A DNA stretch of 64,000 nucleotides, from contig CAMVGU010000001.1 of NCBI GenBank assembly GCA_947167105.1, positions 186,001 to 250,000 on the forward strand. Direction: 5' to 3'. The stretch comes from an uncultured Selenomonas sp. GTDB taxonomy: Bacteria; Bacillota; Negativicutes; Selenomonadales; Selenomonadaceae. Below, piece by piece: positions 1-64,000 of the stretch. The position numbers and the translations under genes are program-made. Numbering within the stretch: position 1 is the first letter of the stretch; each line of letters opens with the position of its first letter. Under the pieces are notes generated by a model, which ran no database searches, was not told where the DNA came from, and was given only the letters and a program-made list of their open reading frames with translations.

Positions 1-1925
1 ATTTTGACAATCAGGCCGCTTTCCTCGGCTGCGGGGATGAATTCAAAGGGATAAATATCCTTTGCTTTCATGCGCAGCAGAGCTTCGCAACCCACCACCT
101 GCTGCCGCACCGGATCGACCTGGGGCTGGTACAGGAGATAGAAGCTATTGGTATTCAAGGCACTCCTCAGGGCATCCATCACCTGGATGCGCCGCCTGGC
201 TTCCCGCTCCAGCTGCTCGGAGTAGGTGACAAGCCTCCCTTTCCCGCTGGTTTTGGCACTGCGCAAGGCCTCCTCTGCATCATGCTTCAGGTCGTCTACT
301 TTTTTCCCGGGAGAAGCAGCTACCGCACCATAGGATAATGACACCAGCACAGAAAGATCCTGATTGACGCGGATCTTCCGAGCAAGGTATTCCTGCAAGC
401 GCTGTACGGACATACGCTGCCATGCCTTTTCACCGCGCAACACCAGCGCGAACTCATCCCCGCCATAACGGGAAAACATGAGCAGATCCCTGTCGTAGCT
501 TTTCTGTAAGTTCATGATGCGGGCAGCCATCACGCAAAGCACCTCATTGCCTGCGGCATGGCCGTATTTATCGTTGATTTCCTTGAAATCGTCAATGTCC
601 ATCAAAAGCAGCACCAGATCACTTTCCTGGGGCAGCACCTTCTCCAGCTCCTCATCAAAGGTTCTGCGGTTCCAGAGGCTGGTCAGGTAATCATGCCTGA
701 CAGCCTTCACCATATCTGCCTGGGAGCGTTCCAGCGCTGCTGCATAGCGGTTGCTCATGCGGTAATCCCTGACGGACAGCAGCCATAGCGTACCCATGGC
801 CAGCAGCATCAGGCTGAACGGCACCAGAACCATGCCGTACCGGTCAAAGAAGCTCTCCGGCTTATTTATGATGGAAGCATTTGGTGGCAGCAAGGCACTT
901 TCCAGCCTATGCTGACTTAACACCTGGTAGTCAAAGACATAATTCAGCCTGTTTTCGTATGACAAAGGGATGTCATCCACGGCTTGTCCCTGCAGTACGG
1001 TGCAGGCTGCTTGCGCTGCTTGCTGCCCGGCGTATTCATAATCGTAAATTTCGCCGCCCAGGCAGCCCTGGCCAATACCGCCAAAAGAGGAACGGAAAAC
1101 CGGCACGGAGGCATTTTCGCAAATGAATGCTGTGCTTTCCGGTATCGTATAACGCTCCCCGCTGCTGTCCTCGAAGCAATCCTGATAAAGCAGAATTGAA
1201 TCAGCAGGCAGCGCTGCCAGCCGCTCACCCAGTTCCTTCCGTGTCATCCTGGAGCTGTTGAGGATGTGGTAACTGAACTGCGGCAGCGTACGGGATAATT
1301 CCTCGAACTGATGACGGCTGCCGGTGCCGGAGGTGGTGTCATCAATGATCGTATATACATCGGCTGCCCTTGGAAGGATTTTCGCTGCGACTTCTACTGT
1401 GGCCTGCAGGCCGTGGCTTTCCACGAAGCCTGCTACATTCTTCCTGTCCGCCGCCTTGCGGGCTTCCTCCTCATTATTCACGCAAAAGAATATCAGCGGC
1501 ACTCCAGGAAATAGTTCCTCCTGGTAATCTATGCCGAAGTGCATAGCGTCATCATCACCAAGCAGCACAGCATCATAGGGTCCTTTCTGTGTGAGCATAT
1601 GGGCAATCTGCTCATAAAAAAGTTGCAAGCCTTCCTGGGTTCGGATGTTCTTCCTGTCCATATATTCTACATCCATCGTTGCCCCGTAGGCATCCAGCAC
1701 CTTTTTGATACCCTGTTTCTGCAGCGGTACTGTTACAAAGGCTTCATTGTACGATGATATAAAAAGAATTTGCTTGTCAGTGAGGGTCTTCTCCGCATCT
1801 GCCGCCTGCTGGGGATTGCTGATTGTGAAAGCAGTCCGGAGGAGCAGAAAACAGCTGATACCGAAAAGTGCCGCAGCCAGCAGGGTCAGGCAGATGCGAA
1901 CATTGTTACTCTTTTTACTTGGCAT
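1..1925 (-). CDS. Membrane-bound GGDEF/EAL cyclic-di-GMP protein with periplasmic-binding-like sensor (3' end outside window)
   Basis: This gene runs off the left edge, so its C-terminus is missing. Reading leftward from the ATG at 1925, one open frame gives a transmembrane segment (about residues 9-30), an extracytoplasmic region resembling ABC substrate-binding (PF04392-like) sensor domains, a second transmembrane segment (about 361-382), a diguanylate cyclase domain with intact RYGGDEF (GGDEF at about 488-492), and the start of an EAL phosphodiesterase domain (EAL at about 614-616, then FIPAAEESGLI). Both catalytic signatures look intact, so it may make and/or degrade c-di-GMP in response to an external ligand. 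The start overlaps the 3' end of cca by 11 nt, and GGGGGAGAT lies just upstream inside cca, which suggests translational coupling. The ligand cannot be inferred. Confidence 0.85.
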   Translation of the reverse strand, partial: MPSKKSNNVRICLTLLAAALFGISCFLLLRTAFTISNPQQAADAEKTLTDKQILFISSYNEAFVTVPLQKQGIKKVLDAYGATMDVEYMDRKNIRTQEGLQLFYEQIAHMLTQKGPYDAVLLGDDDAMHFGIDYQEELFPGVPLIFFCVNNEEEARKAADRKNVAGFVESHGLQATVEVAAKILPRAADVYTIIDDTTSGTGSRHQFEELSRTLPQFSYHILNSSRMTRKELGERLAALPADSILLYQDCFEDSSGERYTIPESTAFICENASVPVFRSSFGGIGQGCLGGEIYDYEYAGQQAAQAACTVLQGQAVDDIPLSYENRLNYVFDYQVLSQHRLESALLPPNASIINKPESFFDRYGMVLVPFSLMLLAMGTLWLLSVRDYRMSNRYAAALERSQADMVKAVRHDYLTSLWNRRTFDEELEKVLPQESDLVLLLMDIDDFKEINDKYGHAAGNEVLCVMAARIMNLQKSYDRDLLMFSRYGGDEFALVLRGEKAWQRMSVQRLQEYLARKIRVNQDLSVLVSLSYGAVAASPGKKVDDLKHDAEEALRSAKTSGKGRLVTYSEQLEREARRRIQVMDALRSALNTNSFYLLYQPQVDPVRQQVVGCEALLRMKAKDIYPFEFIPAAEESGLIVK

Positions 1926-3186
1926 GTTTTATCTCTCCCCCTTCATATGATTTTGCGGCAATGGCTGCACAGGCTTGCTGGAAAGCCTTGATACGCTGCA
2001 GGCGCAGCCATTCGCCGATGGACGGGCCTTGCAGTCCCTGCGGGGCCTCCCCTCCCGAGATTGTAAGCATTGCCTGAAGCAGTTCTTCCCCGTGCTCCAG
2101 ATAAAAAGGCAGGCCATGGCTGTCCGCGCGGATAACTGCCGAGAATTCCGCCATGGTCAGCCCGGATTTATGCAGGGACAGCAGGATTTCTGCCATTTTG
2201 CCGGGCTTCTGCATGCGCGGCACGCGCATATGCTGGCTGATGACGAAGCGGGCGGCTTTTAGCCACTCTCCCGGCAATGTCATGCGTTCGTTCCACTTTT
2301 CCAGCACCGCAAGGCCCCGTTTTTCATGTCCGTAATGATGGGGCAGCATTTCCGGCAGTGTCGTGCCCTTGCCCAGGTCATGGGTAAGTCCTGCGAAACG
2401 GGCACGCAGGCTGCGTGTTTCTGCCGCCACCTCATCCAGCACCAGCAGGGTATGCTCATAGGCATCCCCCTCGGGATGGAATGCCTGTGGCTGGCTCTTG
2501 CCCCGCAGGGCTGCAATCTCCGGGAAGGTCTGTGCCAATAGCTGTGCCTGGGCAAGAGCGCGAAAGAACAGGGACGGCCGGGGGGCAGCCAGTGCTCTTT
2601 CCAGCTCTTTCTGCAGGCGCTCAGGCGGTTCTGCAGCCAGTTCACCGGCGCAGTCCCGCATCAGCTTATATGTTTCCGCTGTTATCTCGAAGCCCAGTTC
2701 CGCAGCCTGCCGCGCTGCCCGCAGTGCCCGTACCGGATCCTCGCAGAAATGCCGGGAAACGGCGCGTATGCGTTTTTGGCGAATATCCTCCTGCCCGCCG
2801 TACAGGTCAATGAGTCTCTGCTCCGGTAGTTCCAGGGCCAGGCTGTTCATTGTTGTATCCCGGCGGAATAAATCATCTTCCACCGTCACCGCAGGATCAT
2901 AAGCCACTTCAAAGCCGCGATAGCCCCTGCCTGTCTTGCGTTCCTTGCGGGCAAAAGCTACTTCGCAGGACTTACAGTCAACTTCCAGCAAATAAACAGG
3001 GAAGGATTTGCCAACTTTTTGGGCACGGGGGAACATTGCTGCAAAAGCAGATTCAGATAGCCCTGACACCATATAATCCTTGTCTTTCGGCCCGGCCTGC
3101 CGCATCATGTCCCTGACATAACCGCCCACCAGATAAAGCCTGCCGCCTGCGCCTCGCACGGCCAACGCGAATTCTTTTTCCGTCAT
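1915..3186 (-). CDS. cca: CCA-adding tRNA nucleotidyltransferase with HD domain
   Basis: This enzyme adds or repairs the 3' CCA end of tRNAs using CTP and ATP. The 423-residue product has the class II nucleotidyltransferase head: YLVGGYVRDMM near residue 18, the metal-binding DKDY carboxylates near 35, then RRDTTMNSLA and EDPVRALRAARQAAELGF. An HD phosphohydrolase domain follows (HTLLVLDEVA and LTHDLGKGTT, about 240-285). That arrangement matches the multifunctional HD-containing Cca of Proteobacteria more than the shorter Bacillus form. Its last 11 nt overlap the downstream c-di-GMP gene. Upstream, a 153-bp gap separates it from the divergent histidine kinase. A family poly(A) polymerase is the main alternative, but the full HD module favours Cca. 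Confidence 0.9.
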   Translation of the reverse strand: MTEKEFALAVRGAGGRLYLVGGYVRDMMRQAGPKDKDYMVSGLSESAFAAMFPRAQKVGKSFPVYLLEVDCKSCEVAFARKERKTGRGYRGFEVAYDPAVTVEDDLFRRDTTMNSLALELPEQRLIDLYGGQEDIRQKRIRAVSRHFCEDPVRALRAARQAAELGFEITAETYKLMRDCAGELAAEPPERLQKELERALAAPRPSLFFRALAQAQLLAQTFPEIAALRGKSQPQAFHPEGDAYEHTLLVLDEVAAETRSLRARFAGLTHDLGKGTTLPEMLPHHYGHEKRGLAVLEKWNERMTLPGEWLKAARFVISQHMRVPRMQKPGKMAEILLSLHKSGLTMAEFSAVIRADSHGLPFYLEHGEELLQAMLTISGGEAPQGLQGPSIGEWLRLQRIKAFQQACAAIAAKSYEGGEIKHAK

Positions 3187-3202
3187 AAATCAAACCGCCT
3201 GC

Positions 3203-3220
3203 AGTATAGAAATTTATACT
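3203..3220. promoter_or_regulatory. AT-rich palindrome upstream of cca
   Basis: The imperfect palindrome AGTATAgaaattTATACT lies 17-34 bp before the cca start, in the divergent gap to the histidine kinase. Its outer arm read leftward is TATACT, a good -10 hexamer, but no convincing -35 lies at the right spacing. It could be a -10 region or a repressor site. Confidence 0.3.
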
Positions 3221-3339
3221 TTGTCATTTCTACAGATGTATGCCAGATACCTGCAAGAAAAAAAAGGAAAAAACTCTCCTCCGCCGAATAATCATAGATG
3301 TTAAGCGGTTTTCATCCAAATAGAGAGGCTTGAGACAAC

Positions 3340-6300
3340 ATGACCAAGACAGGCGAGGAAAAGACAACACAGTATGTCCGGGAACTATTCCTGGAGCACG
3401 CCAGGAAAATCATAGGGGAAATCATCTGCAATGCGAACATACTGGCTTACATCTATTACCCCCGCAGCCATGGCTATGATATCTGCCAGTTGCCGAAGCG
3501 TCTGGGGCAGATGCCGCTGCATGGCGAAAACTTTCCGGATGAGCTGATGCCCTATCTGCACCTCACTGAGACGGACGAAGCAAGGCTTCGTGCTGCCGTG
3601 TGCTCTGTTGACGAGGGGGCGCCAGCTACGGGCCTGGACCTGGAAATGCATCTGGGAGGCAAGAGCACCTGGGTCACCATGCGCTGGCTCAATATCTTCA
3701 ATGGGGATGGACAGCCGGAGTTCACATTCGGATTTGCTTTTGATATTACAGCGGAGAAAAATCGCGCCAAGAATTTCGCTGACCAGATTCTGATTAACCG
3801 GGCAGCCAGGAAAGCCATCCTGACCTCCACCTGCTTCAATGTGACTAAAGACATACTGCTGCGTTACAACGGCTCTGTCTCAGAGACCGCGCTGCCCTCT
3901 GAGCCTCCCTGCAGTGAGGAAATCCGGGAGGAAATCCTGGCCGCTGAGCCTTGTGTCGCACAGCAAAGTCCTGAGACACAGTACATTCTGCTTTCGGCTG
4001 CTGCCAATATACCTGACCCGGCCAAACGGCTGAAGCTGGTGCGGATGAGCTCCCGTTGCGCGCTCCTGGAAGCATTTCAGAAGGGACTCACTGAGCAGCA
4101 CCTCGAGTATGATCGCCTGGTGGAAGGCAAGCTGCGTTACGTCTCTACCAAGGTTATCACAATAGCAGATCCGGAAACCCAGGATGTCTATGCGTTCTTT
4201 TATACATCCGATATAACAAGCCGCAGACAGAATGAGATGGTCATAGATACGGTCATGCGCCAGAGCTGCGATTTCGTGGCCGTCCTGGATCCCGAGGAAG
4301 ACTCCGCGCTGTTCATGTTCCAGTCAGACATTATCAAGCGTATTGTTCCCCGCTGGAATTCCTCCGAAAAGATTTCTTACTCCAAAGAGCTGAAATTTGC
4401 CATCCAGAAACTGATTTCCACCGAAAAGCAGGAAGAACTGCTGCAGGCCGCCGACATGCGCCATGTCATGCAGGAATTAGAACAAAAGGATTCCTATGTA
4501 TTCAGCTATGATGTGCAGGAGCTCGACAGGCGTGTCTACAAGCAGGTTGTTTACCGCTGGCTTGATCCTGCCCGCAGCAAAATGCTTGCACTGCAGCAGG
4601 ATGTGACCACGACCTGGCTCAAGGAACAGGAGCGCCTGCGTGCCGAGGCAAAAAAGGATCAGGAAATAAAGGAGCGTCAGGAGGCAGCACGCAAGGCACT
4701 GGCAGACAAGAACCTGGAACTGGAACGCAGCCGGGATGAACTTGCCGAAACCACCAATATAATCGCAGGCGCCGGTTTCGGCATCTGGTATATAACCCTG
4801 CCCAAGGACGGGCATCCGTGTATTACGGGCAATGCCAAGTTCCTGGAAGTCATGGGCGTAAATGAAGGCGAGTTTACACCGGAAGGCCTCTATGATTACT
4901 GGTACAGCCGCATCCTGAAGGAGGATCTTCCTTCCGTAAAGCAGAGTGTAGCATCCATGCTGGAAGGCAAGCTCTCGGAAAACACTTACCGCTGGCTGCA
5001 CCCCAAAAAGGGGCTCACCTATGTCCGTTGCGGCGGCAGCGTCAAGACCAATGAGCCGGACCTGCAGGTTCTTTGCGGCTATCACAGCGATGTCACCCAT
5101 ATCGTCGGACAGGAGCAGAAGCAGAAGGAAGCCCTGTCCCGCGCCCTGAAAGCCGCTGAGCAGGCCAGCCGTTCCAAGACCACGTTCCTGTCCAATATGA
5201 GCCACGATATCCGCACACCGATGAATGCCATTGTCGGTTTTGCAAGTATAGCTGCCGCTCATCCGGATGACAAGGAAAGGGTACGGGACTGCCTGCAGAA
5301 GATTTTGCTTTCCAGCAACCACCTGCAGAAGCTTATCAATGATATTCTCGATATGAGCCATATCGAAAGCGGGAAATTCTCACTGAACATAAAGCGCTGC
5401 AGTCTGTCCGAAATAGTCCACAGCATTATGCCCGTGCTGCAGCCGCAGATTGCCTCCAAGCACCATAGATTTGAATTAGAAACAAGTAATGTCAGGAATG
5501 AGTATGTCTATGCAGATGTACTGAAACTGAACCAGATTATGCTGAATCTGGTGGGCAATGCCGTAAAATATACACCCAGCGGCGGTACCATCACCATCAG
5601 GATTGAGCAGCATCCTTCCGAAAAGCCCGGCTGGGCCAATTACATTTTTTCCATTAAAGACACGGGCATCGGCATGAGCCATGAATTTATGGAGCATGCC
5701 TTTCAGCCCTTTGAACGAGAAGCTACCTCCACGGTCAGCGGCATTGAGGGCACCGGTCTGGGACTCACTATTGCCAAAAATATAATAGGCATTATGGGCG
5801 GTACAATCACCGTAGAAAGCGAGCCTGGCCGGGGCAGCGAGTTTGTTGTCACGCTGGAACTGCAGCTTCAGGAAGATATCTGCCCCGACTATCATATTGA
5901 GCAGCTTAAAGGCTGCCGGGCGCTGGTGGTGGATGATGATTACACCTCCTGCCATAGCATTTCAAAAATGCTGGGAGAGATGGGCCTGCGGCCGGATTGG
6001 ACAGCTTCATCAAGGGAAGCCCTCTCCCGGGCCAGAACAGCCTGCAGCACCAATGACCCCTATGAGGTATTTATCATTGACTGGGCGATGCCGGATATCA
6101 ACGGCTTGGACTTGGTACGCAGATTGCGTGGGGAACTTGGTGCCAACGTACCTATTATCATAATTACAGCCTATGACTGGAGCGACATAGCCGCTGAGGC
6201 CAAGGAAGCGGGAGTGGCGGCTTTCTGCACCAAGCCAATTTTTATGTCAGATCTGAAAAACTCCCTGCTGGAATCAATTGGTGCAGCTGAAGGCACGGAA

Positions 6301-6711
6301 AATACTTCTGAACCGCTGAATGTCCGTATCCCGGATAACCGCCTGCTGGTAGTAGATGATAACGAGCTTAATCGGGAAATCACTGTGGCCGTGCTGGAAG
6401 AGATCGGCTTTAAGGTGGATACTGCCAGCGATGGTGCAAAAGCGGTGGAAATGCTGTCTAATTCCTTGCCGGGCTATTATGCGCTGGTACTGATGGATGT
6501 GCAAATGCCGGTAATGGATGGCTATGAAGCAACTCGTGAAATTCGCTGCTCAGAGCGCGAGGATATTTCATCCCTGCCGGTTATCGCCATGACAGCTAAT
6601 GCCTTTGAGGAGGACAAGAAACGAGCCGTATCCAGCGGCATGAATGCACATATCGCGAAACCTTTGGACGTGCCGATTCTGATTGAAACAATCCGCAAAT
6701 TTCTGAAATGA
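3340..6711 (+). CDS. Hybrid sensor histidine kinase with PAS-type domains and two receiver domains
   Basis: This is a large (1123 aa) signal-transduction protein with no transmembrane segment I can see, so it is probably cytoplasmic. The N-terminal 600 residues contain several PAS-like sensor folds and a coiled coil near 430-480. Next comes a HisKA domain (MSHDIRTPMNAIVG, phospho-accepting His about residue 622) and a HATPase_c domain with NLVGNAVKYTPSGG, DTGIGM and GTGLGLTIA. Two receiver domains follow. REC1 has VVDDDY, phospho-Asp near 914 and a conserved Lys in CTKPIF. REC2 has VVDDNELNRE, Asp near 1053 in LMDVQMPVMDG and KPLD. There is no HPt domain or DNA-binding output, so the phosphorelay partner is elsewhere. 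GAGAGG precedes the ATG, and a strong terminator follows directly. Confidence 0.9.
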   Translation: MTKTGEEKTTQYVRELFLEHARKIIGEIICNANILAYIYYPRSHGYDICQLPKRLGQMPLHGENFPDELMPYLHLTETDEARLRAAVCSVDEGAPATGLDLEMHLGGKSTWVTMRWLNIFNGDGQPEFTFGFAFDITAEKNRAKNFADQILINRAARKAILTSTCFNVTKDILLRYNGSVSETALPSEPPCSEEIREEILAAEPCVAQQSPETQYILLSAAANIPDPAKRLKLVRMSSRCALLEAFQKGLTEQHLEYDRLVEGKLRYVSTKVITIADPETQDVYAFFYTSDITSRRQNEMVIDTVMRQSCDFVAVLDPEEDSALFMFQSDIIKRIVPRWNSSEKISYSKELKFAIQKLISTEKQEELLQAADMRHVMQELEQKDSYVFSYDVQELDRRVYKQVVYRWLDPARSKMLALQQDVTTTWLKEQERLRAEAKKDQEIKERQEAARKALADKNLELERSRDELAETTNIIAGAGFGIWYITLPKDGHPCITGNAKFLEVMGVNEGEFTPEGLYDYWYSRILKEDLPSVKQSVASMLEGKLSENTYRWLHPKKGLTYVRCGGSVKTNEPDLQVLCGYHSDVTHIVGQEQKQKEALSRALKAAEQASRSKTTFLSNMSHDIRTPMNAIVGFASIAAAHPDDKERVRDCLQKILLSSNHLQKLINDILDMSHIESGKFSLNIKRCSLSEIVHSIMPVLQPQIASKHHRFELETSNVRNEYVYADVLKLNQIMLNLVGNAVKYTPSGGTITIRIEQHPSEKPGWANYIFSIKDTGIGMSHEFMEHAFQPFEREATSTVSGIEGTGLGLTIAKNIIGIMGGTITVESEPGRGSEFVVTLELQLQEDICPDYHIEQLKGCRALVVDDDYTSCHSISKMLGEMGLRPDWTASSREALSRARTACSTNDPYEVFIIDWAMPDINGLDLVRRLRGELGANVPIIIITAYDWSDIAAEAKEAGVAAFCTKPIFMSDLKNSLLESIGAAEGTENTSEPLNVRIPDNRLLVVDDNELNREITVAVLEEIGFKVDTASDGAKAVEMLSNSLPGYYALVLMDVQMPVMDGYEATREIRCSEREDISSLPVIAMTANAFEEDKKRAVSSGMNAHIAKPLDVPILIETIRKFLK

Positions 6712-6715
6712 CCAT

Positions 6716-6756
6716 AAAAAATGCTTGCAAGTGATTTCAGCCTGCAAGCATTTTTG
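6716..6756. terminator. Bidirectional rho-independent terminator
   Basis: A 9-bp perfect stem (ATGCTTGCA / TGCAAGCAT) is flanked by an A-run on the left and a T-run on the right. It therefore serves both the kinase gene on the + strand and the convergent thrB on the - strand. Confidence 0.85.
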
Positions 6757-6767
6757 TTTATACAGAT

Positions 6768-7700
6768 TCAATGATTCAGGATATGTGCCCCGCGGGTATC
6801 AAGTTTCAGATGCAGAATGGAAGCCTTGACCCCATTCCTGCTGAATGCTTCCTGCATAGCCTGCCCTACCTGGCTAGCCGCCTGCTGCCTCTCTGACGCA
6901 TAGGCAATCAGGCACGGACCAGCACCGCTGAGGTTAGCCCCTAGTGCACCTGCCTCGCGGGCGGCCGCAAATACTTCGTACATACCAGGAATCAGTTGCG
7001 CACGATAAGGTTGATGCAGAGCATCATCCAGTGCTTCGCTTATAAATCGTTCATTGCCCCGGCAAAGAGCCGCCGCCAGCATGGCAGCCCGGCTTATATT
7101 ATATACCGCATCCTGGCGCGAAACTGTCTGAGGCAGCACAGCCCGCGCTTCCCGTGTCGGCAGGTAGAAATCCGGCACAGCGACGACAAGCTGCAGGTGC
7201 AGTTTCGGCGTCAGTGCAAAACACTCCGCCCTGCCGTCTTTCGCTATAGTGCTGATAGTAAAACCACCGTATATAGCAGGTGCTACATTGTCAGGATGCC
7301 CCTCAATATCGGTTCCCATTTGCAGCAGTTCATGCCGGTTGTAACGGTTGCCAATCAGCACATTCGCTGCCTTTAGCCCCGAAACTATAGCCGTGGCGCT
7401 GCTGCCCAATCCCCTGGAAAGTGGCACATTGTTGTGCATAAGGATACGTGCGCCACGGAAAATCTCTGCACAACCTGCTTTTTCCAGCAGATAGCGCACA
7501 GAACGCCAAACAATATTATTCTCGTCCGTCGGTATATTTCCAGCACCCTCGCCTATAACATCAATCTCAAGCTGCTGCTTCTCGCTTAGCGTCAGCTCCA
7601 GATCATTATATAGATTGCACGCCAGTCCCAGAGTATCAAAGCCAGGGCCGCAATTCGCACTGGTGCCGGGCACTCTGACCCGGATTGTGCGTTCCCCCAT
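6768..7700 (-). CDS. thrB: Homoserine kinase (GHMP family)
   Basis: The enzyme phosphorylates L-homoserine with ATP in threonine biosynthesis. The 310-residue product has the GHMP hallmarks: VRVPGTSANCGPGFDTLG at the N-terminus, the ATP-binding loop PLSRGLGSSATAI near residue 90, and the C-terminal glycine-rich LSGAGPCLIAY. I place the start at the ATG at 7700 because GGGGGTAAGG sits just upstream and family members begin right before the VRVP motif. An in-frame upstream start at 7727 would overlap hom. It lies 4 nt after hom in the same operon, and a terminator follows at 6716-6756. Confidence 0.92.
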   Translation of the reverse strand: MGERTIRVRVPGTSANCGPGFDTLGLACNLYNDLELTLSEKQQLEIDVIGEGAGNIPTDENNIVWRSVRYLLEKAGCAEIFRGARILMHNNVPLSRGLGSSATAIVSGLKAANVLIGNRYNRHELLQMGTDIEGHPDNVAPAIYGGFTISTIAKDGRAECFALTPKLHLQLVVAVPDFYLPTREARAVLPQTVSRQDAVYNISRAAMLAAALCRGNERFISEALDDALHQPYRAQLIPGMYEVFAAAREAGALGANLSGAGPCLIAYASERQQAASQVGQAMQEAFSRNGVKASILHLKLDTRGAHILNH

Positions 7701-7704
7701 GGCC

Positions 7705-9009
7705 TTACCCCCGTTCATTATCAACACGTATCATATTGCGAATTTCATCCACCACTGGCAAATCCTTCAGCACGGCCAGCGCTTCCTCTATTTTTGCATG
7801 CTGTACCGGATGGGTAATGGCAACTATTTCTGCATGATCAGTCACTTTCAGCGATGTTTGTATCACGGATTTCAGGCTAACGCCCGCATCGCCGAAAGCT
7901 GTTGCAATGACACCTAAAACCCCCGGTTTGTCATCCACCAGCAAACGTACGTAGTAGGATGAAACCGTCTTTTCCAGCGGACAGAGCCGCTTCTGCTCAT
8001 AGCAGGTACAGCCCACCCGGCCAAATTTGCCCTGGATAATATCCCGCGCAACATCTATGACATCAGAAACCACCGCCGAGGCCGTTGGCAATGAGCCAGC
8101 GCCCTGGCCGTAGAACATGGCCTCGCCAATGGCATTGCCACGCACAAAAATTGCATTGAATACGCCATTCACAGATGCCAGCGGATGGCTCTTTGGCAAA
8201 AAAACAGGATGCACGCGCACATCTACGCCATCAGCCTCTGAATCCTTGCCCACGGCCAGGAGTTTGATGACATAACCAAGATCCGTGGCATATTCGATAT
8301 CCTCCGGCGTGATTTTTGTGATTCCTTCGACTGAAACATCTTCCAGTTGCACCCGTGTATTGAAGGCCAGGGAAGCAAGAATAGCTGCCTTGCGGGCTGC
8401 ATCCAGCCCATCCACATCTGCGGAGGGATTGGCTTCCGCATAGCCCTTGTCCTGGGCTTCTTTCAGCACAGTGGCGTAATCGCAGCCGTCCTCACTCATC
8501 TTGGTCAGCATGTAATTGGTCGTGCCGTTGACTATTCCCATAATCTCAGTGATGCGATTCGCGGTCAGGCATTGCTTGAGCGGTGCAATGATTGGTATGC
8601 CTCCCCCAACGCTGGCCTCAAAAAGGAAATCCACATCCTGTTTTTCAGACGTATCGAACATATCCTGCCCAAACTGCGCTACTACATCCTTATTGGCAGT
8701 GACAACATGCTTGCCCGCTTCCATGGCACGCAGCATGTATTCCCGTGCCGGATGCAAGCCTCCCATTAGTTCGATGACAATATCAATATCCGGATCTTGC
8801 AGGATGGCATTGATATCATCTGTGATTTCTATGCCCTTTCCCTCCAGGAAAGGACGTTTTTTGCCGGTATCACGTACCAGCACCTTTTTCAGTTCAAGCG
8901 GCCGTCCGACACGCTCCGTGATTTCCCGCCGGTTCATTTCCAACACCTTGACAACACCGGAACCGACAGTGCCAGACCCTAACAGACCCAGCTTGATGGT
9001 TTTCCCCAT
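7705..9009 (-). CDS. hom: Homoserine dehydrogenase with C-terminal ACT domain
   Basis: It reduces aspartate semialdehyde to homoserine with NAD(P)H, the branch step toward threonine and methionine. The 434-residue length is usual for the monofunctional, ACT-bearing form. Visible features are the Rossmann GLLGSGTVGSGV (residues 8-19), the VTANKDVVA segment, the substrate-binding region GIVNGTTNYML, and the catalytic-lysine segment DGLDAARKAAILA. A regulatory ACT domain (YYVRLLVDDKPGVLG, about 345-425) implies feedback control, probably by threonine as in relatives. It is the middle gene of ACT-hom-thrB, 18 nt after the first gene and 4 nt before thrB. Confidence 0.94.
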   Translation of the reverse strand: MGKTIKLGLLGSGTVGSGVVKVLEMNRREITERVGRPLELKKVLVRDTGKKRPFLEGKGIEITDDINAILQDPDIDIVIELMGGLHPAREYMLRAMEAGKHVVTANKDVVAQFGQDMFDTSEKQDVDFLFEASVGGGIPIIAPLKQCLTANRITEIMGIVNGTTNYMLTKMSEDGCDYATVLKEAQDKGYAEANPSADVDGLDAARKAAILASLAFNTRVQLEDVSVEGITKITPEDIEYATDLGYVIKLLAVGKDSEADGVDVRVHPVFLPKSHPLASVNGVFNAIFVRGNAIGEAMFYGQGAGSLPTASAVVSDVIDVARDIIQGKFGRVGCTCYEQKRLCPLEKTVSSYYVRLLVDDKPGVLGVIATAFGDAGVSLKSVIQTSLKVTDHAEIVAITHPVQHAKIEEALAVLKDLPVVDEIRNMIRVDNERG

Positions 9010-9027
9010 ACTTGTACTCGCTTTCTA

Positions 9028-9474
9028 TCAGGCCTGTCCCAATACTTCTAGTCTCTTAACACCATCTACCATGCGCAGCTTGTCCAGCAGCGCCTCCAGG
9101 TCAATGGACAGGTTCACAGTTTCGATGGATATGGTCGCATTAGCCACGCCCTGCAGAGGAATACCCTGATTAATGGTCAGAACGCTGCCGGACTCTGCCG
9201 AGATGGTATTCAGCACGTTGGACAGTACGCCCTTTTTATGCTCCAGAAGAAAGGTCAGCGTGATAATCTTATCCTGGCTGGCCTCGTAGAAGGGGAAGAC
9301 AAAATCCTTATACTTATAATATGCTGAACGGCTGAGATCCATTTTCTCCACCGCTTCGTTAATGGTGCGTGCCTCGCCACGTTTCAGCATTTCCTTGACC
9401 CTGATGGTCTTCTTGATGGCTTCGGGCAGAATCTCCTCACGCACCAAAAAGAAATTGCTTTTTGCTTCTCCCAT
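9028..9474 (-). CDS. ACT domain-containing protein (UPF0735 / PheB-like)
   Basis: A 148-residue protein. A helical N-terminal half looks like a short helix-turn-helix (INEAVEKMDLSRSAYYKYKD), and a C-terminal ACT fold follows (TLTFLLEHKKGVLSNVLN). This matches the UPF0735 family, often called PheB in Bacillus, whose biochemical role is unsettled. As the first gene of an operon with hom and thrB it may sense an amino acid and adjust pathway activity or expression, which is inference from context. I chose the ATG at 9474 because GGAGGT precedes it and because a longer in-frame start at 9543 would lie on the promoter. Confidence 0.88.
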   Translation of the reverse strand: MGEAKSNFFLVREEILPEAIKKTIRVKEMLKRGEARTINEAVEKMDLSRSAYYKYKDFVFPFYEASQDKIITLTFLLEHKKGVLSNVLNTISAESGSVLTINQGIPLQGVANATISIETVNLSIDLEALLDKLRMVDGVKRLEVLGQA

Positions 9475-9514
9475 TATTACACCTCCAAGGGAAAATAATC
9501 CTTTTACACAGGAT

Positions 9515-9543
9515 AGTATAACACAGTTGATGTACAATGCCAA
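9515..9543 (-). promoter_or_regulatory. Sigma-A type promoter of the ACT-hom-thrB operon
   Basis: Read leftward, TTGGCA (9543-9538) and TATACT (9520-9515) are separated by exactly 17 bp, 41 bp before the first start codon. Confidence 0.75.
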
Positions 9544-9645
9544 CTCTTTTTACAGATTTATCATATGTTTTTTGTATTCCAGGGTCAGATATGAAAACAT
9601 ATGTACAGATATGAAGTACATTTATCACACTTTGTTTGCATAGTA

Positions 9646-9685
9646 AAAGAGCCCCGGCTCATCCTGCCGAGACTCCTTGCTCTTT
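9646..9685 (-). terminator. Terminator after the small coiled-coil gene
   Basis: The outer stem AAAGAGC / GCTCTTT encloses an inner CGGC / GCCG stem. The leftward transcript ends in a short T-rich tail. It sits just downstream of the 72-aa gene and upstream of the threonine-operon promoter. Confidence 0.6.
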
Positions 9686-9697
9686 GTAAAAACCTCT

Positions 9698-9916
9698 TTA
9701 TTGTTGCGGATTATAGTTATTGACCCAGCCGATAACCTCTTCCACGCTCAGGCCCTTGGCGTTAATGGCTTCCAGCAGATCATATATACGCTCCTGATCC
9801 TGCCTTTTCTTCAGCTCCCTGACCTGCTCCTGCAGCTCACGGATCTCATTCTGGCGCTTGGTGATCTTTGCTGCCACATCCTCGAGCTTAGACTGGTAAT
9901 CAATTTTTCTTGCCAT
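9698..9916 (-). CDS. Small coiled-coil protein of unknown function
   Basis: A 72-residue, highly charged protein. Residues 8-45 form a clear heptad-like coiled coil rich in K, E, Q and R (KLEDVAAKITKRQNEIRELQ), ending in a short non-helical tail. It resembles no family I can name with confidence; short H-NS-like or mobilisation-protein-like coiled coils are possible but unsupported. The gene is credible: a strong GGAGG ribosome-binding site, no good competing frame, and its own terminator at 9646-9685. It is monocistronic, between glgB and the threonine operon. Confidence 0.7.
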   Translation of the reverse strand: MARKIDYQSKLEDVAAKITKRQNEIRELQEQVRELKKRQDQERIYDLLEAINAKGLSVEEVIGWVNNYNPQQ

Positions 9917-10007
9917 CCTTTTTTTCCTCCCATTATCCTATAAATATAATAATAATATCACAACTGCACATGAATCTTTGCACGAGTCATGGGCAGTGCT
10001 TTTAACA

Positions 10008-12044
10008 TCACTGTTTCCGCAGGACTACGGCGCTGCGGGCAGGTATATACAGCTTAAGCCAGCCCTTGCCATCCTTGTCATACAGCGGATCATAATTCGT
10101 GTCATGCTGCACGCTGTCATCCGCCAGGCCGTTGCCGCCGAATTCCTTGGCATCCGTATTGAGCACCACATTATAGCTGCCATTCGGAACCAGGAAACCG
10201 TAATCCGTGAAAGAACGGTTCGGCGAGAAGTTGAATACAAACACGAGGTTGCCGCGGCTGTACGCCAGCACCTGGTCGCCGTCATTATACCAGATCTCGA
10301 CCACAGGCGTCTGCTGGAATTTATCAACCGTTTTGATGGTTGCCAGCATTTCGCGATCGAAATCACCCAACCAATGATAACACAAATTCTTATCATCGAC
10401 AAGATGCCATTGGCGGCGTGCATACTTATAGCTCCAGCCATTGCCCTCGCGGGGGAAGTCTATCCATTCCGGATGGCCAAATTCATTGCCCATGAAATTC
10501 AGGTAGCCGCCATTGATAGTGGAAGCTGTCACCAGGCGGATCATCTTATGCAGGGCAATGCCGCGGTGCACCATCTCATTTTCCCGTCCCTTGCTGAAAT
10601 GCCAGTACATATCCGCATCAATCAGGCGGAAAATGATAGTCTTATCTCCAACCAAAGCCTGGTCATGGCTTTCGCAATAAGAGATGGTCTTTTCATCATA
10701 GCGGCGATTGGTCGTCTCCCAGAAAATGCCGGACATTCTCCATTCCTCGTCGCTTTGCTCCTTGATGGTCTTGATCCAGTAATCCGGGATATTCATGGCC
10801 AGACGGTAGTCAAACCCATAGCCGCCATCCTCGAAGCTTGCTGCCAGTCCGGGCATGCCGCTGACATCCTCAGCGATGGTAATGGCGTGGGGATTGACTT
10901 CATGAATGAGCTTATTCGCCAGTGTCAGATAGCAGATGGCATTATCATCCTGATGACCGTTGAAATAATACGCGTAATTGGTAAAGGCTTCACCAAGGCC
11001 GTGGCTGTAGAACAGCATCGAAGTCACGCCGTCAAAGCGGAAACCATCGAATTTGAACTCCTCCAGCCAATATTTGCAGTTGGAAAGCAGGAAATGAATA
11101 ACATCGTCCTTGCCATAGTCAAAGCACAGGCTGTCCCAGGCCGGATGCTCATGCTTGTCCCCCGGATAGAAATACTGGTTGGGATCGCCTGCCAGATTGC
11201 CCAGGCCCTCAACCTCATTCTTCACCGCATGGCTGTGCACGATATCCATGATAACGGCAAGCCCCTGCTTGTGTGCGGCATCAATCAGGCTTTTCAGTTC
11301 CTCCGGCGTGCCAAAGCGGCTGCTGGGTGCAAAGAAGGAGCTGACATGATAACCAAAGCTGCCGTAATAAGGATGCTCCTGAATCGCCATAATCTGAATG
11401 CAGTTATAGCCGTCCTTCACCACACGCGGCAGCACCTTGTCCTTGAATTCCTTATAGGTGCCAACCTTTTCCTCATCCTGCCCCATGCCGATATGGCATT
11501 CATAGATGAGCAGCGGGTCCTTGTTGGGCTGGAAATCCTTGACTTTCCAACTGTAGGAACGAGCCGGCTGCCAAACCTGGGCGGAAAAGATCTTCGTATT
11601 CTCATCCTGCACTACGCGCTGGCACCAGGCCGGGATGCGCTCTCCCTGTCCTCCGGCCCAATGCACGCTCATCTTATATAAATCACCATGCTTGATGGCA
11701 TCCTTGGGCAATTCCAGTTCCCAGTTACCTGTACCTTCAACGCGATGGCAACGGAAATTAGGGCTCTCCTGCCAATTATTGAAATCACCTATTAGATAGA
11801 TGTCAACTGCATTCGGTGCCCACTCGCGGAAGACCCAGCCATTGCGAGTCTTATGCAAGCCATAGTAAAGGTAGCCGCTGGCGAACTCGGACAATGTTCT
11901 CTCTCCGTTCTGAGTCAACTGCCCGATTTTCCACAACGCGTGATCATGACGGCCCCGAATGGCTTCCTCGAAGGGTTCCAGCCAGCCATCATGTTGCACG
12001 ATACCTATGTGCTGGGACTGGGCGTTGTTCATTTTGCTTGGCAT
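10008..12044 (-). CDS. glgB: 1,4-alpha-glucan branching enzyme, eukaryote-like type
   Basis: It makes alpha-1,6 branches in glycogen by cutting and re-joining alpha-1,4 chains. The 678-residue protein has an N-terminal carbohydrate-binding module (VFREWAPNAVDIYLIGDFNN), a GH13 catalytic barrel with YGSFGYHVSSFFAPSSRFGT, the nucleophile region DGFRFDGVTSML, the acid/base region ITIAEDVSGMPG, and CESHDQALVGDK, then an all-beta C-terminal domain. These motifs are closer to eukaryotic GBE1/starch branching enzymes than to E. coli GlgB. It stands alone, with no other glycogen genes nearby. The annotated ATG at 12044 has no good ribosome-binding site. The frame stays open upstream to a CTG at 12092 that follows GGAGGGAG, so the true start may be non-canonical. 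Confidence 0.9.
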   Translation of the reverse strand: MPSKMNNAQSQHIGIVQHDGWLEPFEEAIRGRHDHALWKIGQLTQNGERTLSEFASGYLYYGLHKTRNGWVFREWAPNAVDIYLIGDFNNWQESPNFRCHRVEGTGNWELELPKDAIKHGDLYKMSVHWAGGQGERIPAWCQRVVQDENTKIFSAQVWQPARSYSWKVKDFQPNKDPLLIYECHIGMGQDEEKVGTYKEFKDKVLPRVVKDGYNCIQIMAIQEHPYYGSFGYHVSSFFAPSSRFGTPEELKSLIDAAHKQGLAVIMDIVHSHAVKNEVEGLGNLAGDPNQYFYPGDKHEHPAWDSLCFDYGKDDVIHFLLSNCKYWLEEFKFDGFRFDGVTSMLFYSHGLGEAFTNYAYYFNGHQDDNAICYLTLANKLIHEVNPHAITIAEDVSGMPGLAASFEDGGYGFDYRLAMNIPDYWIKTIKEQSDEEWRMSGIFWETTNRRYDEKTISYCESHDQALVGDKTIIFRLIDADMYWHFSKGRENEMVHRGIALHKMIRLVTASTINGGYLNFMGNEFGHPEWIDFPREGNGWSYKYARRQWHLVDDKNLCYHWLGDFDREMLATIKTVDKFQQTPVVEIWYNDGDQVLAYSRGNLVFVFNFSPNRSFTDYGFLVPNGSYNVVLNTDAKEFGGNGLADDSVQHDTNYDPLYDKDGKGWLKLYIPARSAVVLRKQ

Positions 12045-12233
12045 GCTCTTGCGCCGCTGCTGCCGTTTCGGCAGGCCTATGATCTTAGGCAGCGGCTCCC
12101 TCCAATCTCAATAAAAACCAACCAACACTCGCAAAGCTTTTTATGCTTTGCACACTCATCCATGACTTCATATTTCAACATTGAGTTATGGATTTCCTGC
12201 CTGGAGTTCATTTAAAGTATGGCTTTTATTTAT

Positions 12234-12830
12234 TCAACGGTGGCCAGACTTAATTTTGCTTTCTGTACCTTGCATCAAGCGACTAATATTGGCTTTATGG
12301 CGAATAATTATCAACATCGCTGCCAGCGTGCCAAAAACAATATACGCCTTGGGGCTGTCAAATGACCAGGCAAGAAGCGGTACCAATGCGGCACCTACGA
12401 TACTGCCCAGAGAAACATATCCAGTCAGTCTGACAATGACGAGCCAGACCAGGAAAACAATGACTGTTACCTGCGGCATCAACATGGAAATAGCTCCCAG
12501 GCCTGTCGCAACGCCCTTACCTCCCTGAAAGCGCAGGAATATGGAGGCCGAATGACCAACAATGGCAAAAATAGCTGCCAATACCATGGCAATAGGATCA
12601 CCCACCCAGGCATACGCCAGATAGACGCTCAAGAATCCTTTCAGGAAATCCAGGAGAAAAATGATTATACCGGGTATTTTGCCCAAGGTGCGCCAGGCAT
12701 TGGTGGCACCGATATTATGGCTGCCATGTTCTCTTAGATCTGTATCCCAAAGTGCTTTGCCAAGCCAGAGACCATTGGGAATGGAGCCTAAAAGGTAAGC
12801 TGCAGCACAGGAAACCAGTATCATAGACAT
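12234..12830 (-). CDS. plsY: Acyl-phosphate:glycerol-3-phosphate acyltransferase PlsY
   Basis: This membrane enzyme performs the first acylation of phospholipid synthesis, moving an acyl group from acyl-phosphate to glycerol-3-phosphate. The 198-residue product is almost entirely hydrophobic, with about five transmembrane segments. It carries the three conserved cytoplasmic loops: GSIPNGLWLGK, GSHNIGATNAWR and the phosphate-binding FQGGKGVATGLG. The ATG at 12830 overlaps the stop codon of der by one base (TGATG), so translation is coupled. Nothing resembling a terminator precedes the 189-bp gap before glgB. Confidence 0.93.
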   Translation of the reverse strand: MSMILVSCAAAYLLGSIPNGLWLGKALWDTDLREHGSHNIGATNAWRTLGKIPGIIIFLLDFLKGFLSVYLAYAWVGDPIAMVLAAIFAIVGHSASIFLRFQGGKGVATGLGAISMLMPQVTVIVFLVWLVIVRLTGYVSLGSIVGAALVPLLAWSFDSPKAYIVFGTLAAMLIIIRHKANISRLMQGTESKIKSGHR

Positions 12831-14158
12831 CAATATTCCTCCTCATCACGGGAGCGCACAATCAGCTTCAAGGGAGTACCCTCAAAACCGAAGCTTTCAC
12901 GCAAACGGTTTTCTATGAAACGGAGGTAAGAGAAATGCATCAATTCCGGATCATTTACGAAAATAATGAACGTAGGCGGCTGGATATCGACTTGCGTCAT
13001 ATACATGATTTTCAGGCGTCGGCCACGGTGCATCGGCGGCGGATTCACGGACACAGCATCACGGATCAGGTCATTCAGTACACTGGTCTTGATACGCATG
13101 GATTGCTGCTCAGCTACATATTTTACCAGTTCTGTCACTCGCCCTATCCTTTGCCCTGTCAATGCTGAAGCATATAGAATGGGAGCATACTGCAGAAAAC
13201 CAAGTTGCTCGCGCAAGTCCTCTGTAAAGCGCAGAGTGGACTTATCGTCTTTATCCGGGTAGATATCCCATTTATTTACAACAATGACAGTCCCCTTGCC
13301 TGATTCATGGGCGTAACCAGCAATTTTCTTGTCCTGCTCAGTAATGCCTTCAGCGGCATTGATAAGCATCAGCACCACATCCGCGCGATCAATGGCACGC
13401 AGCGAACGCATCACGCTGTAGCGCTCCACCGCATCCTCGATTTTGCCACGCTTGCGCATGCCGGCTGTATCTATCAGGAGGAATTTCATGTCATCCTGCA
13501 CGAAATGCGTATCTATGGCATCACGGGTTGTTCCAGCCACATCGCTTACAATCACACGTTCCTCCCCCAGCAGTTTATTTACCAGTGAAGACTTGCCTAC
13601 ATTCGGACGGCCTATGACGGCAATGCTTATTTCGTCCTCATCCTTTTCCTCCGGCGTTTCTTCTGGAAAAGCTGCCACGATAGCGTCCAGCAAATCACCG
13701 AGATTCATAGCATTAGACGCGGAAACAGCAATCGGGTCACCCAGTCCCAGATTGTAGAACTCGTAGCTATCAATCGCCTGTTTGGGGCTGTCAATCTTAT
13801 TGACTCCAAGAACAACCGGTTTTTTGGCATGGCGCAGCAACCGTCCTACTTCCTCATCCGAGGCAGTCAGGCCCGCGCGGCCATCCACAAGAAACAGAAT
13901 AACATCCGCCTCATCCATTGCCAGTTGTGCCTGCCAACGCATGGATTTCAAGATATGGTTGCTCTCATCAAATTCTATTCCGCCGGTATCAATCATCGTA
14001 AACTCATGATCCAGCCATTCCGCATCCAGATAGATACGGTCACGGGTAACACCGGGCATATCATCTACGATGGACACACGCTTCTTGCCAATCTGGTTGA
14101 AGAGCGTGGATTTGCCGACATTAGGGCGTCCTACTATAGCCACGATAGGTTTGCTCAT
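12830..14158 (-). CDS. der: Ribosome-assembly GTPase Der (EngA)
   Basis: Der is an essential double-GTPase needed for 50S subunit maturation. The 442-residue product has two G domains in tandem, each with a full motif set. G-domain 1 has GRPNVGKSTL near residue 10 and DTGG. G-domain 2 has GRPNVGKSSL near 185, DTAGM and VNKWD. A KH-like C-terminal domain from about residue 350 completes the usual architecture. The start is the ATG at 14158 with AGAAGG upstream; a longer open frame to 14356 lacks support and would run into the DUF512 gene. The plsY start overlaps its stop. Confidence 0.95.
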   Translation of the reverse strand: MSKPIVAIVGRPNVGKSTLFNQIGKKRVSIVDDMPGVTRDRIYLDAEWLDHEFTMIDTGGIEFDESNHILKSMRWQAQLAMDEADVILFLVDGRAGLTASDEEVGRLLRHAKKPVVLGVNKIDSPKQAIDSYEFYNLGLGDPIAVSASNAMNLGDLLDAIVAAFPEETPEEKDEDEISIAVIGRPNVGKSSLVNKLLGEERVIVSDVAGTTRDAIDTHFVQDDMKFLLIDTAGMRKRGKIEDAVERYSVMRSLRAIDRADVVLMLINAAEGITEQDKKIAGYAHESGKGTVIVVNKWDIYPDKDDKSTLRFTEDLREQLGFLQYAPILYASALTGQRIGRVTELVKYVAEQQSMRIKTSVLNDLIRDAVSVNPPPMHRGRRLKIMYMTQVDIQPPTFIIFVNDPELMHFSYLRFIENRLRESFGFEGTPLKLIVRSRDEEEY

Positions 14159-14195
14159 GCTTTGCCTTCTTTCTGTCTCAGCAGTATATATAATT

Positions 14196-15611
14196 TCAAT
14201 AGGATAGCGGTTTTGTATAGCCGGCGTTGCTCTGCCACATGTAAGCATTTTCTCCCTTGCGATTCTTATGATAATGGGGCCAGTCCAGTAGTGCACGCTT
14301 AAAATCAGCCCCGGATTGCACCGGCTCCGTGCGCACACCGGGGAAATGTGCAGCAAATTCCCCCAGAGTCATGTCGTCCAGGAAGATATCCTCGCCGGCT
14401 CTGAGTGCAGATTCCGGTAACAGGATGCCTGTACGGGGGCCCGGCAGAGACTGCAATGTTTTCAATATATCCTGGGCTGTCAGCAGACCTGATACATTGA
14501 CTGCAGGCCCGAAATGAACATTTTCCACCGGCACAATACGGACATGCAGATTTTTCAGTTGCACCGATTCTGCCAGTGCCCGAATTACAGGGGCCACTGC
14601 CATACCGGTCACCACGTCCAAATATACAGGTTCGGCATAAGCAGTTGCCGGCATATCCTCTGCTTCCCAGTCGTTAATGAAACTGCGGGTAAGTCCAATG
14701 CCATTATCAAGCTGAGGGAATCCATCGTAAAATTCCGAGCCGGGCACGGCGCGTCCAGCCAGAAAATAAAACTCATCTCCCAGGTAGACGAAGGTACGGC
14801 CTTCTTCCTGCTGCATACGATGCTGCCATTTCTCCACCTGGTCAATGACACGGGCGGCTCCTTCCCTATCAAACTGTTTGAGCGGAAACGGATCTTTGCG
14901 GTACTTGGTCAGCCCCACCGGAACAATGGCCAGCGAAAGCGCATAAGGACGACGTGCCACGATTTCGCGAATAGTGCGCTCCAACTGCTCGCCATCATTG
15001 AGTCCTGCACAGAGTACCACCTGCGTATGGTATTGCGCTCCGGCATCCCTCAACCTATCAAGTTGGCTTGCTATTTTTGCGGCTCCCGGACAGCGCAGCA
15101 TTTGGGAGCGCAGCTTGGGGTCCATGCACTGCACGGAAACGAACAGGGGCGACAGATGATATTTTTTCACTCGTTCAAAGTCCCTGGGTCCCATGTTCGT
15201 CAATGTGACAAAGTTGCCATACAGAAAGGATAGACGGTAATCATCATCCTTGATAGAGAGACTGCTGCGCATATTTGGGGCAATCATGTCCACAAAGCAA
15301 AAATAGCAATGATTTGCACAGGTGCGAATACCGTCAAAGACTGCGCTCTCGAACTCCACGCCCAGTTCCTCATCCAGCTCCTTTTCAAATTCAATGATTT
15401 CCTGCTCTCCATCCGCATGTTCCACAAAGAGTTCGATTGTTTCATCTGCCATAGCGAAGGACAAATCTATGATATCGCGCAGTTCCTGGCCGTTTACGGC
15501 AACTATCCTGTCCCCCGGCACCAATTCTAATTCCTCAGCCAGCGAACCGGGCAACACACTCAGGATAATGCCAGGATGGGCAGCTTTATTGCTTGCATCT
15601 TTCTTGCTCAT
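14196..15611 (-). CDS. PDZ / radical SAM / DUF512 protein
   Basis: A 471-residue protein of the DUF512 family, function unknown. It begins with a PDZ-like segment (IILSVLPGSLAEELELVPGD, about residues 14-60). A radical SAM-type cysteine motif follows with spacing C-x3-C-x2-C (C98, C102, C105 in CANHCYFC), expected to hold a 4Fe-4S cluster. The rest is the DUF512 region ending near GTILLPESALRAGEDIFLDD-like sequence. Being next to der, as in many Firmicutes, hints at a conserved link with ribosome or cell-surface biology, but no reaction can be assigned. The ATG at 15611 is preceded by AAGAGAGAA; an upstream in-frame start at 15668 would cross the rpsA terminator. Confidence 0.88.
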   Translation of the reverse strand: MSKKDASNKAAHPGIILSVLPGSLAEELELVPGDRIVAVNGQELRDIIDLSFAMADETIELFVEHADGEQEIIEFEKELDEELGVEFESAVFDGIRTCANHCYFCFVDMIAPNMRSSLSIKDDDYRLSFLYGNFVTLTNMGPRDFERVKKYHLSPLFVSVQCMDPKLRSQMLRCPGAAKIASQLDRLRDAGAQYHTQVVLCAGLNDGEQLERTIREIVARRPYALSLAIVPVGLTKYRKDPFPLKQFDREGAARVIDQVEKWQHRMQQEEGRTFVYLGDEFYFLAGRAVPGSEFYDGFPQLDNGIGLTRSFINDWEAEDMPATAYAEPVYLDVVTGMAVAPVIRALAESVQLKNLHVRIVPVENVHFGPAVNVSGLLTAQDILKTLQSLPGPRTGILLPESALRAGEDIFLDDMTLGEFAAHFPGVRTEPVQSGADFKRALLDWPHYHKNRKGENAYMWQSNAGYTKPLSY

Positions 15612-15637
15612 ATATTCTCTCTTATGATAATAACAAA

Positions 15638-15659
15638 GGAGTGATGAAAACATCACTCC
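15638..15659 (-). terminator. Terminator downstream of rpsA
   Basis: A perfect 9-bp stem GGAGTGATG / CATCACTCC with a 4-nt loop is followed leftward by a T-rich tail (TTTGTTATT). It separates rpsA from the DUF512-der-plsY group. Confidence 0.75.
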
Positions 15660-15689
15660 CCTGATCATGTACTATCTAATTGGTGAAGC

Positions 15690-16820
15690 TCAGTCCTGAG
15701 CTTCGTCCTGAGCTTCCTGCTCTTCCTGGTACTTCTTGAAGACTGCCGAATCAGCATCCTTCTTGGCCTTGGTAATGGACAGAGAAATGCGCTTGCGCTT
15801 CATGTCAATACGCAGAACCTTGACCCTGACTTCATCACCGACGTGGACTGCTTCATCAGCACGCTCAATGCGGCGCTCTGCCAACTCACCCATGGGAATC
15901 AGGCCATCAAAGCCCGGCTCGATTTCCATGAAAGCACCGAAGTCGGTCAGCTTAATGACCTTGCCTTCGATGTAGTCTCCCTCAGCATAGTTTTCGGCTT
16001 TGTCGAGCCACGGATCGCGCATAGTGTCTTTAACGGACAAGGAAATACGCTTAGCCTCCGGATCTACGCTCTTTACGTAAACATCAAGCTCCTGTCCGAC
16101 CTCAAGCACATCAGAAGGATGCTTCACGCGATGCCAAGCAAGATCGGAGATATGAGCAAGACCATCGACACCACCGATGTCAATGAACGCACCATAATCC
16201 ACAAGGCGCTTGACCACGCCATGCACCGTCTGCCCGGCCTCAAGGGTAGAGAAAATCTCCTCTTCCTTCTCGGAACGCTCCTTCTCCAGCAGGTTGCGGC
16301 GGGAAAGCACGAGACGCTGCTTATGCACATCAATCTCGATGATTTCGCATTCAACCGTCTGACCAACATAGACGGAAAGATCCTTCACAAAGTGCAGTTC
16401 CATCTGGGATGCCGGAATAAAGCCGCGCAGCCCGTTGACGGAAGCCACAAGACCACCTTTGACAACCTGATTGACCTGAGCCTGGACAGTCTCGCCACGC
16501 TCCTGGATAGCCTCCATATCCTTCCAGGCAACCATGCGATCAGCCTTGACTTTGGACAGGATACCGCCATTGTCGCCACCGAGGGAAACAATGTAGACAT
16601 CAATCTCATCGCCGACCTTGACCACATCCTCTGCGGAGTCCGGCGCCGGATAAGCAAGCTCACGCTTCGGCACAGCAATCTCCTGCTTGTATCCGATATC
16701 AATGTAAGCTTCGTCACGGGAGACCTGGATGACCGTGCCTCTGACGACAGTACGCTCCTGGATATCAGGCATCGCACCTTCTGCTTCTTCCAACAATTCC
16801 TTCATGCTCTGTTCTGACAC
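15690..16820 (-). CDS. rpsA: Ribosomal protein S1 (four S1 domains)
   Basis: A 376-residue RNA-binding protein with four S1 OB-fold repeats at about residues 23-92, 110-175, 196-264 and 281-350. The third and fourth are the most canonical (GVVKRLVDYGAFIDIGGVDG and GKVIKLTDFGAFMEIEPGFDG). Four repeats are typical of Firmicutes S1-like proteins rather than the six of E. coli; it probably assists mRNA binding on the 30S subunit. I take the GTG at 16820 as start because GGAGG lies 10 nt upstream. That start is inside the last codons of ispH (19-nt overlap, different frame). The C-terminus is acidic, with a repeated EAQDEAQD tail. Confidence 0.92.
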   Translation of the reverse strand: MSEQSMKELLEEAEGAMPDIQERTVVRGTVIQVSRDEAYIDIGYKQEIAVPKRELAYPAPDSAEDVVKVGDEIDVYIVSLGGDNGGILSKVKADRMVAWKDMEAIQERGETVQAQVNQVVKGGLVASVNGLRGFIPASQMELHFVKDLSVYVGQTVECEIIEIDVHKQRLVLSRRNLLEKERSEKEEEIFSTLEAGQTVHGVVKRLVDYGAFIDIGGVDGLAHISDLAWHRVKHPSDVLEVGQELDVYVKSVDPEAKRISLSVKDTMRDPWLDKAENYAEGDYIEGKVIKLTDFGAFMEIEPGFDGLIPMGELAERRIERADEAVHVGDEVRVKVLRIDMKRKRISLSITKAKKDADSAVFKKYQEEQEAQDEAQD

Positions 16821-17632
16821 TTTTTGTATACCTCCTTGATAATCCAGTCAGGCGTAGACGCACCGGCTGTAATACCAATTTTTTTTATTTTGTCAAACCA
16901 CTCGTCACGGAGTTCTGCCGCCGTCTCGATATGGTAAGTCAGACAATGATTAGCGCACAGCTGCGCCAGACGAGTAGTATTTGCACTGTTCTTGCCGCCA
17001 ATGACAAGCATCATATCCACCCGTTTAGCCAAATCCATGGCCGCAGCCTGCCGCTGATCCGTAGCTGTGCAAATCGTCCTTAAGATACGCACATCACGGG
17101 ACTTCTCCATTAAATGCATCACTATTTGCCGAAACCTTGAGCTGGAAAAGGTAGTCTGGCAGACAATACCGAGTTTGGCACAAGGGCCAAGCATATCCGC
17201 CTCTTCCTCGGTCTCCACAATCTCGGCTTTATGATCAGACCATTCAAAGATGCTCCTGACCTCTGGATGCTTTTTTTCACCAATGATGACAACAGAATAT
17301 CCGTCATCAACCAATTCCTTGGCAGAAAGCTGTGCTTTCTTCACGTGGGGACAAGTCGCATCGATAACGTCCAGCCCTCGCTTATCCGCTTCCGCATAAA
17401 TATTGGGGCCCACGCCGTGGGAACGAATGATGATAGTACCTTCAGGCATTTCTTCCAGCCTATCCACAGCACCGACGCCCTCACGTTTCAGGCGTTCCAC
17501 CATCTGCGGATTGTGTATGATAGGCCCAAGGGTGCAGGACTTGCCATCAGGTGAGGCATTTTCCCTGGCAATCTTGATAGCCCTTTTCACACCATAACAA
17601 AACCCCAAGTATTCCGCCAAAATGACTTCCAT
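16802..17632 (-). CDS. ispH: 4-hydroxy-3-methylbut-2-enyl diphosphate reductase
   Basis: This iron-sulfur enzyme carries out the last step of the MEP pathway, reducing HMBPP to IPP and DMAPP. The 276-residue product shows the three conserved cysteines that ligate the cluster: GFCYGVKRA near residue 12, DATCPHVKK near 95 and TICTATDQRQ near 190. The substrate-binding His regions (IIHNPQ, RSHGVG) and the GGKNSANTTRL motif are also present. The start at 17632 matches the usual MEVILAEYLGFCYG beginning, although its ribosome-binding site is weak. A promoter lies at 17706-17734 with a hairpin in the leader. In some clostridia and Negativicutes IspH is fused to S1; here the two genes overlap in different frames. 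Confidence 0.94.
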   Translation of the reverse strand: MEVILAEYLGFCYGVKRAIKIARENASPDGKSCTLGPIIHNPQMVERLKREGVGAVDRLEEMPEGTIIIRSHGVGPNIYAEADKRGLDVIDATCPHVKKAQLSAKELVDDGYSVVIIGEKKHPEVRSIFEWSDHKAEIVETEEEADMLGPCAKLGIVCQTTFSSSRFRQIVMHLMEKSRDVRILRTICTATDQRQAAAMDLAKRVDMMLVIGGKNSANTTRLAQLCANHCLTYHIETAAELRDEWFDKIKKIGITAGASTPDWIIKEVYKKCQNRA

Positions 17633-17662
17633 TCTTATAAACCGCCATCTCAATTTTTAGCT

Positions 17663-17693
17663 GCAAACAGGGAGAAACCAAAGCCTGTTTTGC
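17663..17693 (-). promoter_or_regulatory. Hairpin in the ispH-rpsA leader
   Basis: Between promoter and ispH start, GCAAACAGG and CCTGTTTTGC can pair with one bulge around a 12-nt loop. No T-run follows, so it is not an ordinary terminator. It may be an mRNA structural or protein-binding element. Confidence 0.4.
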
Positions 17694-17705
17694 AATCTAC
17701 GGTAT

Positions 17706-17734
17706 AGTATAGCATGTGTCTGGCTGGCAGGCAA
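17706..17734 (-). promoter_or_regulatory. Promoter of ispH-rpsA
   Basis: Leftward TTGCCT (17734-17729) and TATACT (17711-17706) are spaced by 17 bp, 74 bp before the ispH start. Confidence 0.65.
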
Positions 17735-17745
17735 ACAATTTTTTC

Positions 17746-18357
17746 TTAACTATCCTGTTTTTTTTCATAAACATTTTTCATGCGTGCAATTTCATCCATT
17801 ATGTTTTGAGAGAAAGCTGCAAGCTGATCCTTATCCTTGCGATCGCCTGTGAAATGCAAAGGCTTGCCATAGATGACACGAAGCTTAGGGAAATGTCCTC
17901 CATTGGCAAAAATCTTATCGGTACCAACAATGGCAGCCGGTACGACAGGTGCATCCGTCATTGCCGCAATCAGGCCTACACCGGCCTCGGCCTTTTTCAT
18001 CTGACCTGTTCGGCTGCGGGTGCCTTCGGGGAATAGACCCAGACAGTGGCCTGTCTTCAGCACCTGTACTGCAGCCTTGATAGCTCCGCGGTCTGCAGCA
18101 CCGCGTTTTACCGGAAAGGCATGGGCACGGCGTATAATGCCTCCAAAGACAGGGTTCCTAAAAAGTTCTTCCTTTGCCATATAACCCACGGGACGAGGCA
18201 GAAAGCAGGCTAAAAGCGGCGGGTCCCAATTACTCATATGATTTGCTGCCACAATGGCAGCTCCATCCCTTGGCAGATTCTCCTTGCCAATGATTTCTGC
18301 CCTGAATATGATTTTGAAGAACGTACAGAAAACGACACGCAGAATAAAATAAATCAT
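17746..18357 (-). CDS. plsC: 1-acyl-sn-glycerol-3-phosphate acyltransferase
   Basis: PlsC adds the second acyl chain, turning lysophosphatidic acid into phosphatidic acid at the membrane. The 203-residue protein has an N-terminal hydrophobic segment, the catalytic H-x4-D motif (H40 and D45 in NHMSNWD), and the phosphate-binding FPEGTRSR near 109-116. The start ATG at 18357 overlaps the cmk stop by four bases (ATGA). A longer frame to 18378 would overlap cmk further and is unnecessary. Together with plsY in the same gene run it covers both acylation steps. Confidence 0.92.
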   Translation of the reverse strand: MIYFILRVVFCTFFKIIFRAEIIGKENLPRDGAAIVAANHMSNWDPPLLACFLPRPVGYMAKEELFRNPVFGGIIRRAHAFPVKRGAADRGAIKAAVQVLKTGHCLGLFPEGTRSRTGQMKKAEAGVGLIAAMTDAPVVPAAIVGTDKIFANGGHFPKLRVIYGKPLHFTGDRKDKDQLAAFSQNIMDEIARMKNVYEKKQDS

Positions 18358-19034
18358 GCCTGCCCACCTTCGTTGCACAGCTCAAGGATTTTTGCAACCA
18401 CTTCGTCGATGGACATGCCGGTCGTATCGAGCAGCGTCGCTTCCTTGACCTGCACCAACGGAGAAATTTCCCGCTCTGAATCCGCCTTGTCACGAGCCGC
18501 TATATCCTTTTGCAACTGTTCCAAAGAGATATCATATCCCTTTTCCCGCATCTCCAGCCAGCGGCGGCGGGCACGTTCCTCTATGGATGCCGTGAGAAAG
18601 ATCTTTACATCTGCCTGTGGCAGCACATGGCTTGCAATGTCGCGGCCATCCATAAGTACACCGCCGCGGGTCGCCATATCCCGCTGCAGATCCACCATCT
18701 TTGTACGCACAGGCCCGAGCGCCGCAACCTGGGACACAATATGATTGATCTCCGGCGTGCGGATGGAATCCGTGACATCCGTGCCATCCACCAGCACCGT
18801 GGTCTTTCCGTCATGGTATCGCAGGTCCACCGTGATATCCGGTACCACGGAGAGTATCAGCTCATCCGTCACCGGCTGCCCTTGCTGAAGTGTCTTCCAG
18901 GCCACCGCACGATACATCGCGCCGGTGTCTATATAAGTATATCCCAACTGCTGGGCTGCAAGCTTAGCGACCGTGCTCTTGCCGGCACCAGCCGGGCCGT
19001 CAATTGCCACTACAAGTTTCTTTTCCAAAATCAT
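18354..19034 (-). CDS. cmk: Cytidylate kinase
   Basis: It phosphorylates CMP and dCMP to the diphosphates using ATP. The 226-residue product has the P-loop GPAGAGKST (residues 13-21), YIDTGAMYRAV next to the substrate site, the GRDIASHVLP segment and the lid region. GGGAGG sits directly before the ATG at 19034. It lies 15 nt after aroA and overlaps plsC by 4 nt. The aroA-cmk-plsC-ispH-rpsA order is common in Firmicutes. Confidence 0.95.
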   Translation of the reverse strand: MILEKKLVVAIDGPAGAGKSTVAKLAAQQLGYTYIDTGAMYRAVAWKTLQQGQPVTDELILSVVPDITVDLRYHDGKTTVLVDGTDVTDSIRTPEINHIVSQVAALGPVRTKMVDLQRDMATRGGVLMDGRDIASHVLPQADVKIFLTASIEERARRRWLEMREKGYDISLEQLQKDIAARDKADSEREISPLVQVKEATLLDTTGMSIDEVVAKILELCNEGGQA

Positions 19035-19049
19035 TGCCTCCCGAATACA

Positions 19050-20360
19050 TTATTTCTGCAGGCGCTCCAACGTCGCATAAAATTCCGGATAGGAAATATT
19101 TACGCAATCCGCATGGACCAGCTCCACACCTTCGCCTGCTGCGCCAAGGATTGCCAGCGACATAGCCATGCGGTGATCGTCATAGGTAAAGCAGTCTGCC
19201 CGTTCCAGCTCACATCTGCCATGTATGACCAGACCGTCCTCAGTCACCTCTACGGCTCCAGGAGCCAGCTTGCTGAATTCCTTCTCAATAGCAGCCAGGC
19301 GGTCAGTTTCCTTAACACGCAGCTCCCCCGCTCCTGTAATAACGGTATCACCCTCTGCCAAAAGTGCAGCCACTGCAATAATTGGTATCTCATCTATCAG
19401 GCGCGGCATGATGTCAGCGCCGAAGCTCGTGCCATGCAATGTTCCTGACTCTATGCGTATATCCGCCGCAGCCTCGCCGCCGGAAGTACGCTTATTCTCC
19501 AGCGTCAGTTTCGCACCCATTGCCTGCAGCACATCAAGGATGCCGGTGCGTGTCTCGTTCACGCCCACATTCCTGAGCAGCAAGCTGCTTCCTGGCAGAA
19601 CAGCACCCGCCACAAGCCAGTAAGCCGCCGAGCTGATATCACCGGGCACCTCGATGGCCTCCGGTGCCCTGTACTCACCCGGCTGTACGGGGCAAATGCG
19701 CACAGCCGTGCCCTGTGCTTCTGTCTCAATGCCGAAGGCCGCCAGCATCCGCTCGGTATGGTCACGGGATTTCACCGGTTCCACTATCGTGGTGGGACTG
19801 TCCGCAAACATGCCTGCCAGCAGCAGTGCCGACTTCACTTGGGCACTGGCCACCGGGCTTTCATAGGTAAGACCCTGCAGGTGCTTCCGGGCCGGTGCAA
19901 CGGCCAGCGGCAATTTCGTATTGTTCTCGCGTCCGTAAATGACTGCCCCCATCTGGGCGAGCGGCTCTGTGACACGCCCCATGGGACGCCGCGACAGTGA
20001 AGCGTCACCCGTGAAGGCAGAGAAGAAGGGCTGTGCTGACAACAGGCCCAGGAGCAGACGCAATGTAGTGCCAGAATTGCCGGCGTCCAGAACACGGGTC
20101 GGTTCATGCAGGCCATAGAGGCCATGTCCTGTGACCGTCAAGTCAGTATGCCCGAGAAAATCCACATCTGCACCAAGTGCGCGCATGATGGATGCTGTGG
20201 ACAGGCAGTCCTGGGCGTGCAGGAAATTTGTTATATGCACAGGGGCATTGCCCAGCGCAGCAAGTATTATGCTGCGATGGGAAATGCTTTTGTCGCCCGG
20301 AATCCTGACCTCGCCATGCAGTCCTCCCGTTATTTTCCCTATTGTCATGCCTTCAGCCAT
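19050..20360 (-). CDS. aroA: 3-phosphoshikimate 1-carboxyvinyltransferase (EPSP synthase)
   Basis: It joins shikimate-3-phosphate and PEP in the pathway to chorismate and aromatic amino acids. The 436-residue product contains GDKSISHRS (catalytic Lys about residue 24), the PEP-site motif DAGNSGTTLRLL, LSRRPMGR, and the late motifs IDEIPIIAVAAL, RVKETDRLAA and CFTYDDHRMAMS. I chose the ATG at 20360, preceded by AAGGGG and overlapping the flavoprotein gene by 8 nt. The first glycines read GNSGTT rather than the glyphosate-tolerant class II pattern as far as I can judge, but tolerance is not predictable by eye. Confidence 0.94.
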   Translation of the reverse strand: MAEGMTIGKITGGLHGEVRIPGDKSISHRSIILAALGNAPVHITNFLHAQDCLSTASIMRALGADVDFLGHTDLTVTGHGLYGLHEPTRVLDAGNSGTTLRLLLGLLSAQPFFSAFTGDASLSRRPMGRVTEPLAQMGAVIYGRENNTKLPLAVAPARKHLQGLTYESPVASAQVKSALLLAGMFADSPTTIVEPVKSRDHTERMLAAFGIETEAQGTAVRICPVQPGEYRAPEAIEVPGDISSAAYWLVAGAVLPGSSLLLRNVGVNETRTGILDVLQAMGAKLTLENKRTSGGEAAADIRIESGTLHGTSFGADIMPRLIDEIPIIAVAALLAEGDTVITGAGELRVKETDRLAAIEKEFSKLAPGAVEVTEDGLVIHGRCELERADCFTYDDHRMAMSLAILGAAGEGVELVHADCVNISYPEFYATLERLQK

Positions 20361-21654
20361 CAGTTCTGCCCCTTCCCGATATGGAACTGTCCCATACTGC
20401 CCACTGTCCTGCCGCCGCGCCCATCGAAAACGCCGCCTGCAAGTTATAACCGCCCGTAAATGCGTCCACGTCCACAACCTCGCCAGCAAAATACAAGCCT
20501 TTAACCAGTCTGGATTGCATTGTCTTCGGGTCTATTTCTTTTACAGACACGCCCCCTGCTGTCACAATGGCCTCAGCCAGCGGACGCGTGCCTGAAATTG
20601 TTATCGTTAATTGCTGTAAGGTTTCCCTCAGGCGCTGACGCTCCTCCACCGTTACCTGATGCACCGGTTTGTCCGGCGAGAGAAACGCATAGTCCAGTAC
20701 CGGCTCGATCAGCTTATGGGGCAGCAAATCCACCAGCCCATTCTTGACTGCTTTGCGCTGGTATTTCGCAAAATCCCTCTGCAGTCTCGCATCAAGCTGT
20801 TGTTGTGACAGGGCCGGCTTCAGGTTAATAGCGAGTTCCAGCAGATGCCCTCCCTCTGCCAATAGGCCCGACACCCTGCGGCTCAAGGAAAGTATCAAAG
20901 GCCCTGTGACACCGAAATGGGTGAACATCATCTCGCCCATCAGGCTTTCCTTTACCTCGCCGTCTACCAGCAGGCTGACGCGCACATTACGGAGCGAAAG
21001 CCCCTGGACATCCTTCACCCAATCTTCCTCGGTGGTCAGCGGCACCAGGGAAGGAAGAAGCGGCGTTACGGTATGCCCTAATTCTTCTGCCATCCTGTAG
21101 CCATCGCCGCTGGAGCCGGTGCCCGGATAGGATGCGCCGCCTGCCGCCAGTATGACGGCCACCGCTGGATAAACGGCACCAGACGCAGTGCGTACCGCCT
21201 TGACTCTCCCTTCTTGAACCAGGATATCCTGCACGGCGGCACCTGTCTCGATTCTGCCCCCTGTTTGGTGCAGGCGACGTATCATTGCATCCACCGCATC
21301 CTGCGCCCTGTCGGACTGCGGGAACACCCGCTGCCCCCGCTCCACCTTTGTCGCGACTCCCTGTTCCTCGAAAAAAGCAACCACATCCTGATTGTCAAAG
21401 GCACGCAGGGAGCTGTTCAGGAAGCTTCCATTGCCGGGGATGTTCTTTATGATTTCCGTCACGTCCGCTGCATTCGTGATATTGCAGCGCCCTTTGCCGG
21501 TAATCATCATCTTGCGGCCTGGTTTCTGCATCTTTTCCAGGATTGTGACAGTCACAGGGCTCCCCTGGATTTGCTGTGTTTCTGCGGCTTTGATGGCCGC
21601 CATCATGCCCGCCGGGCCGGCACCTACGACTACGATATTCTTTGTATCACTCAT
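20353..21654 (-). CDS. NAD(P)/FAD-dependent oxidoreductase (HI0933 / BaiN family)
   Basis: A 433-residue flavoprotein. It opens with the dinucleotide-binding motif VVVGAGPAGMMAAIKAAE (about residues 8-25), then KMMITGKGRCNITN, typical of the HI0933-like family. AAGGASYPGTGSSGDGY and the C-terminal GLYFAGEVVDVDAFTGGYNL (second FAD contact) are also present. Relatives include BaiN, linked to bile-acid reduction, but most members are uncharacterised, so no substrate is assigned. It overlaps the upstream pseudouridine synthase by 4 nt (ATGA) and aroA by 8 nt. Confidence 0.88.
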   Translation of the reverse strand: MSDTKNIVVVGAGPAGMMAAIKAAETQQIQGSPVTVTILEKMQKPGRKMMITGKGRCNITNAADVTEIIKNIPGNGSFLNSSLRAFDNQDVVAFFEEQGVATKVERGQRVFPQSDRAQDAVDAMIRRLHQTGGRIETGAAVQDILVQEGRVKAVRTASGAVYPAVAVILAAGGASYPGTGSSGDGYRMAEELGHTVTPLLPSLVPLTTEEDWVKDVQGLSLRNVRVSLLVDGEVKESLMGEMMFTHFGVTGPLILSLSRRVSGLLAEGGHLLELAINLKPALSQQQLDARLQRDFAKYQRKAVKNGLVDLLPHKLIEPVLDYAFLSPDKPVHQVTVEERQRLRETLQQLTITISGTRPLAEAIVTAGGVSVKEIDPKTMQSRLVKGLYFAGEVVDVDAFTGGYNLQAAFSMGAAAGQWAVWDSSISGRGRTDG

Positions 21655-22382
21655 TTCGTCAGGCCAGCCTTTTCATATAGTGATAAGATTTCTTCATTCG
21701 TCAGTGTCCTGTGAGCGCCACGCGCCACGCCATGCAGTGTCAGACCGGCAAAATGGGTACGCTTCAATGCCTTCAAATCATACCCCACAGCCTGGAACAT
21801 GCGGCGCACTTGTCGGTTGCGTCCTTCATGGATGGTCATTTCCACCCGCACACGCCCCTTTTCCGCCTCCAGGACTCTTACCTGGGCCGGTGCCGTCAGG
21901 CCATCTTCCAACTGCACTCCCGTGCGCAGCCTGTTCAGTTCCTCTTTGCCGGGTAGTCGTGTCAACCGGGCAACATAAGTCTTTTCTACTTCGTAGCGCG
22001 GATGCAGCAACCCATTCATGAGCTCGCCATCATTGGTCAGCAGCAGCAGCCCCTCCGTATTGGCATCCAGCCTGCCGATGGGATAGATGCGCTCCCTGAC
22101 CTCCGGCAAAAGATCCAACACCGTACGCCGTCCGCGCTCATCGTGGGCGGAGGATATATATCCCTTCGGCTTGTTCAGCAGGAAATACACACGCTGTTCT
22201 GCTGCCTGTATAGGCTTGCCGTCCACCGTGATCCTGACATCGGCCTGCTCGTATTTGCCGCCCAGTTCCGTAACGGTCACGCCATCCACTTGCACGCGCC
22301 CTGCCAGGATCATCTGCTCTGCCGCGCGGCGGGAAGCCACGCCGGCCCTGCTGAGGATTTTCTGCAGTCTCTCTGCACTCAT
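21651..22382 (-). CDS. rluB: rRNA pseudouridine synthase (RsuA/RluB family)
   Basis: It isomerises a specific uridine in rRNA to pseudouridine. The 243-residue protein has an N-terminal S4 RNA-binding domain (RLQKILSRAGVASRRAAEQM, about 5-24) and a catalytic domain with the nucleophilic Asp near 106 in PIGRLDANTEGLLLLTNDG. The later EGRNRQVRRMFQAVGY motif is present. By length and position beside dacF it fits RluB (large-subunit helix 69-90 region in relatives), but the exact target is not certain. ATGA overlaps tie it to dacF upstream and the flavoprotein downstream. Confidence 0.88.
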   Translation of the reverse strand: MSAERLQKILSRAGVASRRAAEQMILAGRVQVDGVTVTELGGKYEQADVRITVDGKPIQAAEQRVYFLLNKPKGYISSAHDERGRRTVLDLLPEVRERIYPIGRLDANTEGLLLLTNDGELMNGLLHPRYEVEKTYVARLTRLPGKEELNRLRTGVQLEDGLTAPAQVRVLEAEKGRVRVEMTIHEGRNRQVRRMFQAVGYDLKALKRTHFAGLTLHGVARGAHRTLTNEEILSLYEKAGLTK

Positions 22383-23593
22383 CCAAAGAGTCCTTTCCAG
22401 AAGTCATGCCACATGGCCAGGAATTTGTCCCACAGTGACATCTTGGTAGCGGAACTGGCCGCCAGCAAGTCAGCAGAGGCGACTTCACGCCCATTCTGCT
22501 TAATGACCAGGCGTCCGATACGGTCACCCTCCTGTACAGGTGCAGCAAGGCTTTCAGGCAGTTCCAATACCTTTTCAAAATCCGGCAGACCGGCAGATCT
22601 TTTAAGATGCGGCAGCGTAATATCCGAGGCTACTTTTGCCTTTATTTCGCTGAGACTGCCGCCGTCAATCTCTACGCTGCCGACAGCCTCTCCCTCCTTG
22701 AGCACGGTCACAGGCTCAATCTGCTCAAAGCCGTAATCCAGCAAGGCAATGGAATCGTTCCACATGAACAAGCTGTCCAGCACGACTGCCACCAACTGTA
22801 TGCCGTCATGTTTCGCACCGGACACCAGGCAGCGTCCTGCTTTGTCAGTATATCCCGTCTTCACGCCGTTGCCGCCCGGATAAAACCAGAGCATTTGGTT
22901 CTCGTTGCGCAGCTGCTTATTCTCATCATGCACCCATGAGTAGCTTTTTTCCCTGGTGCTGACAATATCCTCAAACTCCGGCAGGCTGTAGCCATATGCA
23001 GCTATAAACGCCAAATCGCGGGCAGTTGTATAGTGGTCGTCATCCGGCAAGCCATTGGCGTTGACAAAGGATGTGTCCCTAGCCCCCAGTTCCCGCGCCC
23101 TTTCCGTCATTTGCCTGGCGAAAGCCGGCACAGAGCCATAAATATGCTCAGCTATGGCCACTGTCGCGTCATTGCCGGAGTGCATCATCATGCCGTACAG
23201 CAGTTCACGCAAAGGAATTCGTTCCCCGGCTTTCAGCCAGAGCGTCGATCCTTCGACTCCTTCTGCAGCCTGGCTGATCGTCACCATATGATCCAGGTCG
23301 CCCTTCTCAAGTGCAAGGATCAGGGTCATGATCTTCGTCGTGCTGGCCGGATAGCGGCGTTCATCTGCATTGCGTTCATAGAGCACCAGGCCCGTGGCCG
23401 CATCCAGCACAATGGCCGAGCGGGCGGACAGGCCCGGCAACGGATCTCCCGGAGCCACTGCCAAGGGCGGCTCTGCAACAGGTGGCTGTCCCTCCTTGAT
23501 GGCTTTCGTGATCGGTGCCGTATCCAACGGAAAGGCCATTGCCTCACCGCTCAGCAAGCAGGCTGCAACTGCCAGGGCAGCAGTCCTGCGCAA
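22379..23593 (-). CDS. dacF: D-alanyl-D-alanine carboxypeptidase (S11 family)
   Basis: A low-molecular-weight penicillin-binding protein that trims the terminal D-Ala from peptidoglycan stem peptides. The 404-residue product has a signal peptide (cleavage after about residue 20, EAMA), the SxxK motif at S84-K87 in PASTTKIM, SGN at 139-141 and KTG at 245-247 (GVKTGYTDKAGRC). The C-terminal PBP5-like beta domain precedes a hydrophobic amphipathic tail that could anchor it. The start is uncertain: the earliest usual codon is a TTG at 23593 behind AAGGGA, while a better GGAGAGG lies further upstream. It follows dnaE by about 90 nt. Confidence 0.92.
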   Translation of the reverse strand: MRRTAALAVAACLLSGEAMAFPLDTAPITKAIKEGQPPVAEPPLAVAPGDPLPGLSARSAIVLDAATGLVLYERNADERRYPASTTKIMTLILALEKGDLDHMVTISQAAEGVEGSTLWLKAGERIPLRELLYGMMMHSGNDATVAIAEHIYGSVPAFARQMTERARELGARDTSFVNANGLPDDDHYTTARDLAFIAAYGYSLPEFEDIVSTREKSYSWVHDENKQLRNENQMLWFYPGGNGVKTGYTDKAGRCLVSGAKHDGIQLVAVVLDSLFMWNDSIALLDYGFEQIEPVTVLKEGEAVGSVEIDGGSLSEIKAKVASDITLPHLKRSAGLPDFEKVLELPESLAAPVQEGDRIGRLVIKQNGREVASADLLAASSATKMSLWDKFLAMWHDFWKGLFG

Positions 23594-23684
23594 ATATTCC
23601 CTTAAGATAGCAAACCTCTCCTATCCAATGAAATGCATGGAATCATTTTAACATTGCCAGCGCCTGTCCGCAAGAAAATAATGT

Positions 23685-26600
23685 TCAGCGCTTCTTTACG
23701 GCATTTGCCCCCAATAGCTGCACAAAGGCTGACTGCACCTCATCCTCATCACCTGCCGTATAAGTTCCCGGCAGATGCTGCCTGTCAGCGTAAATATGCA
23801 CCGGATTATCTCCCGGATGCTGCGCTATGAGTTGCTTTATGGCCTGCAGCTTGCTTTCCCGTTCCTCACCCGTCGGCAGCATCAGGTAATACTCAGATTT
23901 ATATTCATCCAAAGACCAGATCCTGTCTGCCAGCAACTTCACGCTGTCTTCTTCAATATCCAATTTCCCCTGAATAACCAACGGCATATCCGTAACCAAA
24001 AGATTCACATACTGGTAAAATGTACGCGGGAAAATTGTAATCTCCATGCGCTCCGTGAAATCCTCCAAAGTCGCAAAGCACATTGTATCGCCCTTTTTGG
24101 TCGTATGGCGCTTGCTTTCTGTCAGCAGCCCCCCTATGCGCACCGCTTGTTTATCCCGCGCTGCTCCTTTTTTTAAGGTCTGGATGCTGGGCAGATTATT
24201 CAGCTTGCGGGCATAACGATCCAGCGGATGCCCGGTGATGTAGAAGCCTGTTGTTTCTTTCTCCCATTTCAGCATTTCCTCCTGTCTGGCCTCGTCTATA
24301 TCAGGCAATGGTATTTCCAGTGCTTCCCCCATGCTGCTATCGTCAAAGAGCCCAACCTGTCCGCTCAGGGAGTCCCGCTGGGAGGCACTGGCCTCGCTTA
24401 TGGCCTTTTCCAGGATGGCAAGCAACTGGCTGCGCTTCGCGCCCAGAGTATCAAAGGCACCGCATTTGATAAGGCTTTCGATAACCCGCTTGTTGATGAC
24501 CCGCATATCCACACGTCGGCAAAAATCCGGCAATGACTTGAAGGGGCCGTCCTGCTCGCGTGCTTTCACCACATTATCAATGGCACTCTCACCGACATTC
24601 TTGACGGCGGCTAAACCGAAGCGGATTGCCTGCCCGTCTACACTGAAGGTAGAAGAACTGGCGTTGATATCCGGCGGCAGTATGGAGAGCCCCATACGAT
24701 GGCAGAGATCAATGTAGAAGGGCACTTTCTGCGCATTGTCCATGATACTGGTGAGCATTGCCGCCATGAACTCCTGGGGGTAATGAGCCTTGAGATACGC
24801 CGTCTGCCAGGCTACCAGGCCATAGGCAGCACTGTGGGACTTATTGAAGCCATAGTCCGCAAAATGCGTCAGCAAATCAAAAATATGCTCGGCCAGTTTC
24901 GCATTAATTTTGTTTTTGGCGCAGCCCTGCAGGAAATTCTCCTTCTGGGACATCAGGATTTCCGCCTTTTTCTTGCCCATGGCACGGCGCAGAAGGTCTG
25001 CCTGCCCCAGGGAAAAACCTGCCAGTACCTGCACTATCTGCATGACCTGTTCCTGATAGAGCACGACACCGAATGTTTCCTTCAGGATGGGCTCCAGGAG
25101 CGGGTGCATATAGTCCGGCGTTTTCCTGCCATGGCGTCCGGCAATGAAATCCTCCACCATGCCGCTGCCCAGCGGGCCGGGACGGTAGAGGGCAACTGTC
25201 GGTATCAGATCCTCGAAGCACTCCGGTGCCAAATCCACTACCAGGCGCGTCATGCCGGCTGATTCCATCTGGAACACTGCGCCTGTGCGTCCTTCGCAGA
25301 GCATCTTTGCGGTCAGCTCATCCCTGAGAGGTATTTTATCAATATCTATGTCTTTGCCACGGGTCTGCCTGATGTTTTCCAGAGTGTCCGCGATGACCGT
25401 CAGAGTGCGCAACCCCAGAAAGTCCATCTTCAGGAGGCCCAGTTCCTCCACATGATCCTTATCATACTCCGTGACCAAGGTGCCGTCGGAAACAGAGACC
25501 GGCACATAATCCGTCAACGGATGGCGGGCAATCACCACGCCGGCCGCATGGGTCGAGGAATTACGCGGCAGTCCCTCCAGTTTGCGAGCCAAGTCCACCA
25601 GTCGCTTGATTTCAGGACGTGATTCATAGGCATTGCGGAACTCCGCCGAACTGCTCAGGGCTTTGTCCAGGGTGATATGCAGTTCATTCGGTATCAGCTT
25701 GGCGATTTCTGAGACTTCACTGTAAGGCATATTCAGCACCCGCCCCACATCGCGGATGGCCCCCTTGGCCGCCATCGTGCCAAAAGTAACAATCTGCGCT
25801 ACATGATCGTAGCCATAGCGCTCTTTTACATACTCAATGACTTCCTTGCGGCGGATATAGTCAAAATCCACATCTATATCGGGCATGGTCACACGCTCAG
25901 GATTCAGGAAACGCTCAAACAGAAGCTGGTATTTCAGCGGGTCCAGATTCGTTATGCCCAGCAGATAGGCGACAATGCTGCCTGCTGCCGAGCCACGCCC
26001 AGGGCCTACGGCAATACCCTTTTCACGGGAATGATTGATGAAATCCCAAACCACCAGGAAATAACTGTCATAGCCCATACGATGGATGATACCCAGCTCA
26101 TACTCCAGGCGCTCCCTTACCTCCTGTGTGACCTCCGGGTAGTGTGCAGGCAGAGTCTTTTCGCACAAGTGGCGCAGGTATGCCTCATCATCCTGATATG
26201 ATGCGGGAATCGGGTAATAGGGCAGTTGCAGCTTGCCGAATTCAAATTCCACCTGGCAGCGTGCCGCAATTTTCGCCGTGTTTTCCAACGCCTCCGGGCA
26301 GTCCGGGAATAAGGCAGCCATTTCTTCCGGCGACTTCATGTAGTAATCATCGTTATTGAAGCGCATACGCGTCGGATCATCAAAAGTCTTCTGCATTTGT
26401 ACACAGAGCAGTATGTCATGGAATTCGCTATCTTCGCGGCGTACATAATGTAGGTCGTTGGTAACCACCAGCCCGATGCCGTATTTATGTGCCAGCTCAA
26501 TGAGGCCGCGATCCATAATGCGTTCTTCCGGCAACTGATGGTCCTGGATTTCCAAAAAGAAATTATCCTTGCCGAATATATCAATGTATTCCCTGACCAG

Positions 26601-27113
26601 TGCTTCCGCCTTGCCTTGATTCCCCTTGATGATGGCTTGCGGAATTTCGCCCATCACACAGGCCGACAGGCAGATCAGGCCCTCATGGTACTTGCGCAGC
26701 AGTTCCTTGTCCACGCGTGGCTTGTAATAAAAGCCCTCAATATGCGCCAGAGACACCAACTGCACAAGATTGCGATAGCCTTGCTGATTCTCTGCCAGCA
26801 AAATCAGATGATAATACTTGACGCCATTGACTTCTTCCCGTTCCTGGCGGGAACCAGGTGCCAGATAAACCTCGCAGCCTATAATGGGCTTTATTCCCTG
26901 TTTCCTGGCCTCCTGATAGAAATCAATCACGCCGTACATCACGCCATGATCTGTCATGGCAATGGCCTCCATGCCCAGCTCCTTAGTTCGGCTGACGAAC
27001 TCTTTTATGCGGCTGGCACCGTCTAAAAGAGAATATTCTGTATGACAATGGAGGTGGACGAAGCCATCAGGCAGTACACGCTTTTCTCCTTGCTGTATCG
27101 GTTCTTTATCCAT
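23685..27113 (-). CDS. dnaE: DNA polymerase III alpha subunit (DnaE1 type)
   Basis: The replicative polymerase subunit, 1142 residues. It starts with a PHP domain (FVHLHCHTEYSLLDGASR, near residue 20). The polymerase core follows with GPGRGSAAGSIVAYLLG near 370 and the metal-binding aspartates in PDIDVDFDYIRR near 400. KKKAEILMSQKENF and an HhH region come next. A C-terminal OB fold begins around 985 (RIGGLLTESKRHTTKKGDTM). No 3'-5' exonuclease insertion is present, so it is not PolC. The ATG at 27113 has an ideal AGGAGAG site; an upstream start at 27146 is less likely. It is divergent from the DciA-like gene. Confidence 0.96.
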   Translation of the reverse strand: MDKEPIQQGEKRVLPDGFVHLHCHTEYSLLDGASRIKEFVSRTKELGMEAIAMTDHGVMYGVIDFYQEARKQGIKPIIGCEVYLAPGSRQEREEVNGVKYYHLILLAENQQGYRNLVQLVSLAHIEGFYYKPRVDKELLRKYHEGLICLSACVMGEIPQAIIKGNQGKAEALVREYIDIFGKDNFFLEIQDHQLPEERIMDRGLIELAHKYGIGLVVTNDLHYVRREDSEFHDILLCVQMQKTFDDPTRMRFNNDDYYMKSPEEMAALFPDCPEALENTAKIAARCQVEFEFGKLQLPYYPIPASYQDDEAYLRHLCEKTLPAHYPEVTQEVRERLEYELGIIHRMGYDSYFLVVWDFINHSREKGIAVGPGRGSAAGSIVAYLLGITNLDPLKYQLLFERFLNPERVTMPDIDVDFDYIRRKEVIEYVKERYGYDHVAQIVTFGTMAAKGAIRDVGRVLNMPYSEVSEIAKLIPNELHITLDKALSSSAEFRNAYESRPEIKRLVDLARKLEGLPRNSSTHAAGVVIARHPLTDYVPVSVSDGTLVTEYDKDHVEELGLLKMDFLGLRTLTVIADTLENIRQTRGKDIDIDKIPLRDELTAKMLCEGRTGAVFQMESAGMTRLVVDLAPECFEDLIPTVALYRPGPLGSGMVEDFIAGRHGRKTPDYMHPLLEPILKETFGVVLYQEQVMQIVQVLAGFSLGQADLLRRAMGKKKAEILMSQKENFLQGCAKNKINAKLAEHIFDLLTHFADYGFNKSHSAAYGLVAWQTAYLKAHYPQEFMAAMLTSIMDNAQKVPFYIDLCHRMGLSILPPDINASSSTFSVDGQAIRFGLAAVKNVGESAIDNVVKAREQDGPFKSLPDFCRRVDMRVINKRVIESLIKCGAFDTLGAKRSQLLAILEKAISEASASQRDSLSGQVGLFDDSSMGEALEIPLPDIDEARQEEMLKWEKETTGFYITGHPLDRYARKLNNLPSIQTLKKGAARDKQAVRIGGLLTESKRHTTKKGDTMCFATLEDFTERMEITIFPRTFYQYVNLLVTDMPLVIQGKLDIEEDSVKLLADRIWSLDEYKSEYYLMLPTGEERESKLQAIKQLIAQHPGDNPVHIYADRQHLPGTYTAGDEDEVQSAFVQLLGANAVKKR

Positions 27114-27147
27114 GCTTCTCTCCTGAATCGTAATCATTCTTTCCATA

Positions 27148-27170
27148 AGGATAGCACTTTATGCTATAAT
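27148..27170. promoter_or_regulatory. Symmetric divergent promoter between dnaE and the DUF721 gene
   Basis: The perfect inverted repeat ATAGCA-CTTTA-TGCTAT (27151-27167) forms the start of two outward-facing extended -10 boxes: TGCTATAAT on the + strand (27162-27170) and TGCTATCCT on the - strand (27156-27148). No strong -35 is visible, as is common with extended -10 promoters. The geometry suggests coordinated or mutually exclusive firing. Confidence 0.6.
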
Positions 27171-27229
27171 AGTAAAATAACTTGCATCGGAAAATCGGAG
27201 CACAGAAGAAGCAGATAAGGAGAGCCCTT

Positions 27230-28276
27230 ATGGCCAAACGTACACCGGGCCTTGAACTCCCGCGCAGCATCATCCCTAAGACAGTCCGCAGCATCAGCCC
27301 CGCTATGGCAAAGGAATATTCCCGGCGCTGGGTGCTGGGACACTGGGCGGAAATCGTCGGGGGTGACATTGCCCGTCATGTGAAGCCCATGGGCATACGG
27401 CAGGAAATTCTCTGCCTGCAATCATTCACACCCGCATGGCAGAACGAAATCAAGCTGCTGGAAGCGCAGATTGTGCAGAAGGTAAACAACTTCGCCGGTG
27501 GCAAAATCATAAAGGGGCTGCGCTTCACCAGGCCCTGGGAGCATCCAGAGACCTTTGATTTGACAGAGAGCAGGGCTGCCCGGCAGGCAGCAGAGGCATC
27601 GCGTACCAACTGGGGCAAGGAACGTGCCAGAATGCCGCTCAACACAGCAGAAATGCACGCTGCCGAGCAAATTGCTGAAAACTGCTCCGACCCCGTCCTG
27701 GCTCAACTGGTGGCAACAATAACGCGAAAAAGAATCCAGATGGATAAGCTGCGCCTGTCCAAAGGCTGGGTACCCTGCTCAAAATGCGGCCTGCTTTGTG
27801 AGCCGGCCCGGCAGAAGGACGAAGCTGACCATGCTGTTTTGTGCGATGCCTGCAAAAGGGCAGATGCAGAAGACCTGCGCGCCCGCATACGCCATGTACT
27901 AAAAAATGTCCCCTGGGCCAGAATGAAAGAAATGCGCAAGTATGTCCCCGAGGCCACAACGGCACTTATTGCCGAGCAGCGCGCCCTGCTGGTGCAAAAG
28001 CTGGCTTCGGAAGTGGATGTCAATGACAAAAATAGCCTGAAAGCCATGGAGCTTGTCATGCTGGCCGATGGGGTCAGCCCGGATCAGCTTTCCGAGGACA
28101 GAGTAGCCCGCACACTATACAGGCTGCGGTTCAATCTGCACCGACCACCTGATTACACCGCACCGCGCCGCTATGATATAATCAAGCGCGGCAAGGAGGG
28201 CGAACAGGCCAGGCGAACACTGGCTGAAGGTGCCTTGCGGATGCGTGAGCACTATTTGCCGCCCAAGCAACCGTAA
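27230..28276 (+). CDS. DUF721 (DciA-like) protein with added zinc ribbon
   Basis: A 348-residue protein whose N-terminal third (about residues 30-100: RRWVLGHWAEIVGGDIARHV, then TPAWQNEI and KVNNF) matches DUF721, the domain of DciA, a loader of the replicative helicase. Unlike usual DUF721 proteins of about 100-180 residues, it continues with a charged linker, a five-cysteine cluster (C183, C186, C190, C205, C208: two CxxC knuckles) that looks like a zinc ribbon, and a helical C-terminal half. AAGGAGA precedes the ATG at 27230. Lying opposite dnaE fits a replication role, but that is inference. Confidence 0.8.
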   Translation: MAKRTPGLELPRSIIPKTVRSISPAMAKEYSRRWVLGHWAEIVGGDIARHVKPMGIRQEILCLQSFTPAWQNEIKLLEAQIVQKVNNFAGGKIIKGLRFTRPWEHPETFDLTESRAARQAAEASRTNWGKERARMPLNTAEMHAAEQIAENCSDPVLAQLVATITRKRIQMDKLRLSKGWVPCSKCGLLCEPARQKDEADHAVLCDACKRADAEDLRARIRHVLKNVPWARMKEMRKYVPEATTALIAEQRALLVQKLASEVDVNDKNSLKAMELVMLADGVSPDQLSEDRVARTLYRLRFNLHRPPDYTAPRRYDIIKRGKEGEQARRTLAEGALRMREHYLPPKQP

Positions 28277-28314
28277 AAAATAGCCCTGCAGGAGTTTTTT
28301 CCTCCCGCAGGGCT
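28275..28314. terminator. Bidirectional terminator
   Basis: A long stem (AGCCCTGC with GCAGGGCT, extended by GGAG / CTCC) is flanked on the left by a run of six A, which is a T-run for leftward transcripts. It ends both the DUF721 gene and the leftward phosphatase transcript. Confidence 0.8.
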
Positions 28315-28321
28315 GTTTCCA

Positions 28322-28456
28322 TCAACTTTCCTGCAAAAATCCGAAGATAGTCTTCCAGTAAGTCTCCGGTGCTTCCTTCATGGCCTCCCCGTGTCCGGCT
28401 CCCTGCAAAGAGCGTAACAACCTCGCGTTTCCCGGGTTTTCCATGTACTGCTCCAA
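28322..28456 (-). pseudogene. C-terminal stump of an alpha/beta hydrolase gene
   Basis: Directly after, and in frame with, the stop codon of the HAD phosphatase, 44 more codons read through to a TGA. The peptide contains GAGHGEAMKEAPETYWKTIF, the typical last segment of alpha/beta hydrolases (the catalytic His in GAGHG, then P-x-x-YW and a terminal FL helix). There is no start codon of its own beyond a TTG, and none of the rest of the fold is present. I read it as the 3' remnant of a deleted hydrolase gene. Confidence 0.65.
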
Positions 28457-29536
28457 TTACTGCGCACGCTTTACCTTGTCGCCGTATATCGTCTTGAATT
28501 CGTCACGCATGGATATGGTGTTCCAGCCACGTTCTCGCGCTGTTTTCTCGCAGTCGGCAGCTTTCTTGATATTGCCAAGTTCTCTTACTACATCATCGCA
28601 CAGCACCATAAAGGCTGCACTCTTGTATGGATTGTCCTGCAACGTGTACTCAAACATCCCGCTGTCACCCATGGAGTTGCCAAAGGCGAGTACAGGCCGT
28701 TTGCCAATTTGGTTGAGGATGGAGAAAATCTTGGCCGTCTTGCCGTTTTCGCGCATAGGTTCTCCCGAAATGACAATTTTCTCCTTGTGGCGGTCATAGA
28801 AATGGCTGTTCGCCTTATCCTTCCCCATGCCTGTGGAAGTATAGACGAAATCAGTGGCTAGAATCCTGTCAGGGCGAACTGGTATAATGCCATCCACCAG
28901 TTCCCTTGTCGTATCCACGCCGCAGGCCGAATCAATGTATACTGCGAAACCGTTGTTGCCCAGGTACGACATGATTTCTACCATGGGCAGGTAGAAAGCC
29001 TCGCCGCGTTTCAGATTCGTCAGCCCCGTTTCCTGTGTCTCCATGAATCTCCTGACATAGGCCCTGTATTCCTGCGGTGTCATGCCCGCATACGCAGATG
29101 TCAGATAGCCAATAAGCAGCTTGTTGTCCTCTGGGGAGATACCGGTCTTATTGTAAATCTGCGGCCTGATTCTTTCCGCCAGGGCCTTCATTTCCTTGGA
29201 TGGTTTGTAAGACGGGTCTTCCAGGGCACGATGCAGGAACATAGTCTCCTGGAAATAAAAAGGCGCTGTCTCGCAGTAAAAGGTTCCATCCATATCGAAT
29301 ACGGCAATACGATCCTCTTCCGGGATGAAGTCCGGGCTTTGAGGGTCGGTGGCATTTTCAACAAAGTCCACGATTCTTTGCTTCGTGAGCGAATTATCAT
29401 TCCAGTATTGGAAATCTGCGGCCTTTTCCACATGAATAGCCGCTACTTCCTCCCTGGAGGCCGCTTGTCCTCCCACTGAAACGCCCATAGCCAGCAGTGC
29501 CGCCATGACTCCTGCCATCAGCTTGTTTTTGTTCAT
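28457..29536 (-). CDS. Exported HAD-family phosphatase
   Basis: A 359-residue protein with a signal peptide (MNKNKLMAGVMAALLAMGVS, cut near residue 26) and the HAD phosphatase motifs. Motif I is VFDMDGTFY with D81 and D83. YIDSACGVDTTRE follows, and motif IV is LAFGNSMGDSGMFEYT. It probably acts as a periplasmic or surface phosphomonoesterase; the substrate is unknown. The large cap between motifs I and II resembles phosphoserine-phosphatase-like or acid-phosphatase relatives in Gram-negative and Negativicutes genomes. It is monocistronic, with an alpha/beta-hydrolase remnant and a terminator behind it. Confidence 0.82.
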   Translation of the reverse strand: MNKNKLMAGVMAALLAMGVSVGGQAASREEVAAIHVEKAADFQYWNDNSLTKQRIVDFVENATDPQSPDFIPEEDRIAVFDMDGTFYCETAPFYFQETMFLHRALEDPSYKPSKEMKALAERIRPQIYNKTGISPEDNKLLIGYLTSAYAGMTPQEYRAYVRRFMETQETGLTNLKRGEAFYLPMVEIMSYLGNNGFAVYIDSACGVDTTRELVDGIIPVRPDRILATDFVYTSTGMGKDKANSHFYDRHKEKIVISGEPMRENGKTAKIFSILNQIGKRPVLAFGNSMGDSGMFEYTLQDNPYKSAAFMVLCDDVVRELGNIKKAADCEKTARERGWNTISMRDEFKTIYGDKVKRAQ

Positions 29537-29653
29537 TTGCCATACTCCCCTTCACACATTAAAGTCCAAGTCCACCCTATCACTTACCCATTGGTTTAAT
29601 TCGCCATAAAATTTTCTTTCCCTTCCTGACAGTTCGAATCTATGATTCCAGTA

Positions 29654-29682
29654 TTGAATTGGACTTCAAAATAATATAAAAT
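29654..29682 (+). promoter_or_regulatory. Promoter of the acyl-CoA ligase / ior operon
   Basis: TTGAAT (29654-29659) and TAAAAT (29677-29682) are separated by 17 bp in an AT-rich stretch, 71 bp before the first start. The rest of the 217-bp gap shows no other structure I could support. Confidence 0.55.
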
Positions 29683-29753
29683 AAGACTGTTACTGTGTAA
29701 AAATGAGGAAGCACTGCATACAGCATGTTTCCCTGGGTAAAGGAGTAAATGTT

Positions 29754-31391
29754 ATGCCAGTCATGGATTATCTGGAGCGCAATGCCGAGCTTTATGGCGA
29801 TGAGGTGGCGCTCGTGGAGCTGAACCCTGCCGAAAAGGACGGACGGCGGCTAAGCTGGAAGGAATTCAGCCTTATCGAGTCTGATTCAAATGCCCCCTAC
29901 CGGAGGGAAATCACCTGGCAGGTCTTCGACGAGAAGGCCAACCGTTGTGCCAATCTGCTGCTTTCCCGAGGCATACGCAAGGGGGATAAGGTAGCTATCC
30001 TGATGTACAACTGCATGGAATGGCTGCCCATCTATTTCGGCATCCTGAAAACAGGTGCCATAGCCGTACCCTTCAATTTCCGCTATGATGCGGATGAAAT
30101 TCTCTACTGCGCAGAGCTGGCAGAAGTGAATATCGTCATCTTCGGGCCGGAGTTCATTGGCCGTATCGAGACACATGCGGAGCGCCTCTCCAGAGGCAGG
30201 CTGCTTATTTACGTAGGTGACGGCTGCCCCAGCTTCGCGGAAAGCTATCACCTGCTGGTAGCAGACTGCTCCAGCTCCAAGCCGGAGGTGCCTCCCATCA
30301 CCGATGAAGATTTGGGGGCAATTTATTTTTCCTCCGGCACCACCGGCTTTCCGAAGGCCATCCTGCACAAGCACCAGAGCCTGACCCAGGCAGCAGAGAT
30401 GGAGCAGAAGCACCATTTGACTTCCCGTGAGGATACCTTCCTCTGCATTCCGCCCCTGTATCACACGGGAGCGAAATTCCATTGGATGGGCAGCCTGATC
30501 TCAGGCAGCAAGGCGGTGCTGCTGAAGGGAACAAAGCCAAAGGTTATCCTGGAAGCGGTTTCCCAAGAGCAATGCACTATTGTCTGGCTGCTGGTTCCCT
30601 GGGCGCAGGATATCCTGGACGCCCTGGACAGGGGCGACCTGAAGCTTGACGACTATGAGCTTAAACAGTGGCGGCTTATGCACATCGGTGCCCAGCCGGT
30701 ACCGCCCAGCCTTGTCCGCCGCTGGCAGGAATACTTCCCCCATCACGCTTACGACACCAACTACGGCCTCTCCGAATCCATCGGCCCCGGCTGCGTGCAT
30801 CTGGGTCTGGAAAATACCCGCAAGGTGGGCGCCATCGGCGTACCCGGCTACCGCTGGCAGTGCCGGATCGTGGATGAGCAAGGCAAGACCGTCCCCCAGG
30901 GAGAAGTGGGAGAGCTCTGCGTGAAAGGGCCTGGGGTCATGACCTGCTATTACAATGACCCGGAGGCGACTGCGGCTGTCCTGAAGGACGGCTGGCTTTT
31001 CACCGGGGATATGGCCATGCAGGACGAAGAAGGCTTCTATTTCCTGGTGGATCGCAAGAAAGATGTAATAGTCAGCGGCGGTGAGAATATCTATCCGGTG
31101 CAGATCGAGGATTTCCTGCATAAATGCGATAAGGTGAAGGATGCAGCGGTCATCGGCCTGCCGGACAGGCGGCTGGGAGAGATCAGCGCCGCCATCATCG
31201 AAATCAAGGAAGGCTGTACCTGTACGAAGCAGGAAATTGAGGATTTCTGCCTGGCCCTGCCCCGCTACAAGCGTCCGAAGCAGATTATCTTCGCCCCTGT
31301 GCCCCGCAATGCCACCGGCAAGATAGAAAAACCGGTGCTGCGCAAGCGATACGGCGCGGAGCAGCTTGTGGCAAAGGAAAACAGGAGTTAG
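29754..31391 (+). CDS. AMP-forming acyl-CoA ligase
   Basis: A 545-residue member of the ANL superfamily that activates a carboxylic acid as acyl-AMP and transfers it to CoA. Motifs: the P-loop IYFSSGTTGFPKA near 185, YGLSES near 318, the hinge region GWLFTGDMAMQDEEGFYFLV near 410-430, RKKDVIVSGGENIYP, and the catalytic Lys in NATGKIEK near the end. The ATG at 29754 follows AAAGGAG; an earlier in-frame ATG at 29703 has none. As the first gene before iorAB and a second ligase, it may activate an aromatic or related acid, but its substrate is not readable from sequence. Confidence 0.85.
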   Translation: MPVMDYLERNAELYGDEVALVELNPAEKDGRRLSWKEFSLIESDSNAPYRREITWQVFDEKANRCANLLLSRGIRKGDKVAILMYNCMEWLPIYFGILKTGAIAVPFNFRYDADEILYCAELAEVNIVIFGPEFIGRIETHAERLSRGRLLIYVGDGCPSFAESYHLLVADCSSSKPEVPPITDEDLGAIYFSSGTTGFPKAILHKHQSLTQAAEMEQKHHLTSREDTFLCIPPLYHTGAKFHWMGSLISGSKAVLLKGTKPKVILEAVSQEQCTIVWLLVPWAQDILDALDRGDLKLDDYELKQWRLMHIGAQPVPPSLVRRWQEYFPHHAYDTNYGLSESIGPGCVHLGLENTRKVGAIGVPGYRWQCRIVDEQGKTVPQGEVGELCVKGPGVMTCYYNDPEATAAVLKDGWLFTGDMAMQDEEGFYFLVDRKKDVIVSGGENIYPVQIEDFLHKCDKVKDAAVIGLPDRRLGEISAAIIEIKEGCTCTKQEIEDFCLALPRYKRPKQIIFAPVPRNATGKIEKPVLRKRYGAEQLVAKENRS

Positions 31392-31414
31392 TTTTAGTTT
31401 AGGAGAGCGAACTT

Positions 31415-33148
31415 ATGAAAGAACTGATGTTGGGCAATAAGGCCGTAGCCAGGGGCCTGTATGAGGCCGGAGTGTGCTTTGTCTCCAGTTATCCCGGTAC
31501 TCCCAGTACCGAGATAACCGAGGAAGCTGCCCTTTATGATGAGATTTACTGCGAATGGGCACCCAATGAAAAGGTGGCAATGGAGTCCGCCTTCGGTGCA
31601 TCGCTGGCAGGACGCAGGGCCTTCTGCGCCCAGAAGCATGTGGGGCTGAATGTAGCCGCCGATCCCCTGTTCACCATGTCCTACACGGGGGTCAATGCCG
31701 GCTTTGTGGTGGTAGTGGCTGATGATGCTGGCTGCCATTCCTCCCAGAACGAACAGGACAGCCGCCACTACGCCAGAGCTGCAAAGCTGCCCATGCTGGA
31801 GCCTGCGGATTCCTCCGAAGCGCTGGCTTTCACAAAACTCGCCTACGAGCTTTCCGAGAAATACGATACCCCTGTGCTCCTCAAGATGTGCACCCGTGTG
31901 GCACATTCCCAGTCTGTAGTGGAAACCGGCAAGCGGGAGGAGTACAACAAGCCTTATGAGAAAAACATCGGCAAGTATGTGATGATGCCCGGCAACGCCA
32001 AGCGGCGGCATCCGATAGTGGAAAAGCGCACGGAGGCCCTCAGGGAATACGCGGAAACCTCCCCTATCAACCGCATCGAGAAGGGAACGGGAGACATCGG
32101 CATCATCACCGCCTCTACCTCCTATCAGTATGTGAAGGAAGTCTTCGGGGATGAAGCCCATATCCTGAAGCTGGGCATGACCAATCCCCTGCCGGATAAT
32201 CTCATCCGCCAATTCGCAGCGGGTGTCAAAGAGCTTTATGTAGTAGAGGAACTGGACAGCATCATCGAGGAGCATGTAAAAGCTCTGGGCCTTACAGTCA
32301 AGGGCAGCGAGCTTCTGCCCCGCATAGACGAGTTCTGCCAGAACCAGATTGCTGCCGCCTTTGGCCGTAAGGCGCCTGAGGGCGTAGTTCTGGAAGATGC
32401 CATCCCGCCCCGTCCCCCCCTGATGTGCGCCGGCTGCCCCCACCGGGGCATGTTCTACGCCCTGCAGAAGCGTAAATGCACTGTGCTCGGCGATATTGGC
32501 TGCTACACCCTGGGTGCAGTCGCCCCCCTAAATGCCATTGAGCTCACTCTTTGCATGGGTGCCTCTATCGGTGCAGTCCACGGCTTCAACAAGATGCTTG
32601 GCCGGGAGAGCGAGGGCAAGACCGTGGCGGTCATTGGTGACTCCACCTTCATGCATTCCGGCATGACAGGCCTCGCCAATGTCGCCTACAACCAGTCCAA
32701 TTCCACCATCATCATCCTGGATAATTCCATCACCGGCATGACCGGGCATCAGCAGAACCCCACCACGGGCTACAATATCAAAGGCGACCCTGCCGGCAAG
32801 ATTGACCTGGAGGCCCTCTGCCGGGCCATGGGCTTCCAGCGGGTGCGGGTGGTAGATCCTTACGACCTGACGGCCTGCGATACAGCCCTCAAGGAGGAGC
32901 TGGCGGCAGAAGGCCCCTCCATCATAATTTCCCGCCGTCCCTGCGCCCTCCTGAAATATGTGAAGCACAAGGCTCCCCTCAAGGTGGACAAGGAGAAGTG
33001 CATCGGCTGCAAGTCCTGTATGCGGGTGGGCTGCCCCGCCATTTCCATGCAGGAAGGCAAGGCTGTGGTAGACAATACCCAGTGCGTGGGCTGCAACGTC
33101 TGCAGCCAGCTTTGCCCCAAGCAGGCTTTCAGCAGTACGACGGATTGA
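31415..33148 (+). CDS. iorA: Indolepyruvate:ferredoxin oxidoreductase alpha subunit
   Basis: The large subunit of a TPP-dependent, oxygen-sensitive enzyme that interconverts aryl pyruvates and aryl-acetyl-CoA with ferredoxin. The 577-residue chain begins with the pyrimidine-binding half (FVSSYPGTPSTEITE). The TPP-binding half has MCAGCPHRGMFY near 340 and the GDSTFMHSGM/ILDNSITGMTGHQQNP region. It ends with two ferredoxin-type clusters: C529, C532, C535, C540 (first, with an x4 gap) and C557, C560, C563, C567. In anaerobes the reaction can run reductively to rebuild aromatic amino acids from aryl acids. Confidence 0.93.
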   Translation: MKELMLGNKAVARGLYEAGVCFVSSYPGTPSTEITEEAALYDEIYCEWAPNEKVAMESAFGASLAGRRAFCAQKHVGLNVAADPLFTMSYTGVNAGFVVVVADDAGCHSSQNEQDSRHYARAAKLPMLEPADSSEALAFTKLAYELSEKYDTPVLLKMCTRVAHSQSVVETGKREEYNKPYEKNIGKYVMMPGNAKRRHPIVEKRTEALREYAETSPINRIEKGTGDIGIITASTSYQYVKEVFGDEAHILKLGMTNPLPDNLIRQFAAGVKELYVVEELDSIIEEHVKALGLTVKGSELLPRIDEFCQNQIAAAFGRKAPEGVVLEDAIPPRPPLMCAGCPHRGMFYALQKRKCTVLGDIGCYTLGAVAPLNAIELTLCMGASIGAVHGFNKMLGRESEGKTVAVIGDSTFMHSGMTGLANVAYNQSNSTIIILDNSITGMTGHQQNPTTGYNIKGDPAGKIDLEALCRAMGFQRVRVVDPYDLTACDTALKEELAAEGPSIIISRRPCALLKYVKHKAPLKVDKEKCIGCKSCMRVGCPAISMQEGKAVVDNTQCVGCNVCSQLCPKQAFSSTTD

Positions 33149-33161
33149 GGTGAGCAAAGAA

Positions 33162-33737
33162 ATGGAAACAAAGAATATCATGATTGTAGGCGTCGGTGGG
33201 CAAGGCTCCCTGCTGGCCAGCAAACTCCTGGGGCATCTGCTGCTCAATGAAGGCTATGATGTCAAGGTATCCGAAGTCCACGGCATGTCCCAGCGGGGCG
33301 GCAGCGTTGTTACCTATGTGCGCTTCGGGGACAGGGTTTATTCCCCAGTGGTTGACAAGGGAGAGGCAGACTTTATCGTTTCCTTTGAAATACTGGAGAC
33401 TGCCCGCTGGCTGCCCTATCTGAAGCAGGACGGGCAAATCGTCACCAACACCCAGCAGATCGCTCCCATGCCTGTCATCACTGGCGCGGCCACATACCCT
33501 GAGCAGCTTGTGGAAAAAATTAAAAGCAAAGGCATAAAGATTGATGCAATGGATTGCCTGACGCTCGCCAGGGAAGCTGGCTCTCCCAAGGCTGTAAATA
33601 TCGTGCTCCTGGGCAGGCTCTCCCATTATTTCGGCATCAGGGAGGAAGCGTGGCAGGAAGCAATGACAGCCGTTGTGCCGCCCAAATTCCTGGAGCTGAA
33701 CCGCAAAGCGTTTGCACTGGGCAAAAATTTTGCCTGA
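33162..33737 (+). CDS. iorB: Indolepyruvate:ferredoxin oxidoreductase beta subunit
   Basis: The 191-residue gamma-type subunit that completes IOR. It shows the family motifs IMIVGVGGQGSLLASKLLG at the N-terminus, SEVHGMSQRGGSV near 40-52 and ILETARWLPYL. I chose the ATG at 33162, preceded by GAGGTGA; the GTG at 33150 would place the ribosome-binding site inside the coding part. It starts 13 nt after iorA stops, so the two are expected to be made together. Confidence 0.92.
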   Translation: METKNIMIVGVGGQGSLLASKLLGHLLLNEGYDVKVSEVHGMSQRGGSVVTYVRFGDRVYSPVVDKGEADFIVSFEILETARWLPYLKQDGQIVTNTQQIAPMPVITGAATYPEQLVEKIKSKGIKIDAMDCLTLAREAGSPKAVNIVLLGRLSHYFGIREEAWQEAMTAVVPPKFLELNRKAFALGKNFA

Positions 33738-33764
33738 TTACCCTGATTACAAGGAGGAAACCCC

Positions 33765-35066
33765 ATGGCTAAATATTTCCAGGAGGAAATCGAATGTGCT
33801 CCCCGCGAGCGGATTAGGGCAATGCAGGACGAAAAGCTCCGCAAGCAGGTACGACATGTATGGGAGAATGTGCCTTATTATCGCAAGAAGATGGAGGAAA
33901 AGGGCGTAACGCCGGAGGACATCAGCTCTACTTCCGACCTGCATAAGCTGCCCTTCCTCTCCAAGGCAGACCTCAGAAATGCCTATCCCTACGGGCTTTT
34001 GGCCTGCCCTCTCAAGGACTGCGTGCGCATACACTCCACCTCCGGCACAACAGGCAAGCGCGTCATTGCCTTCTACACCCAGGCTGATATCGACATGTGG
34101 TCGGAATGCGCGGCTCGTGCCATCGTGGCGGCGGGCGGCGGGCCGGAGGATGTCTGCCAGATTTCCTACGGCTATGGGCTCTTTACGGGAGGCGCAGGGC
34201 TGGACGGCGGCTCCCACAAGGTCGGCTGCCTCACCGTTCCCACCAGCTCCGGCAATACGGACAGGCAGATCATGTTCCTGATGGATCTCAAAGCCACCAT
34301 TCTCTGCTGCACCCCAAGCTATGCGGCCTACTTAGGCGAATCACTGAAGGAAAGGGGCTATAAGCCTGAGGACATACCTTTGAAAGCAGGTATCTTCGGG
34401 GCAGAACCCTGGTCTGAGGAAATGAGGCGCGACATCGAGCAGACTCTGGGCATCAAAGCCTACGACATCTACGGGCTCACGGAGATTTCCGGCCCCGGCG
34501 TGGCCTTTGAATGCTCTGCCCAGCAGGGCATGCACATCAACGAAGACCATTTCCTGGTGGAAACCATTGACCCGGACACAGGCGAAACATTGCCGGAGGG
34601 CACTCAGGGCGAGCTGGTCTTCACCTCCCTGGACAAAGCGGCCTTCCCCCTGCTGCGCTACCGCACGAGAGACATCTGCACCCTTACAAGGGAGCCATGC
34701 TCCTGCGGCCGCACCCATGTGCGCATGGCCAAGCCCAAGGGACGCTCCGACGATATGCTCATCATCCGTGGCGTGAATGTCTTCCCGAGCCAGATTGAGA
34801 CGGTGCTGATGAACAATGGCTACGCTGCCAACTACCAGATCATCATAGGCCGGGTGAACAACACAGACACCTTTGAAGTCAAAGTTGAAATGACGCCGGA
34901 TATGTTCACCGATAACGTGGGCGAAATCGACGAGCGGCGCAAAGCTCTCTCCGATGACTTGAAAGCCATGCTGGGCATCAAGGCCAGGATTTCCCTGGTG
35001 GCCCCCAAGAGCATCACCCGCAGCGAGGGCAAGGCTGTCCGCGTCATAGATAACCGCAAGCTGTGA
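33765..35066 (+). CDS. paaK: Phenylacetate-CoA ligase
   Basis: It converts phenylacetate (or a related aryl acid) to its CoA thioester with ATP. The 433-residue length and motifs fit the PaaK subgroup of the ANL superfamily: RIHSTSGTTGKRVIAFYT near 87-104, YGYGLFTGG, GAEPWSEEMR, YDIYGLTEISGPGVAFEC, and RSDDMLIIRGVNVFPSQIE near 330. Placement between iorB and an ACT gene is the classic aryl-acid cluster of anaerobes and archaea, where PaaK supplies the aryl-acetyl-CoA that IOR reductively carboxylates, or works in the opposite, ATP-yielding direction. GGAGGAAA precedes the ATG. Confidence 0.92.
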   Translation: MAKYFQEEIECAPRERIRAMQDEKLRKQVRHVWENVPYYRKKMEEKGVTPEDISSTSDLHKLPFLSKADLRNAYPYGLLACPLKDCVRIHSTSGTTGKRVIAFYTQADIDMWSECAARAIVAAGGGPEDVCQISYGYGLFTGGAGLDGGSHKVGCLTVPTSSGNTDRQIMFLMDLKATILCCTPSYAAYLGESLKERGYKPEDIPLKAGIFGAEPWSEEMRRDIEQTLGIKAYDIYGLTEISGPGVAFECSAQQGMHINEDHFLVETIDPDTGETLPEGTQGELVFTSLDKAAFPLLRYRTRDICTLTREPCSCGRTHVRMAKPKGRSDDMLIIRGVNVFPSQIETVLMNNGYAANYQIIIGRVNNTDTFEVKVEMTPDMFTDNVGEIDERRKALSDDLKAMLGIKARISLVAPKSITRSEGKAVRVIDNRKL

Positions 35067-35078
35067 GGAGGAAACATT

Positions 35079-35504
35079 ATGAGCGTGAAACAGATTTCCG
35101 TCTTCCTGGAAAACAAGCCCGGCACACTGAAGGGCTTGACAACGGTGCTGGCACAGAATGACATAAACATCCGTGCCCTCTCCCTCTCCGATACGAAGGA
35201 CTTCGGCATCGTGCGCATGCTGGTCAATGATGTCTATGCAGCTACCAACGTGCTAAAAGAAGAAGGCTTCATCGCTTCCCTGACCCCGGTGCTGGTCTAT
35301 GAGATTTCCGATGAGAGCGGAGGCCTGGACAAGCTGCTGGTGCATTTTGAAGAGGCCCAGGTGAACATCGAGTACATGTACGCCTTTGCCGGCAGGAACG
35401 CCGCTTACATGATTTTCCGCGTGGCAGACACAAAAAAAGCCGAGGCTGTCCTGCAGGGCAAGGGCCTGCATTCACTCGCACAAGACGAGATTGCCTCGGT
35501 GTAG
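35079..35504 (+). CDS. Tandem ACT domain protein
   Basis: A 141-residue protein made of two ACT-type repeats: residues 4-66 beginning QISVFLENKPGTLKGLTTVL, and residues 70-138 with HFEEAQVNIEYMYAFAGRN. Stand-alone tandem ACT proteins regularly follow paaK in anaerobic ior-paaK clusters and are thought to sense amino acids, probably aromatic ones; the output is unknown. It starts 12 nt after paaK behind GAGGAGG and is followed by a strong terminator, so it closes the five-gene operon. Confidence 0.87.
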   Translation: MSVKQISVFLENKPGTLKGLTTVLAQNDINIRALSLSDTKDFGIVRMLVNDVYAATNVLKEEGFIASLTPVLVYEISDESGGLDKLLVHFEEAQVNIEYMYAFAGRNAAYMIFRVADTKKAEAVLQGKGLHSLAQDEIASV

Positions 35505-35526
35505 AATATGGGAAACTTCCGGAAAG

Positions 35527-35556
35527 AAAAGAGCAAGGCCTGGCCTTGCTCTTTTT
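35527..35556 (+). terminator. Strong terminator closing the ior-paaK operon
   Basis: A near-perfect 14-bp stem (AAAAGAGCAAGGCC with GGCCTTGCTCTTTT) and a T-run. The symmetric A-run may also stop leftward transcripts from the NlpC gene. Confidence 0.85.
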
Positions 35557-35611
35557 CCATGCAACGGTTACAACATACGTGAACTTTATCTGACCTGCGA
35601 GAAAAACTCCC

Positions 35612-36967
35612 CTACTTCAAAAAACCTATGCTGCTGATTCTGTCGATTGCTTGAACCTGGCTCTTATTCATATAGCGCAAATCAGATACCAGGACTTTGC
35701 GGATATACTGCTTCTCCGGCACACCTCCCGGGAAGGTATAGTAGCTGCTGGCAGAGTGCAGTACCATCGGTGTGCCTGCATCATCCTGTCCAAGGTACAT
35801 CATTACATGGCTGCCACTTATAAAGAGCAAGGAACCAGGCATGGTTTTCTTTATTTCCCCGTACCTTTCTGCAGTGCCAAGTGCTGCCAAAGGCACCTGC
35901 ACCGGCATCAATTCCTCCTGCTTATCGGCATCCCTGGGCAGCTCAATGCCCATGGTACGGTAGACATCACCGACAAAGGAGGAGCAATCCACGCTCTCGT
36001 CCTGACCGCCCCAGCCGTAAACATCCCCCAGGAACCTGAAACCCTGACGAATGAAATTGTTCTGCGTACAGGGCAGCCACCCCTTATGCACCGTATCATC
36101 ATCTGCTATGGACACTACGGCTTCACTCAAATGCGTATTCACATCCACAGGGATTTTGGCTGTCCACTGGCCCCCCTGCTTGGCAGGTGCCGTCAGGGGA
36201 ATGACACTGCCCATCTGGAAAGTCACGCTCCACGCACCGCCCACGTGTACCTGCTTTTTATCGGCAGTAACCACCAGGAAATCCTTGGGTGCCACATATT
36301 CCATCCAGGTGTCCCTGTCCGTGAAGGCAATAGACCCCATCTGCACCCAGCCCATATAGTTGCGGGTACGTGCGAACACGAATTGATGGTCAGCACTCTC
36401 TGCCAGCACCACCATAGGCTCTGCGGGGTCCACCGCAGTTCCCTGCAGATTGTCATAGTGGCTGTCGATTTCTGCAGTGGAATCCAGCCATCCAGCCACT
36501 TCAGGCAAGAGCCGCATATTTGCGCGCTGGCAGGCCACCGCATAGCGTACTTGTTGCACGGCAGGCAGCGCCTCCATGTTGCAGTTCTGCTTGGCATGTT
36601 CAAAGCTGTATTGGGTCAGTCTAGCACCATTCTTGTACAGCTCCGGTAAGCTGTCTTCGGCATAGTCAAGCATGGTAGCTACCATACTGGCACGGATATC
36701 ATCTGCAGGGACAGTCTCCGGATATTGGGCGAGATCTGTCAGCCAGGAATTGGGCTGACGTATTTTCCGGTTCACAGCCTCGATTTCCTCAGAGGTCAGC
36801 AACAGCGCATCTCCATTATCTGTGCGCTTGACCCAGTAGGACGCCGTTGCCCCCTCTCCCTGTACCTCAATAGAAGCCGCGCTTCCCACCGTGCCGGACT
36901 GGATCAGCAAGCATGCTGATAAGACTGCGCCTGCCAGCCACTTCAATTTCATTTTCACTTGCAACAT
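35612..36967 (-). CDS. Exported NlpC/P60 peptidoglycan hydrolase with SH3 domains
   Basis: A 451-residue secreted cell-wall peptidase. A signal peptide (hydrophobic core near residues 10-28) leads into an N-terminal helical domain. Two bacterial SH3-type segments follow (about 180-300, with VLAESADHQFVFARTRNYMG and VTADKKQVHVGGAW). The C-terminal NlpC/P60 catalytic domain has the nucleophilic Cys near 328 (VDCSSFVGDVYR), the catalytic His near 387 (GSHVMMYLG) and a later LHSASSY. Members cut gamma-D-Glu to diamino-acid bonds in muropeptides. The start at 36967 follows TGGAGG; an upstream in-frame start at 36991 is unlikely. Confidence 0.87.
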   Translation of the reverse strand: MLQVKMKLKWLAGAVLSACLLIQSGTVGSAASIEVQGEGATASYWVKRTDNGDALLLTSEEIEAVNRKIRQPNSWLTDLAQYPETVPADDIRASMVATMLDYAEDSLPELYKNGARLTQYSFEHAKQNCNMEALPAVQQVRYAVACQRANMRLLPEVAGWLDSTAEIDSHYDNLQGTAVDPAEPMVVLAESADHQFVFARTRNYMGWVQMGSIAFTDRDTWMEYVAPKDFLVVTADKKQVHVGGAWSVTFQMGSVIPLTAPAKQGGQWTAKIPVDVNTHLSEAVVSIADDDTVHKGWLPCTQNNFIRQGFRFLGDVYGWGGQDESVDCSSFVGDVYRTMGIELPRDADKQEELMPVQVPLAALGTAERYGEIKKTMPGSLLFISGSHVMMYLGQDDAGTPMVLHSASSYYTFPGGVPEKQYIRKVLVSDLRYMNKSQVQAIDRISSIGFLK

Positions 36968-37023
36968 ACTGATACCTCCAAACCACAGCATTGCCTGCGT
37001 GCAGGTTTTAACTTAAACGAAAT

Positions 37024-37287
37024 TCACCAGTTTTCAAACCTTTGATTTCGGTTCAGTTTCGTCATAAGTTTCATTTCATCGTCACTAAGTTCAAAATTAT
37101 AGATATCATTATTTTCACGGATATGTGATGGATTCCCTGAACCTGGTATGACCACATAGCCAGCCTGGATATGCCAGCGCAAGACGATTTGGGCAGGTGT
37201 CTTTCCGTGGCTTTTGGCTATTTCTTCTATGGTCTTGTTTGACAGTATCTTTTGTGTTTTACCAATGCTTATCCCTGCCGCCAGCAT
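37024..37287 (-). pseudogene. 5'-truncated aldo/keto reductase
   Basis: About 85 codons encode only the last quarter of an aldo/keto reductase: NKTIEEIAKSHGKTPAQIVL, then AGYVVIPGSGNPSHIREN and FELSDDEMKLM. The catalytic Tyr/Lys/Asp/His part is missing. Homology seems to begin near GKTQKIL; the first 8-10 codons are probably unrelated. The base composition is clearly more AT-rich than its neighbours, suggesting transfer. The break abuts the hairpin cluster at 37326-37423, so an insertion-element event probably removed the 5' part. Confidence 0.75.
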
Positions 37288-37325
37288 CTCCTGCCCTATA
37301 AGCCTGTTATAAGGCCATTGTTACA

Positions 37326-37423
37326 GATTTGCCGTTGGCAAATCCTCCTCGCGGCCTTTCAACGAGGCGGGAGATATACTCCCGCCTGTTAAAATGTACA
37401 CCCCCACTTACAGAAGTGGGGGG
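37326..37423 (-). repeat. Cluster of four hairpins, IS200/IS605-end-like
   Basis: Within 98 bases there are four stem-loops: GATTTGCC/GGCAAATC (37326-37344), CCTCG/CGAGG (37347-37367), GGCGGGAG/CTCCCGCC (37366-37386) and CCCCCACTT/AAGTGGGGG (37401-37422). The last resembles the terminal C-rich/G-rich palindrome of IS200/IS605 elements, and the group recalls the structured end and guide-RNA region found next to tnpB. No transposase or TnpB frame is present, so it would be an end remnant or a non-autonomous derivative. The stretch 37424-37601 holds nothing else I recognise. Confidence 0.45.
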
Positions 37424-37601
37424 CATCTGTCGTCTCATTATAATTCTACCATAAAACAAGAAGATTTGCACGAGACTTCTGCCCTGTCGGATTTTTAGAT
37501 TGCAGTAACGTGGGAAGAGCAGGATTTTCCTTCCTTATTGGCGAATATAATCCATGATAAGCGTGAACGTAACAATCTGTCAGTAATCGGAGTGATAATA
37601 A

Positions 37602-38225
37602 ATGCAGACAAAAAAGATACAGGTAGCTAGCGATACAGCGGATGTGAGCCGCGCCATGAAGGAGTCGAAGGACTTCGCACACAAGCTTCAACTTAACGAA
37701 AAAAGTTCCCTGCGCCTCCAGCTCCTCACGGAGGAACTGCTGGCCCTGCCCCGTGCCATCGTGGGAGAATTCTCTGCTGAATTCTGGCTGGAGAGCATAG
37801 ACCAAACCTGCCAGCTCCATCTGGATATGACGGCTGATATGAACTACTACAAGCGACAGGGCATGATTAAGGCCTCCACCAGCAAAAAGAATTCTGCCGA
37901 AGAAGGTTTCTTCGACAAGTTGCGTGACTTTGTGGAGGATGCCCTTTTCGCACAGGACACCTTGGACAGCTATACCTCGGAAGCCTCCTCGAACCTTATG
38001 ATATTCTACGGTGCCAACCGTGCCCAGTATGGCATTTCCTGGTCCCTGAGCCAATACAAGTCGGAGCTGGAGAATGCAGAAGAGGGTGATGAACTGGAAA
38101 CAGCCTGGGAGGAACTGAAGCAATCCATGCTCGCCAGGATTGCCGATGATGTGCAGGTAGCCGCCAAGGGCAACCAGGTTCATCTGACAGTCAAAAAAAC
38201 TTTTCCTGATACGAAAACAGCATAA
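37602..38225 (+). CDS. GHKL-ATPase-like protein of unknown function
   Basis: A 207-residue soluble protein. The segment SSLRLQLLTEELLALPRAIV (about 36-55) looks like the N-box helix of GHKL/anti-sigma-type ATPases but lacks the usual Asn. The C-terminal NQVHLTVKKTF resembles the last strand of the fold. Glycine-rich ATP-lid motifs are not evident, so it may be a degenerate, non-binding member. GGAGTGAT precedes the ATG. Its neighbour across the terminator is a PP2C/SpoIIE phosphatase operon, the classic partner of such kinases, which makes a partner-switching role tempting but unproven. Confidence 0.6.
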   Translation: MQTKKIQVASDTADVSRAMKESKDFAHKLQLNEKSSLRLQLLTEELLALPRAIVGEFSAEFWLESIDQTCQLHLDMTADMNYYKRQGMIKASTSKKNSAEEGFFDKLRDFVEDALFAQDTLDSYTSEASSNLMIFYGANRAQYGISWSLSQYKSELENAEEGDELETAWEELKQSMLARIADDVQVAAKGNQVHLTVKKTFPDTKTA

Positions 38226-38232
38226 GGCATAA

Positions 38233-38273
38233 AAAAGAGCATCTGGCAGTAAAATCTTCCAGATGCCTCTTTT
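38233..38273. terminator. Bidirectional terminator
   Basis: The stem AAAGAG-ATCTGG pairs with CCAGAT-CTCTTT around a loop, with an A-run on the left and a T-run on the right. It separates the convergent ATPase-like and GNAT genes. Confidence 0.75.
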
Positions 38274-38292
38274 CATTTCCCATGGAAAAGTG

Positions 38293-38952
38293 TCAGCGAA
38301 GGTGACTGGAGGACTCAGCGCTCACTGCCCCCTCAGCCCCCGGAATCTGTTTGGCATACAGCATGCACACCAGAGGGAATCTTCTTGAACCCGACCTCAT
38401 TTCTATATACCTCCGGCCAACGCAGCGGAAGCCATGATGCTCATAGAAACTGTAATCACAGTCATCATCCGTATATACGCACACATGCCTGCCTCTCCCC
38501 AGCCGCTCCAGTTCGTGCATCAGTCTGTTGCCTATACCCTTCCCCTGCAGCCTGGGATTGACTGCCATAAGGCATATTTCAACCTCCGCAATCTTACCAT
38601 AGGCTGCCAGCATTTGCGCATTTGCTTTATCATACTGCCTGTCGCTTCCCTGGAAGTAAAGATACCTGAGCCCCTGTACACATCTCACATAAGCCCGTTT
38701 CCACCAAGGCGTTTTCAGCCTTGGCTCTCCACGTAAGGAGACCAAGAGGAATCCTGCCAGTTTCCCTGCTGCCGTATAGGCAGCAAGAGGCCGGGTGCAT
38801 TCCACCTGGGCTGCGTAAAAAAAATATCTGCCAAAAAGCAAATCCACCAGCCAGGATGACCTTGCATAGCGGGTAAAATTCATGCCCTGAATGACAAAGC
38901 CTATGGCTTCAGATTCATTCTCAGCACAAAGCTTCCGCAACTCTATCTCCAC
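38293..38952 (-). CDS. GNAT-family N-acetyltransferase
   Basis: A 219-residue acetyltransferase. The acetyl-CoA-binding motif A reads LMAVNPRLQGKGIGNRLMHEL (about 129-148), followed by TDDDCDYSFYEHHGFRCVG, the usual motif B region. The substrate is unknown. It is the last gene of a leftward operon and starts 9 nt after the phosphatase gene. The C-terminal 25 residues (after the fold) look disordered. Confidence 0.82.
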   Translation of the reverse strand: MEIELRKLCAENESEAIGFVIQGMNFTRYARSSWLVDLLFGRYFFYAAQVECTRPLAAYTAAGKLAGFLLVSLRGEPRLKTPWWKRAYVRCVQGLRYLYFQGSDRQYDKANAQMLAAYGKIAEVEICLMAVNPRLQGKGIGNRLMHELERLGRGRHVCVYTDDDCDYSFYEHHGFRCVGRRYIEMRSGSRRFPLVCMLYAKQIPGAEGAVSAESSSHLR

Positions 38953-38961
38953 AAAAGCCTC

Positions 38962-40551
38962 CTACTTAGCACCGTAATAGGCAAAATTCAGCATGGTGAT
39001 ATCATCGAACTGTTCGGCCTCACCCACAAAGGCATCCATGTGCTTCTTCACCAGTTCCAGGGCCTCCCTTGGCCCTGCCTCCGGCTTCTCGTTTAATGCC
39101 TCCTGCAGACGCTCAACTCCAAACAGCGTCTCCTCCTTGTCGATGGCCTCGGTAACGCCATCGGTGCAGACAAAGAAGCTGTCACCGGGCTGCAGGTCGA
39201 ATTCCTGCTCCTTGAAGCGGGCATCTTCCATCATCGCCACCCCAGGGCCATGCTTGCCCACAATGTGCTCATATTTCCCACCGGCTCGTCTTACCATGGG
39301 GCTGCCATGCCCCGCATTTGCCACCATGCCCTTGCCCGTAGAGATTTGCAAGATGGTCAGCCAGACTGTCACGAACATGCCTGCCTCATTGCCTTCGCAG
39401 AGCTGGTTGTTTACGTCATACAAGATTTTGGCAGGAGAGAGGCTGTTGCTGACCTGGGTTCTGTTCTTGATCAAGGTCTTGGCAATTACCATAAAGAGCG
39501 CCGCCGGGACACCCTTGCCGGAAACATCTGCCATCACCACTGCCACATGGTCATTATCCACCATGAAGAAATCATAGAAGTCACCGCCCACTTCCTTGGC
39601 AGGTACAGAGCTGGCATAGATATCGAATTCCGACCTCTCCGGGAAGGGAGGGAAAATCGACGGCAGCATGTGCATCTGTATATCTGTCGCCACATTCAGC
39701 TCCGTCGCTATGCGCTCCTTTTCCCTGGTGGCCTTCTCGAAATCCCGCATATAAGCCTGGAGTTCTTTGGACATTGTGACAGCGGAATTTGCCAGGCGCT
39801 CGATTTCATCGCCTGTGCGCAAATCTATTTCCAAAGATTCCCCCTTTCGCATCTTCTGCGTCGCATATTCTTCCAAGGAGGCATTCAGGGCCAGCAACGG
39901 ACCGATGATTACCCGCGAGATTTCACGATAGAATATACAGCCTCCCAGCAGCATAATGGCTACCATGAAAACCGCAAACATATAGAGGAAACGATCTATT
40001 TCTTCCTCTACTTGATCCATGGCCAGATCAACCCCTACCAGGGCCACACTATTTCCTGCTGTATCAATGATTGGCGCATAGGCAGAGGCCACATAGCCGT
40101 ATTCATCGTTGTTCGTGACCAGCAGCGGAGGTATTCCCCCTTCTTCGGTTGACATAGCCTCCTTCATATACTTGTCCCCGCCCTGGTAGTAAGCTTCAGC
40201 AAAACCCAGTATGTCTATATCCTTTTCCTGGGCTCCGCTGGCCGTCCATATATAGACATAATCATTTTTCCGGGGAACCACCACATACAGGTATTTGACC
40301 CGCAGCATACTCCGCATATGCTCTAAATATTTATATGTTTCCTCATAGGCAGTATCCTTTTGCAAAGTTTTTTCATATTTGCCCACGGGGGCTGCACTCA
40401 GTCGCTCTGCCACAAGACACCCGTAGTTGTAAGCCATTTCAGTATACTTCTGCTCCATATTGCTGCGATAATAGCCAGGCACAGCAAAGCCCAAAATAAC
40501 GCATAGCAACGCAAGCAAGGCAAATAACCTGCCCAGGAATTTTTTCTGCAA
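38962..40551 (-). CDS. Membrane PP2C/SpoIIE-type serine phosphatase with HAMP
   Basis: A 529-residue receptor-like phosphatase. Two transmembrane segments (about 8-28 and 190-212) flank an extracytoplasmic Cache-like sensor. A HAMP domain and coiled coil lead into the PP2C_SIGMA catalytic domain with the metal-binding motifs KEVGGDFYDFF (about 320), MADVSGKGVPAALFM, FVCTDGVTEA and QFDDITML. Such enzymes usually dephosphorylate an STAS-domain anti-anti-sigma factor; none is nearby. It sits between the formyltransferase homologue and GNAT with 9-12 nt gaps, so it is translated from the same transcript. Confidence 0.87.
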   Translation of the reverse strand: MQKKFLGRLFALLALLCVILGFAVPGYYRSNMEQKYTEMAYNYGCLVAERLSAAPVGKYEKTLQKDTAYEETYKYLEHMRSMLRVKYLYVVVPRKNDYVYIWTASGAQEKDIDILGFAEAYYQGGDKYMKEAMSTEEGGIPPLLVTNNDEYGYVASAYAPIIDTAGNSVALVGVDLAMDQVEEEIDRFLYMFAVFMVAIMLLGGCIFYREISRVIIGPLLALNASLEEYATQKMRKGESLEIDLRTGDEIERLANSAVTMSKELQAYMRDFEKATREKERIATELNVATDIQMHMLPSIFPPFPERSEFDIYASSVPAKEVGGDFYDFFMVDNDHVAVVMADVSGKGVPAALFMVIAKTLIKNRTQVSNSLSPAKILYDVNNQLCEGNEAGMFVTVWLTILQISTGKGMVANAGHGSPMVRRAGGKYEHIVGKHGPGVAMMEDARFKEQEFDLQPGDSFFVCTDGVTEAIDKEETLFGVERLQEALNEKPEAGPREALELVKKHMDAFVGEAEQFDDITMLNFAYYGAK

Positions 40552-40563
40552 CCTGTTCCCCTC

Positions 40564-41427
40564 CTACGAAATCCTTGGAAACGGATATACTTCAGCTTGC
40601 CAGACGACATCCTCATGTTCAGCTTCTATAAGCTGCAATCTGACATGTCCATCCCGAAGGCGATAGAGTACGCTCCAGCCTTCATCCATTACATCTGCAC
40701 AAAGGATGCCCCTGCCGCAGGAAAAGCCCCCCACAAAATACACCTTTTCATGTATTTTTACGCGCAAAAGGCAGTTGTATATGCGATAGAGACGCTTGGC
40801 CTCTGCCACGGTGAGGCCATGGTTGAGCCTCGCCTCATCATAATGTTCCAGCTTGCAGCAAGGCAGCAGCTTTTCCTGAGGATGGGCATGCCCATAGAGA
40901 AAATCGAAATTCTCCAGCAGCTGCTTCGTCATGCGAAAGCCTGCCTGTGCGCATTTCAGGTAGACATCAATACTATCATCTTCATCCGTTATTTCAAAGG
41001 ACTCCTGCAGAATAATTTCCCCGGTATCAAATTTCTCTGCCAGCTTATGCAGCGTAACGCCGCTGCGCTTCAGCCCGCGCTCCAAAGCGCACTCCACCGG
41101 ACAATAGCCTCTGCCCTCGGGCAGCAAGGCATTGTGGAGATTAACCGCGTAAAAGCCTTCTTCCTGGGGCAGCACCGGGATCTTTTTGCCGTAATCCGCA
41201 GAGAAAAAAAGTTCACAGCCCCCTTCAATGTACCGGCGGACATCTGCTTCTGCCAGCATACCGTAATGCACGGGAATACCGTGCTGCTTTGCCATTCTTG
41301 CAATTTCACCGCTCCGAAAGCAATCCTCCTGATTGCCATAGGCATACACGGCCATGATCTCGTGACCAGCCAGCAAATAGGCAAAAATTTGCAGGAAAGT
41401 ATCTCCTCCCAAAAAAACAATTTTCAT
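40564..41427 (-). CDS. Formyltransferase-family protein, atypical active site
   Basis: A 287-residue protein with the fold of methionyl-tRNA or sugar-amine formyltransferases: MKIVFLGGDTFLQIF at the start, then NLHNALLPEGRGYCPVEC near 96-113 and KFDTGEIILQE near 132-142. The catalytic Asn96, His98 and Asp134 are kept, but the consensus HPS after them reads HNA, and the C-terminal tRNA-binding domain is replaced by a short different domain. It is therefore probably not the housekeeping Fmt; a modified sugar or small metabolite is more likely. It lies 12 nt upstream of the phosphatase and 24 nt after the S-component-like gene. Confidence 0.72.
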   Translation of the reverse strand: MKIVFLGGDTFLQIFAYLLAGHEIMAVYAYGNQEDCFRSGEIARMAKQHGIPVHYGMLAEADVRRYIEGGCELFFSADYGKKIPVLPQEEGFYAVNLHNALLPEGRGYCPVECALERGLKRSGVTLHKLAEKFDTGEIILQESFEITDEDDSIDVYLKCAQAGFRMTKQLLENFDFLYGHAHPQEKLLPCCKLEHYDEARLNHGLTVAEAKRLYRIYNCLLRVKIHEKVYFVGGFSCGRGILCADVMDEGWSVLYRLRDGHVRLQLIEAEHEDVVWQAEVYPFPRIS

Positions 41428-41450
41428 AGCCAGACCTCTTTAAACAATCG

Positions 41451-42161
41451 TCAAAATAACATAATCAGAGTGAGCAGCAATGCCGGCACAGAAAGGATCT
41501 GCCCCGGCAGGGCATATTCCGGCTCTCCTGCCAGAAGCAGGACAAAAATACCAGCCAGCAAGAGGGCGTAAATGCAACAGAGCCGTTGCTTCCCTTGCCT
41601 TGACACCGGAATGATGCTCTTTTTCTCCCCTGCACAGGCAATCCGAATGGAATCCGACGTGAGCACAATAAAGACCGGCAGCCCGAAAATAAGGGGAAAC
41701 ACTAAATCATTCAGGAAAATATACAAGGCCAGATTCTCTATGTAGAAGCCGAAAAGGAACCAGATTCCTCCCGCAATGAGCCAGGATGCTGCCAGGGCGG
41801 CCACGAAGGTAATCCAAATGTATATGAGCAAATTATAAGCAGTATGCACATGGGGCGCTTCCTGCCGATAAAGATACCACATGCGATAGGGCAGGTACGC
41901 CCCCACAAAATTCCCCAGAAAGCCCAGGCTGGAGGTAAGCTGCAGCGTCCCAAAGCAATCCGCTGCCAAATTGCCCCAGGCGCAGGCCCAGGCCCCCACA
42001 GGCCCGAACAGAAGGCCGGCTACCACCGGTATTGCATTGACGGGACGGATCTCCGTGAAGCCCTCCACCAGTACCATAACCTTGAAGCAGATGCCTAGAA
42101 ACACAAATGCCAAAAACACCAGAGCAAACTGTTTCCTTGTGCTGAGCTCAAGTTGTTTCAT
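41451..42161 (-). CDS. QueT-like ECF transporter S component
   Basis: A 236-residue integral membrane protein with about six hydrophobic segments. The region FTEIRPVNAIPVVAGLLFGP (about 34-53) and following AWACAWGNLAADCFGTL matches the conserved first half of QueT-type substrate-binding subunits. Such proteins bind a vitamin-like molecule and use a shared ECF module, which is not in this window. Substrate could be a queuosine precursor or something else. The start at 42161 follows GGGAGG and overlaps the EamA stop by 4 nt (ATGA). The longer frame upstream to 42311 is within eamA and rejected. Confidence 0.7.
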   Translation of the reverse strand: MKQLELSTRKQFALVFLAFVFLGICFKVMVLVEGFTEIRPVNAIPVVAGLLFGPVGAWACAWGNLAADCFGTLQLTSSLGFLGNFVGAYLPYRMWYLYRQEAPHVHTAYNLLIYIWITFVAALAASWLIAGGIWFLFGFYIENLALYIFLNDLVFPLIFGLPVFIVLTSDSIRIACAGEKKSIIPVSRQGKQRLCCIYALLLAGIFVLLLAGEPEYALPGQILSVPALLLTLIMLF

Positions 42162-43078
42162 CCTGCAGCCTCCCGGTGCCCTCTGAACCTGCTCCTTATA
42201 GCACCAAAATTCAGTCCGGATACGATTGCTCCCAAAACAACCAGGATCGCCCCCAAAAGCGCCTGCAACGTAAAACTTTCCTCCACCCCGCCCATGGCCT
42301 TGGGGATACAAATGGACATGAACAGCGTAACGACAGGCTCCAGAGCAAAAATCACCACCACATTGATGGGGTCTGCGTATTTCTGTCCATACATCAGCAT
42401 GATATAGGCAAAAGCCTTACTAAAAATAGCAAGCATAAAAAGGGAGGAAAGAAAGCTCCTGGTAAATTCCAGATCCAGGAACATCCTGGGATTTTCAAAA
42501 AACCAGGCAACGAATGCTACTGCGGCCATCAGCACCAGTTGTGTCACGGCCAGTAGCACCGGATCGCTGTTCTGGCAGAACTTATTTGCCACAACCGTGT
42601 ACAGGGACATGGCTATGCACTCACACAGCATAAACACAGAACCGACCAAGGGAAAGTCATCCGGAGAAACCCCATTAGTGACCAGAATCCCCGCCAGAAT
42701 CAGGATGATTGCCGCCATCTGCTGTCGATTGGGAAAACGGCGGTAAAAAACCAGAACAAAGAATGGTACAACCACTATGCCCAGGGAGGCCAGGACGCTG
42801 GCCGCAGATGGTGCCAGACGTTCTATGCCAGCCTTTTCAAACAGTAAGACCAGCAGCATCAAAAGTCCAAGCACGCCGCCCCGCAAGACATTGTGGCGAT
42901 TCAACTGCTTCAGCCGGGAGAAAAAACACAGCACCATAATGAGAGAAGCCATCCCGTTCATCAAGGCCAGATAGCCGAAAGAACTTAAATTTTCCGGCAA
43001 TCCCTTGATGAATACATAAGCGGATGCCCAGCACAACATGACAGAAAAAATGATGATACTGCTCTCAAATGTCCTCAA
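42158..43078 (-). CDS. EamA/DMT-family transporter
   Basis: A 306-residue transporter with about ten transmembrane helices in two EamA repeats (roughly residues 5-140 and 150-295). Conserved spots include FSVMLCWASAYVFIKGLPE at the start, LAPSAASVLASLGIVVVPFF near 88-107 and the second-half FALEPVVTLFMSI. DMT proteins export or import metabolites; the substrate cannot be read. It is the first gene of the operon leading to GNAT and has the promoter at 43166-43195. Confidence 0.86.
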   Translation of the reverse strand: MRTFESSIIIFSVMLCWASAYVFIKGLPENLSSFGYLALMNGMASLIMVLCFFSRLKQLNRHNVLRGGVLGLLMLLVLLFEKAGIERLAPSAASVLASLGIVVVPFFVLVFYRRFPNRQQMAAIILILAGILVTNGVSPDDFPLVGSVFMLCECIAMSLYTVVANKFCQNSDPVLLAVTQLVLMAAVAFVAWFFENPRMFLDLEFTRSFLSSLFMLAIFSKAFAYIMLMYGQKYADPINVVVIFALEPVVTLFMSICIPKAMGGVEESFTLQALLGAILVVLGAIVSGLNFGAIRSRFRGHREAAG

Positions 43079-43165
43079 ATCTTATCCTTCTCCCTGGGGA
43101 ATCCCTTCCCTTGTTCAAACTCATATCCACACTAACTGCTTCATACTTCTCAGACAGCCGCTATC

Positions 43166-43195
43166 ATTATAACGCCATTGCTCAAGTTTTCGCAA
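43166..43195 (-). promoter_or_regulatory. Promoter of the EamA operon (shared sequence)
   Basis: Leftward TTGCGA (43195-43190), 18 bp, TATAAT (43171-43166). The 15 bases CAATGGCGTTATAAT are identical to those at the metallophosphoesterase promoter at 60807-60821, at the same distance from a TTGCG -35. Confidence 0.6.
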
Positions 43196-43230
43196 CGCGA
43201 AATCATTCTCATCAGCATTTCTATGCCGCT

Positions 43231-43260
43231 TGACAGCCAATAAGCCTTCAAGTTATAATA
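43231..43260 (+). promoter_or_regulatory. Consensus promoter of the AGCS symporter gene
   Basis: TTGACA (43231-43236), 18 bp, TATAAT (43255-43260): perfect hexamers, 40 bp before the start codon. Confidence 0.8.
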
Positions 43261-43300
43261 CCCATGTTATTTTTTTATAGATATCATGGGAGGCTCTTGT

Positions 43301-44731
43301 ATGGACTTGCTTAATACCATTGTCAATGCAGTCAACGAAGTGCTATGGTCATACGTGCTGATTGTGGTGCTCGTAGGCTGCGGCCTGTATTTCACCCTTT
43401 CCACCCGCTTTGTGCAGGTCAGGATGCTGCCGGAGATGCTGCACCTTCTCACGGAGGGAATCGGCAAGAAGGGCAGCGGCCAGGCCATCACCTCTTTCCA
43501 GGCTTTCTGCGTCAGCACCGCTTCCAGGGTAGGCGTGGGCAATATCGCCGGCGTGGCTATCGCCATAGTCACCGGCGGCCCCGGGGCAGTGTTCTGGATG
43601 TGGGTCATCGCTTTCATTGGCTGCGCCACAGGTTTTGTGGAAAGCACCCTGGCCCAGATCTACAAATTGCCCCGCGGCAACGGCAAATTCCACGGCGGCC
43701 CTGCCTACTACATCAAGAACGCCCTGGGACAGAACGGCGTGGCCAAGCTCTTTGCTGTCCTGATTTCCGTGACCTTCGGACTTATCTATGTTTCTGTCCA
43801 GGCCAACACCATTGCTCTTTCCGCTGTGACAGCCTTCAATGTGCCGCCTCTGGCCACCGCCCTTTTCCTCTGTGTCCTGACCTCCCTGGTCATCTTCGGC
43901 GGCATGACCCGCATAGCCAGGTTCACGGAGTTCTTCGTACCCATCATGGCAGGGCTTTACATCCTTGCCGCCCTTATCGTCATCCTCTGCAATCTTGACA
44001 AAGTACCCGGCATGTTCGGCCTCATAATCCATGATGCCTTCTCGCCCCAGGCTGCAGTGGGCGGCGGACTGGGCACGGCGGTGCTCACCGGCATCAAGCG
44101 CGGCCTCTTTTCCAATGAAGCCGGCGAAGGCTCCGTGCCGAATGCCGCCGCCACTGCCGATGTTTCCCATCCGGTTAAGCAGGGTCTGGTGCAGTCCTTC
44201 GGCGTCTATGTAGATACCTGGATTGTCTGCTCCGCCACGGCATTTATCGTGCTGCTTACCGGCCAGTATGAAATCGGCGGCCAGCTCACAGGCATTGCCC
44301 TGGCCCAGCAAAGCCTGGCCAGCATTTTCGGCTCCCTTGCTCCCAGCGCCCTGTCCCTGATGATTCTCATGTTCGCCTTCAGTTCCATTGTAGGCAATTA
44401 TTACTACGGAGAGATTAACATCGCTTTCTTTGAAGGAAATGGACAGAAAATCCTGCAACTGTTCCGCTGCGGTGTCATCCTGATGGTGCTTTTCGGCTGC
44501 CTGGCAGAGTTCAGCCTGGTCTGGAACCTGGCCGACCTCTTTATGGGGCTCCTGTGCCTCACCAATCTTTACGCCATAGCCCGTCTGGCCAAGTATGTCC
44601 GCATCACCCTGAACAACTATGTGGAGCAAAAGCATCAGGGTATCAGCGAGCCCAGCTTCGACCCGGCTATCCTGGAGAGCCGGGATGGCATCCACGCCTG
44701 GGGCATCAAGCATCCTGTGGATCACCACTAA
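43301..44731 (+). CDS. Alanine/glycine:cation symporter (AGCS family)
   Basis: A 476-residue sodium- or proton-coupled amino-acid transporter with about eleven transmembrane helices. Family sequences visible include STASRVGVGNIAGVAIAIVT near 70-90, GGPAYYIKNALG, and the TAVLTGIKRGLFSNEAGEGS segment near 260-280, which is the AGCS signature region. GGGAGG supports the ATG at 43301; an ATG five codons earlier is inside that site. Very strong consensus promoter and terminator make it a monocistronic, probably well expressed unit. Codon use is G/C-biased, which yields a long open frame on the opposite strand. Confidence 0.93.
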   Translation: MDLLNTIVNAVNEVLWSYVLIVVLVGCGLYFTLSTRFVQVRMLPEMLHLLTEGIGKKGSGQAITSFQAFCVSTASRVGVGNIAGVAIAIVTGGPGAVFWMWVIAFIGCATGFVESTLAQIYKLPRGNGKFHGGPAYYIKNALGQNGVAKLFAVLISVTFGLIYVSVQANTIALSAVTAFNVPPLATALFLCVLTSLVIFGGMTRIARFTEFFVPIMAGLYILAALIVILCNLDKVPGMFGLIIHDAFSPQAAVGGGLGTAVLTGIKRGLFSNEAGEGSVPNAAATADVSHPVKQGLVQSFGVYVDTWIVCSATAFIVLLTGQYEIGGQLTGIALAQQSLASIFGSLAPSALSLMILMFAFSSIVGNYYYGEINIAFFEGNGQKILQLFRCGVILMVLFGCLAEFSLVWNLADLFMGLLCLTNLYAIARLAKYVRITLNNYVEQKHQGISEPSFDPAILESRDGIHAWGIKHPVDHH

Positions 44732-44732
44732 A

Positions 44733-44789
44733 AACCATAAAAAAGGACAGGCTGCTCTGTAACATGAGCCGCCTGTCTTTTTTATGGTT
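44733..44789. terminator. Large bidirectional terminator
   Basis: AACCATAAAAAAGGACAGGC pairs with GCCTGTC-TTTTTTATGGTT around a GCTC/GAGC inner stem. A- and T-runs flank both sides, serving the symporter and the convergent small gene. Confidence 0.85.
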
Positions 44790-45024
44790 GAGAACTGTTT
44801 TTAAATACGTCCTTCAGGCCTTCAGGATGCTGCCCGCCAAAGGCTCTTTGCCCGGCAGTGCCCAGATTCCCGGAACTGCCTGCCGCCGTAACAAGCTGCA
44901 GCTCGTCCAGGCTCAGGGCCCTGGGCTTTTTTCGCTCCAACTTAAGCCGCAAATACAGGCTGTCCCTGACCTTGCTGAAGCGGGAAAAATCAATTGCTGA
45001 CAATTCTTGTTCGATGTCTGGCAT
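44782..45024 (-). CDS. Small leader-peptide-like protein
   Basis: An 80-residue protein. Residues 10-35 are a basic amphipathic helix (IDFSRFSKVRDSLYLRLKLE), followed by LSLDELQLVTAAGSSG near 37-52. That D-E-L-x-x-V-x-A-G pattern resembles double-glycine or NHLP-type leader ends of ribosomally made peptides, and similar short proteins sit beside ECF sigma genes in Negativicutes and Clostridia. No cysteine-rich or clearly processed core follows; the tail is GQRAFGGQHPEGLKD-like. AAAGGAGGT precedes the ATG. Function is unknown; it is the last gene of a partly decayed locus. Confidence 0.6.
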   Translation of the reverse strand: MPDIEQELSAIDFSRFSKVRDSLYLRLKLERKKPRALSLDELQLVTAAGSSGNLGTAGQRAFGGQHPEGLKDVFKNSSQP

Positions 45025-45058
45025 AGCGGCACCTCCTTTCCTCGTCTGGTAACATAGT

Positions 45059-45214
45059 TCAGGGATTGTAATCCTTGCCCAGCTTATTGGCTACAAACTT
45101 CAGTGCCTCCTGATGAGTGACCAGCTTGCCGTCAATCCTGTACTCATTGCCGTTTCTTCCTTTGCCATGGTGATATACCCCTTCTATCCACTCAGCTTCG
45201 CTTTGAGAAGTTTG
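45059..45214 (-). pseudogene. Startless ORF remnant between sigma factor and leader-like gene
   Basis: A 51-codon frame without a start codon, ending at 45059. The peptide (EAEWIEGVYHHGKGRNGNEY, then YRIDGKLVTHQEALKFVANK) has normal protein-like composition, unlike the other frames. I do not recognise the family. It looks like the 3' end of a gene whose 5' part was lost, in the same orientation and between two locus genes. Confidence 0.4.
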
Positions 45215-45277
45215 TTATCTTGCTTTCTGTCCTTTATACGCTGGCAGGGGCAAAAATGTTACAGCCTGAGTAAAAAA

Positions 45278-45826
45278 TTACAAGATTTTTTTCAGCTTCT
45301 CAATTGCGCGGGACTGGGCTGTCCTGACGCTGCCGCTGCTCATGTTCAGTATCGCGGCTATTTCCTGATGACTGAGCCCCGACCAGAAGCGCAGAGTCAG
45401 TATCCTCTGCTCCCTCTCCGAGAGACGGCTGATTGCCGCAAGCAGCTCCGCGCGACCCTCAGAACGCAGCAGCCTGGCTTCCGGGCCTGCCTCCTTTGAG
45501 GCCAGGGGGCTGCCTTCGGCTTCAAGAAATTCCTCCCAGGAGACACAGGGCCTCTTACTGCGAGTATAGTCTACCAGCGCATGGCTGGCAATAGCAAACA
45601 GCCAGGTAGAGAAAGCCCCCTTGCTGCTGTCATAATCAGCAAGCTGGCGGTTCATTTTCAGGAATGTGGTGCTGGTCACATCATCTGCGTCTGCTGCATT
45701 CTTCAATCTGGCATAAATGAAGTTATACACCCTGGGAAAAAAATATACATATAGTTCCTCAAAGGCTGCCTCATCCCTGACCGCCCGCTGTGCCAGCATA
45801 CTGTAGTACAAGCTCTGCTCCATCAT
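45278..45826 (-). CDS. ECF-type RNA polymerase sigma factor
   Basis: A 182-residue sigma-70 family factor with only regions 2 and 4. Region 2 spans about 15-85 (FFPRVYNFIYARLKNAADAD, then FSTWLFAIASHALVDYTR) and region 4 about 125-178 (LSEREQRILTLRFWSGLSHQ, then EIAAILNMSSGSVRTAQSRA). No anti-sigma gene is adjacent. The start ATG overlaps the stop of a decayed ABC-exporter gene by 3-4 nt, so the sigma gene was once translated from the same mRNA. It may control the leader-like gene downstream, but its promoter targets are not readable with certainty. Confidence 0.9.
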   Translation of the reverse strand: MMEQSLYYSMLAQRAVRDEAAFEELYVYFFPRVYNFIYARLKNAADADDVTSTTFLKMNRQLADYDSSKGAFSTWLFAIASHALVDYTRSKRPCVSWEEFLEAEGSPLASKEAGPEARLLRSEGRAELLAAISRLSEREQRILTLRFWSGLSHQEIAAILNMSSGSVRTAQSRAIEKLKKIL

Positions 45827-45980
45827 GCCACCTGCCTTGCCACTAACTGCGAGAACAAGCCTCCCGCTGCAACCAGTTCCTCATCTGCCCTGCTCAACAA
45901 TGCGTCCGTCCTCCAGTACAAGGATGCGGTCAGCATCCCTGATGCAGGCGGTGCGCCACCACGATGCAGGTGCATTTCAT
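45823..45980 (-). pseudogene. Decayed ABC exporter ATPase, C-terminal stump
   Basis: Read leftward, the end of an ABC ATPase can be pieced together across two frameshifts: TCIVVAHRL (the H-loop), then IRDADRILVLEDGRIVEQGR after an apparent 5-nt loss, then EELVAAGGLFSQLVARQVA after a 2-nt loss, stopping at 45823. The Walker A, signature and Walker B parts are gone. An ATG at 45980 with AAAGGAG in front is joined almost directly to the H-loop, which suggests a large internal deletion. The sequence type matches peptide/bacteriocin exporters such as MsbA-like or NHLM-type ATPases. Confidence 0.75.
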
Positions 45981-46086
45981 TTTTGTGGCTCCTTTCCGCA
46001 GCCAGTAAATAAAAGTAACCCTCCCTAAAGTATTTCTCTTTTCTCCAAAAATTCCTCCCTCATGAAAAAAATCTTTGACGCTACCC
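45981..46086 (-). promoter_or_regulatory. Leader region of the decayed exporter/sigma locus
   Basis: This purine-rich stretch holds two GGGAGG repeats 34 bp apart and, leftward, AAATACTTT followed 10-15 nt later by GGTTACTTTT. It could be an autoregulated ECF promoter with its 5' leader, but I cannot fix a -35/-10 pair. Confidence 0.25.
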
Positions 46087-46116
46087 AAAAAAAACGCCTG
46101 CAATGCAGACGCTTTT
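46087..46116 (-). terminator. Terminator after the polysaccharide deacetylase gene
   Basis: Leftward stem CGTCTGCA / TGCAGGCG (one mismatch) followed by a run of eight T. Confidence 0.75.
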
Positions 46117-46126
46117 GGTGCCCCAA

Positions 46127-46984
46127 TCAGGGAACTATCAGCAAACTGGCCAGGAAATTATGGCCGCTCTTGTTCAGACTCCGCTGCAAATCGTCCAGCG
46201 GCCCGAAAATGGGCGCGTAGTTCAGTCGCAGCTTAAAGCGCAGCAGGGTGTGGTTGTTGCTGCCGAAGATTGGCACGCGATCCATGATTTCCCTGTTTTC
46301 CTCCGGGTCTGCCAGTCCGTAGTGAACGGTGAAGGCCGCCCTGTAGCCCGCCTCATGGGCAATGCGCTCGATTTCCTCATTATAGGAGCCGCAAGGATAG
46401 GCGATAAAGCGCACGTCCTTGCCCAGATGCCAGTCCAGGGCCTTCTTGGAGTCAACGAGCTGACGCCTCAGCTCCTCCTCCGAGCCTGCCGTGGTCAGTT
46501 CCATATGGGAAAGGGTATGACTTTCAATTTCCATGACGCCGCTGTCCTGCATCTCTTTCGCCTGTGCCCAGGTGAAATAGTTCGGGTAGGTGCCCAAATA
46601 GTCCGTAACCGCGAAAATCGTGCCCTTCAGCCCATACTTCTTCAGAATGGGATAGGCGTTCTTATAGTTATCCACGTAGCCATCATCAAATGTGATGATG
46701 ACCGGCTTATCCGGCAGTTCCGTACCATTTTCCCAGGCATCCAGCATCTGGGCCGGTGTAATGGCATGGTAGCCGTTCTCGGCCAGATAGGCCATCTGCG
46801 CCTCGAATTGGTCTACGTGCACGGTCAGCGCATTTTCATCCTTGTCATTGATCTGATGATAATTGAGCACTGGCACACCCTCGGCAGCCGAGTGCAGCAA
46901 CCAGCCAGCACCCACGGCCATCACCACAATTAGCGCCGCCAGAACCAGCAGGACATTCTTGCATTTGGCAGATATCGATGACAA
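46127..46984 (-). CDS. Membrane-anchored polysaccharide deacetylase
   Basis: A 285-residue NodB/CE4-type protein with an N-terminal transmembrane anchor (about residues 10-30) and the metal site residues D100-D101 in ITFDDGYVDNY, H156 and H160 in ESHTLSH, and AYPCGSYN near 200. Such enzymes remove N-acetyl groups from peptidoglycan or surface polysaccharides, or from intermediate glycans. The substrate is unknown. A TTGACA-17-TATATT promoter precedes it and a terminator follows, so it is transcribed alone. Confidence 0.88.
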   Translation of the reverse strand: MSSISAKCKNVLLVLAALIVVMAVGAGWLLHSAAEGVPVLNYHQINDKDENALTVHVDQFEAQMAYLAENGYHAITPAQMLDAWENGTELPDKPVIITFDDGYVDNYKNAYPILKKYGLKGTIFAVTDYLGTYPNYFTWAQAKEMQDSGVMEIESHTLSHMELTTAGSEEELRRQLVDSKKALDWHLGKDVRFIAYPCGSYNEEIERIAHEAGYRAAFTVHYGLADPEENREIMDRVPIFGSNNHTLLRFKLRLNYAPIFGPLDDLQRSLNKSGHNFLASLLIVP

Positions 46985-47034
46985 GATAAATAACTTCCTT
47001 CCATGTAAAATTCATGTTTGCAATACATTCACAT

Positions 47035-47063
47035 AATATATACCACAGACCTGCTCATGTCAA
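47035..47063 (-). promoter_or_regulatory. Promoter of the polysaccharide deacetylase gene
   Basis: Leftward TTGACA (47063-47058), 17 bp, TATATT (47040-47035). Confidence 0.65.
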
Positions 47064-47080
47064 GAAAGAACGCACATCTT

Positions 47081-48418
47081 TCATCCCTGCCAGCCATGCT
47101 CACGCTTCCACGCCTTGATTTTTTCCAGGCGCTCCTTGCAGCGGGCCTCTACGCCTTGATCGGTAGGCCGGTAGTAAATGCGTCCCTGCAGGGAGTCCGG
47201 CAGGCATTGCATATTGGTCAGCTTTTCTTCCGTATCATGGGCATACTGATAACCCTTGCCGTAGTCCAGCTCCCGCATCAGCTTGGTCACGCCATTGCGG
47301 ATGACCAGAGGTACCGGCTCGGCCAGCATGTCCCGCGCATCTTTCCTCGCCGTAAGATAGGCTGTCTCCATGGCGTTGGACTTCGGTGCCAGTGCCATAT
47401 ATATTACAGCCTCAGTCAGATGCACAGTACACTCGGGCATGCCGATGAAATGACAGGCCTGATAAGCGGCAATGGAAAGTTCCAATGCCCTCGGGTCAGC
47501 CAGTCCCACATCCTCACTGGCAAAGCGGGTGACACGCCTGGCGATGTAGAGGGGATCTTCCCCTGCCTCCAGCATGCGGGCCAGCCAGTAAACCGCCGCG
47601 TCCGGGTCGGAATTGCGCATGGACTTGTGCAGGGCGGAAATCAGATTGTAATGTTCCTCCCCCGATTTGTCGTACAGCAGCGACTTGCCGGACATGCACT
47701 GTTCCAGAAGTTCAGGCGTAATGGTCACCACCTCATGGCCTTCCCGCTCCTCCCGGTCGCCATTGAGCACTACCATTTCCAGCGTAGAGAGTGCGCTGCG
47801 GGCATCACCATTGGCAAAAACCGCTATGCCCCGAAGCATCTCCTCTGTCAGCTCGACCTTTTCTCTGCCGAAGCCCTTGGGGCTATCCAGCGCGTGACGC
47901 AGCAGCCCTACAATGTCATCAATGGTCAGGGCTTTCAGCACAAAGACCTTGCAGCGGGACAAAAGCGCCCCGTTCACCTCGAAAGAAGGATTTTCCGTCG
48001 TCGCACCTATCAGTACAATGCTGCCACGCTCCACGAAAGGCAGGAAGGCATCCTGCTGGGCCTTGTTGAAGCGATGTATCTCATCCACAAACACGATAGT
48101 GCGCACACCAGCCTGACGGTTTTGTTCCGCCTGCTCCATCACTTTGCGGATTTCCTTAATTCCGCTAGTGACCGCTGAGAAATTGATAAATTCCGACTGG
48201 GTACTGTGGGCTATGATCTGGGCTAAGGTTGTCTTGCCCACACCGGGAGGCCCCCAGAAAATCATTGAAGCAATCTGATCCTGATCAATCAGGCGGCGCA
48301 GAATTTTCCCCGGCCCTACCAGATGTTTTTGCCCGACAAATTCTTCCAGGGTTTCCGGCCTGAGCCTGGCCGCAAGGGGCTGCGGTGCCTGCCCGGCAAA
48401 TAATGAATATTCTTCCAT
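47081..48418 (-). CDS. rarA: Replication-associated recombination ATPase RarA (MgsA)
   Basis: A 445-residue AAA+ protein of the clamp-loader clade that acts at stalled forks. Features: the family start RPETLEEFVGQKHLVG, Walker [10 protein letters not shown] (about 56-64), Walker B TIVFVDEIHRFNKAQQD, sensor 1 LIGATTENPSFEVN, and a C-terminal oligomerisation domain with YHFIGMPE-like sequence. It is transcribed alone from the likely promoter at 48478-48507. Confidence 0.93.
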   Translation of the reverse strand: MEEYSLFAGQAPQPLAARLRPETLEEFVGQKHLVGPGKILRRLIDQDQIASMIFWGPPGVGKTTLAQIIAHSTQSEFINFSAVTSGIKEIRKVMEQAEQNRQAGVRTIVFVDEIHRFNKAQQDAFLPFVERGSIVLIGATTENPSFEVNGALLSRCKVFVLKALTIDDIVGLLRHALDSPKGFGREKVELTEEMLRGIAVFANGDARSALSTLEMVVLNGDREEREGHEVVTITPELLEQCMSGKSLLYDKSGEEHYNLISALHKSMRNSDPDAAVYWLARMLEAGEDPLYIARRVTRFASEDVGLADPRALELSIAAYQACHFIGMPECTVHLTEAVIYMALAPKSNAMETAYLTARKDARDMLAEPVPLVIRNGVTKLMRELDYGKGYQYAHDTEEKLTNMQCLPDSLQGRIYYRPTDQGVEARCKERLEKIKAWKREHGWQG

Positions 48419-48477
48419 TGCTTATTCCCATCAACGCCAAAAGGCGCCTTCCGCTCTTTTCTCTTTGTCTTTCCTTT

Positions 48478-48507
48478 AGATTAGCACAAAACACAGATAT
48501 TTAACAA
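48478..48507 (-). promoter_or_regulatory. Probable promoter of rarA
   Basis: Leftward TTGTTA (48507-48502), 18 bp, TAATCT (48483-48478). Confidence 0.45.
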
Positions 48508-48613
48508 ACAGTTTTTGAAAAAACTGCTTCTCTGTAATTTGGAAATAAAAGCAGGACTTTTGATTTCTTTCTTGAATTATACCGTAAGGTTACAATCGGA
48601 AGGATGTGATTAT

Positions 48614-49897
48614 TTGAACTGGTATGGATTGGTCAAGAAAAAAAAACATCTGTATTTGGCTCTGGGCTGCTGTGCTCTGTGTCTGCTGACCACGCTGATC
48701 GTACAAACTATTTCTACCAATATCCTCTACGATAATGCCATTGCTTTCGAGAAGCATTACCTGAAAAGCACCGTGGACACCACCTGCGCACGCATAGATA
48801 TACTGCGCAAAAAACTGCAAGAGCAGCAACTGGCTGATACCGGCACATTCGATGAGGAGAAGATAAAGCAGGATATCATCGGCATTCTGCGGCAAGATTT
48901 CTACCAATCTGCAGACAACTATACAGGAGCATATTGCTGGATCAATGCCGTCCGGGACTATGAGGGTGGCAAGGAATATGCAATGCGCCTGATACACCCG
49001 AATCTCAAAGACACAGAAGGCGTCCTGCTCTCTACAGAAACGCAGGACGCCAAGGGTGACAGGCCCTATCTTACCGAGCTGGAAGGGATAAAACAGCATG
49101 GTTCCATCACCTACAGCTATTATTTCAAGGATATGAACTCAGAATCCATCACCCAAAAGCTGACATATGCCCGATTGTATGAAGATTACGGCTGGATCAT
49201 CTGTATGGGCATTCCCTACAATGCTGTATGGGGCGATGTGCTATTCGAGAATTCTGCCCTGAAATGGCTTCTGCTCATCAGCTACCTGGTCTCCGTTGGC
49301 GGCGTGTTCGTCATAGCATTCTTTCTCTACAAGCAGGCGCGTCAGGAGCGGCGCGAGCACCGCAATGAGGTCAACAAGCTGCAACGCCAGATTGAATATG
49401 ACGGTCTGACCAAGGCCAAGAGCCGCATACATGGAGTGACATTGCTGGAGGACAGCCTGGAATGTTATCGCCGCACAATGCGCCATGATGTAATCGCCAT
49501 GTTTGATCTGGATCACTTCAAGGCTGTCAATGACAACTACGGCCATGAATTCGGGGACTATGTGCTCAAGGAAGTCGTGGCGACCATCAGCCAAAACATC
49601 CGCAGCGGTGACACACTGATACGCTGGGGCGGTGATGAATTCGTGCTGATCCTCTCTGCGGCAGCGCCCCAGCACATACAGCACATATTGAAAAAGCTGA
49701 ATCTTTGCATCCGTAACCGGGAATTTGCCACTAAGGATGGCAAGATAGTACCTATCACTATTTCCATTGGTGCGAGCTGCTTCCAGCCGGAAGATACGAA
49801 CATAGAAGCCGTAATGTCCCGCGCTGATATCGCGCTGTACAAAGCCAAGTATAAACGTGATACATACTATGTATACGATGGAACAGATATCACTTGA
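48614..49897 (+). CDS. Cache-domain diguanylate cyclase
   Basis: A 427-residue membrane protein with two transmembrane helices (about 13-35 and 215-240) around a Cache-type extracytoplasmic sensor (GAYCWINAVRDYEGG, then EDYGWIICMGIPY). A GGDEF domain follows, with active site IRWGGDEFVL at about 337-346. No RxxD inhibition site is obvious upstream of it. It should make c-di-GMP on ligand binding. No ATG begins the frame; I pick the TTG at 48614, which follows AAGGATGTGA; another TTG exists at 48515 with a poor site. A hairpin terminator overlaps the stop codon. Confidence 0.85.
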   Translation: MNWYGLVKKKKHLYLALGCCALCLLTTLIVQTISTNILYDNAIAFEKHYLKSTVDTTCARIDILRKKLQEQQLADTGTFDEEKIKQDIIGILRQDFYQSADNYTGAYCWINAVRDYEGGKEYAMRLIHPNLKDTEGVLLSTETQDAKGDRPYLTELEGIKQHGSITYSYYFKDMNSESITQKLTYARLYEDYGWIICMGIPYNAVWGDVLFENSALKWLLLISYLVSVGGVFVIAFFLYKQARQERREHRNEVNKLQRQIEYDGLTKAKSRIHGVTLLEDSLECYRRTMRHDVIAMFDLDHFKAVNDNYGHEFGDYVLKEVVATISQNIRSGDTLIRWGGDEFVLILSAAAPQHIQHILKKLNLCIRNREFATKDGKIVPITISIGASCFQPEDTNIEAVMSRADIALYKAKYKRDTYYVYDGTDIT

Positions 49898-49931
49898 AAA
49901 GAGCCATGACATTTTCTGTCACGGCTCTTTC
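49898..49931. terminator. Bidirectional terminator
   Basis: AAAGAGCC-TGACA pairs with TGTCA-GGCTCTTT around a 5-nt loop. It lies right after the cyclase stop and also downstream of the convergent ysxC. Confidence 0.8.
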
Positions 49932-49938
49932 GCTGTAC

Positions 49939-50586
49939 CTAAGCCTCTCCTGCTTCCTGCAGGGATTCTGCAATGACCTCCAGTAATTCGGTGCGCCCGT
50001 CTCCCTTTAGGGAAGAATAGGGCAGCACCGGCAAATCAGCTACCCCCAGGGCACGGCGAATAGCTGCCACCTGCTTCTGGCGGGCGGTCTTACCCAGCTT
50101 ATCCGCTTTGGTAGCTATGACCAGCACCGGCAGGCCATGCTGCACCAGCCACTGAAACCTCTCAATATCGGAGGCCATCGGCTCATGGCGTATATCGAGC
50201 AGCTGGCAGACAAAGACCAGGTTCCTGGAAGTCAGCAAATATTCCTCAATGAACTTCGACCAGATTTTCCGTTTCTCGCGGCCGGTTCTCGCATAGCCAT
50301 AGCCCGGCAGGTCTACCAGGTAAAAGGAGCGGCGCTGCTCCTCTCCCGCCAGCTTTGCGCCCAGCTCATAGAAATTTATGGTCTGGGTCTTGCCAGGCTG
50401 GGAGGACACCCTGGCCAATCCCTTCATGCGCGTCAGGGAATTGATGAGCGAGGACTTGCCGACATTTGAGCGCCCCATAAAGACAACTTCCGGCAGCCCG
50501 GTCTCAGGATACTGCTCCTTTTTGACCGCAGAGGTGATATAATGCCCCTGGGTTATGATAATTTTTTCCGTTTGCGTATCAGGCAC
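49939..50586 (-). CDS. ysxC: Ribosome-biogenesis GTPase YsxC (EngB)
   Basis: A 215-residue TRAFAC GTPase needed for large-subunit maturation. G1 is VVFMGRSNVGKSSL, G3 is LVDLPGYGYA, G4 is TKAD. The family signature SSQPGKTQTINFYE is present. I choose the GTG at 50586 because AGGAGGT lies 6 nt upstream; the frame is open to a TTG at 50616, which lacks a site. Start codon GTG and position after lon (31-nt gap) are typical of this Firmicutes gene pair. Confidence 0.92.
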   Translation of the reverse strand: MPDTQTEKIIITQGHYITSAVKKEQYPETGLPEVVFMGRSNVGKSSLINSLTRMKGLARVSSQPGKTQTINFYELGAKLAGEEQRRSFYLVDLPGYGYARTGREKRKIWSKFIEEYLLTSRNLVFVCQLLDIRHEPMASDIERFQWLVQHGLPVLVIATKADKLGKTARQKQVAAIRRALGVADLPVLPYSSLKGDGRTELLEVIAESLQEAGEA

Positions 50587-50617
50587 ACAGCCACCTCCTG
50601 CAGCAATTTGCTGCAAC

Positions 50618-52927
50618 TCACTGAAGCAGGGCTGTCTTCAGCACCTGATCCATATTCTCAACAGGCACGAATTCCAGCTTATCCCGCACTGCTTCCGGTA
50701 TATCCTCTATATCCCGTTCATTTTCTTTCGGCAGGATAATAGTCTTCATGCCCTCACGGTAAGCAGCCAGTACCTTTTCCTTCAGCCCGCCAATTGGCAG
50801 TACATTGCCCCGCAGGGTAATTTCCCCGGTCATCGCCACATCACTCCTGACCTTCTGGCCTGTCAGGGCTGAAATCATGGCAGTGGCCATGGTAATACCG
50901 GCAGAGGGACCGTCCTTGGGGATAGCTCCTTCCGGCAGATGAATGTGAATATCATCCTTTTCGTAGAAATCATCGGCCAGGCCCAGCTTCTTGGCACGGC
51001 TGCGGATATAGGTAAGCCCGGCCTGGGCCGATTCCTGCATTACATCACCGAGCTGCCCGGTGAGGATCAGCTTGCCCTTGCCCTTCAGCACCGTAGCCTC
51101 CGTGGGCAGGATATCACCGCCCACCTCAGTCCAGGCCATACCGGTGGCAACACCGGCCTGGGGCTTCTTCTCAGCCTTCGTTTCCAGGAATTTCGGACGG
51201 CCGAGGAAGTCCCTGAGATTCTTCCTGGTAACTTTAATGGGCGGCTCCTCACCTTCCACTATCTTACGTGCAGCCTTGCGACATGCCTGGCCGATTACAC
51301 GCTCCAGCTCCCGTACCCCCGCCTCACGGGTATATTCCTGGATTATCTTCTGCAATACTCCCGCTCCCAGGGAAATATCCCTGGCTTTCAGGCCGTTCTG
51401 TTCCCGCTGGCGTCCCACAAGATAGCGTTTCGCAATTTCCAGTTTTTCAAGCTCCGTGTAACTGGTCAGCGTGATAACCTCCATGCGGTCGCGCAAAGCG
51501 CGGGGAATCGTGCTGAGATTATTCGCAGTGACAATCCACATGACCTTGGAAAGATCAAAGGGCAACTCAATATAATGATCACTGAAAGTTGAATTTTGCG
51601 CCGGATCCAGCACCTCCAACAAAGCCGCCCCCGGATCACCATGGTAATCAGTGGAAAGCTTATCCACCTCATCCAGCAGGAAAACGGGGTTTTTCGTGCC
51701 GATGTTTCTCAGGCTCTCGATAATGCGGCCCGGCATTGCGCCGATATAGGTGCGGCGGTGCCCCCGGATTTCCGCCTCATCGCGTATGCCTCCCAGAGAT
51801 GCCCGCACGAACTCCCGGCCGGTGGCCTTCGCCACCGAACTGGCCAGGGAGGTCTTGCCGACGCCGGGAGGCCCCACCAGGCAAAGAATCGGTGCCCGCT
51901 TATCTTCTGCCAGTTGCTGTACTGCCAGATAATCCAGGATACGATCCTTGACCTTCGTCAGCCCATAATGATCACTGTCCAGGATTTTCTTGGCCTCGGC
52001 TATGTCCATCCGATCCTCGGATTCCTTGCTCCAGGGCAGGTCGAACAGCCAATCCAGATATGTGCGAATAACACCTGCCTCGGAATTCATGTTGCTCATG
52101 CTTTCCAGGCGCTTTAGCTCCTTATCAATGGTTTTCTGCACATTTTCCGGGTAGGCACCTTCCTTCAGGCGTTTCCTGTATTCCTCTATTTCCTCGGTAC
52201 GATCGTCCTTGTCGCCCAGTTCCTTATGGATGGCCTTAATCTGCTCGCGAAGATAAAAATCCTTCTGGACTTTATCCATCTGCTTACGAACCTGCACACC
52301 GATCTTGTGCTCCATCTTCATGATTTCAAGCTCGTGGGCCAGAACACCGTAGAGTTTTTCAAGCCTGGCCTTCACATCAATGCAGGACAGCAGCTCCTGC
52401 CTGGTTGACAGCTTCAGGTTCAGATGGCTGGCAATCAGATCTGCCAGACGGCCTGCATCATCAATGATTGCGACGGATACCAGCGTTTCCGCCGGAATCT
52501 TCTTCGAGAGCTTCACCCACTCCTCAAATTCATGGCCGACACCGCGAGCCAGTGCCTCCATCTCCATCGAGCTGTCGATCTGATCCTGAAATTCTTCAAT
52601 CTCGACCTCATCATAGTGCTCCAGTGCACTAAACTCCTGGATGACAGCGCGGTGCAGTCCCTCGACCAGCACCCTGATGGTACCGCCCGGCATCTTCAGC
52701 AGTTGGCGTACTTCTGCAACTGTGCCAACGTCATACAAGTCCTTAAAATTCGGCTCATCTATTTCTGCGTCCTTCTGTGCCACCAGCATGATCAGTCGAT
52801 TATCGACCATTGCCTGCTCCAAGGCAGCTACGGAGCGCTCCCGCCCTACATCCAGATGGATAATCATATAGGGAAAGACCGTCATTCCTCTCAGCGGCAG
52901 CAATGGAACTGTTCTTGTTTCCGCCAT
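50618..52927 (-). CDS. lon: ATP-dependent protease Lon
   Basis: A 769-residue cytoplasmic protease that degrades damaged and regulatory proteins. Order: N-terminal substrate domain ([20 protein letters not shown]), coiled-coil middle, AAA+ module with [17 protein letters not shown] near 355 and [10 protein letters not shown], and a serine protease domain with the Ser-Lys dyad at S675 (DGPSAGITM) and K718 (GGLKEKV). Two terminator hairpins frame this block, so lon and ysxC probably form one transcript started in the 52928-52961 gap or by read-through. Confidence 0.96.
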
Positions 52928-52961
52928 CTATCGCGCCCCCAATCAATCTATGCTTTCAGTG

Positions 52962-52998
52962 AAAAACAAGGCGCTGCCGAAGGCAGCGCCTTGTTTTT
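52962..52998 (-). terminator. Strong terminator between clpX and lon
   Basis: A perfect 17-bp stem (AAAAACAAGGCGCTGCC / GGCAGCGCCTTGTTTTT) with a 3-nt loop, ending the leftward tig-clpP-clpX transcript. Confidence 0.88.
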
Positions 52999-53004
52999 CA
53001 TGCC

Positions 53005-54270
53005 TCACGCTGAGGCTTCTTTACCGCCTTTGGCAGACTGATCCAAGCTAAGGACAGGATCCTTATGATTAGTGACAGTTTCCTTAGTTACCTTGCATGC
53101 CTTGACACCATCTACAGACGGTACTTCATACATCACATTGCGCATGATGGATTCCAGAATGGAGCGAAGCCCACGGGCACCAGTCTTGCGCTTCAATGCT
53201 TCTTTCGCGATTTGGCGCAGAGCCTCATCCTCGAAGGACAGTTTCACCCCATCCATATCCAGCAAACGCTGGTACTGCTTGACCAGCGCGTTCTTCGGCT
53301 GGGTAAGGATGCTGATCAGCGTATCCTCATCCAAAGAGTCAAGCGTCACCACTATCGGCAAACGCCCGATAAATTCAGGAATCAAGCCGTTTTTCAGCAG
53401 ATCCTCCGGCAAGACTTTGCTGAGAATCTCGCCGATGTTGCGCTGCTTACGGGACTTAATCTGCGCCCCGAAGCCCATCTGGCTCTTGCCCAGACGCGAT
53501 TCTATGACCTTGTCGATACCATCAAAGGCACCGCCGCAGATAAACAGTATATTGGTTGTATCAATCTGGATAAGCTCCTGATGCGGATGCTTGCGCCCGC
53601 CCTGGGGGGGCACAGAGGCTGTCGTGCCTTCCAGGATCTTCAACAGAGCCTGCTGCACGCCCTCCCCCGAAACATCACGGGTGATGGAGGGGTTTTCGGA
53701 CTTACGGGCTATCTTGTCGATTTCGTCGATGTAGATAATGCCCCGCTCAGCTTTCTCCACATCATAATCTGCAGCCTGTATAAGCTTCAGCAGAATATTT
53801 TCCACGTCCTCGCCCACATAGCCAGCCTCAGTCAGTGCCGTTGCGTCCGCAATGGCAAAAGGCACATTGAGTATCTTCGCCAGTGTCTGGGCCAACAAGG
53901 TCTTGCCGCTGCCGGTGGGGCCGAGCATCAGGATGTTGGACTTTTGCAGTTCCACCTCATCGCCCTTACCCTGCCCTATGTTGATGCGCTTGTAGTGGTT
54001 ATAAACAGCCACCGACAGGGTCTTTTTGGCCTCGTCCTGGCCGATGACGTACTGATCCAGGATAGCGCGGATGTCCTTCGGTTTCGGGACGTCCTTCAGC
54101 TCTACCTCAACGTCCTCGCTGAACTCCTCCTCGATAATTTCGTTACAGAGCTCAATACATTCATCACAAATGTAGACGCCCGGTCCGGCCACAAGTTTCC
54201 TGACCTGTTCCTGCGTCTTGCCGCAGAATGAACACTTCAGCTGACCCTTTTCATCCCCAAACTTCAGCAT
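53005..54270 (-). CDS. clpX: ATP-dependent unfoldase ClpX
   Basis: The AAA+ partner that recognises, unfolds and feeds substrates to ClpP. The 421-residue product begins with the zinc-binding ZBD (C13, C16, C35, C38 in CSFCGK and CDECIE). Walker A is [12 protein letters not shown] near 112-123, Walker B is [10 protein letters not shown], and the pore region GYVGEDVEN and the IGF loop (QKSNILML region then LGKSQMGFG) are present. It follows clpP by 11 nt. Confidence 0.96.
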
Positions 54271-54281
54271 GACATCACCCC

Positions 54282-54890
54282 CTATTCCTTAGCGGACTTG
54301 CTGCCCTTCTTCTGACGCGTGATAACCTCGTCGATCAGGCCATAAGCCTTAGCTTCCTCAGCAGTCATGAAATTATCTCTCTCAGTATCCTGCACGACCT
54401 TCTCACGTTCCTGACCGGTGTGTTTCACCAGGATATCATTGCCGACTTCGCGCAAACGCAGGATTTCCTTGGCCTGAATCTGGATATCAGTGGACTGGCC
54501 CTGAGCACCGCCCAAGGGCTGATGAATCATGATTCGTGCCTGAGGCAAGGCATAGCGCTTGCCCTTAGCGCCTGCAGTCAGGAGCAGGGAACCCATGCTA
54601 GCCGCCTGGCCGATGCAAATGGTCGATACGTCAGGCTTGATATACTGCATTGTATCGTAAATAGCAAGCCCTGCCGTCACAACGCCGCCCGGGCTGTTGA
54701 TGTAGAGATGTATGTCCTTGTCCGGATCTTCCGACTCCAGGAACAACATCTGCGCCACAACCACATTGGCCACATTGTCATCAATAGGGCCGCCGAGGAA
54801 GATAATGCGGTCTTTCAGCAAACGGGAATAAATATCATACGCCCGTTCGCCACGATTGGACCGCTCAACCACCATTGGTACATAACTCAT
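54282..54890 (-). CDS. clpP: ATP-dependent Clp protease proteolytic subunit
   Basis: A 202-residue serine protease that forms the barrel of ClpXP. The catalytic triad is complete: S98 ([11 protein letters not shown]), H123 ([11 protein letters not shown]) and D172. The ATG at 54890 follows GGGGGGTAG; a frame open to 54926 adds 12 unlikely residues. Located 42 nt after tig and 11 nt before clpX, the usual order. Confidence 0.96.
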
Positions 54891-54932
54891 TTGTCTACCC
54901 CCCAATAGGGAATTATGGATGGACACCTAAGC

Positions 54933-56219
54933 TCAGGCAATGTTGTCGATGATGAACTGCGCAGTCTTCTTGCGCAGCACTGTAGCAGCCAGATCGCCCA
55001 GACGCCCCTGCTCCTTGATGATCTTCTGTATCTGCTTCGGCGTAGCACCATACTGCAGAGCCATGACAGCAACTTCCTTGCTGAGATCTTCGGGCTCGAC
55101 CTTGATATCCTCAGCCTTAGCTACTTCCTCCAGCATCAAGTCTGTCCGCACATTCTTCTCTGCCGCCTCGCGATAGTCCTCCCTGATTTTCGCAAGATCT
55201 GTGCCGGAGAACTGCAAGTACTGCTCAAGGTTCATGCCTTGCTGCTCAAGGCGCATGGCCATCTCCTGAATCATGGCGGTCACACGGTTATCAATCATCA
55301 CAGGGGGAATATCAACTTCGATGTTCTCGGTGGCCTGCTCAATGGCAGCCTGCCTCTGATCATTCTCAGCCTTACGCTCTGCCTGTTCCGTAAGATTCTT
55401 GCGAACATCGTCGCGCAACTCCTGGAGAGTCTCAAACTTGCTCATCTTCTTGACAAGTTCATCGTTCAGCTCCGGCAGTTCCTTCTGCTTGATGGAACGC
55501 ACCGTACACTTGAATGTAGCAGCCTTGCCAGCAAGCTCCTTCGCATGGTAATCTTCCGGGAAGGTGACGTTCACATCACGCTCCTCGCCTATCTTGGCGC
55601 CGATAAGCTGATCCTCAAAACCGGGTATGAAACTCTTGGAACCAATCTGCAACGGATAATCCTGACCTTTGCCACCCTCGAAGGCTTCGCCGTCAACAAA
55701 TCCCTCGAAATCAAGGGTCGTAAAGTCGCCATCCTTGACCTCAGCCCCCTCCGGAGCATCAATCATCTTACCATGATGCCCGCGCATATGCTCGATATGC
55801 TCCTCTACATCCTCGTCAGTGACGTTGACAGCTTCCTTCTCTACCTTGAGTCCCTTGTATTCACCAAGCTTGACCTCCGGACGCGGAGTGATCGTAGCCT
55901 TGAATACCAGGTCCTTGCCATTCTCAAGGGTCACGATATCAACTTCCGGACGGGTAACGGGCTCCAGCTTCTGCTCCTCGAAAGCATCATTCAGGGCCTT
56001 CGGAGCAAGCAGATCAAACGCCTCCTGCATTACGCCTTCCATGCCCACATGACGTTCCACAATCTTGCGCGGGGCCTTGCCCTTGCGGAATCCCGGAATA
56101 TTAACACGGTTTGCGAGACGCTTGCAAGCCCGTTCAACGCCCTTGCCGACCTCTTCTGCCTCGATCTCAATAGTCAGAGTGACCTGCTGGTTCTCGCCGT
56201 TTTCTGCCGTAACTTTCAT
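54933..56219 (-). CDS. tig: Trigger factor
   Basis: A 428-residue ribosome-associated chaperone and peptidyl-prolyl isomerase. N-terminal ribosome-docking signature GFRKGKAPRK near 45-54, FKBP-type PPIase domain (VKDGDFTTLDFEGFVDGEAF, about 160-180), and the long helical C-terminal domain. AGGAGGT lies about 10 nt upstream. First gene of the tig-clpP-clpX unit; no clear -10/-35 pair could be fixed in the 180-bp gap upstream, which otherwise holds the GerMN terminator. Confidence 0.95.
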   Translation of the reverse strand: MKVTAENGENQQVTLTIEIEAEEVGKGVERACKRLANRVNIPGFRKGKAPRKIVERHVGMEGVMQEAFDLLAPKALNDAFEEQKLEPVTRPEVDIVTLENGKDLVFKATITPRPEVKLGEYKGLKVEKEAVNVTDEDVEEHIEHMRGHHGKMIDAPEGAEVKDGDFTTLDFEGFVDGEAFEGGKGQDYPLQIGSKSFIPGFEDQLIGAKIGEERDVNVTFPEDYHAKELAGKAATFKCTVRSIKQKELPELNDELVKKMSKFETLQELRDDVRKNLTEQAERKAENDQRQAAIEQATENIEVDIPPVMIDNRVTAMIQEMAMRLEQQGMNLEQYLQFSGTDLAKIREDYREAAEKNVRTDLMLEEVAKAEDIKVEPEDLSKEVAVMALQYGATPKQIQKIIKEQGRLGDLAATVLRKKTAQFIIDNIA

Positions 56220-56313
56220 TGTCTGAAATGACCTCCTGTTTTATACATCTACTTTGCCTGACAGCCGGTACAGCCAGAGCCGCCGATATGCCACACATAC
56301 TAAAGAATATCAC

Positions 56314-56348
56314 AAAACGCACAGAAATACAAGTGATTCTGTGCGTTT
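56314..56348 (-). terminator. Terminator after the GerMN lipoprotein gene
   Basis: Perfect 12-bp stem AAACGCACAGAA / TTCTGTGCGTTT with a 10-nt loop. Confidence 0.75.
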
Positions 56349-56399
56349 ACAGCATAAAAAGTCAAAATATCAATGTAAAGTAAATTGATGAACAACTCC

Positions 56400-57020
56400 C
56401 TACTTGAGCAGATTGTCCATGCGCTTCAAAGGCTCACTGAGATCCATATGACCGGCCAGTGTCTCTACAGACTTGCCCTCAATCAAGATCTGCACTTTTT
56501 TGACCTCCGGGAATTCGGTCAGCGTATCGACGACAGAGCCGATCAGCATTTCCTCGCCGGTCGAGCCGCCTACAAAATGCTTGACGATATCCTGGGAGAA
56601 ATCCACCTTCGCCACGCCGCTTTCGACCCTTACGCTCCTAAGTTTTGCCTGCTTAGGGATAATCGTGGTCTGGCCCTTGGCCTTCGTGCCCTGCATCAGG
56701 GACTCCATCGCCGCCGTGTATTTATCTTTCTGAGCCGTGGCCTTGATATCGCGCTTGACCGCTATCAGCTTCGTTCCCTGAGCATCCGGGTAATATACAT
56801 TTACAGTCAGTTTTTGCTCCTGCTTCTCTTTCTCTGGCTTCTGTGCTACATCACCGGAACTGGCATGTTTCTCGCTCACTGCCGTTGCAGGAGATGAATT
56901 GCCCGGCTCTGCTCCCCGGCCTCCCTTTTCATCAGTGCAACCGCCCAAGAGTAGCAGTGCCGCTGACAAGCTTGCCACCGCCAGCAATCTCAGCCATGTG
57001 CCGCAAATGCGTGCTTTCAT
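56400..57020 (-). CDS. GerMN-domain lipoprotein
   Basis: A 206-residue exported lipoprotein with lipobox LLLLGGC (acylated Cys28) and a disordered, charged linker. A C-terminal GerMN domain follows (about 75-195: LTVNVYYPDAQGTKLIAVKR, AAMESLMQGTK, GVAKVDFSQDIV, VDTLTEFPEVKKVQILIEG). In spore formers this domain is part of GerM; here a cell-envelope role is more general. It is 10 nt downstream of the amidase gene, likely in the same transcript. Confidence 0.85.
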   Translation of the reverse strand: MKARICGTWLRLLAVASLSAALLLLGGCTDEKGGRGAEPGNSSPATAVSEKHASSGDVAQKPEKEKQEQKLTVNVYYPDAQGTKLIAVKRDIKATAQKDKYTAAMESLMQGTKAKGQTTIIPKQAKLRSVRVESGVAKVDFSQDIVKHFVGGSTGEEMLIGSVVDTLTEFPEVKKVQILIEGKSVETLAGHMDLSEPLKRMDNLLK

Positions 57021-57030
57021 TACTCTCACC

Positions 57031-58107
57031 TCATCCTCTGCCGAAATAACGGGCAACACCACGCGCTATTGCCTGTGCCAGCTTCTGCTGATAGTCAGGG
57101 TCAGCCAGCAGCCTTTCCTCACGCGGATTCGTGATAAAAGCAAGCTCCAGAAGCGTAGCCGGCATGGAGGAATGCTTAATCACATAGAAATTAGCGGTCT
57201 TGACGCCGCGATTAAAGAGACCGCCTGCCTCCTGCAGTTCCTGGTTAATCAGGCTGGCAAGGCGCTTCCCGCCAGAAGACCCTCCATAATAGTAGGTCTC
57301 CATGCCATGTGCATTTGGATTAGAGAACGCGTTAATATGGACCGAAATAAAAATCTCTGCCCCCGGCATGCGCTCACCTACATTTACCCGTGCCTGCAGT
57401 TCCTGGCTGGCCGTAGCATCCCAGCCATAGACATCTTTATCTGTATCACGCGTCATCTTAACATGGGCACCGGAAGCCTCCAGAATATCCCTGAGCTGCT
57501 GAGAAACCGCGAGCGTCACTGCCTTCTCAGTCAACCCGGAAGGCCCTACCGCGCCGGAATCACTGCCGCCATGACCAGGGTCGATTACAATAGAATGTCC
57601 CTTGACCCCATCTACAGACCCCGCAGCACCAACTGGCTTCTTATAAATGTCAACTACCAGGCGATAAGGCTTGCGTTCTTTGCGATCCGCTTCAACAGTG
57701 TAAACCTTATAAGCTCCTTCAATATACTTATCTGTCAAATCAATCAGAATCTGCGTGTGACGGCGTTCAGGCTCCTGCACCTTGACAGCGGAAACAAATT
57801 CATTGTTCAGCTTGATATTTTTTTTCACCCTGCCCGGCTTAGTCTCCTGCAAGTCCAGTACCAGTTGCCTGCGCAGTCTCTGCTTTTCTATGACAGTGTA
57901 ATCCAGATTATCCCGATTGAGGCCGATTTCCAGACGCAGAACCTGCTCTCCATCCACCTCAGTTTCCATCGAGCGAAAATAATTGAGCTCATGCACAGCA
58001 GAACGCCGCGCCGCCTCTGCCTGCCCAAGCTGCATGCACAGCAACGGCAGGAGCAGCAAGGCCAAAAAAGCCAAGACCCGCTGCCTTAAGCGGAAAATTT
58101 TGCTCAT
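57031..58107 (-). CDS. N-acetylmuramoyl-L-alanine amidase with AMIN domain
   Basis: A 358-residue exported zinc amidase that removes stem peptides from peptidoglycan. Signal peptide (about residues 1-30), AMIN domain (about 33-125: FRSMETEVDGEQVLRLEIGL, TQILIDLTD) and Amidase_3 domain with VIDPGHGGSDSGAVGPSGLTEK near 150-170, FISVHINAFSNPNAHGMETY, and LELAFITNPREE. These match AmiC/CwlM-type enzymes. Start at 58107 behind GAGGAGG; the longer upstream frame lacks support. Confidence 0.92.
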   Translation of the reverse strand: MSKIFRLRQRVLAFLALLLLPLLCMQLGQAEAARRSAVHELNYFRSMETEVDGEQVLRLEIGLNRDNLDYTVIEKQRLRRQLVLDLQETKPGRVKKNIKLNNEFVSAVKVQEPERRHTQILIDLTDKYIEGAYKVYTVEADRKERKPYRLVVDIYKKPVGAAGSVDGVKGHSIVIDPGHGGSDSGAVGPSGLTEKAVTLAVSQQLRDILEASGAHVKMTRDTDKDVYGWDATASQELQARVNVGERMPGAEIFISVHINAFSNPNAHGMETYYYGGSSGGKRLASLINQELQEAGGLFNRGVKTANFYVIKHSSMPATLLELAFITNPREERLLADPDYQQKLAQAIARGVARYFGRG

Positions 58108-58195
58108 AAAGGTACATCCTCCTCTGACTGACCCCGAAAAAACTTGCGTATACAATAATAGAAGATGTTTCTGGGATATTTCTGCAAAAGCTGCC

Positions 58196-58396
58196 TTATT
58201 CCCTCAATAATTCCAAGGCTTCCTCCTCGGCACGCGCTTTTGCCTCCTCATCCGGCTCAATTTCAATCTTCAGGTAATCCCCTTCAATCACTCCTTCCGG
58301 CAGGAATTCCCTGGGAAAGTTAAGCTTCCTTTCTTCATCCCCCAGCAACAATACGGCTAAATTACCTTCAAATCTATCCAGATATGCGGAAATCAT
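58196..58396 (-). CDS. DUF3006 protein
   Basis: A 66-residue protein matching DUF3006: ISAYLDRFEGNLAVLLLGDE, then LPEGVIEGDYLKI and an acidic helix. Function unknown. It often follows ComEC-type metallo-beta-lactamase genes in Firmicutes, as here; its ATG overlaps that gene's stop (ATGA), implying coupled synthesis. Confidence 0.85.
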   Translation of the reverse strand: MISAYLDRFEGNLAVLLLGDEERKLNFPREFLPEGVIEGDYLKIEIEPDEEAKARAEEEALELLRE

Positions 58397-59328
58397 TGAG
58401 CCTTGCCCTCCTCTGTGCTGATTTCATAGCTATGCCCGTCTGAAGTCACCGTGATTGTGCCATTCTTATCGGTTTCATAGATTTTCAGATTCATGCCCTT
58501 GTACTTTTTCATGGTTTCCTTGTGGGGATGGCCATAATCATTGTTCCGCCCGCAGGAAATCAGCACTGCCTCCGGCTGCAGGGCACTCAGCCATTCCTTG
58601 GAAGAAGAAGTTTTGCTGCCATGATGACCGGATTTAAGCACCTGGCTGTGGAGCTGTGCCTGGCCGAAGGCTGACAGGATTGACTTTTCCTCACTGGCCT
58701 CGGCATCCCCCGTAAACATCATGCGAAAATCGCCAAAAACAAGCTGTCCGACCACGGATTCATTGTTCGGGTCATGCTCATAGCCCTTTTGGGTCCCCTT
58801 TTTTACCAGTTCCCCCGCAGGCGCCAGCACCGTAAATCTGGCACCGCTGCCAAGATCCAGCTCATCGCCAGCCTTCAGTCCATGACGTGGAATCTTCTGG
58901 CTCTTCAAAGCCTTCATATAGCGCAGATAAATTTTGGAAGTTGAAGGCATGCCATTATCATAAACCTCGATGACCTGGAAATCCTTCAGCATCACATCCA
59001 TGCCGCCGATATGGTCAGCATGAGGGTGCGTGAGAATAAGCTTGTCAATCTTCTTCACACCGGCCTTGTCCAATTCCCTTTTCAGCTTGTCCTGTTCATC
59101 AAGGTCACTGGTGTCAATAAGCGTCGTCTGCTCACCGGTCTTTATGAGAATTGCGTCCCCCTGACCTACATTCAGCATCTGTACAGTCAGCTTTCCGCCA
59201 ACAGCACCACCGGACGCACTGGCGGAAGAAGATACGGGACTATCGTCTGCTGCTGGCAAACCGCAACCCGCGCACAAAGCTACCGCCAACAGCACCATTC
59301 CCAGAAGCATGCCCAGACGCTTGCCCAT
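58393..59328 (-). CDS. ComEC/Rec2-type metallo-beta-lactamase lipoprotein
   Basis: A 311-residue exported hydrolase. Lipobox with acylated Cys22 (LCAGC), then a metallo-beta-lactamase fold: LNVGQGDAILIKTGEQT, metal site LTHPHADHIGGMDVML near 100-115, FGDFRMMFTGDAE, and LKSGHHGSKTSSS. It equals the soluble domain of the competence protein ComEC without the channel. Possible roles are nuclease or lactonase-like; the family is largely uncharacterised. Promoter TTGAAT-17-TAGTAT at 59375-59403. Confidence 0.87.
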   Translation of the reverse strand: MGKRLGMLLGMVLLAVALCAGCGLPAADDSPVSSSASASGGAVGGKLTVQMLNVGQGDAILIKTGEQTTLIDTSDLDEQDKLKRELDKAGVKKIDKLILTHPHADHIGGMDVMLKDFQVIEVYDNGMPSTSKIYLRYMKALKSQKIPRHGLKAGDELDLGSGARFTVLAPAGELVKKGTQKGYEHDPNNESVVGQLVFGDFRMMFTGDAEASEEKSILSAFGQAQLHSQVLKSGHHGSKTSSSKEWLSALQPEAVLISCGRNNDYGHPHKETMKKYKGMNLKIYETDKNGTITVTSDGHSYEISTEEGKAQ

Positions 59329-59374
59329 TCCGCCACCCTCTCTTTATCAAACTTCCCGATTTCACACTACGTCT

Positions 59375-59403
59375 ATACTACTATTGGTTGCCCTTTAATT
59401 CAA
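59375..59403 (-). promoter_or_regulatory. Promoter of the metallo-beta-lactamase-DUF3006 pair
   Basis: Leftward TTGAAT (59403-59398), 17 bp, TAGTAT (59380-59375), 47 bp before the start. Confidence 0.5.
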
Positions 59404-59455
59404 GTACATCTGTAAGAAAATATTCCGCACTGTGTTGCAGCGATGCGATGCCCAG

Positions 59456-60775
59456 TTATGCCTTTGTGGACAGCACCCGGTCTATCTCGGTGCCGTCTGG
59501 CAGGAAGCAGGCAATTTCCAGCCTGTTTCTGTCCACTGCCATTGTCAGATAATTACCTGTCTCTGGCTGCGGTGCAACTTTTTCATCCAGTGCGTGATCA
59601 ATCCAGCGACCGGGATAGCGGACATTGCCCGCTGCGCCGCTCAGAATGTAGAGCGGGCCGCGTGGGTCACGCACACCGCCCCTGATGTGGCCGCGGTTAC
59701 GGTAAGTATGCAGATGCGCTGAAAAGATCACATCTACGCCGAGCTGCTCAAACAGGGGCATGAACGCATTGCCCGCCTCTGAAATGCCTTCCCGGTGCTC
59801 GGGACGCTCATGCATGCGATACTGCAGCACATCCTTGTGCATCAGCACTATCTTCCACGGTTTCCTGCTGCCCTGCATAGTTTTCTTCAGCCAGGCCTGC
59901 TGCTCTGCCAGAAGCCCTGCCTGAAAATCACCTAATTCCTCCCACTGGGTATTCAGCACGGCAAAATGCGCCGGGCCGTAATCGAAAGCATAATAGTATT
60001 TATCAAAATGGGGGCTGCCATTCTTCGGCACATCGAAATAATGCAGAAAGGCTTCCGGCAATCGCACTTTCCCTTCCTTATCGTAGGTCTCATGGTTGCC
60101 CATAACCGGTACGAAGGGAATGTGATCCATGAGGCTGCCCGCACCATCGAACCAGTCTTCCCACTGATGGCTGTCTTCGCCGTTGTCCACCAAGTCCCCC
60201 ATGTTTGCAAAGAAATCTGTCTCAGGATGACGCTCTGCTGCGCCCTTAACAAGAGCCTGCCAATCCGAATAATCGCTGGACTGGGAACCCGGGAAAATAA
60301 GTGCCCGGAAATTGCCGCCTGCGTCAGTACGCAGCTTATGCCAGGCACTTTCCCGGCTGCCTGCCACAAGACGGTACTCATATGTCCTGCCCGGCTGCAG
60401 CCCTGTGAGCAAAGCCGCATACTGCTGCACCCTCACTCCGTCGTCAGAAAAGCTTGCATCCGCTGGTTGCAGGCCCCGGATATCCTCACTGCCCTGCAGG
60501 CGGTACTCCAGCTGCATCTCTGGCTCTGCCTCTTTCGTGCGCCACATCAGGCGGCGGCTCGTGCCGCTGTCTGCCGTGATGAGCTGGCGCAGTTCCGTCA
60601 CTCCCAGGCCGGATTCATCCTCCGGCCGGGACGCACCTGCGAGCCAACGGCGAAGGGTTCCGCTTGCTGTCAGGTAGCCGCCGCCGGCTCCCAGCAAAAC
60701 GCTGCCGGCAGCAACAGCCGTCAGGAATGTCCTGCGCGAAAAACGCTGCAGCGTATCCTTGTCAGCACTTGGCAT
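59456..60775 (-). CDS. Tat-exported metallophosphoesterase (purple-acid-phosphatase-like)
   Basis: A 439-residue secreted protein with a twin-arginine signal (SRRTFLTAVAAGSVLLGAGG; R14-R15). A fibronectin-like PAP N-domain (LLTGLQPGRTYEYRLVAGSR) follows, then a calcineurin-type phosphoesterase domain with NMGDLVDNGED, VMGNHETYD, VLMHKDVLQY and FSAHLHTYRN. Metal-binding residues D, N and H are kept. It probably releases phosphate from extracytoplasmic esters. Start 60775 follows AAAGGGGGG; the longer in-frame ORF to 60871 would start inside the promoter. Confidence 0.88.
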   Translation of the reverse strand: MPSADKDTLQRFSRRTFLTAVAAGSVLLGAGGGYLTASGTLRRWLAGASRPEDESGLGVTELRQLITADSGTSRRLMWRTKEAEPEMQLEYRLQGSEDIRGLQPADASFSDDGVRVQQYAALLTGLQPGRTYEYRLVAGSRESAWHKLRTDAGGNFRALIFPGSQSSDYSDWQALVKGAAERHPETDFFANMGDLVDNGEDSHQWEDWFDGAGSLMDHIPFVPVMGNHETYDKEGKVRLPEAFLHYFDVPKNGSPHFDKYYYAFDYGPAHFAVLNTQWEELGDFQAGLLAEQQAWLKKTMQGSRKPWKIVLMHKDVLQYRMHERPEHREGISEAGNAFMPLFEQLGVDVIFSAHLHTYRNRGHIRGGVRDPRGPLYILSGAAGNVRYPGRWIDHALDEKVAPQPETGNYLTMAVDRNRLEIACFLPDGTEIDRVLSTKA

Positions 60776-60806
60776 CAAGAGTACCCCCCTTTCTCTGCTG
60801 CTACAC

Positions 60807-60836
60807 ATTATAACGCCATTGTTCGGGATTGCGCAA
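60807..60836 (-). promoter_or_regulatory. Promoter of the metallophosphoesterase gene (shared sequence)
   Basis: Leftward TTGCGC (60836-60831), 18 bp, TATAAT (60812-60807). CAATGGCGTTATAAT is identical to the EamA-operon promoter at 43166-43180. Confidence 0.6.
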
Positions 60837-60865
60837 AGCAAAAATTTCAGCCTGAATTCATTTCC

Positions 60866-60894
60866 TTGCATTTACTGAAAAAAAATTGTAAAAT
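60866..60894 (+). promoter_or_regulatory. Promoter of the phosphoribosyltransferase gene
   Basis: TTGCAT (60866-60871), 17 bp, TAAAAT (60889-60894), 32 bp before the start. Confidence 0.65.
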
Positions 60895-60925
60895 TAACTG
60901 GTGCAAAATCACTGTGAGGTGCATT

Positions 60926-61477
60926 ATGGCTGAAAGATTTTATGATTTGACCGTGGCCGGCGTGCAGCGCCGCCTGCCCATCCTCAATGTTACCGATACT
61001 TTGGCCATCGCAGGCTTTGTGATGCTGGGTGACGTTGAACTAACCGATGCCTGCGCCAGGGAACTGGCCGGGAAGGTACCCGCAGATACGGAAATCATCC
61101 TGACTGCTGAGACCAAGGGTATTCCGCTGGCTGCAGAGCTTGCGCACCAGCTCAATATGCAGCATTTTGTTGTGGCACGCAAATCCATCAAGGCCTATAT
61201 GGAGAATCCCGTCTGGGTTGACGACATCTCCATCACTACCAAGGGCAAGCAGATGCTCTGCCTGATGGACACGGACATCGAGCGCATCAGGGGCCATAAG
61301 GTCCTGCTGCTGGACGATGTTATCAGCACCGGCGGCTCCATGAGGGCGCTGTCGAACCTGGTGGAAAAAGTCGGAGGTACGGTCATAGCCCAGGCTGCTG
61401 TACTGGCCGAAGGAGATGCCTGCAAACGTAATGACATCATCTATCTTGAAACCCTGCCTCTCTTTGAGGCACAATGA
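60926..61477 (+). CDS. Purine-type phosphoribosyltransferase
   Basis: A 183-residue type I PRTase. The PRPP loop is VLLLDDVISTGGSMRAL near 124-140; upstream are ILTAETKGIPLAAELAHQ and HFVVARKSIKAYM, as in adenine or xanthine PRTases. It salvages a base with PRPP; adenine is a fair guess (Apt-like length and ETKG segment) but xanthine or a related base is possible. GTGAGGTG precedes the ATG at 60926. A longer in-frame open stretch upstream is antisense shadow of the phosphoesterase gene. Confidence 0.85.
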   Translation: MAERFYDLTVAGVQRRLPILNVTDTLAIAGFVMLGDVELTDACARELAGKVPADTEIILTAETKGIPLAAELAHQLNMQHFVVARKSIKAYMENPVWVDDISITTKGKQMLCLMDTDIERIRGHKVLLLDDVISTGGSMRALSNLVEKVGGTVIAQAAVLAEGDACKRNDIIYLETLPLFEAQ

Positions 61478-61480
61478 TAA

Positions 61481-61514
61481 AGGGGCAGCTGCTTTTAGCA
61501 GCCGCCCCTGTTTT
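61481..61514. terminator. Terminator after the phosphoribosyltransferase gene
   Basis: Stem AGGGGC-GCTGC / GCAGC-GCCCCT with short loop and TTTT tail; also lies at the end of the convergent hypothetical gene. Confidence 0.8.
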
Positions 61515-62280
61515 AAACACCGTTTTCTTCCTTCATTTTTTGATTATACAGATCATACAGTGCCACTACCTCCCGCAGCTCCTTCAGTTCCGTGGCAGAA
61601 AGTGCCTGACTGCGGCTCTTGCCGCTGGCTGCCTGATAGTAGGTGATACTGACTGAAGATGCTGCAGCCGCTCGCCGCAGGATATCCGTCGCGGCTGCAT
61701 TGGCGTTGATCATGTATTTCTCCCATAGCCATTCTGCATCAGAAGCAACTTTCTTCTGCAGCTTGGACGGGTCAAAGGCTAAGGTCATTACCTGACCATC
61801 AGCATTGATTTCCAGATGGTCGCCCATAATCCAGGCTGTAGCCTCCGAATCATGTATATCGTAATAGTAGAAAACCTCAATTTTCAATATGGCAACATCT
61901 TCGCCCAGAGCCAGAATCGGACGCAAATAGACACCTGGCGGGGGCTTCTCCTCATAGTTGCCTGTATAATAAGTCACATCCCTGTTCGTTTTCTTCTTCA
62001 GGCCTTCGGAAAGCTGCTTGATATTTGCTTCCCGTTTGCTGATGCGCTCCCTCTCCTGGCGTTCCTTTGCTTCCCGTTCCGCCTGTTCTTTGGCCCTAGC
62101 AGCCTCTCGCGCCGCCTTTTCTGCCTTTTCAGCCTCCGTCAGCTCAGGCTGCCGCTCTGCAGCAGGCTGGGCGGGCGGCTGCTGGGAAATGACATACCAA
62201 GCAACACCGCCAGCGGCTAACATGACCAGATAAATAAAGATTGCCGACAGGACAATCCCCGATTTTTTCACACGCCGCAC
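61513..62280 (-). CDS. Membrane-anchored coiled-coil protein of unknown function
   Basis: A 255-residue protein with one N-terminal transmembrane segment (about residues 8-32), a proline-rich bit, a long E/K/R/A coiled coil (about 45-95), and a globular exported domain (about 100-255) with no motif I recognise. The inside-out orientation suggests the domain is in the envelope. It ends at a shared terminator and its start is divergent from the UPF0158 gene. Confidence 0.7.
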   Translation of the reverse strand: MRRVKKSGIVLSAIFIYLVMLAAGGVAWYVISQQPPAQPAAERQPELTEAEKAEKAAREAARAKEQAEREAKERQERERISKREANIKQLSEGLKKKTNRDVTYYTGNYEEKPPPGVYLRPILALGEDVAILKIEVFYYYDIHDSEATAWIMGDHLEINADGQVMTLAFDPSKLQKKVASDAEWLWEKYMINANAAATDILRRAAAASSVSITYYQAASGKSRSQALSATELKELREVVALYDLYNQKMKEENGV

Positions 62281-62379
62281 CTCCCTGGATAAAAAAGACC
62301 CTATTGTACTTTTCGCGACAGGATAGAGTTTTCCTGCCTGCAGCCAGGTTATGCGGCATTCAGCAAAAGAGGTGCTACC

Positions 62380-62793
62380 ATGAAAATCAACCTGACGGAA
62401 CTAGCCCTGGCGCTTGCACAATCAGATGTGAAACAGGGCTATATCGACATTGAAAAGGGCAAGGTAATGCTGCTTGACGAAGATATGGACGAAGAAGCAA
62501 CCACCGATTATATCTTCGATATCGAGGATGACTGGGAGCATTACCTGCCCTTACCCAATGCCGTGGACGAACATGAACGCCGACTGATGGAGGAATTCGC
62601 AGCTTCCAGGGAGCGCGGAGAAGTCCGCACACGCCTGCAGCAAGCCCTGGCAGGCCCCGGCGGAGCCAGCCGCTTCCGCCATCAGGTGAAACGCCTGCTG
62701 CTCCTACCGGCCTGGGAAACCTTCTGGGCAGAGGGACTTTTGGAAATAGCCCGTAATCTCTGCGAAGAAAACAACCTGGAGTACAATGAGTAG
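62380..62793 (+). CDS. UPF0158 family protein
   Basis: A 137-residue protein that fits UPF0158: FDIEDDWEHYLPLPNAVDEH near 49-68 and the C-terminal GGASRFRHQVKRLLLLPAWE, then FWAEGLLEIARNLCEENN. Function unknown. AAAAGAGGTG precedes the ATG. Its stop is only 2 nt from the convergent clpB stop, leaving no room for a terminator between them. Confidence 0.8.
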   Translation: MKINLTELALALAQSDVKQGYIDIEKGKVMLLDEDMDEEATTDYIFDIEDDWEHYLPLPNAVDEHERRLMEEFAASRERGEVRTRLQQALAGPGGASRFRHQVKRLLLLPAWETFWAEGLLEIARNLCEENNLEYNE

Positions 62794-62795
62794 GC

Positions 62796-64000
62796 TCACT
62801 CCTTGCTGAAGGTGAACTCGCCGTTCTCACAGCCGATGCCTACGGTATCGCCTTCCTTGACCTCCCCCTTGATGATTGACTTCGAGAGCGCCGTTTCCAC
62901 CGTATGCGTCAGCAGGCGGCGCAGGGGCCTGGCACCAAAGTTCGGGTCGAAGCCCTGATCGGCCAGTGCACTCAATGCGGCCTCGTTCCAGGAAAGCTCA
63001 ATGCCGACCTGGCGGGAGAGACGCATTCCGAGGCCCTTCAGCAAAATGGCGGCAATCTGTTTCACCTGTTCCTTAGCCAGGGCCTTGAACACGATGGTAT
63101 CATCCACCCGGTTCAGGAATTCAGGACGGAAGTATTCTTTCAGCAGTTCTTTCACCGCTCCCTTGGCTTCCTCATAATCCTTGTTCAGGATTTCATGGGA
63201 ACCCAGGTTGCTGGTCATGATGATGACCGTATTCTTGAAATTCACCACGCGGCCCTTGCCATCGGTCAGGCGTCCGTCATCCAAAATCTGCAAGAGCACG
63301 TTGAACACATCGCGGTGTGCCTTCTCAATCTCGTCCAGCAGGATAACGCTGTAGGGACGGCGACGCACTGCCTCTGTCAACTGGCCGCCTTCATCATAGC
63401 CCACATAGCCCGGAGGCGCACCGATCAAGCGGGAAACCGTATGCTTCTCCATGTACTCAGACATATCAATGCGGATCATGCTGCGCTCATCATCAAACAG
63501 CGCCTCCGCCAGGGTCTTTGCCAGCTCGGTCTTGCCCACCCCCGTGGGGCCGAGGAAGATAAAGGAGCCAATGGGGCGGTTCGGGTCCTTGATGCCCGCC
63601 CTGGCACGCAGGATGGCCTCGCTGACTGCCTTGACCGCCTCATCCTGGCCGACTACCCGCTCATGCAGCACATCCTCCAGATGGATAAGCTTCTCGCGCT
63701 CACCGGTCAGCATTTTCGCCACCGGGATACCGGTCCAACGGCTGACAACTTTCGCAATATCTTCCTCGCCTACTTCCTCCTTCAGCAGTTGCTCTCCCTG
63801 GGAGCGGTCAGCAATAATCTTCTCCTCCTCCTGCAAGTTTTTCTGCAGTTGCGGCAGCTTGCCATATTTCAGCTCAGACAGCCGGTTCAGGTCATAGGCC
63901 CGTTCCGCCGCCTCCATCTGGCTGTTCACTTCGTCGATTTCCTTCTTGATGGCACGCACCCGCAGAATGCCCTGCTTTTCCTTCTCCCACTTGGCTTGCA
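62796..64000 (-). CDS. clpB: ATP-dependent disaggregase ClpB (5' end outside window)
   Basis: The C-terminal part of ClpB, which threads aggregated proteins through its pore with DnaK. The frame stays open to the right edge (the last codons there read WEKEKQG), so the internal start-like codon at 63959 is not the true start. Visible: the end of the middle coiled-coil domain (NSQMEAAERAYDLNRLSELK), EDIAKVVSRWTGIPVAK, NBD2 Walker A GPTGVGKTELAKTL, pore loop GAPPGYVGYDEGG, Walker B ILLDEIEKAH, and NPNFGARPLRR-like sensor 2 (FDPNFGARPLRRLL). No CIRCE or other heat-shock element can be judged since the 5' side is missing. Confidence 0.95.
   Translation of the reverse strand, partial: QAKWEKEKQGILRVRAIKKEIDEVNSQMEAAERAYDLNRLSELKYGKLPQLQKNLQEEEKIIADRSQGEQLLKEEVGEEDIAKVVSRWTGIPVAKMLTGEREKLIHLEDVLHERVVGQDEAVKAVSEAILRARAGIKDPNRPIGSFIFLGPTGVGKTELAKTLAEALFDDERSMIRIDMSEYMEKHTVSRLIGAPPGYVGYDEGGQLTEAVRRRPYSVILLDEIEKAHRDVFNVLLQILDDGRLTDGKGRVVNFKNTVIIMTSNLGSHEILNKDYEEAKGAVKELLKEYFRPEFLNRVDDTIVFKALAKEQVKQIAAILLKGLGMRLSRQVGIELSWNEAALSALADQGFDPNFGARPLRRLLTHTVETALSKSIIKGEVKEGDTVGIGCENGEFTFSKE

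Follow-up and report, generated by a model that had tools for sequence, protein, structure and literature searches.

In a 64,000-nucleotide stretch of DNA from an uncultured Selenomonas sp. of the gut or rumen, here called the window as a whole, an ECF sigma factor gene and a gene for an 80-residue protein stand beside the broken end of an ABC transporter. Which export system was lost here, and what are the two surviving genes to each other? Gene content, promoter conservation, the common domain and motif of the small proteins and their association with exporters could be read directly. From these, our main reading, to which we assign a probability of about 0.58, is that the locus is an NHLM remnant keeping its sigma factor and a partner derived from an anti-sigma factor, the partner bearing an exporter motif through which transcription would be coupled to export in a FlgM-like manner.

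In transcription order along the minus strand (45983-44782), the locus consists of an ABC transporter tail in three frames, the ECF sigma factor, a startless remnant and the 80-aa gene (Table 1). The three pieces of the transporter stump are collinear with residues ~851-905 of the NHLM ABC2 protein, with E-values down to 8e-9 in tblastn, and alignment to intact NHLM ABC2 recovered the 5-nt and 2-nt losses that the preliminary description of this DNA had proposed. The match runs through the very C-terminus of ABC2 and stops exactly where that protein stops, at RQVA; an importer origin was therefore rejected, and the stump belongs to an exporter. All pieces named in the preliminary description are present and nearly all of its details hold; in the decayed peptide-export locus that it described, the exporter piece is the tail of an NHLM ABC2 (TIGR03797) with broken frames. 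About 850 ABC2 residues are absent and the genes for the peptidase-ABC, HlyD and MFP components are all lost from the window, the locus itself containing no part of an NHLM exporter beyond that tail. The startless ORF, also called a remnant before, shows weak likeness to the C-terminal half of cargo proteins (E 0.01-0.2, phmmer against 21,752 ORFs), and its matches are mostly cargo ORFs that are preceded in relatives by a promoter of the window type. Exporter and local cargo are lost, whereas sigma factor, promoter and partner are intact, and in the window genome the pair of sigma factor and partner has survived the loss of its own exporter.

Table 1. Features of the window that bear on the locus, with their positions and the evidence or remarks for each.
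Feature	Position	Strand	Evidence or remark
Remnant of NHLM/NHLP export ABC transporter, TIGR03797-type ABC2	45826..45983	-	Last ~55 codons, two frameshifts; tblastn with intact ABC2 proteins from relatives
Stump piece 1	45983-45945	-	KMKCTCIVVAHRL
Stump piece 2	45955-45887	-	..IRDADRILVLEDGRIVEQG
Stump piece 3	45882-45826	-	EELVAAGGLFSQLVARQVA
ECF sigma factor gene, BldN-like, 182 aa, intact	45278..45826	-	Pfam Sigma70_r2 and r4; member of a supported sigma clade
Predicted sigma promoter TGTAAC-N17-CGTATA, TGTAACATTTTTGCCCCTGCCAGCGTATA	45263-45235	-	ECF-type; exact motif match between the sigma and 80-aa genes; overlooked in the preliminary description
Startless remnant of exported cargo protein, C-terminal half	45059..45214	-	phmmer, weak matches
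80-aa gene, intact	44782..45024	-	Members in 100 of 189 Selenomonadaceae genomes; D, L, A and A never vary; linked by profile to long homologues
Hairpin	44733-44789		Between the 80-aa gene and a converging 481-aa transporter gene; overlapped by the end of the 80-aa ORF
529-aa protein, SpoIIE-type phosphatase half	38962-40551	-	Homologue of export-locus phosphatases (335 bits)

The sigma protein has regions 2 and 4 above the Pfam cut-offs (1.6e-15 for r2 and 5.7e-16 for r4_2) without region 3, which makes it an ECF sigma factor; against TIGR02952 it scored 131 bits, under the cut-off of 206. As had been noticed earlier, its ATG overlaps the stop codon of the stump. It retains 50 of the 55 residues that are conserved in at least 90% of its clade.

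Intact relatives, which had been anticipated in sister genomes, were found as complete loci across Selenomonadaceae. We searched 60 related genomes with the sigma factor and with the 80-aa protein, the resulting loci overlapping, and inspected 20 regions. The set conserved in these comprises an RND-type adaptor, HlyD (TIGR03794), a C39-peptidase ABC (TIGR03796) and ABC2 (TIGR03797), often with TolC, further an ECF sigma factor, STAS proteins and SpoIIE-type phosphatases that have HAMP/Cache domains; small cargo genes of the VAGG kind, several per set, and one member of the 80-aa family are also present. Locus L047, for example, exceeds the curated cut-offs with 979 bits against 853 for TIGR03796, 757 against 709 for TIGR03797 (its intact ABC2 homologue, L047:7580-10294) and 234 against 156 for TIGR03794. 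The neighbourhoods thus contain the intact ABC transporters and peptidases that had been looked for, while no modifying enzyme is consistently present. Moreover, the window's own genome has two remaining NHLM exporters, which the preliminary description had overlooked: contig C23 bears a complete second locus with a sigma factor of a different type (37% identity), TolC, four cargo-like genes and a family member, and contig C22 bears the other exporter. In three more loci (L133, L134 and L135), a third, distant sigma type is accompanied by MFP-HlyD-ABC1-ABC2, and the family member there, itself distant (27-29 bits), still ends ELSEEELTRLAAAGN. The SpoIIE-type protein of the window lies ~4 kb from the 80-aa gene, with unrelated genes intervening.

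The sigma factor very probably controls the 80-aa gene, as judged from a conserved promoter sequence. Of the first 16 loci, 10 have the motif TGTAAY-N16/17-CGTA ahead of the small gene, against 0.28 expected from shuffling. When the sigma factors were placed in a tree of 66 rows, 29 of 34 loci within one clade had the motif before the homologous small gene and 0 of 32 outside did, and the motif label changes 3 times on the tree versus 21.9 times when shuffled (0/500 shuffles); the window sigma falls inside this clade. Several genomes also have this motif ~50 nt ahead of dispersed VAGG cargo genes, and contig C19 of the window's own genome carries an intact dispersed VAGG cargo gene of 110 aa with the sigma promoter. 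Since the count within that genome is not significant (3 matches, the window's included, against 8 for a reversed-pattern control), the argument rests on position and phylogeny, and the motif is informative only as TGTAAY and by its position before genes. A strict SigW-like motif was tried across whole loci and dropped, as shuffled sequence contained it more often (9.35 versus 4 in the loci). As none of 12 MFP genes has the promoter motif upstream of the exporter operon, we make no claim that the sigma factor controls the exporter. At another place in the same genome (L098, contig C33), the sigma promoter recurs as an exact copy, and hairpin-like sequence stands where its cargo gene has been lost. 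In other sigma clades (L151, L170, L196 and L061), TGTCAY-N16-(G)CATA-like sites were seen by eye before small genes or cargo; possibly this is the promoter of a sister sigma clade.

The 80-aa gene is intact as first described, with an open frame and an AGGAGGT ribosome site, and belongs to a true family. Among the Selenomonadaceae genomes the best E-value of the family is 1e-29, and TIGR03796 is above its cut-off in 102 of the 189; in the wider class only two more genomes match the family, both from one other family of bacteria. The protein is composed of a shortened anti-sigma-like helix block (DFSRFSKVRDSL), a leader-type motif (LSLDELQLVTAAG) and an unconserved tail. Over 86 members, the conserved blocks read L-x3-L-x3-DFS-x3-V[KR]-x-x-L-x3-L and LS-[DE]-[DE]-LD-x-V-x-AAG-[NT]-P. 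The leader-like D-E-L-x-x-V-x-A-A-G motif pointed out before is therefore real, with D, L, A and A invariant, though it seemingly sits on a regulator. At the double-glycine position, the Selenomonadaceae protein has AA/G and not GG; linker and tail vary, the tail being charged, unconserved and 10-30 residues long. The tail in the window is longer than those of its relatives and its ORF ends in a hairpin, so the 3' end may have been altered. A weak model of the window protein predicts helices at residues 4-9, 13-16, 18-32 and 39-47 and a disordered tail; no solved structure was matched, a low-confidence model drew nothing in Foldseek, and NCBIfam and Pfam gave no match at E<=1 and hence no known precursor or anti-sigma family.

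We then asked which neighbour the small protein follows. Within 10 kb, a sigma gene accompanies 70 of the 86 members and an exporter ABC gene 56; sigma without exporter occurs in 16, exporter without sigma in 2 and neither in 14, in a sample that was drawn from fetched loci, partly picked through sigma hits, and is not unbiased. The arrangement that the preliminary description had named as speaking against it, a sigma factor and small gene with no exporter, is thus present in part of the family. Distances between the small proteins correlate with those of the sigma factors (r 0.83; partial 0.67 given ABC1), compared with -0.04 for ABC1 given sigma and 0.32 for HlyD. By sequence divergence, the 80-aa protein follows the sigma factor more than the exporter. 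In genus g21, the small gene also occurs in extra copies (L157 and L166) that have neither sigma nor exporter nearby and adjoin Nif11-like cargo with VAGG-type motifs.

Longer homologues bear on the origin of the small protein. In another Negativicutes family, two 124-aa homologues (L277 and L278) begin no more than 1 nt from the stop codon of sigma and have ~40 extra N-terminal residues, the motif ..ELNFVTAAG and a CxxC-type tail, with an NHLM exporter nearby. A sigma-based contig scan supplied the downstream genes of 39 related sigmas, and the two-sequence profile of L277/L278 matched a membrane protein from Anaerolineales (L202) and, from Syntrophomonadaceae, a protein of 102 aa (L205) that ends ..DEDLDMVAGG.. 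and whose locus has ABC2, a sigma factor, Nif11/NHLP-type precursors and a predicted radical-SAM gene (precursors and radical-SAM gene named by eye). The motif takes the canonical VAGG form of cargo leaders in L205 and L317-L319. A phylum-wide search gave more short motif-bearing forms as well as membrane forms of ~300 aa, almost all of them encoded immediately after a sigma gene of the same type. The latter have the N-terminal domain of the short forms, one membrane segment and DUF4367, of which no mention was found in the literature searched; from this architecture (beside sigma, one membrane segment, outer DUF4367), we regard them as anti-sigma-like. The zinc-ribbon-like CxxC..CxxC tail after the motif, seen in L277, L278, L286 and L287, hints at metal or redox input there.

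The N-terminal domains of the soluble and membrane forms were joined by hhalign at 98.2% (E 4e-13), and the Selenomonadaceae family was joined to the long short-forms at 97.4% (E 4e-11). Since the latter alignment holds from about residue 26 onward, the window protein is a shortened version. Of the anti-sigma-like domain, the Selenomonadaceae form retains the second half only; by itself, this half gives a weak match to the membrane form (1.9%, E 0.01) and a modest one to the long soluble form (23.9%). An NHLM exporter lies within the 10-kb flanks of 8 of 10 motif forms versus 0 of 7 membrane DUF4367 forms (Fisher p 0.002, some of the compared proteins being related pairs). Like an anti-sigma factor, the small protein is encoded beside a sigma factor, and the conserved promoter suggests that it is regulated by it. 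Most likely, the 80-aa partner is derived from an anti-sigma factor in which an exporter leader motif has replaced the membrane segment.

In the mechanism that we propose, an NHLM-type locus (peptidase-ABC, ABC2 and HlyD) would have lost its exporter and cargo and kept the regulatory pair. The sigma factor would transcribe cargo and its own partner from the TGTAAY-N16/17-CGTA promoter, sigma would be held by the conserved helix block at the partner's N-terminus, and the leader-type motif, which the C39 peptidase of the exporter recognises on cargo, would lie in the partner's C-terminal half. Where the locus is intact, partner and cargo would compete for the exporter, which would bind or cut the partner. 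A free exporter would then set sigma free and more cargo would be made, a cargo backlog would let the partner accumulate and shut sigma off, and the partner level would report free export capacity. The window pair may act in trans on the C19 cargo gene, using the C22 or C23 exporter. Sigma binding, C39 recognition or cleavage, the direction of the feedback and the present function are the parts of this scheme that we infer. Its extension to a soluble anti-sigma family in several Bacillota lineages, with an exporter cleavage signal in place of membrane anchor and outer sensor, the peptidase-ABC as sensor and exporter availability versus cargo load setting sigma activity, is offered tentatively, at slightly below even odds.

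The motif that suits this mechanism could also belong to an exported peptide precursor, pheromone- or RiPP-like, with a ~48-residue leader cut at AA/G, a tail that acts outside and a sigma factor that controls its production. Indeed, LSLDELQLVTAA conforms to the double-glycine type of leader, AA standing in for GG, the small gene is co-regulated with cargo and on C23 follows four cargo-like genes, and the sigma-less copies adjoin Nif11-like cargo. However, conservation resides in the N-terminal block and the motif and not in the short, variable tail, divergence tracks sigma, the gene persists beside sigma where an exporter is absent, its domain is common to membrane anti-sigma-like proteins, and a consistent modifying enzyme is missing. 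We therefore consider a precursor unlikely, including the RiPP precursor of a new peptide product suggested at first, and on the best reading the actual cargo peptides are the other small VAGG genes. From the autoregulated secreted-peptide system of the preliminary description, a true exporter and an own sigma factor very probably driving the small gene are retained, and the 80-aa protein as leader-core precursor is no longer the preferred reading. Its usual home in exporter loci and the leader-type motif in common with cargo would also suit an adaptor or chaperone guiding cargo to the peptidase domain of the exporter instead of a sigma regulator; this is very unlikely given that the small protein diverges in step with sigma rather than with the peptidase ABC, that 16 of 86 members stand beside sigma with no exporter, and that homologues are sigma-adjacent membrane proteins.

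The remaining question is whether the window pair still works. Sigma factor and 80-aa gene are both on long branches and the tail of the latter is atypical, so both may be decaying too, functionless now like the stump and the cargo remnant. The adjoining exporter and cargo are destroyed, the second promoter copy on C33 is without its cargo gene, and sigma misses 5 of 55 conserved residues. Nevertheless, both ORFs are open with key motifs intact, the promoter matches exactly, one dispersed cargo gene that has the promoter is intact and sigma-partner pairs without exporter recur in relatives, which makes full decay somewhat unlikely.

Compared with known systems, the intact relatives have the same HlyD, peptidase-ABC, ABC2 and Nif11-like or VAGG cargo as NHLM/NHLP export (Haft et al. 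2010, PMC2887384). Sigma factors are not mentioned in that paper, whereas here an ECF sigma factor, a promoter regulon and a sigma-linked small protein belong to the locus. Double-glycine leaders of the ComA/PCAT class have the LS-x-x-E-L-x-x-V-x-[GA][GA] motif in common with the small protein, in which, unlike in these leaders, it stands behind a conserved sigma-linked domain and before a short unconserved tail. Membrane anti-sigma factors usually pass on their signal by being cut in the membrane. In the flagellar system, FlgM, the inhibitor of sigma-28, is handled by the export machine, which couples transcription to export. The likeness to FlgM is one of proposed logic; the exporter is a peptidase-ABC here and flagellar type III export there, and no sequence relation is claimed. 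ECF sigma/membrane anti-sigma pairs such as RpoE1/TolB (PMC3397946) likewise have the partner directly downstream of sigma and a short N-terminal sigma-binding domain, the latter presumed here, but in our locus the exporter leader motif takes the place of membrane segment and outer sensor. Residues 1-39 of Tt-TolB interact with the RpoE1 sigma of T. tengcongensis in yeast two-hybrid (PMC3397946), a precedent for a very short sigma-binding segment. In the literature searched, which most subscription journals lie outside, no earlier description joins an anti-sigma factor with double-glycine, C39 or PCAT export or with RiPPs. New here are the clade-specific promoter and the reading that the 80-aa protein is probably no RiPP precursor.

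NHLM exporters with Nif11/VAGG cargo are widespread, and little is known about the timing of cargo production. The readable sigma promoter motif gives a direct handle for listing cargo regulons in rumen and gut Selenomonadaceae, and the culturable Selenomonas ruminantium ATCC 12561 carries several such loci. If the proposed mechanism is true, the peptidase-ABC would read a sigma inhibitor, and the FlgM problem of matching synthesis to export would have a second, independent solution.
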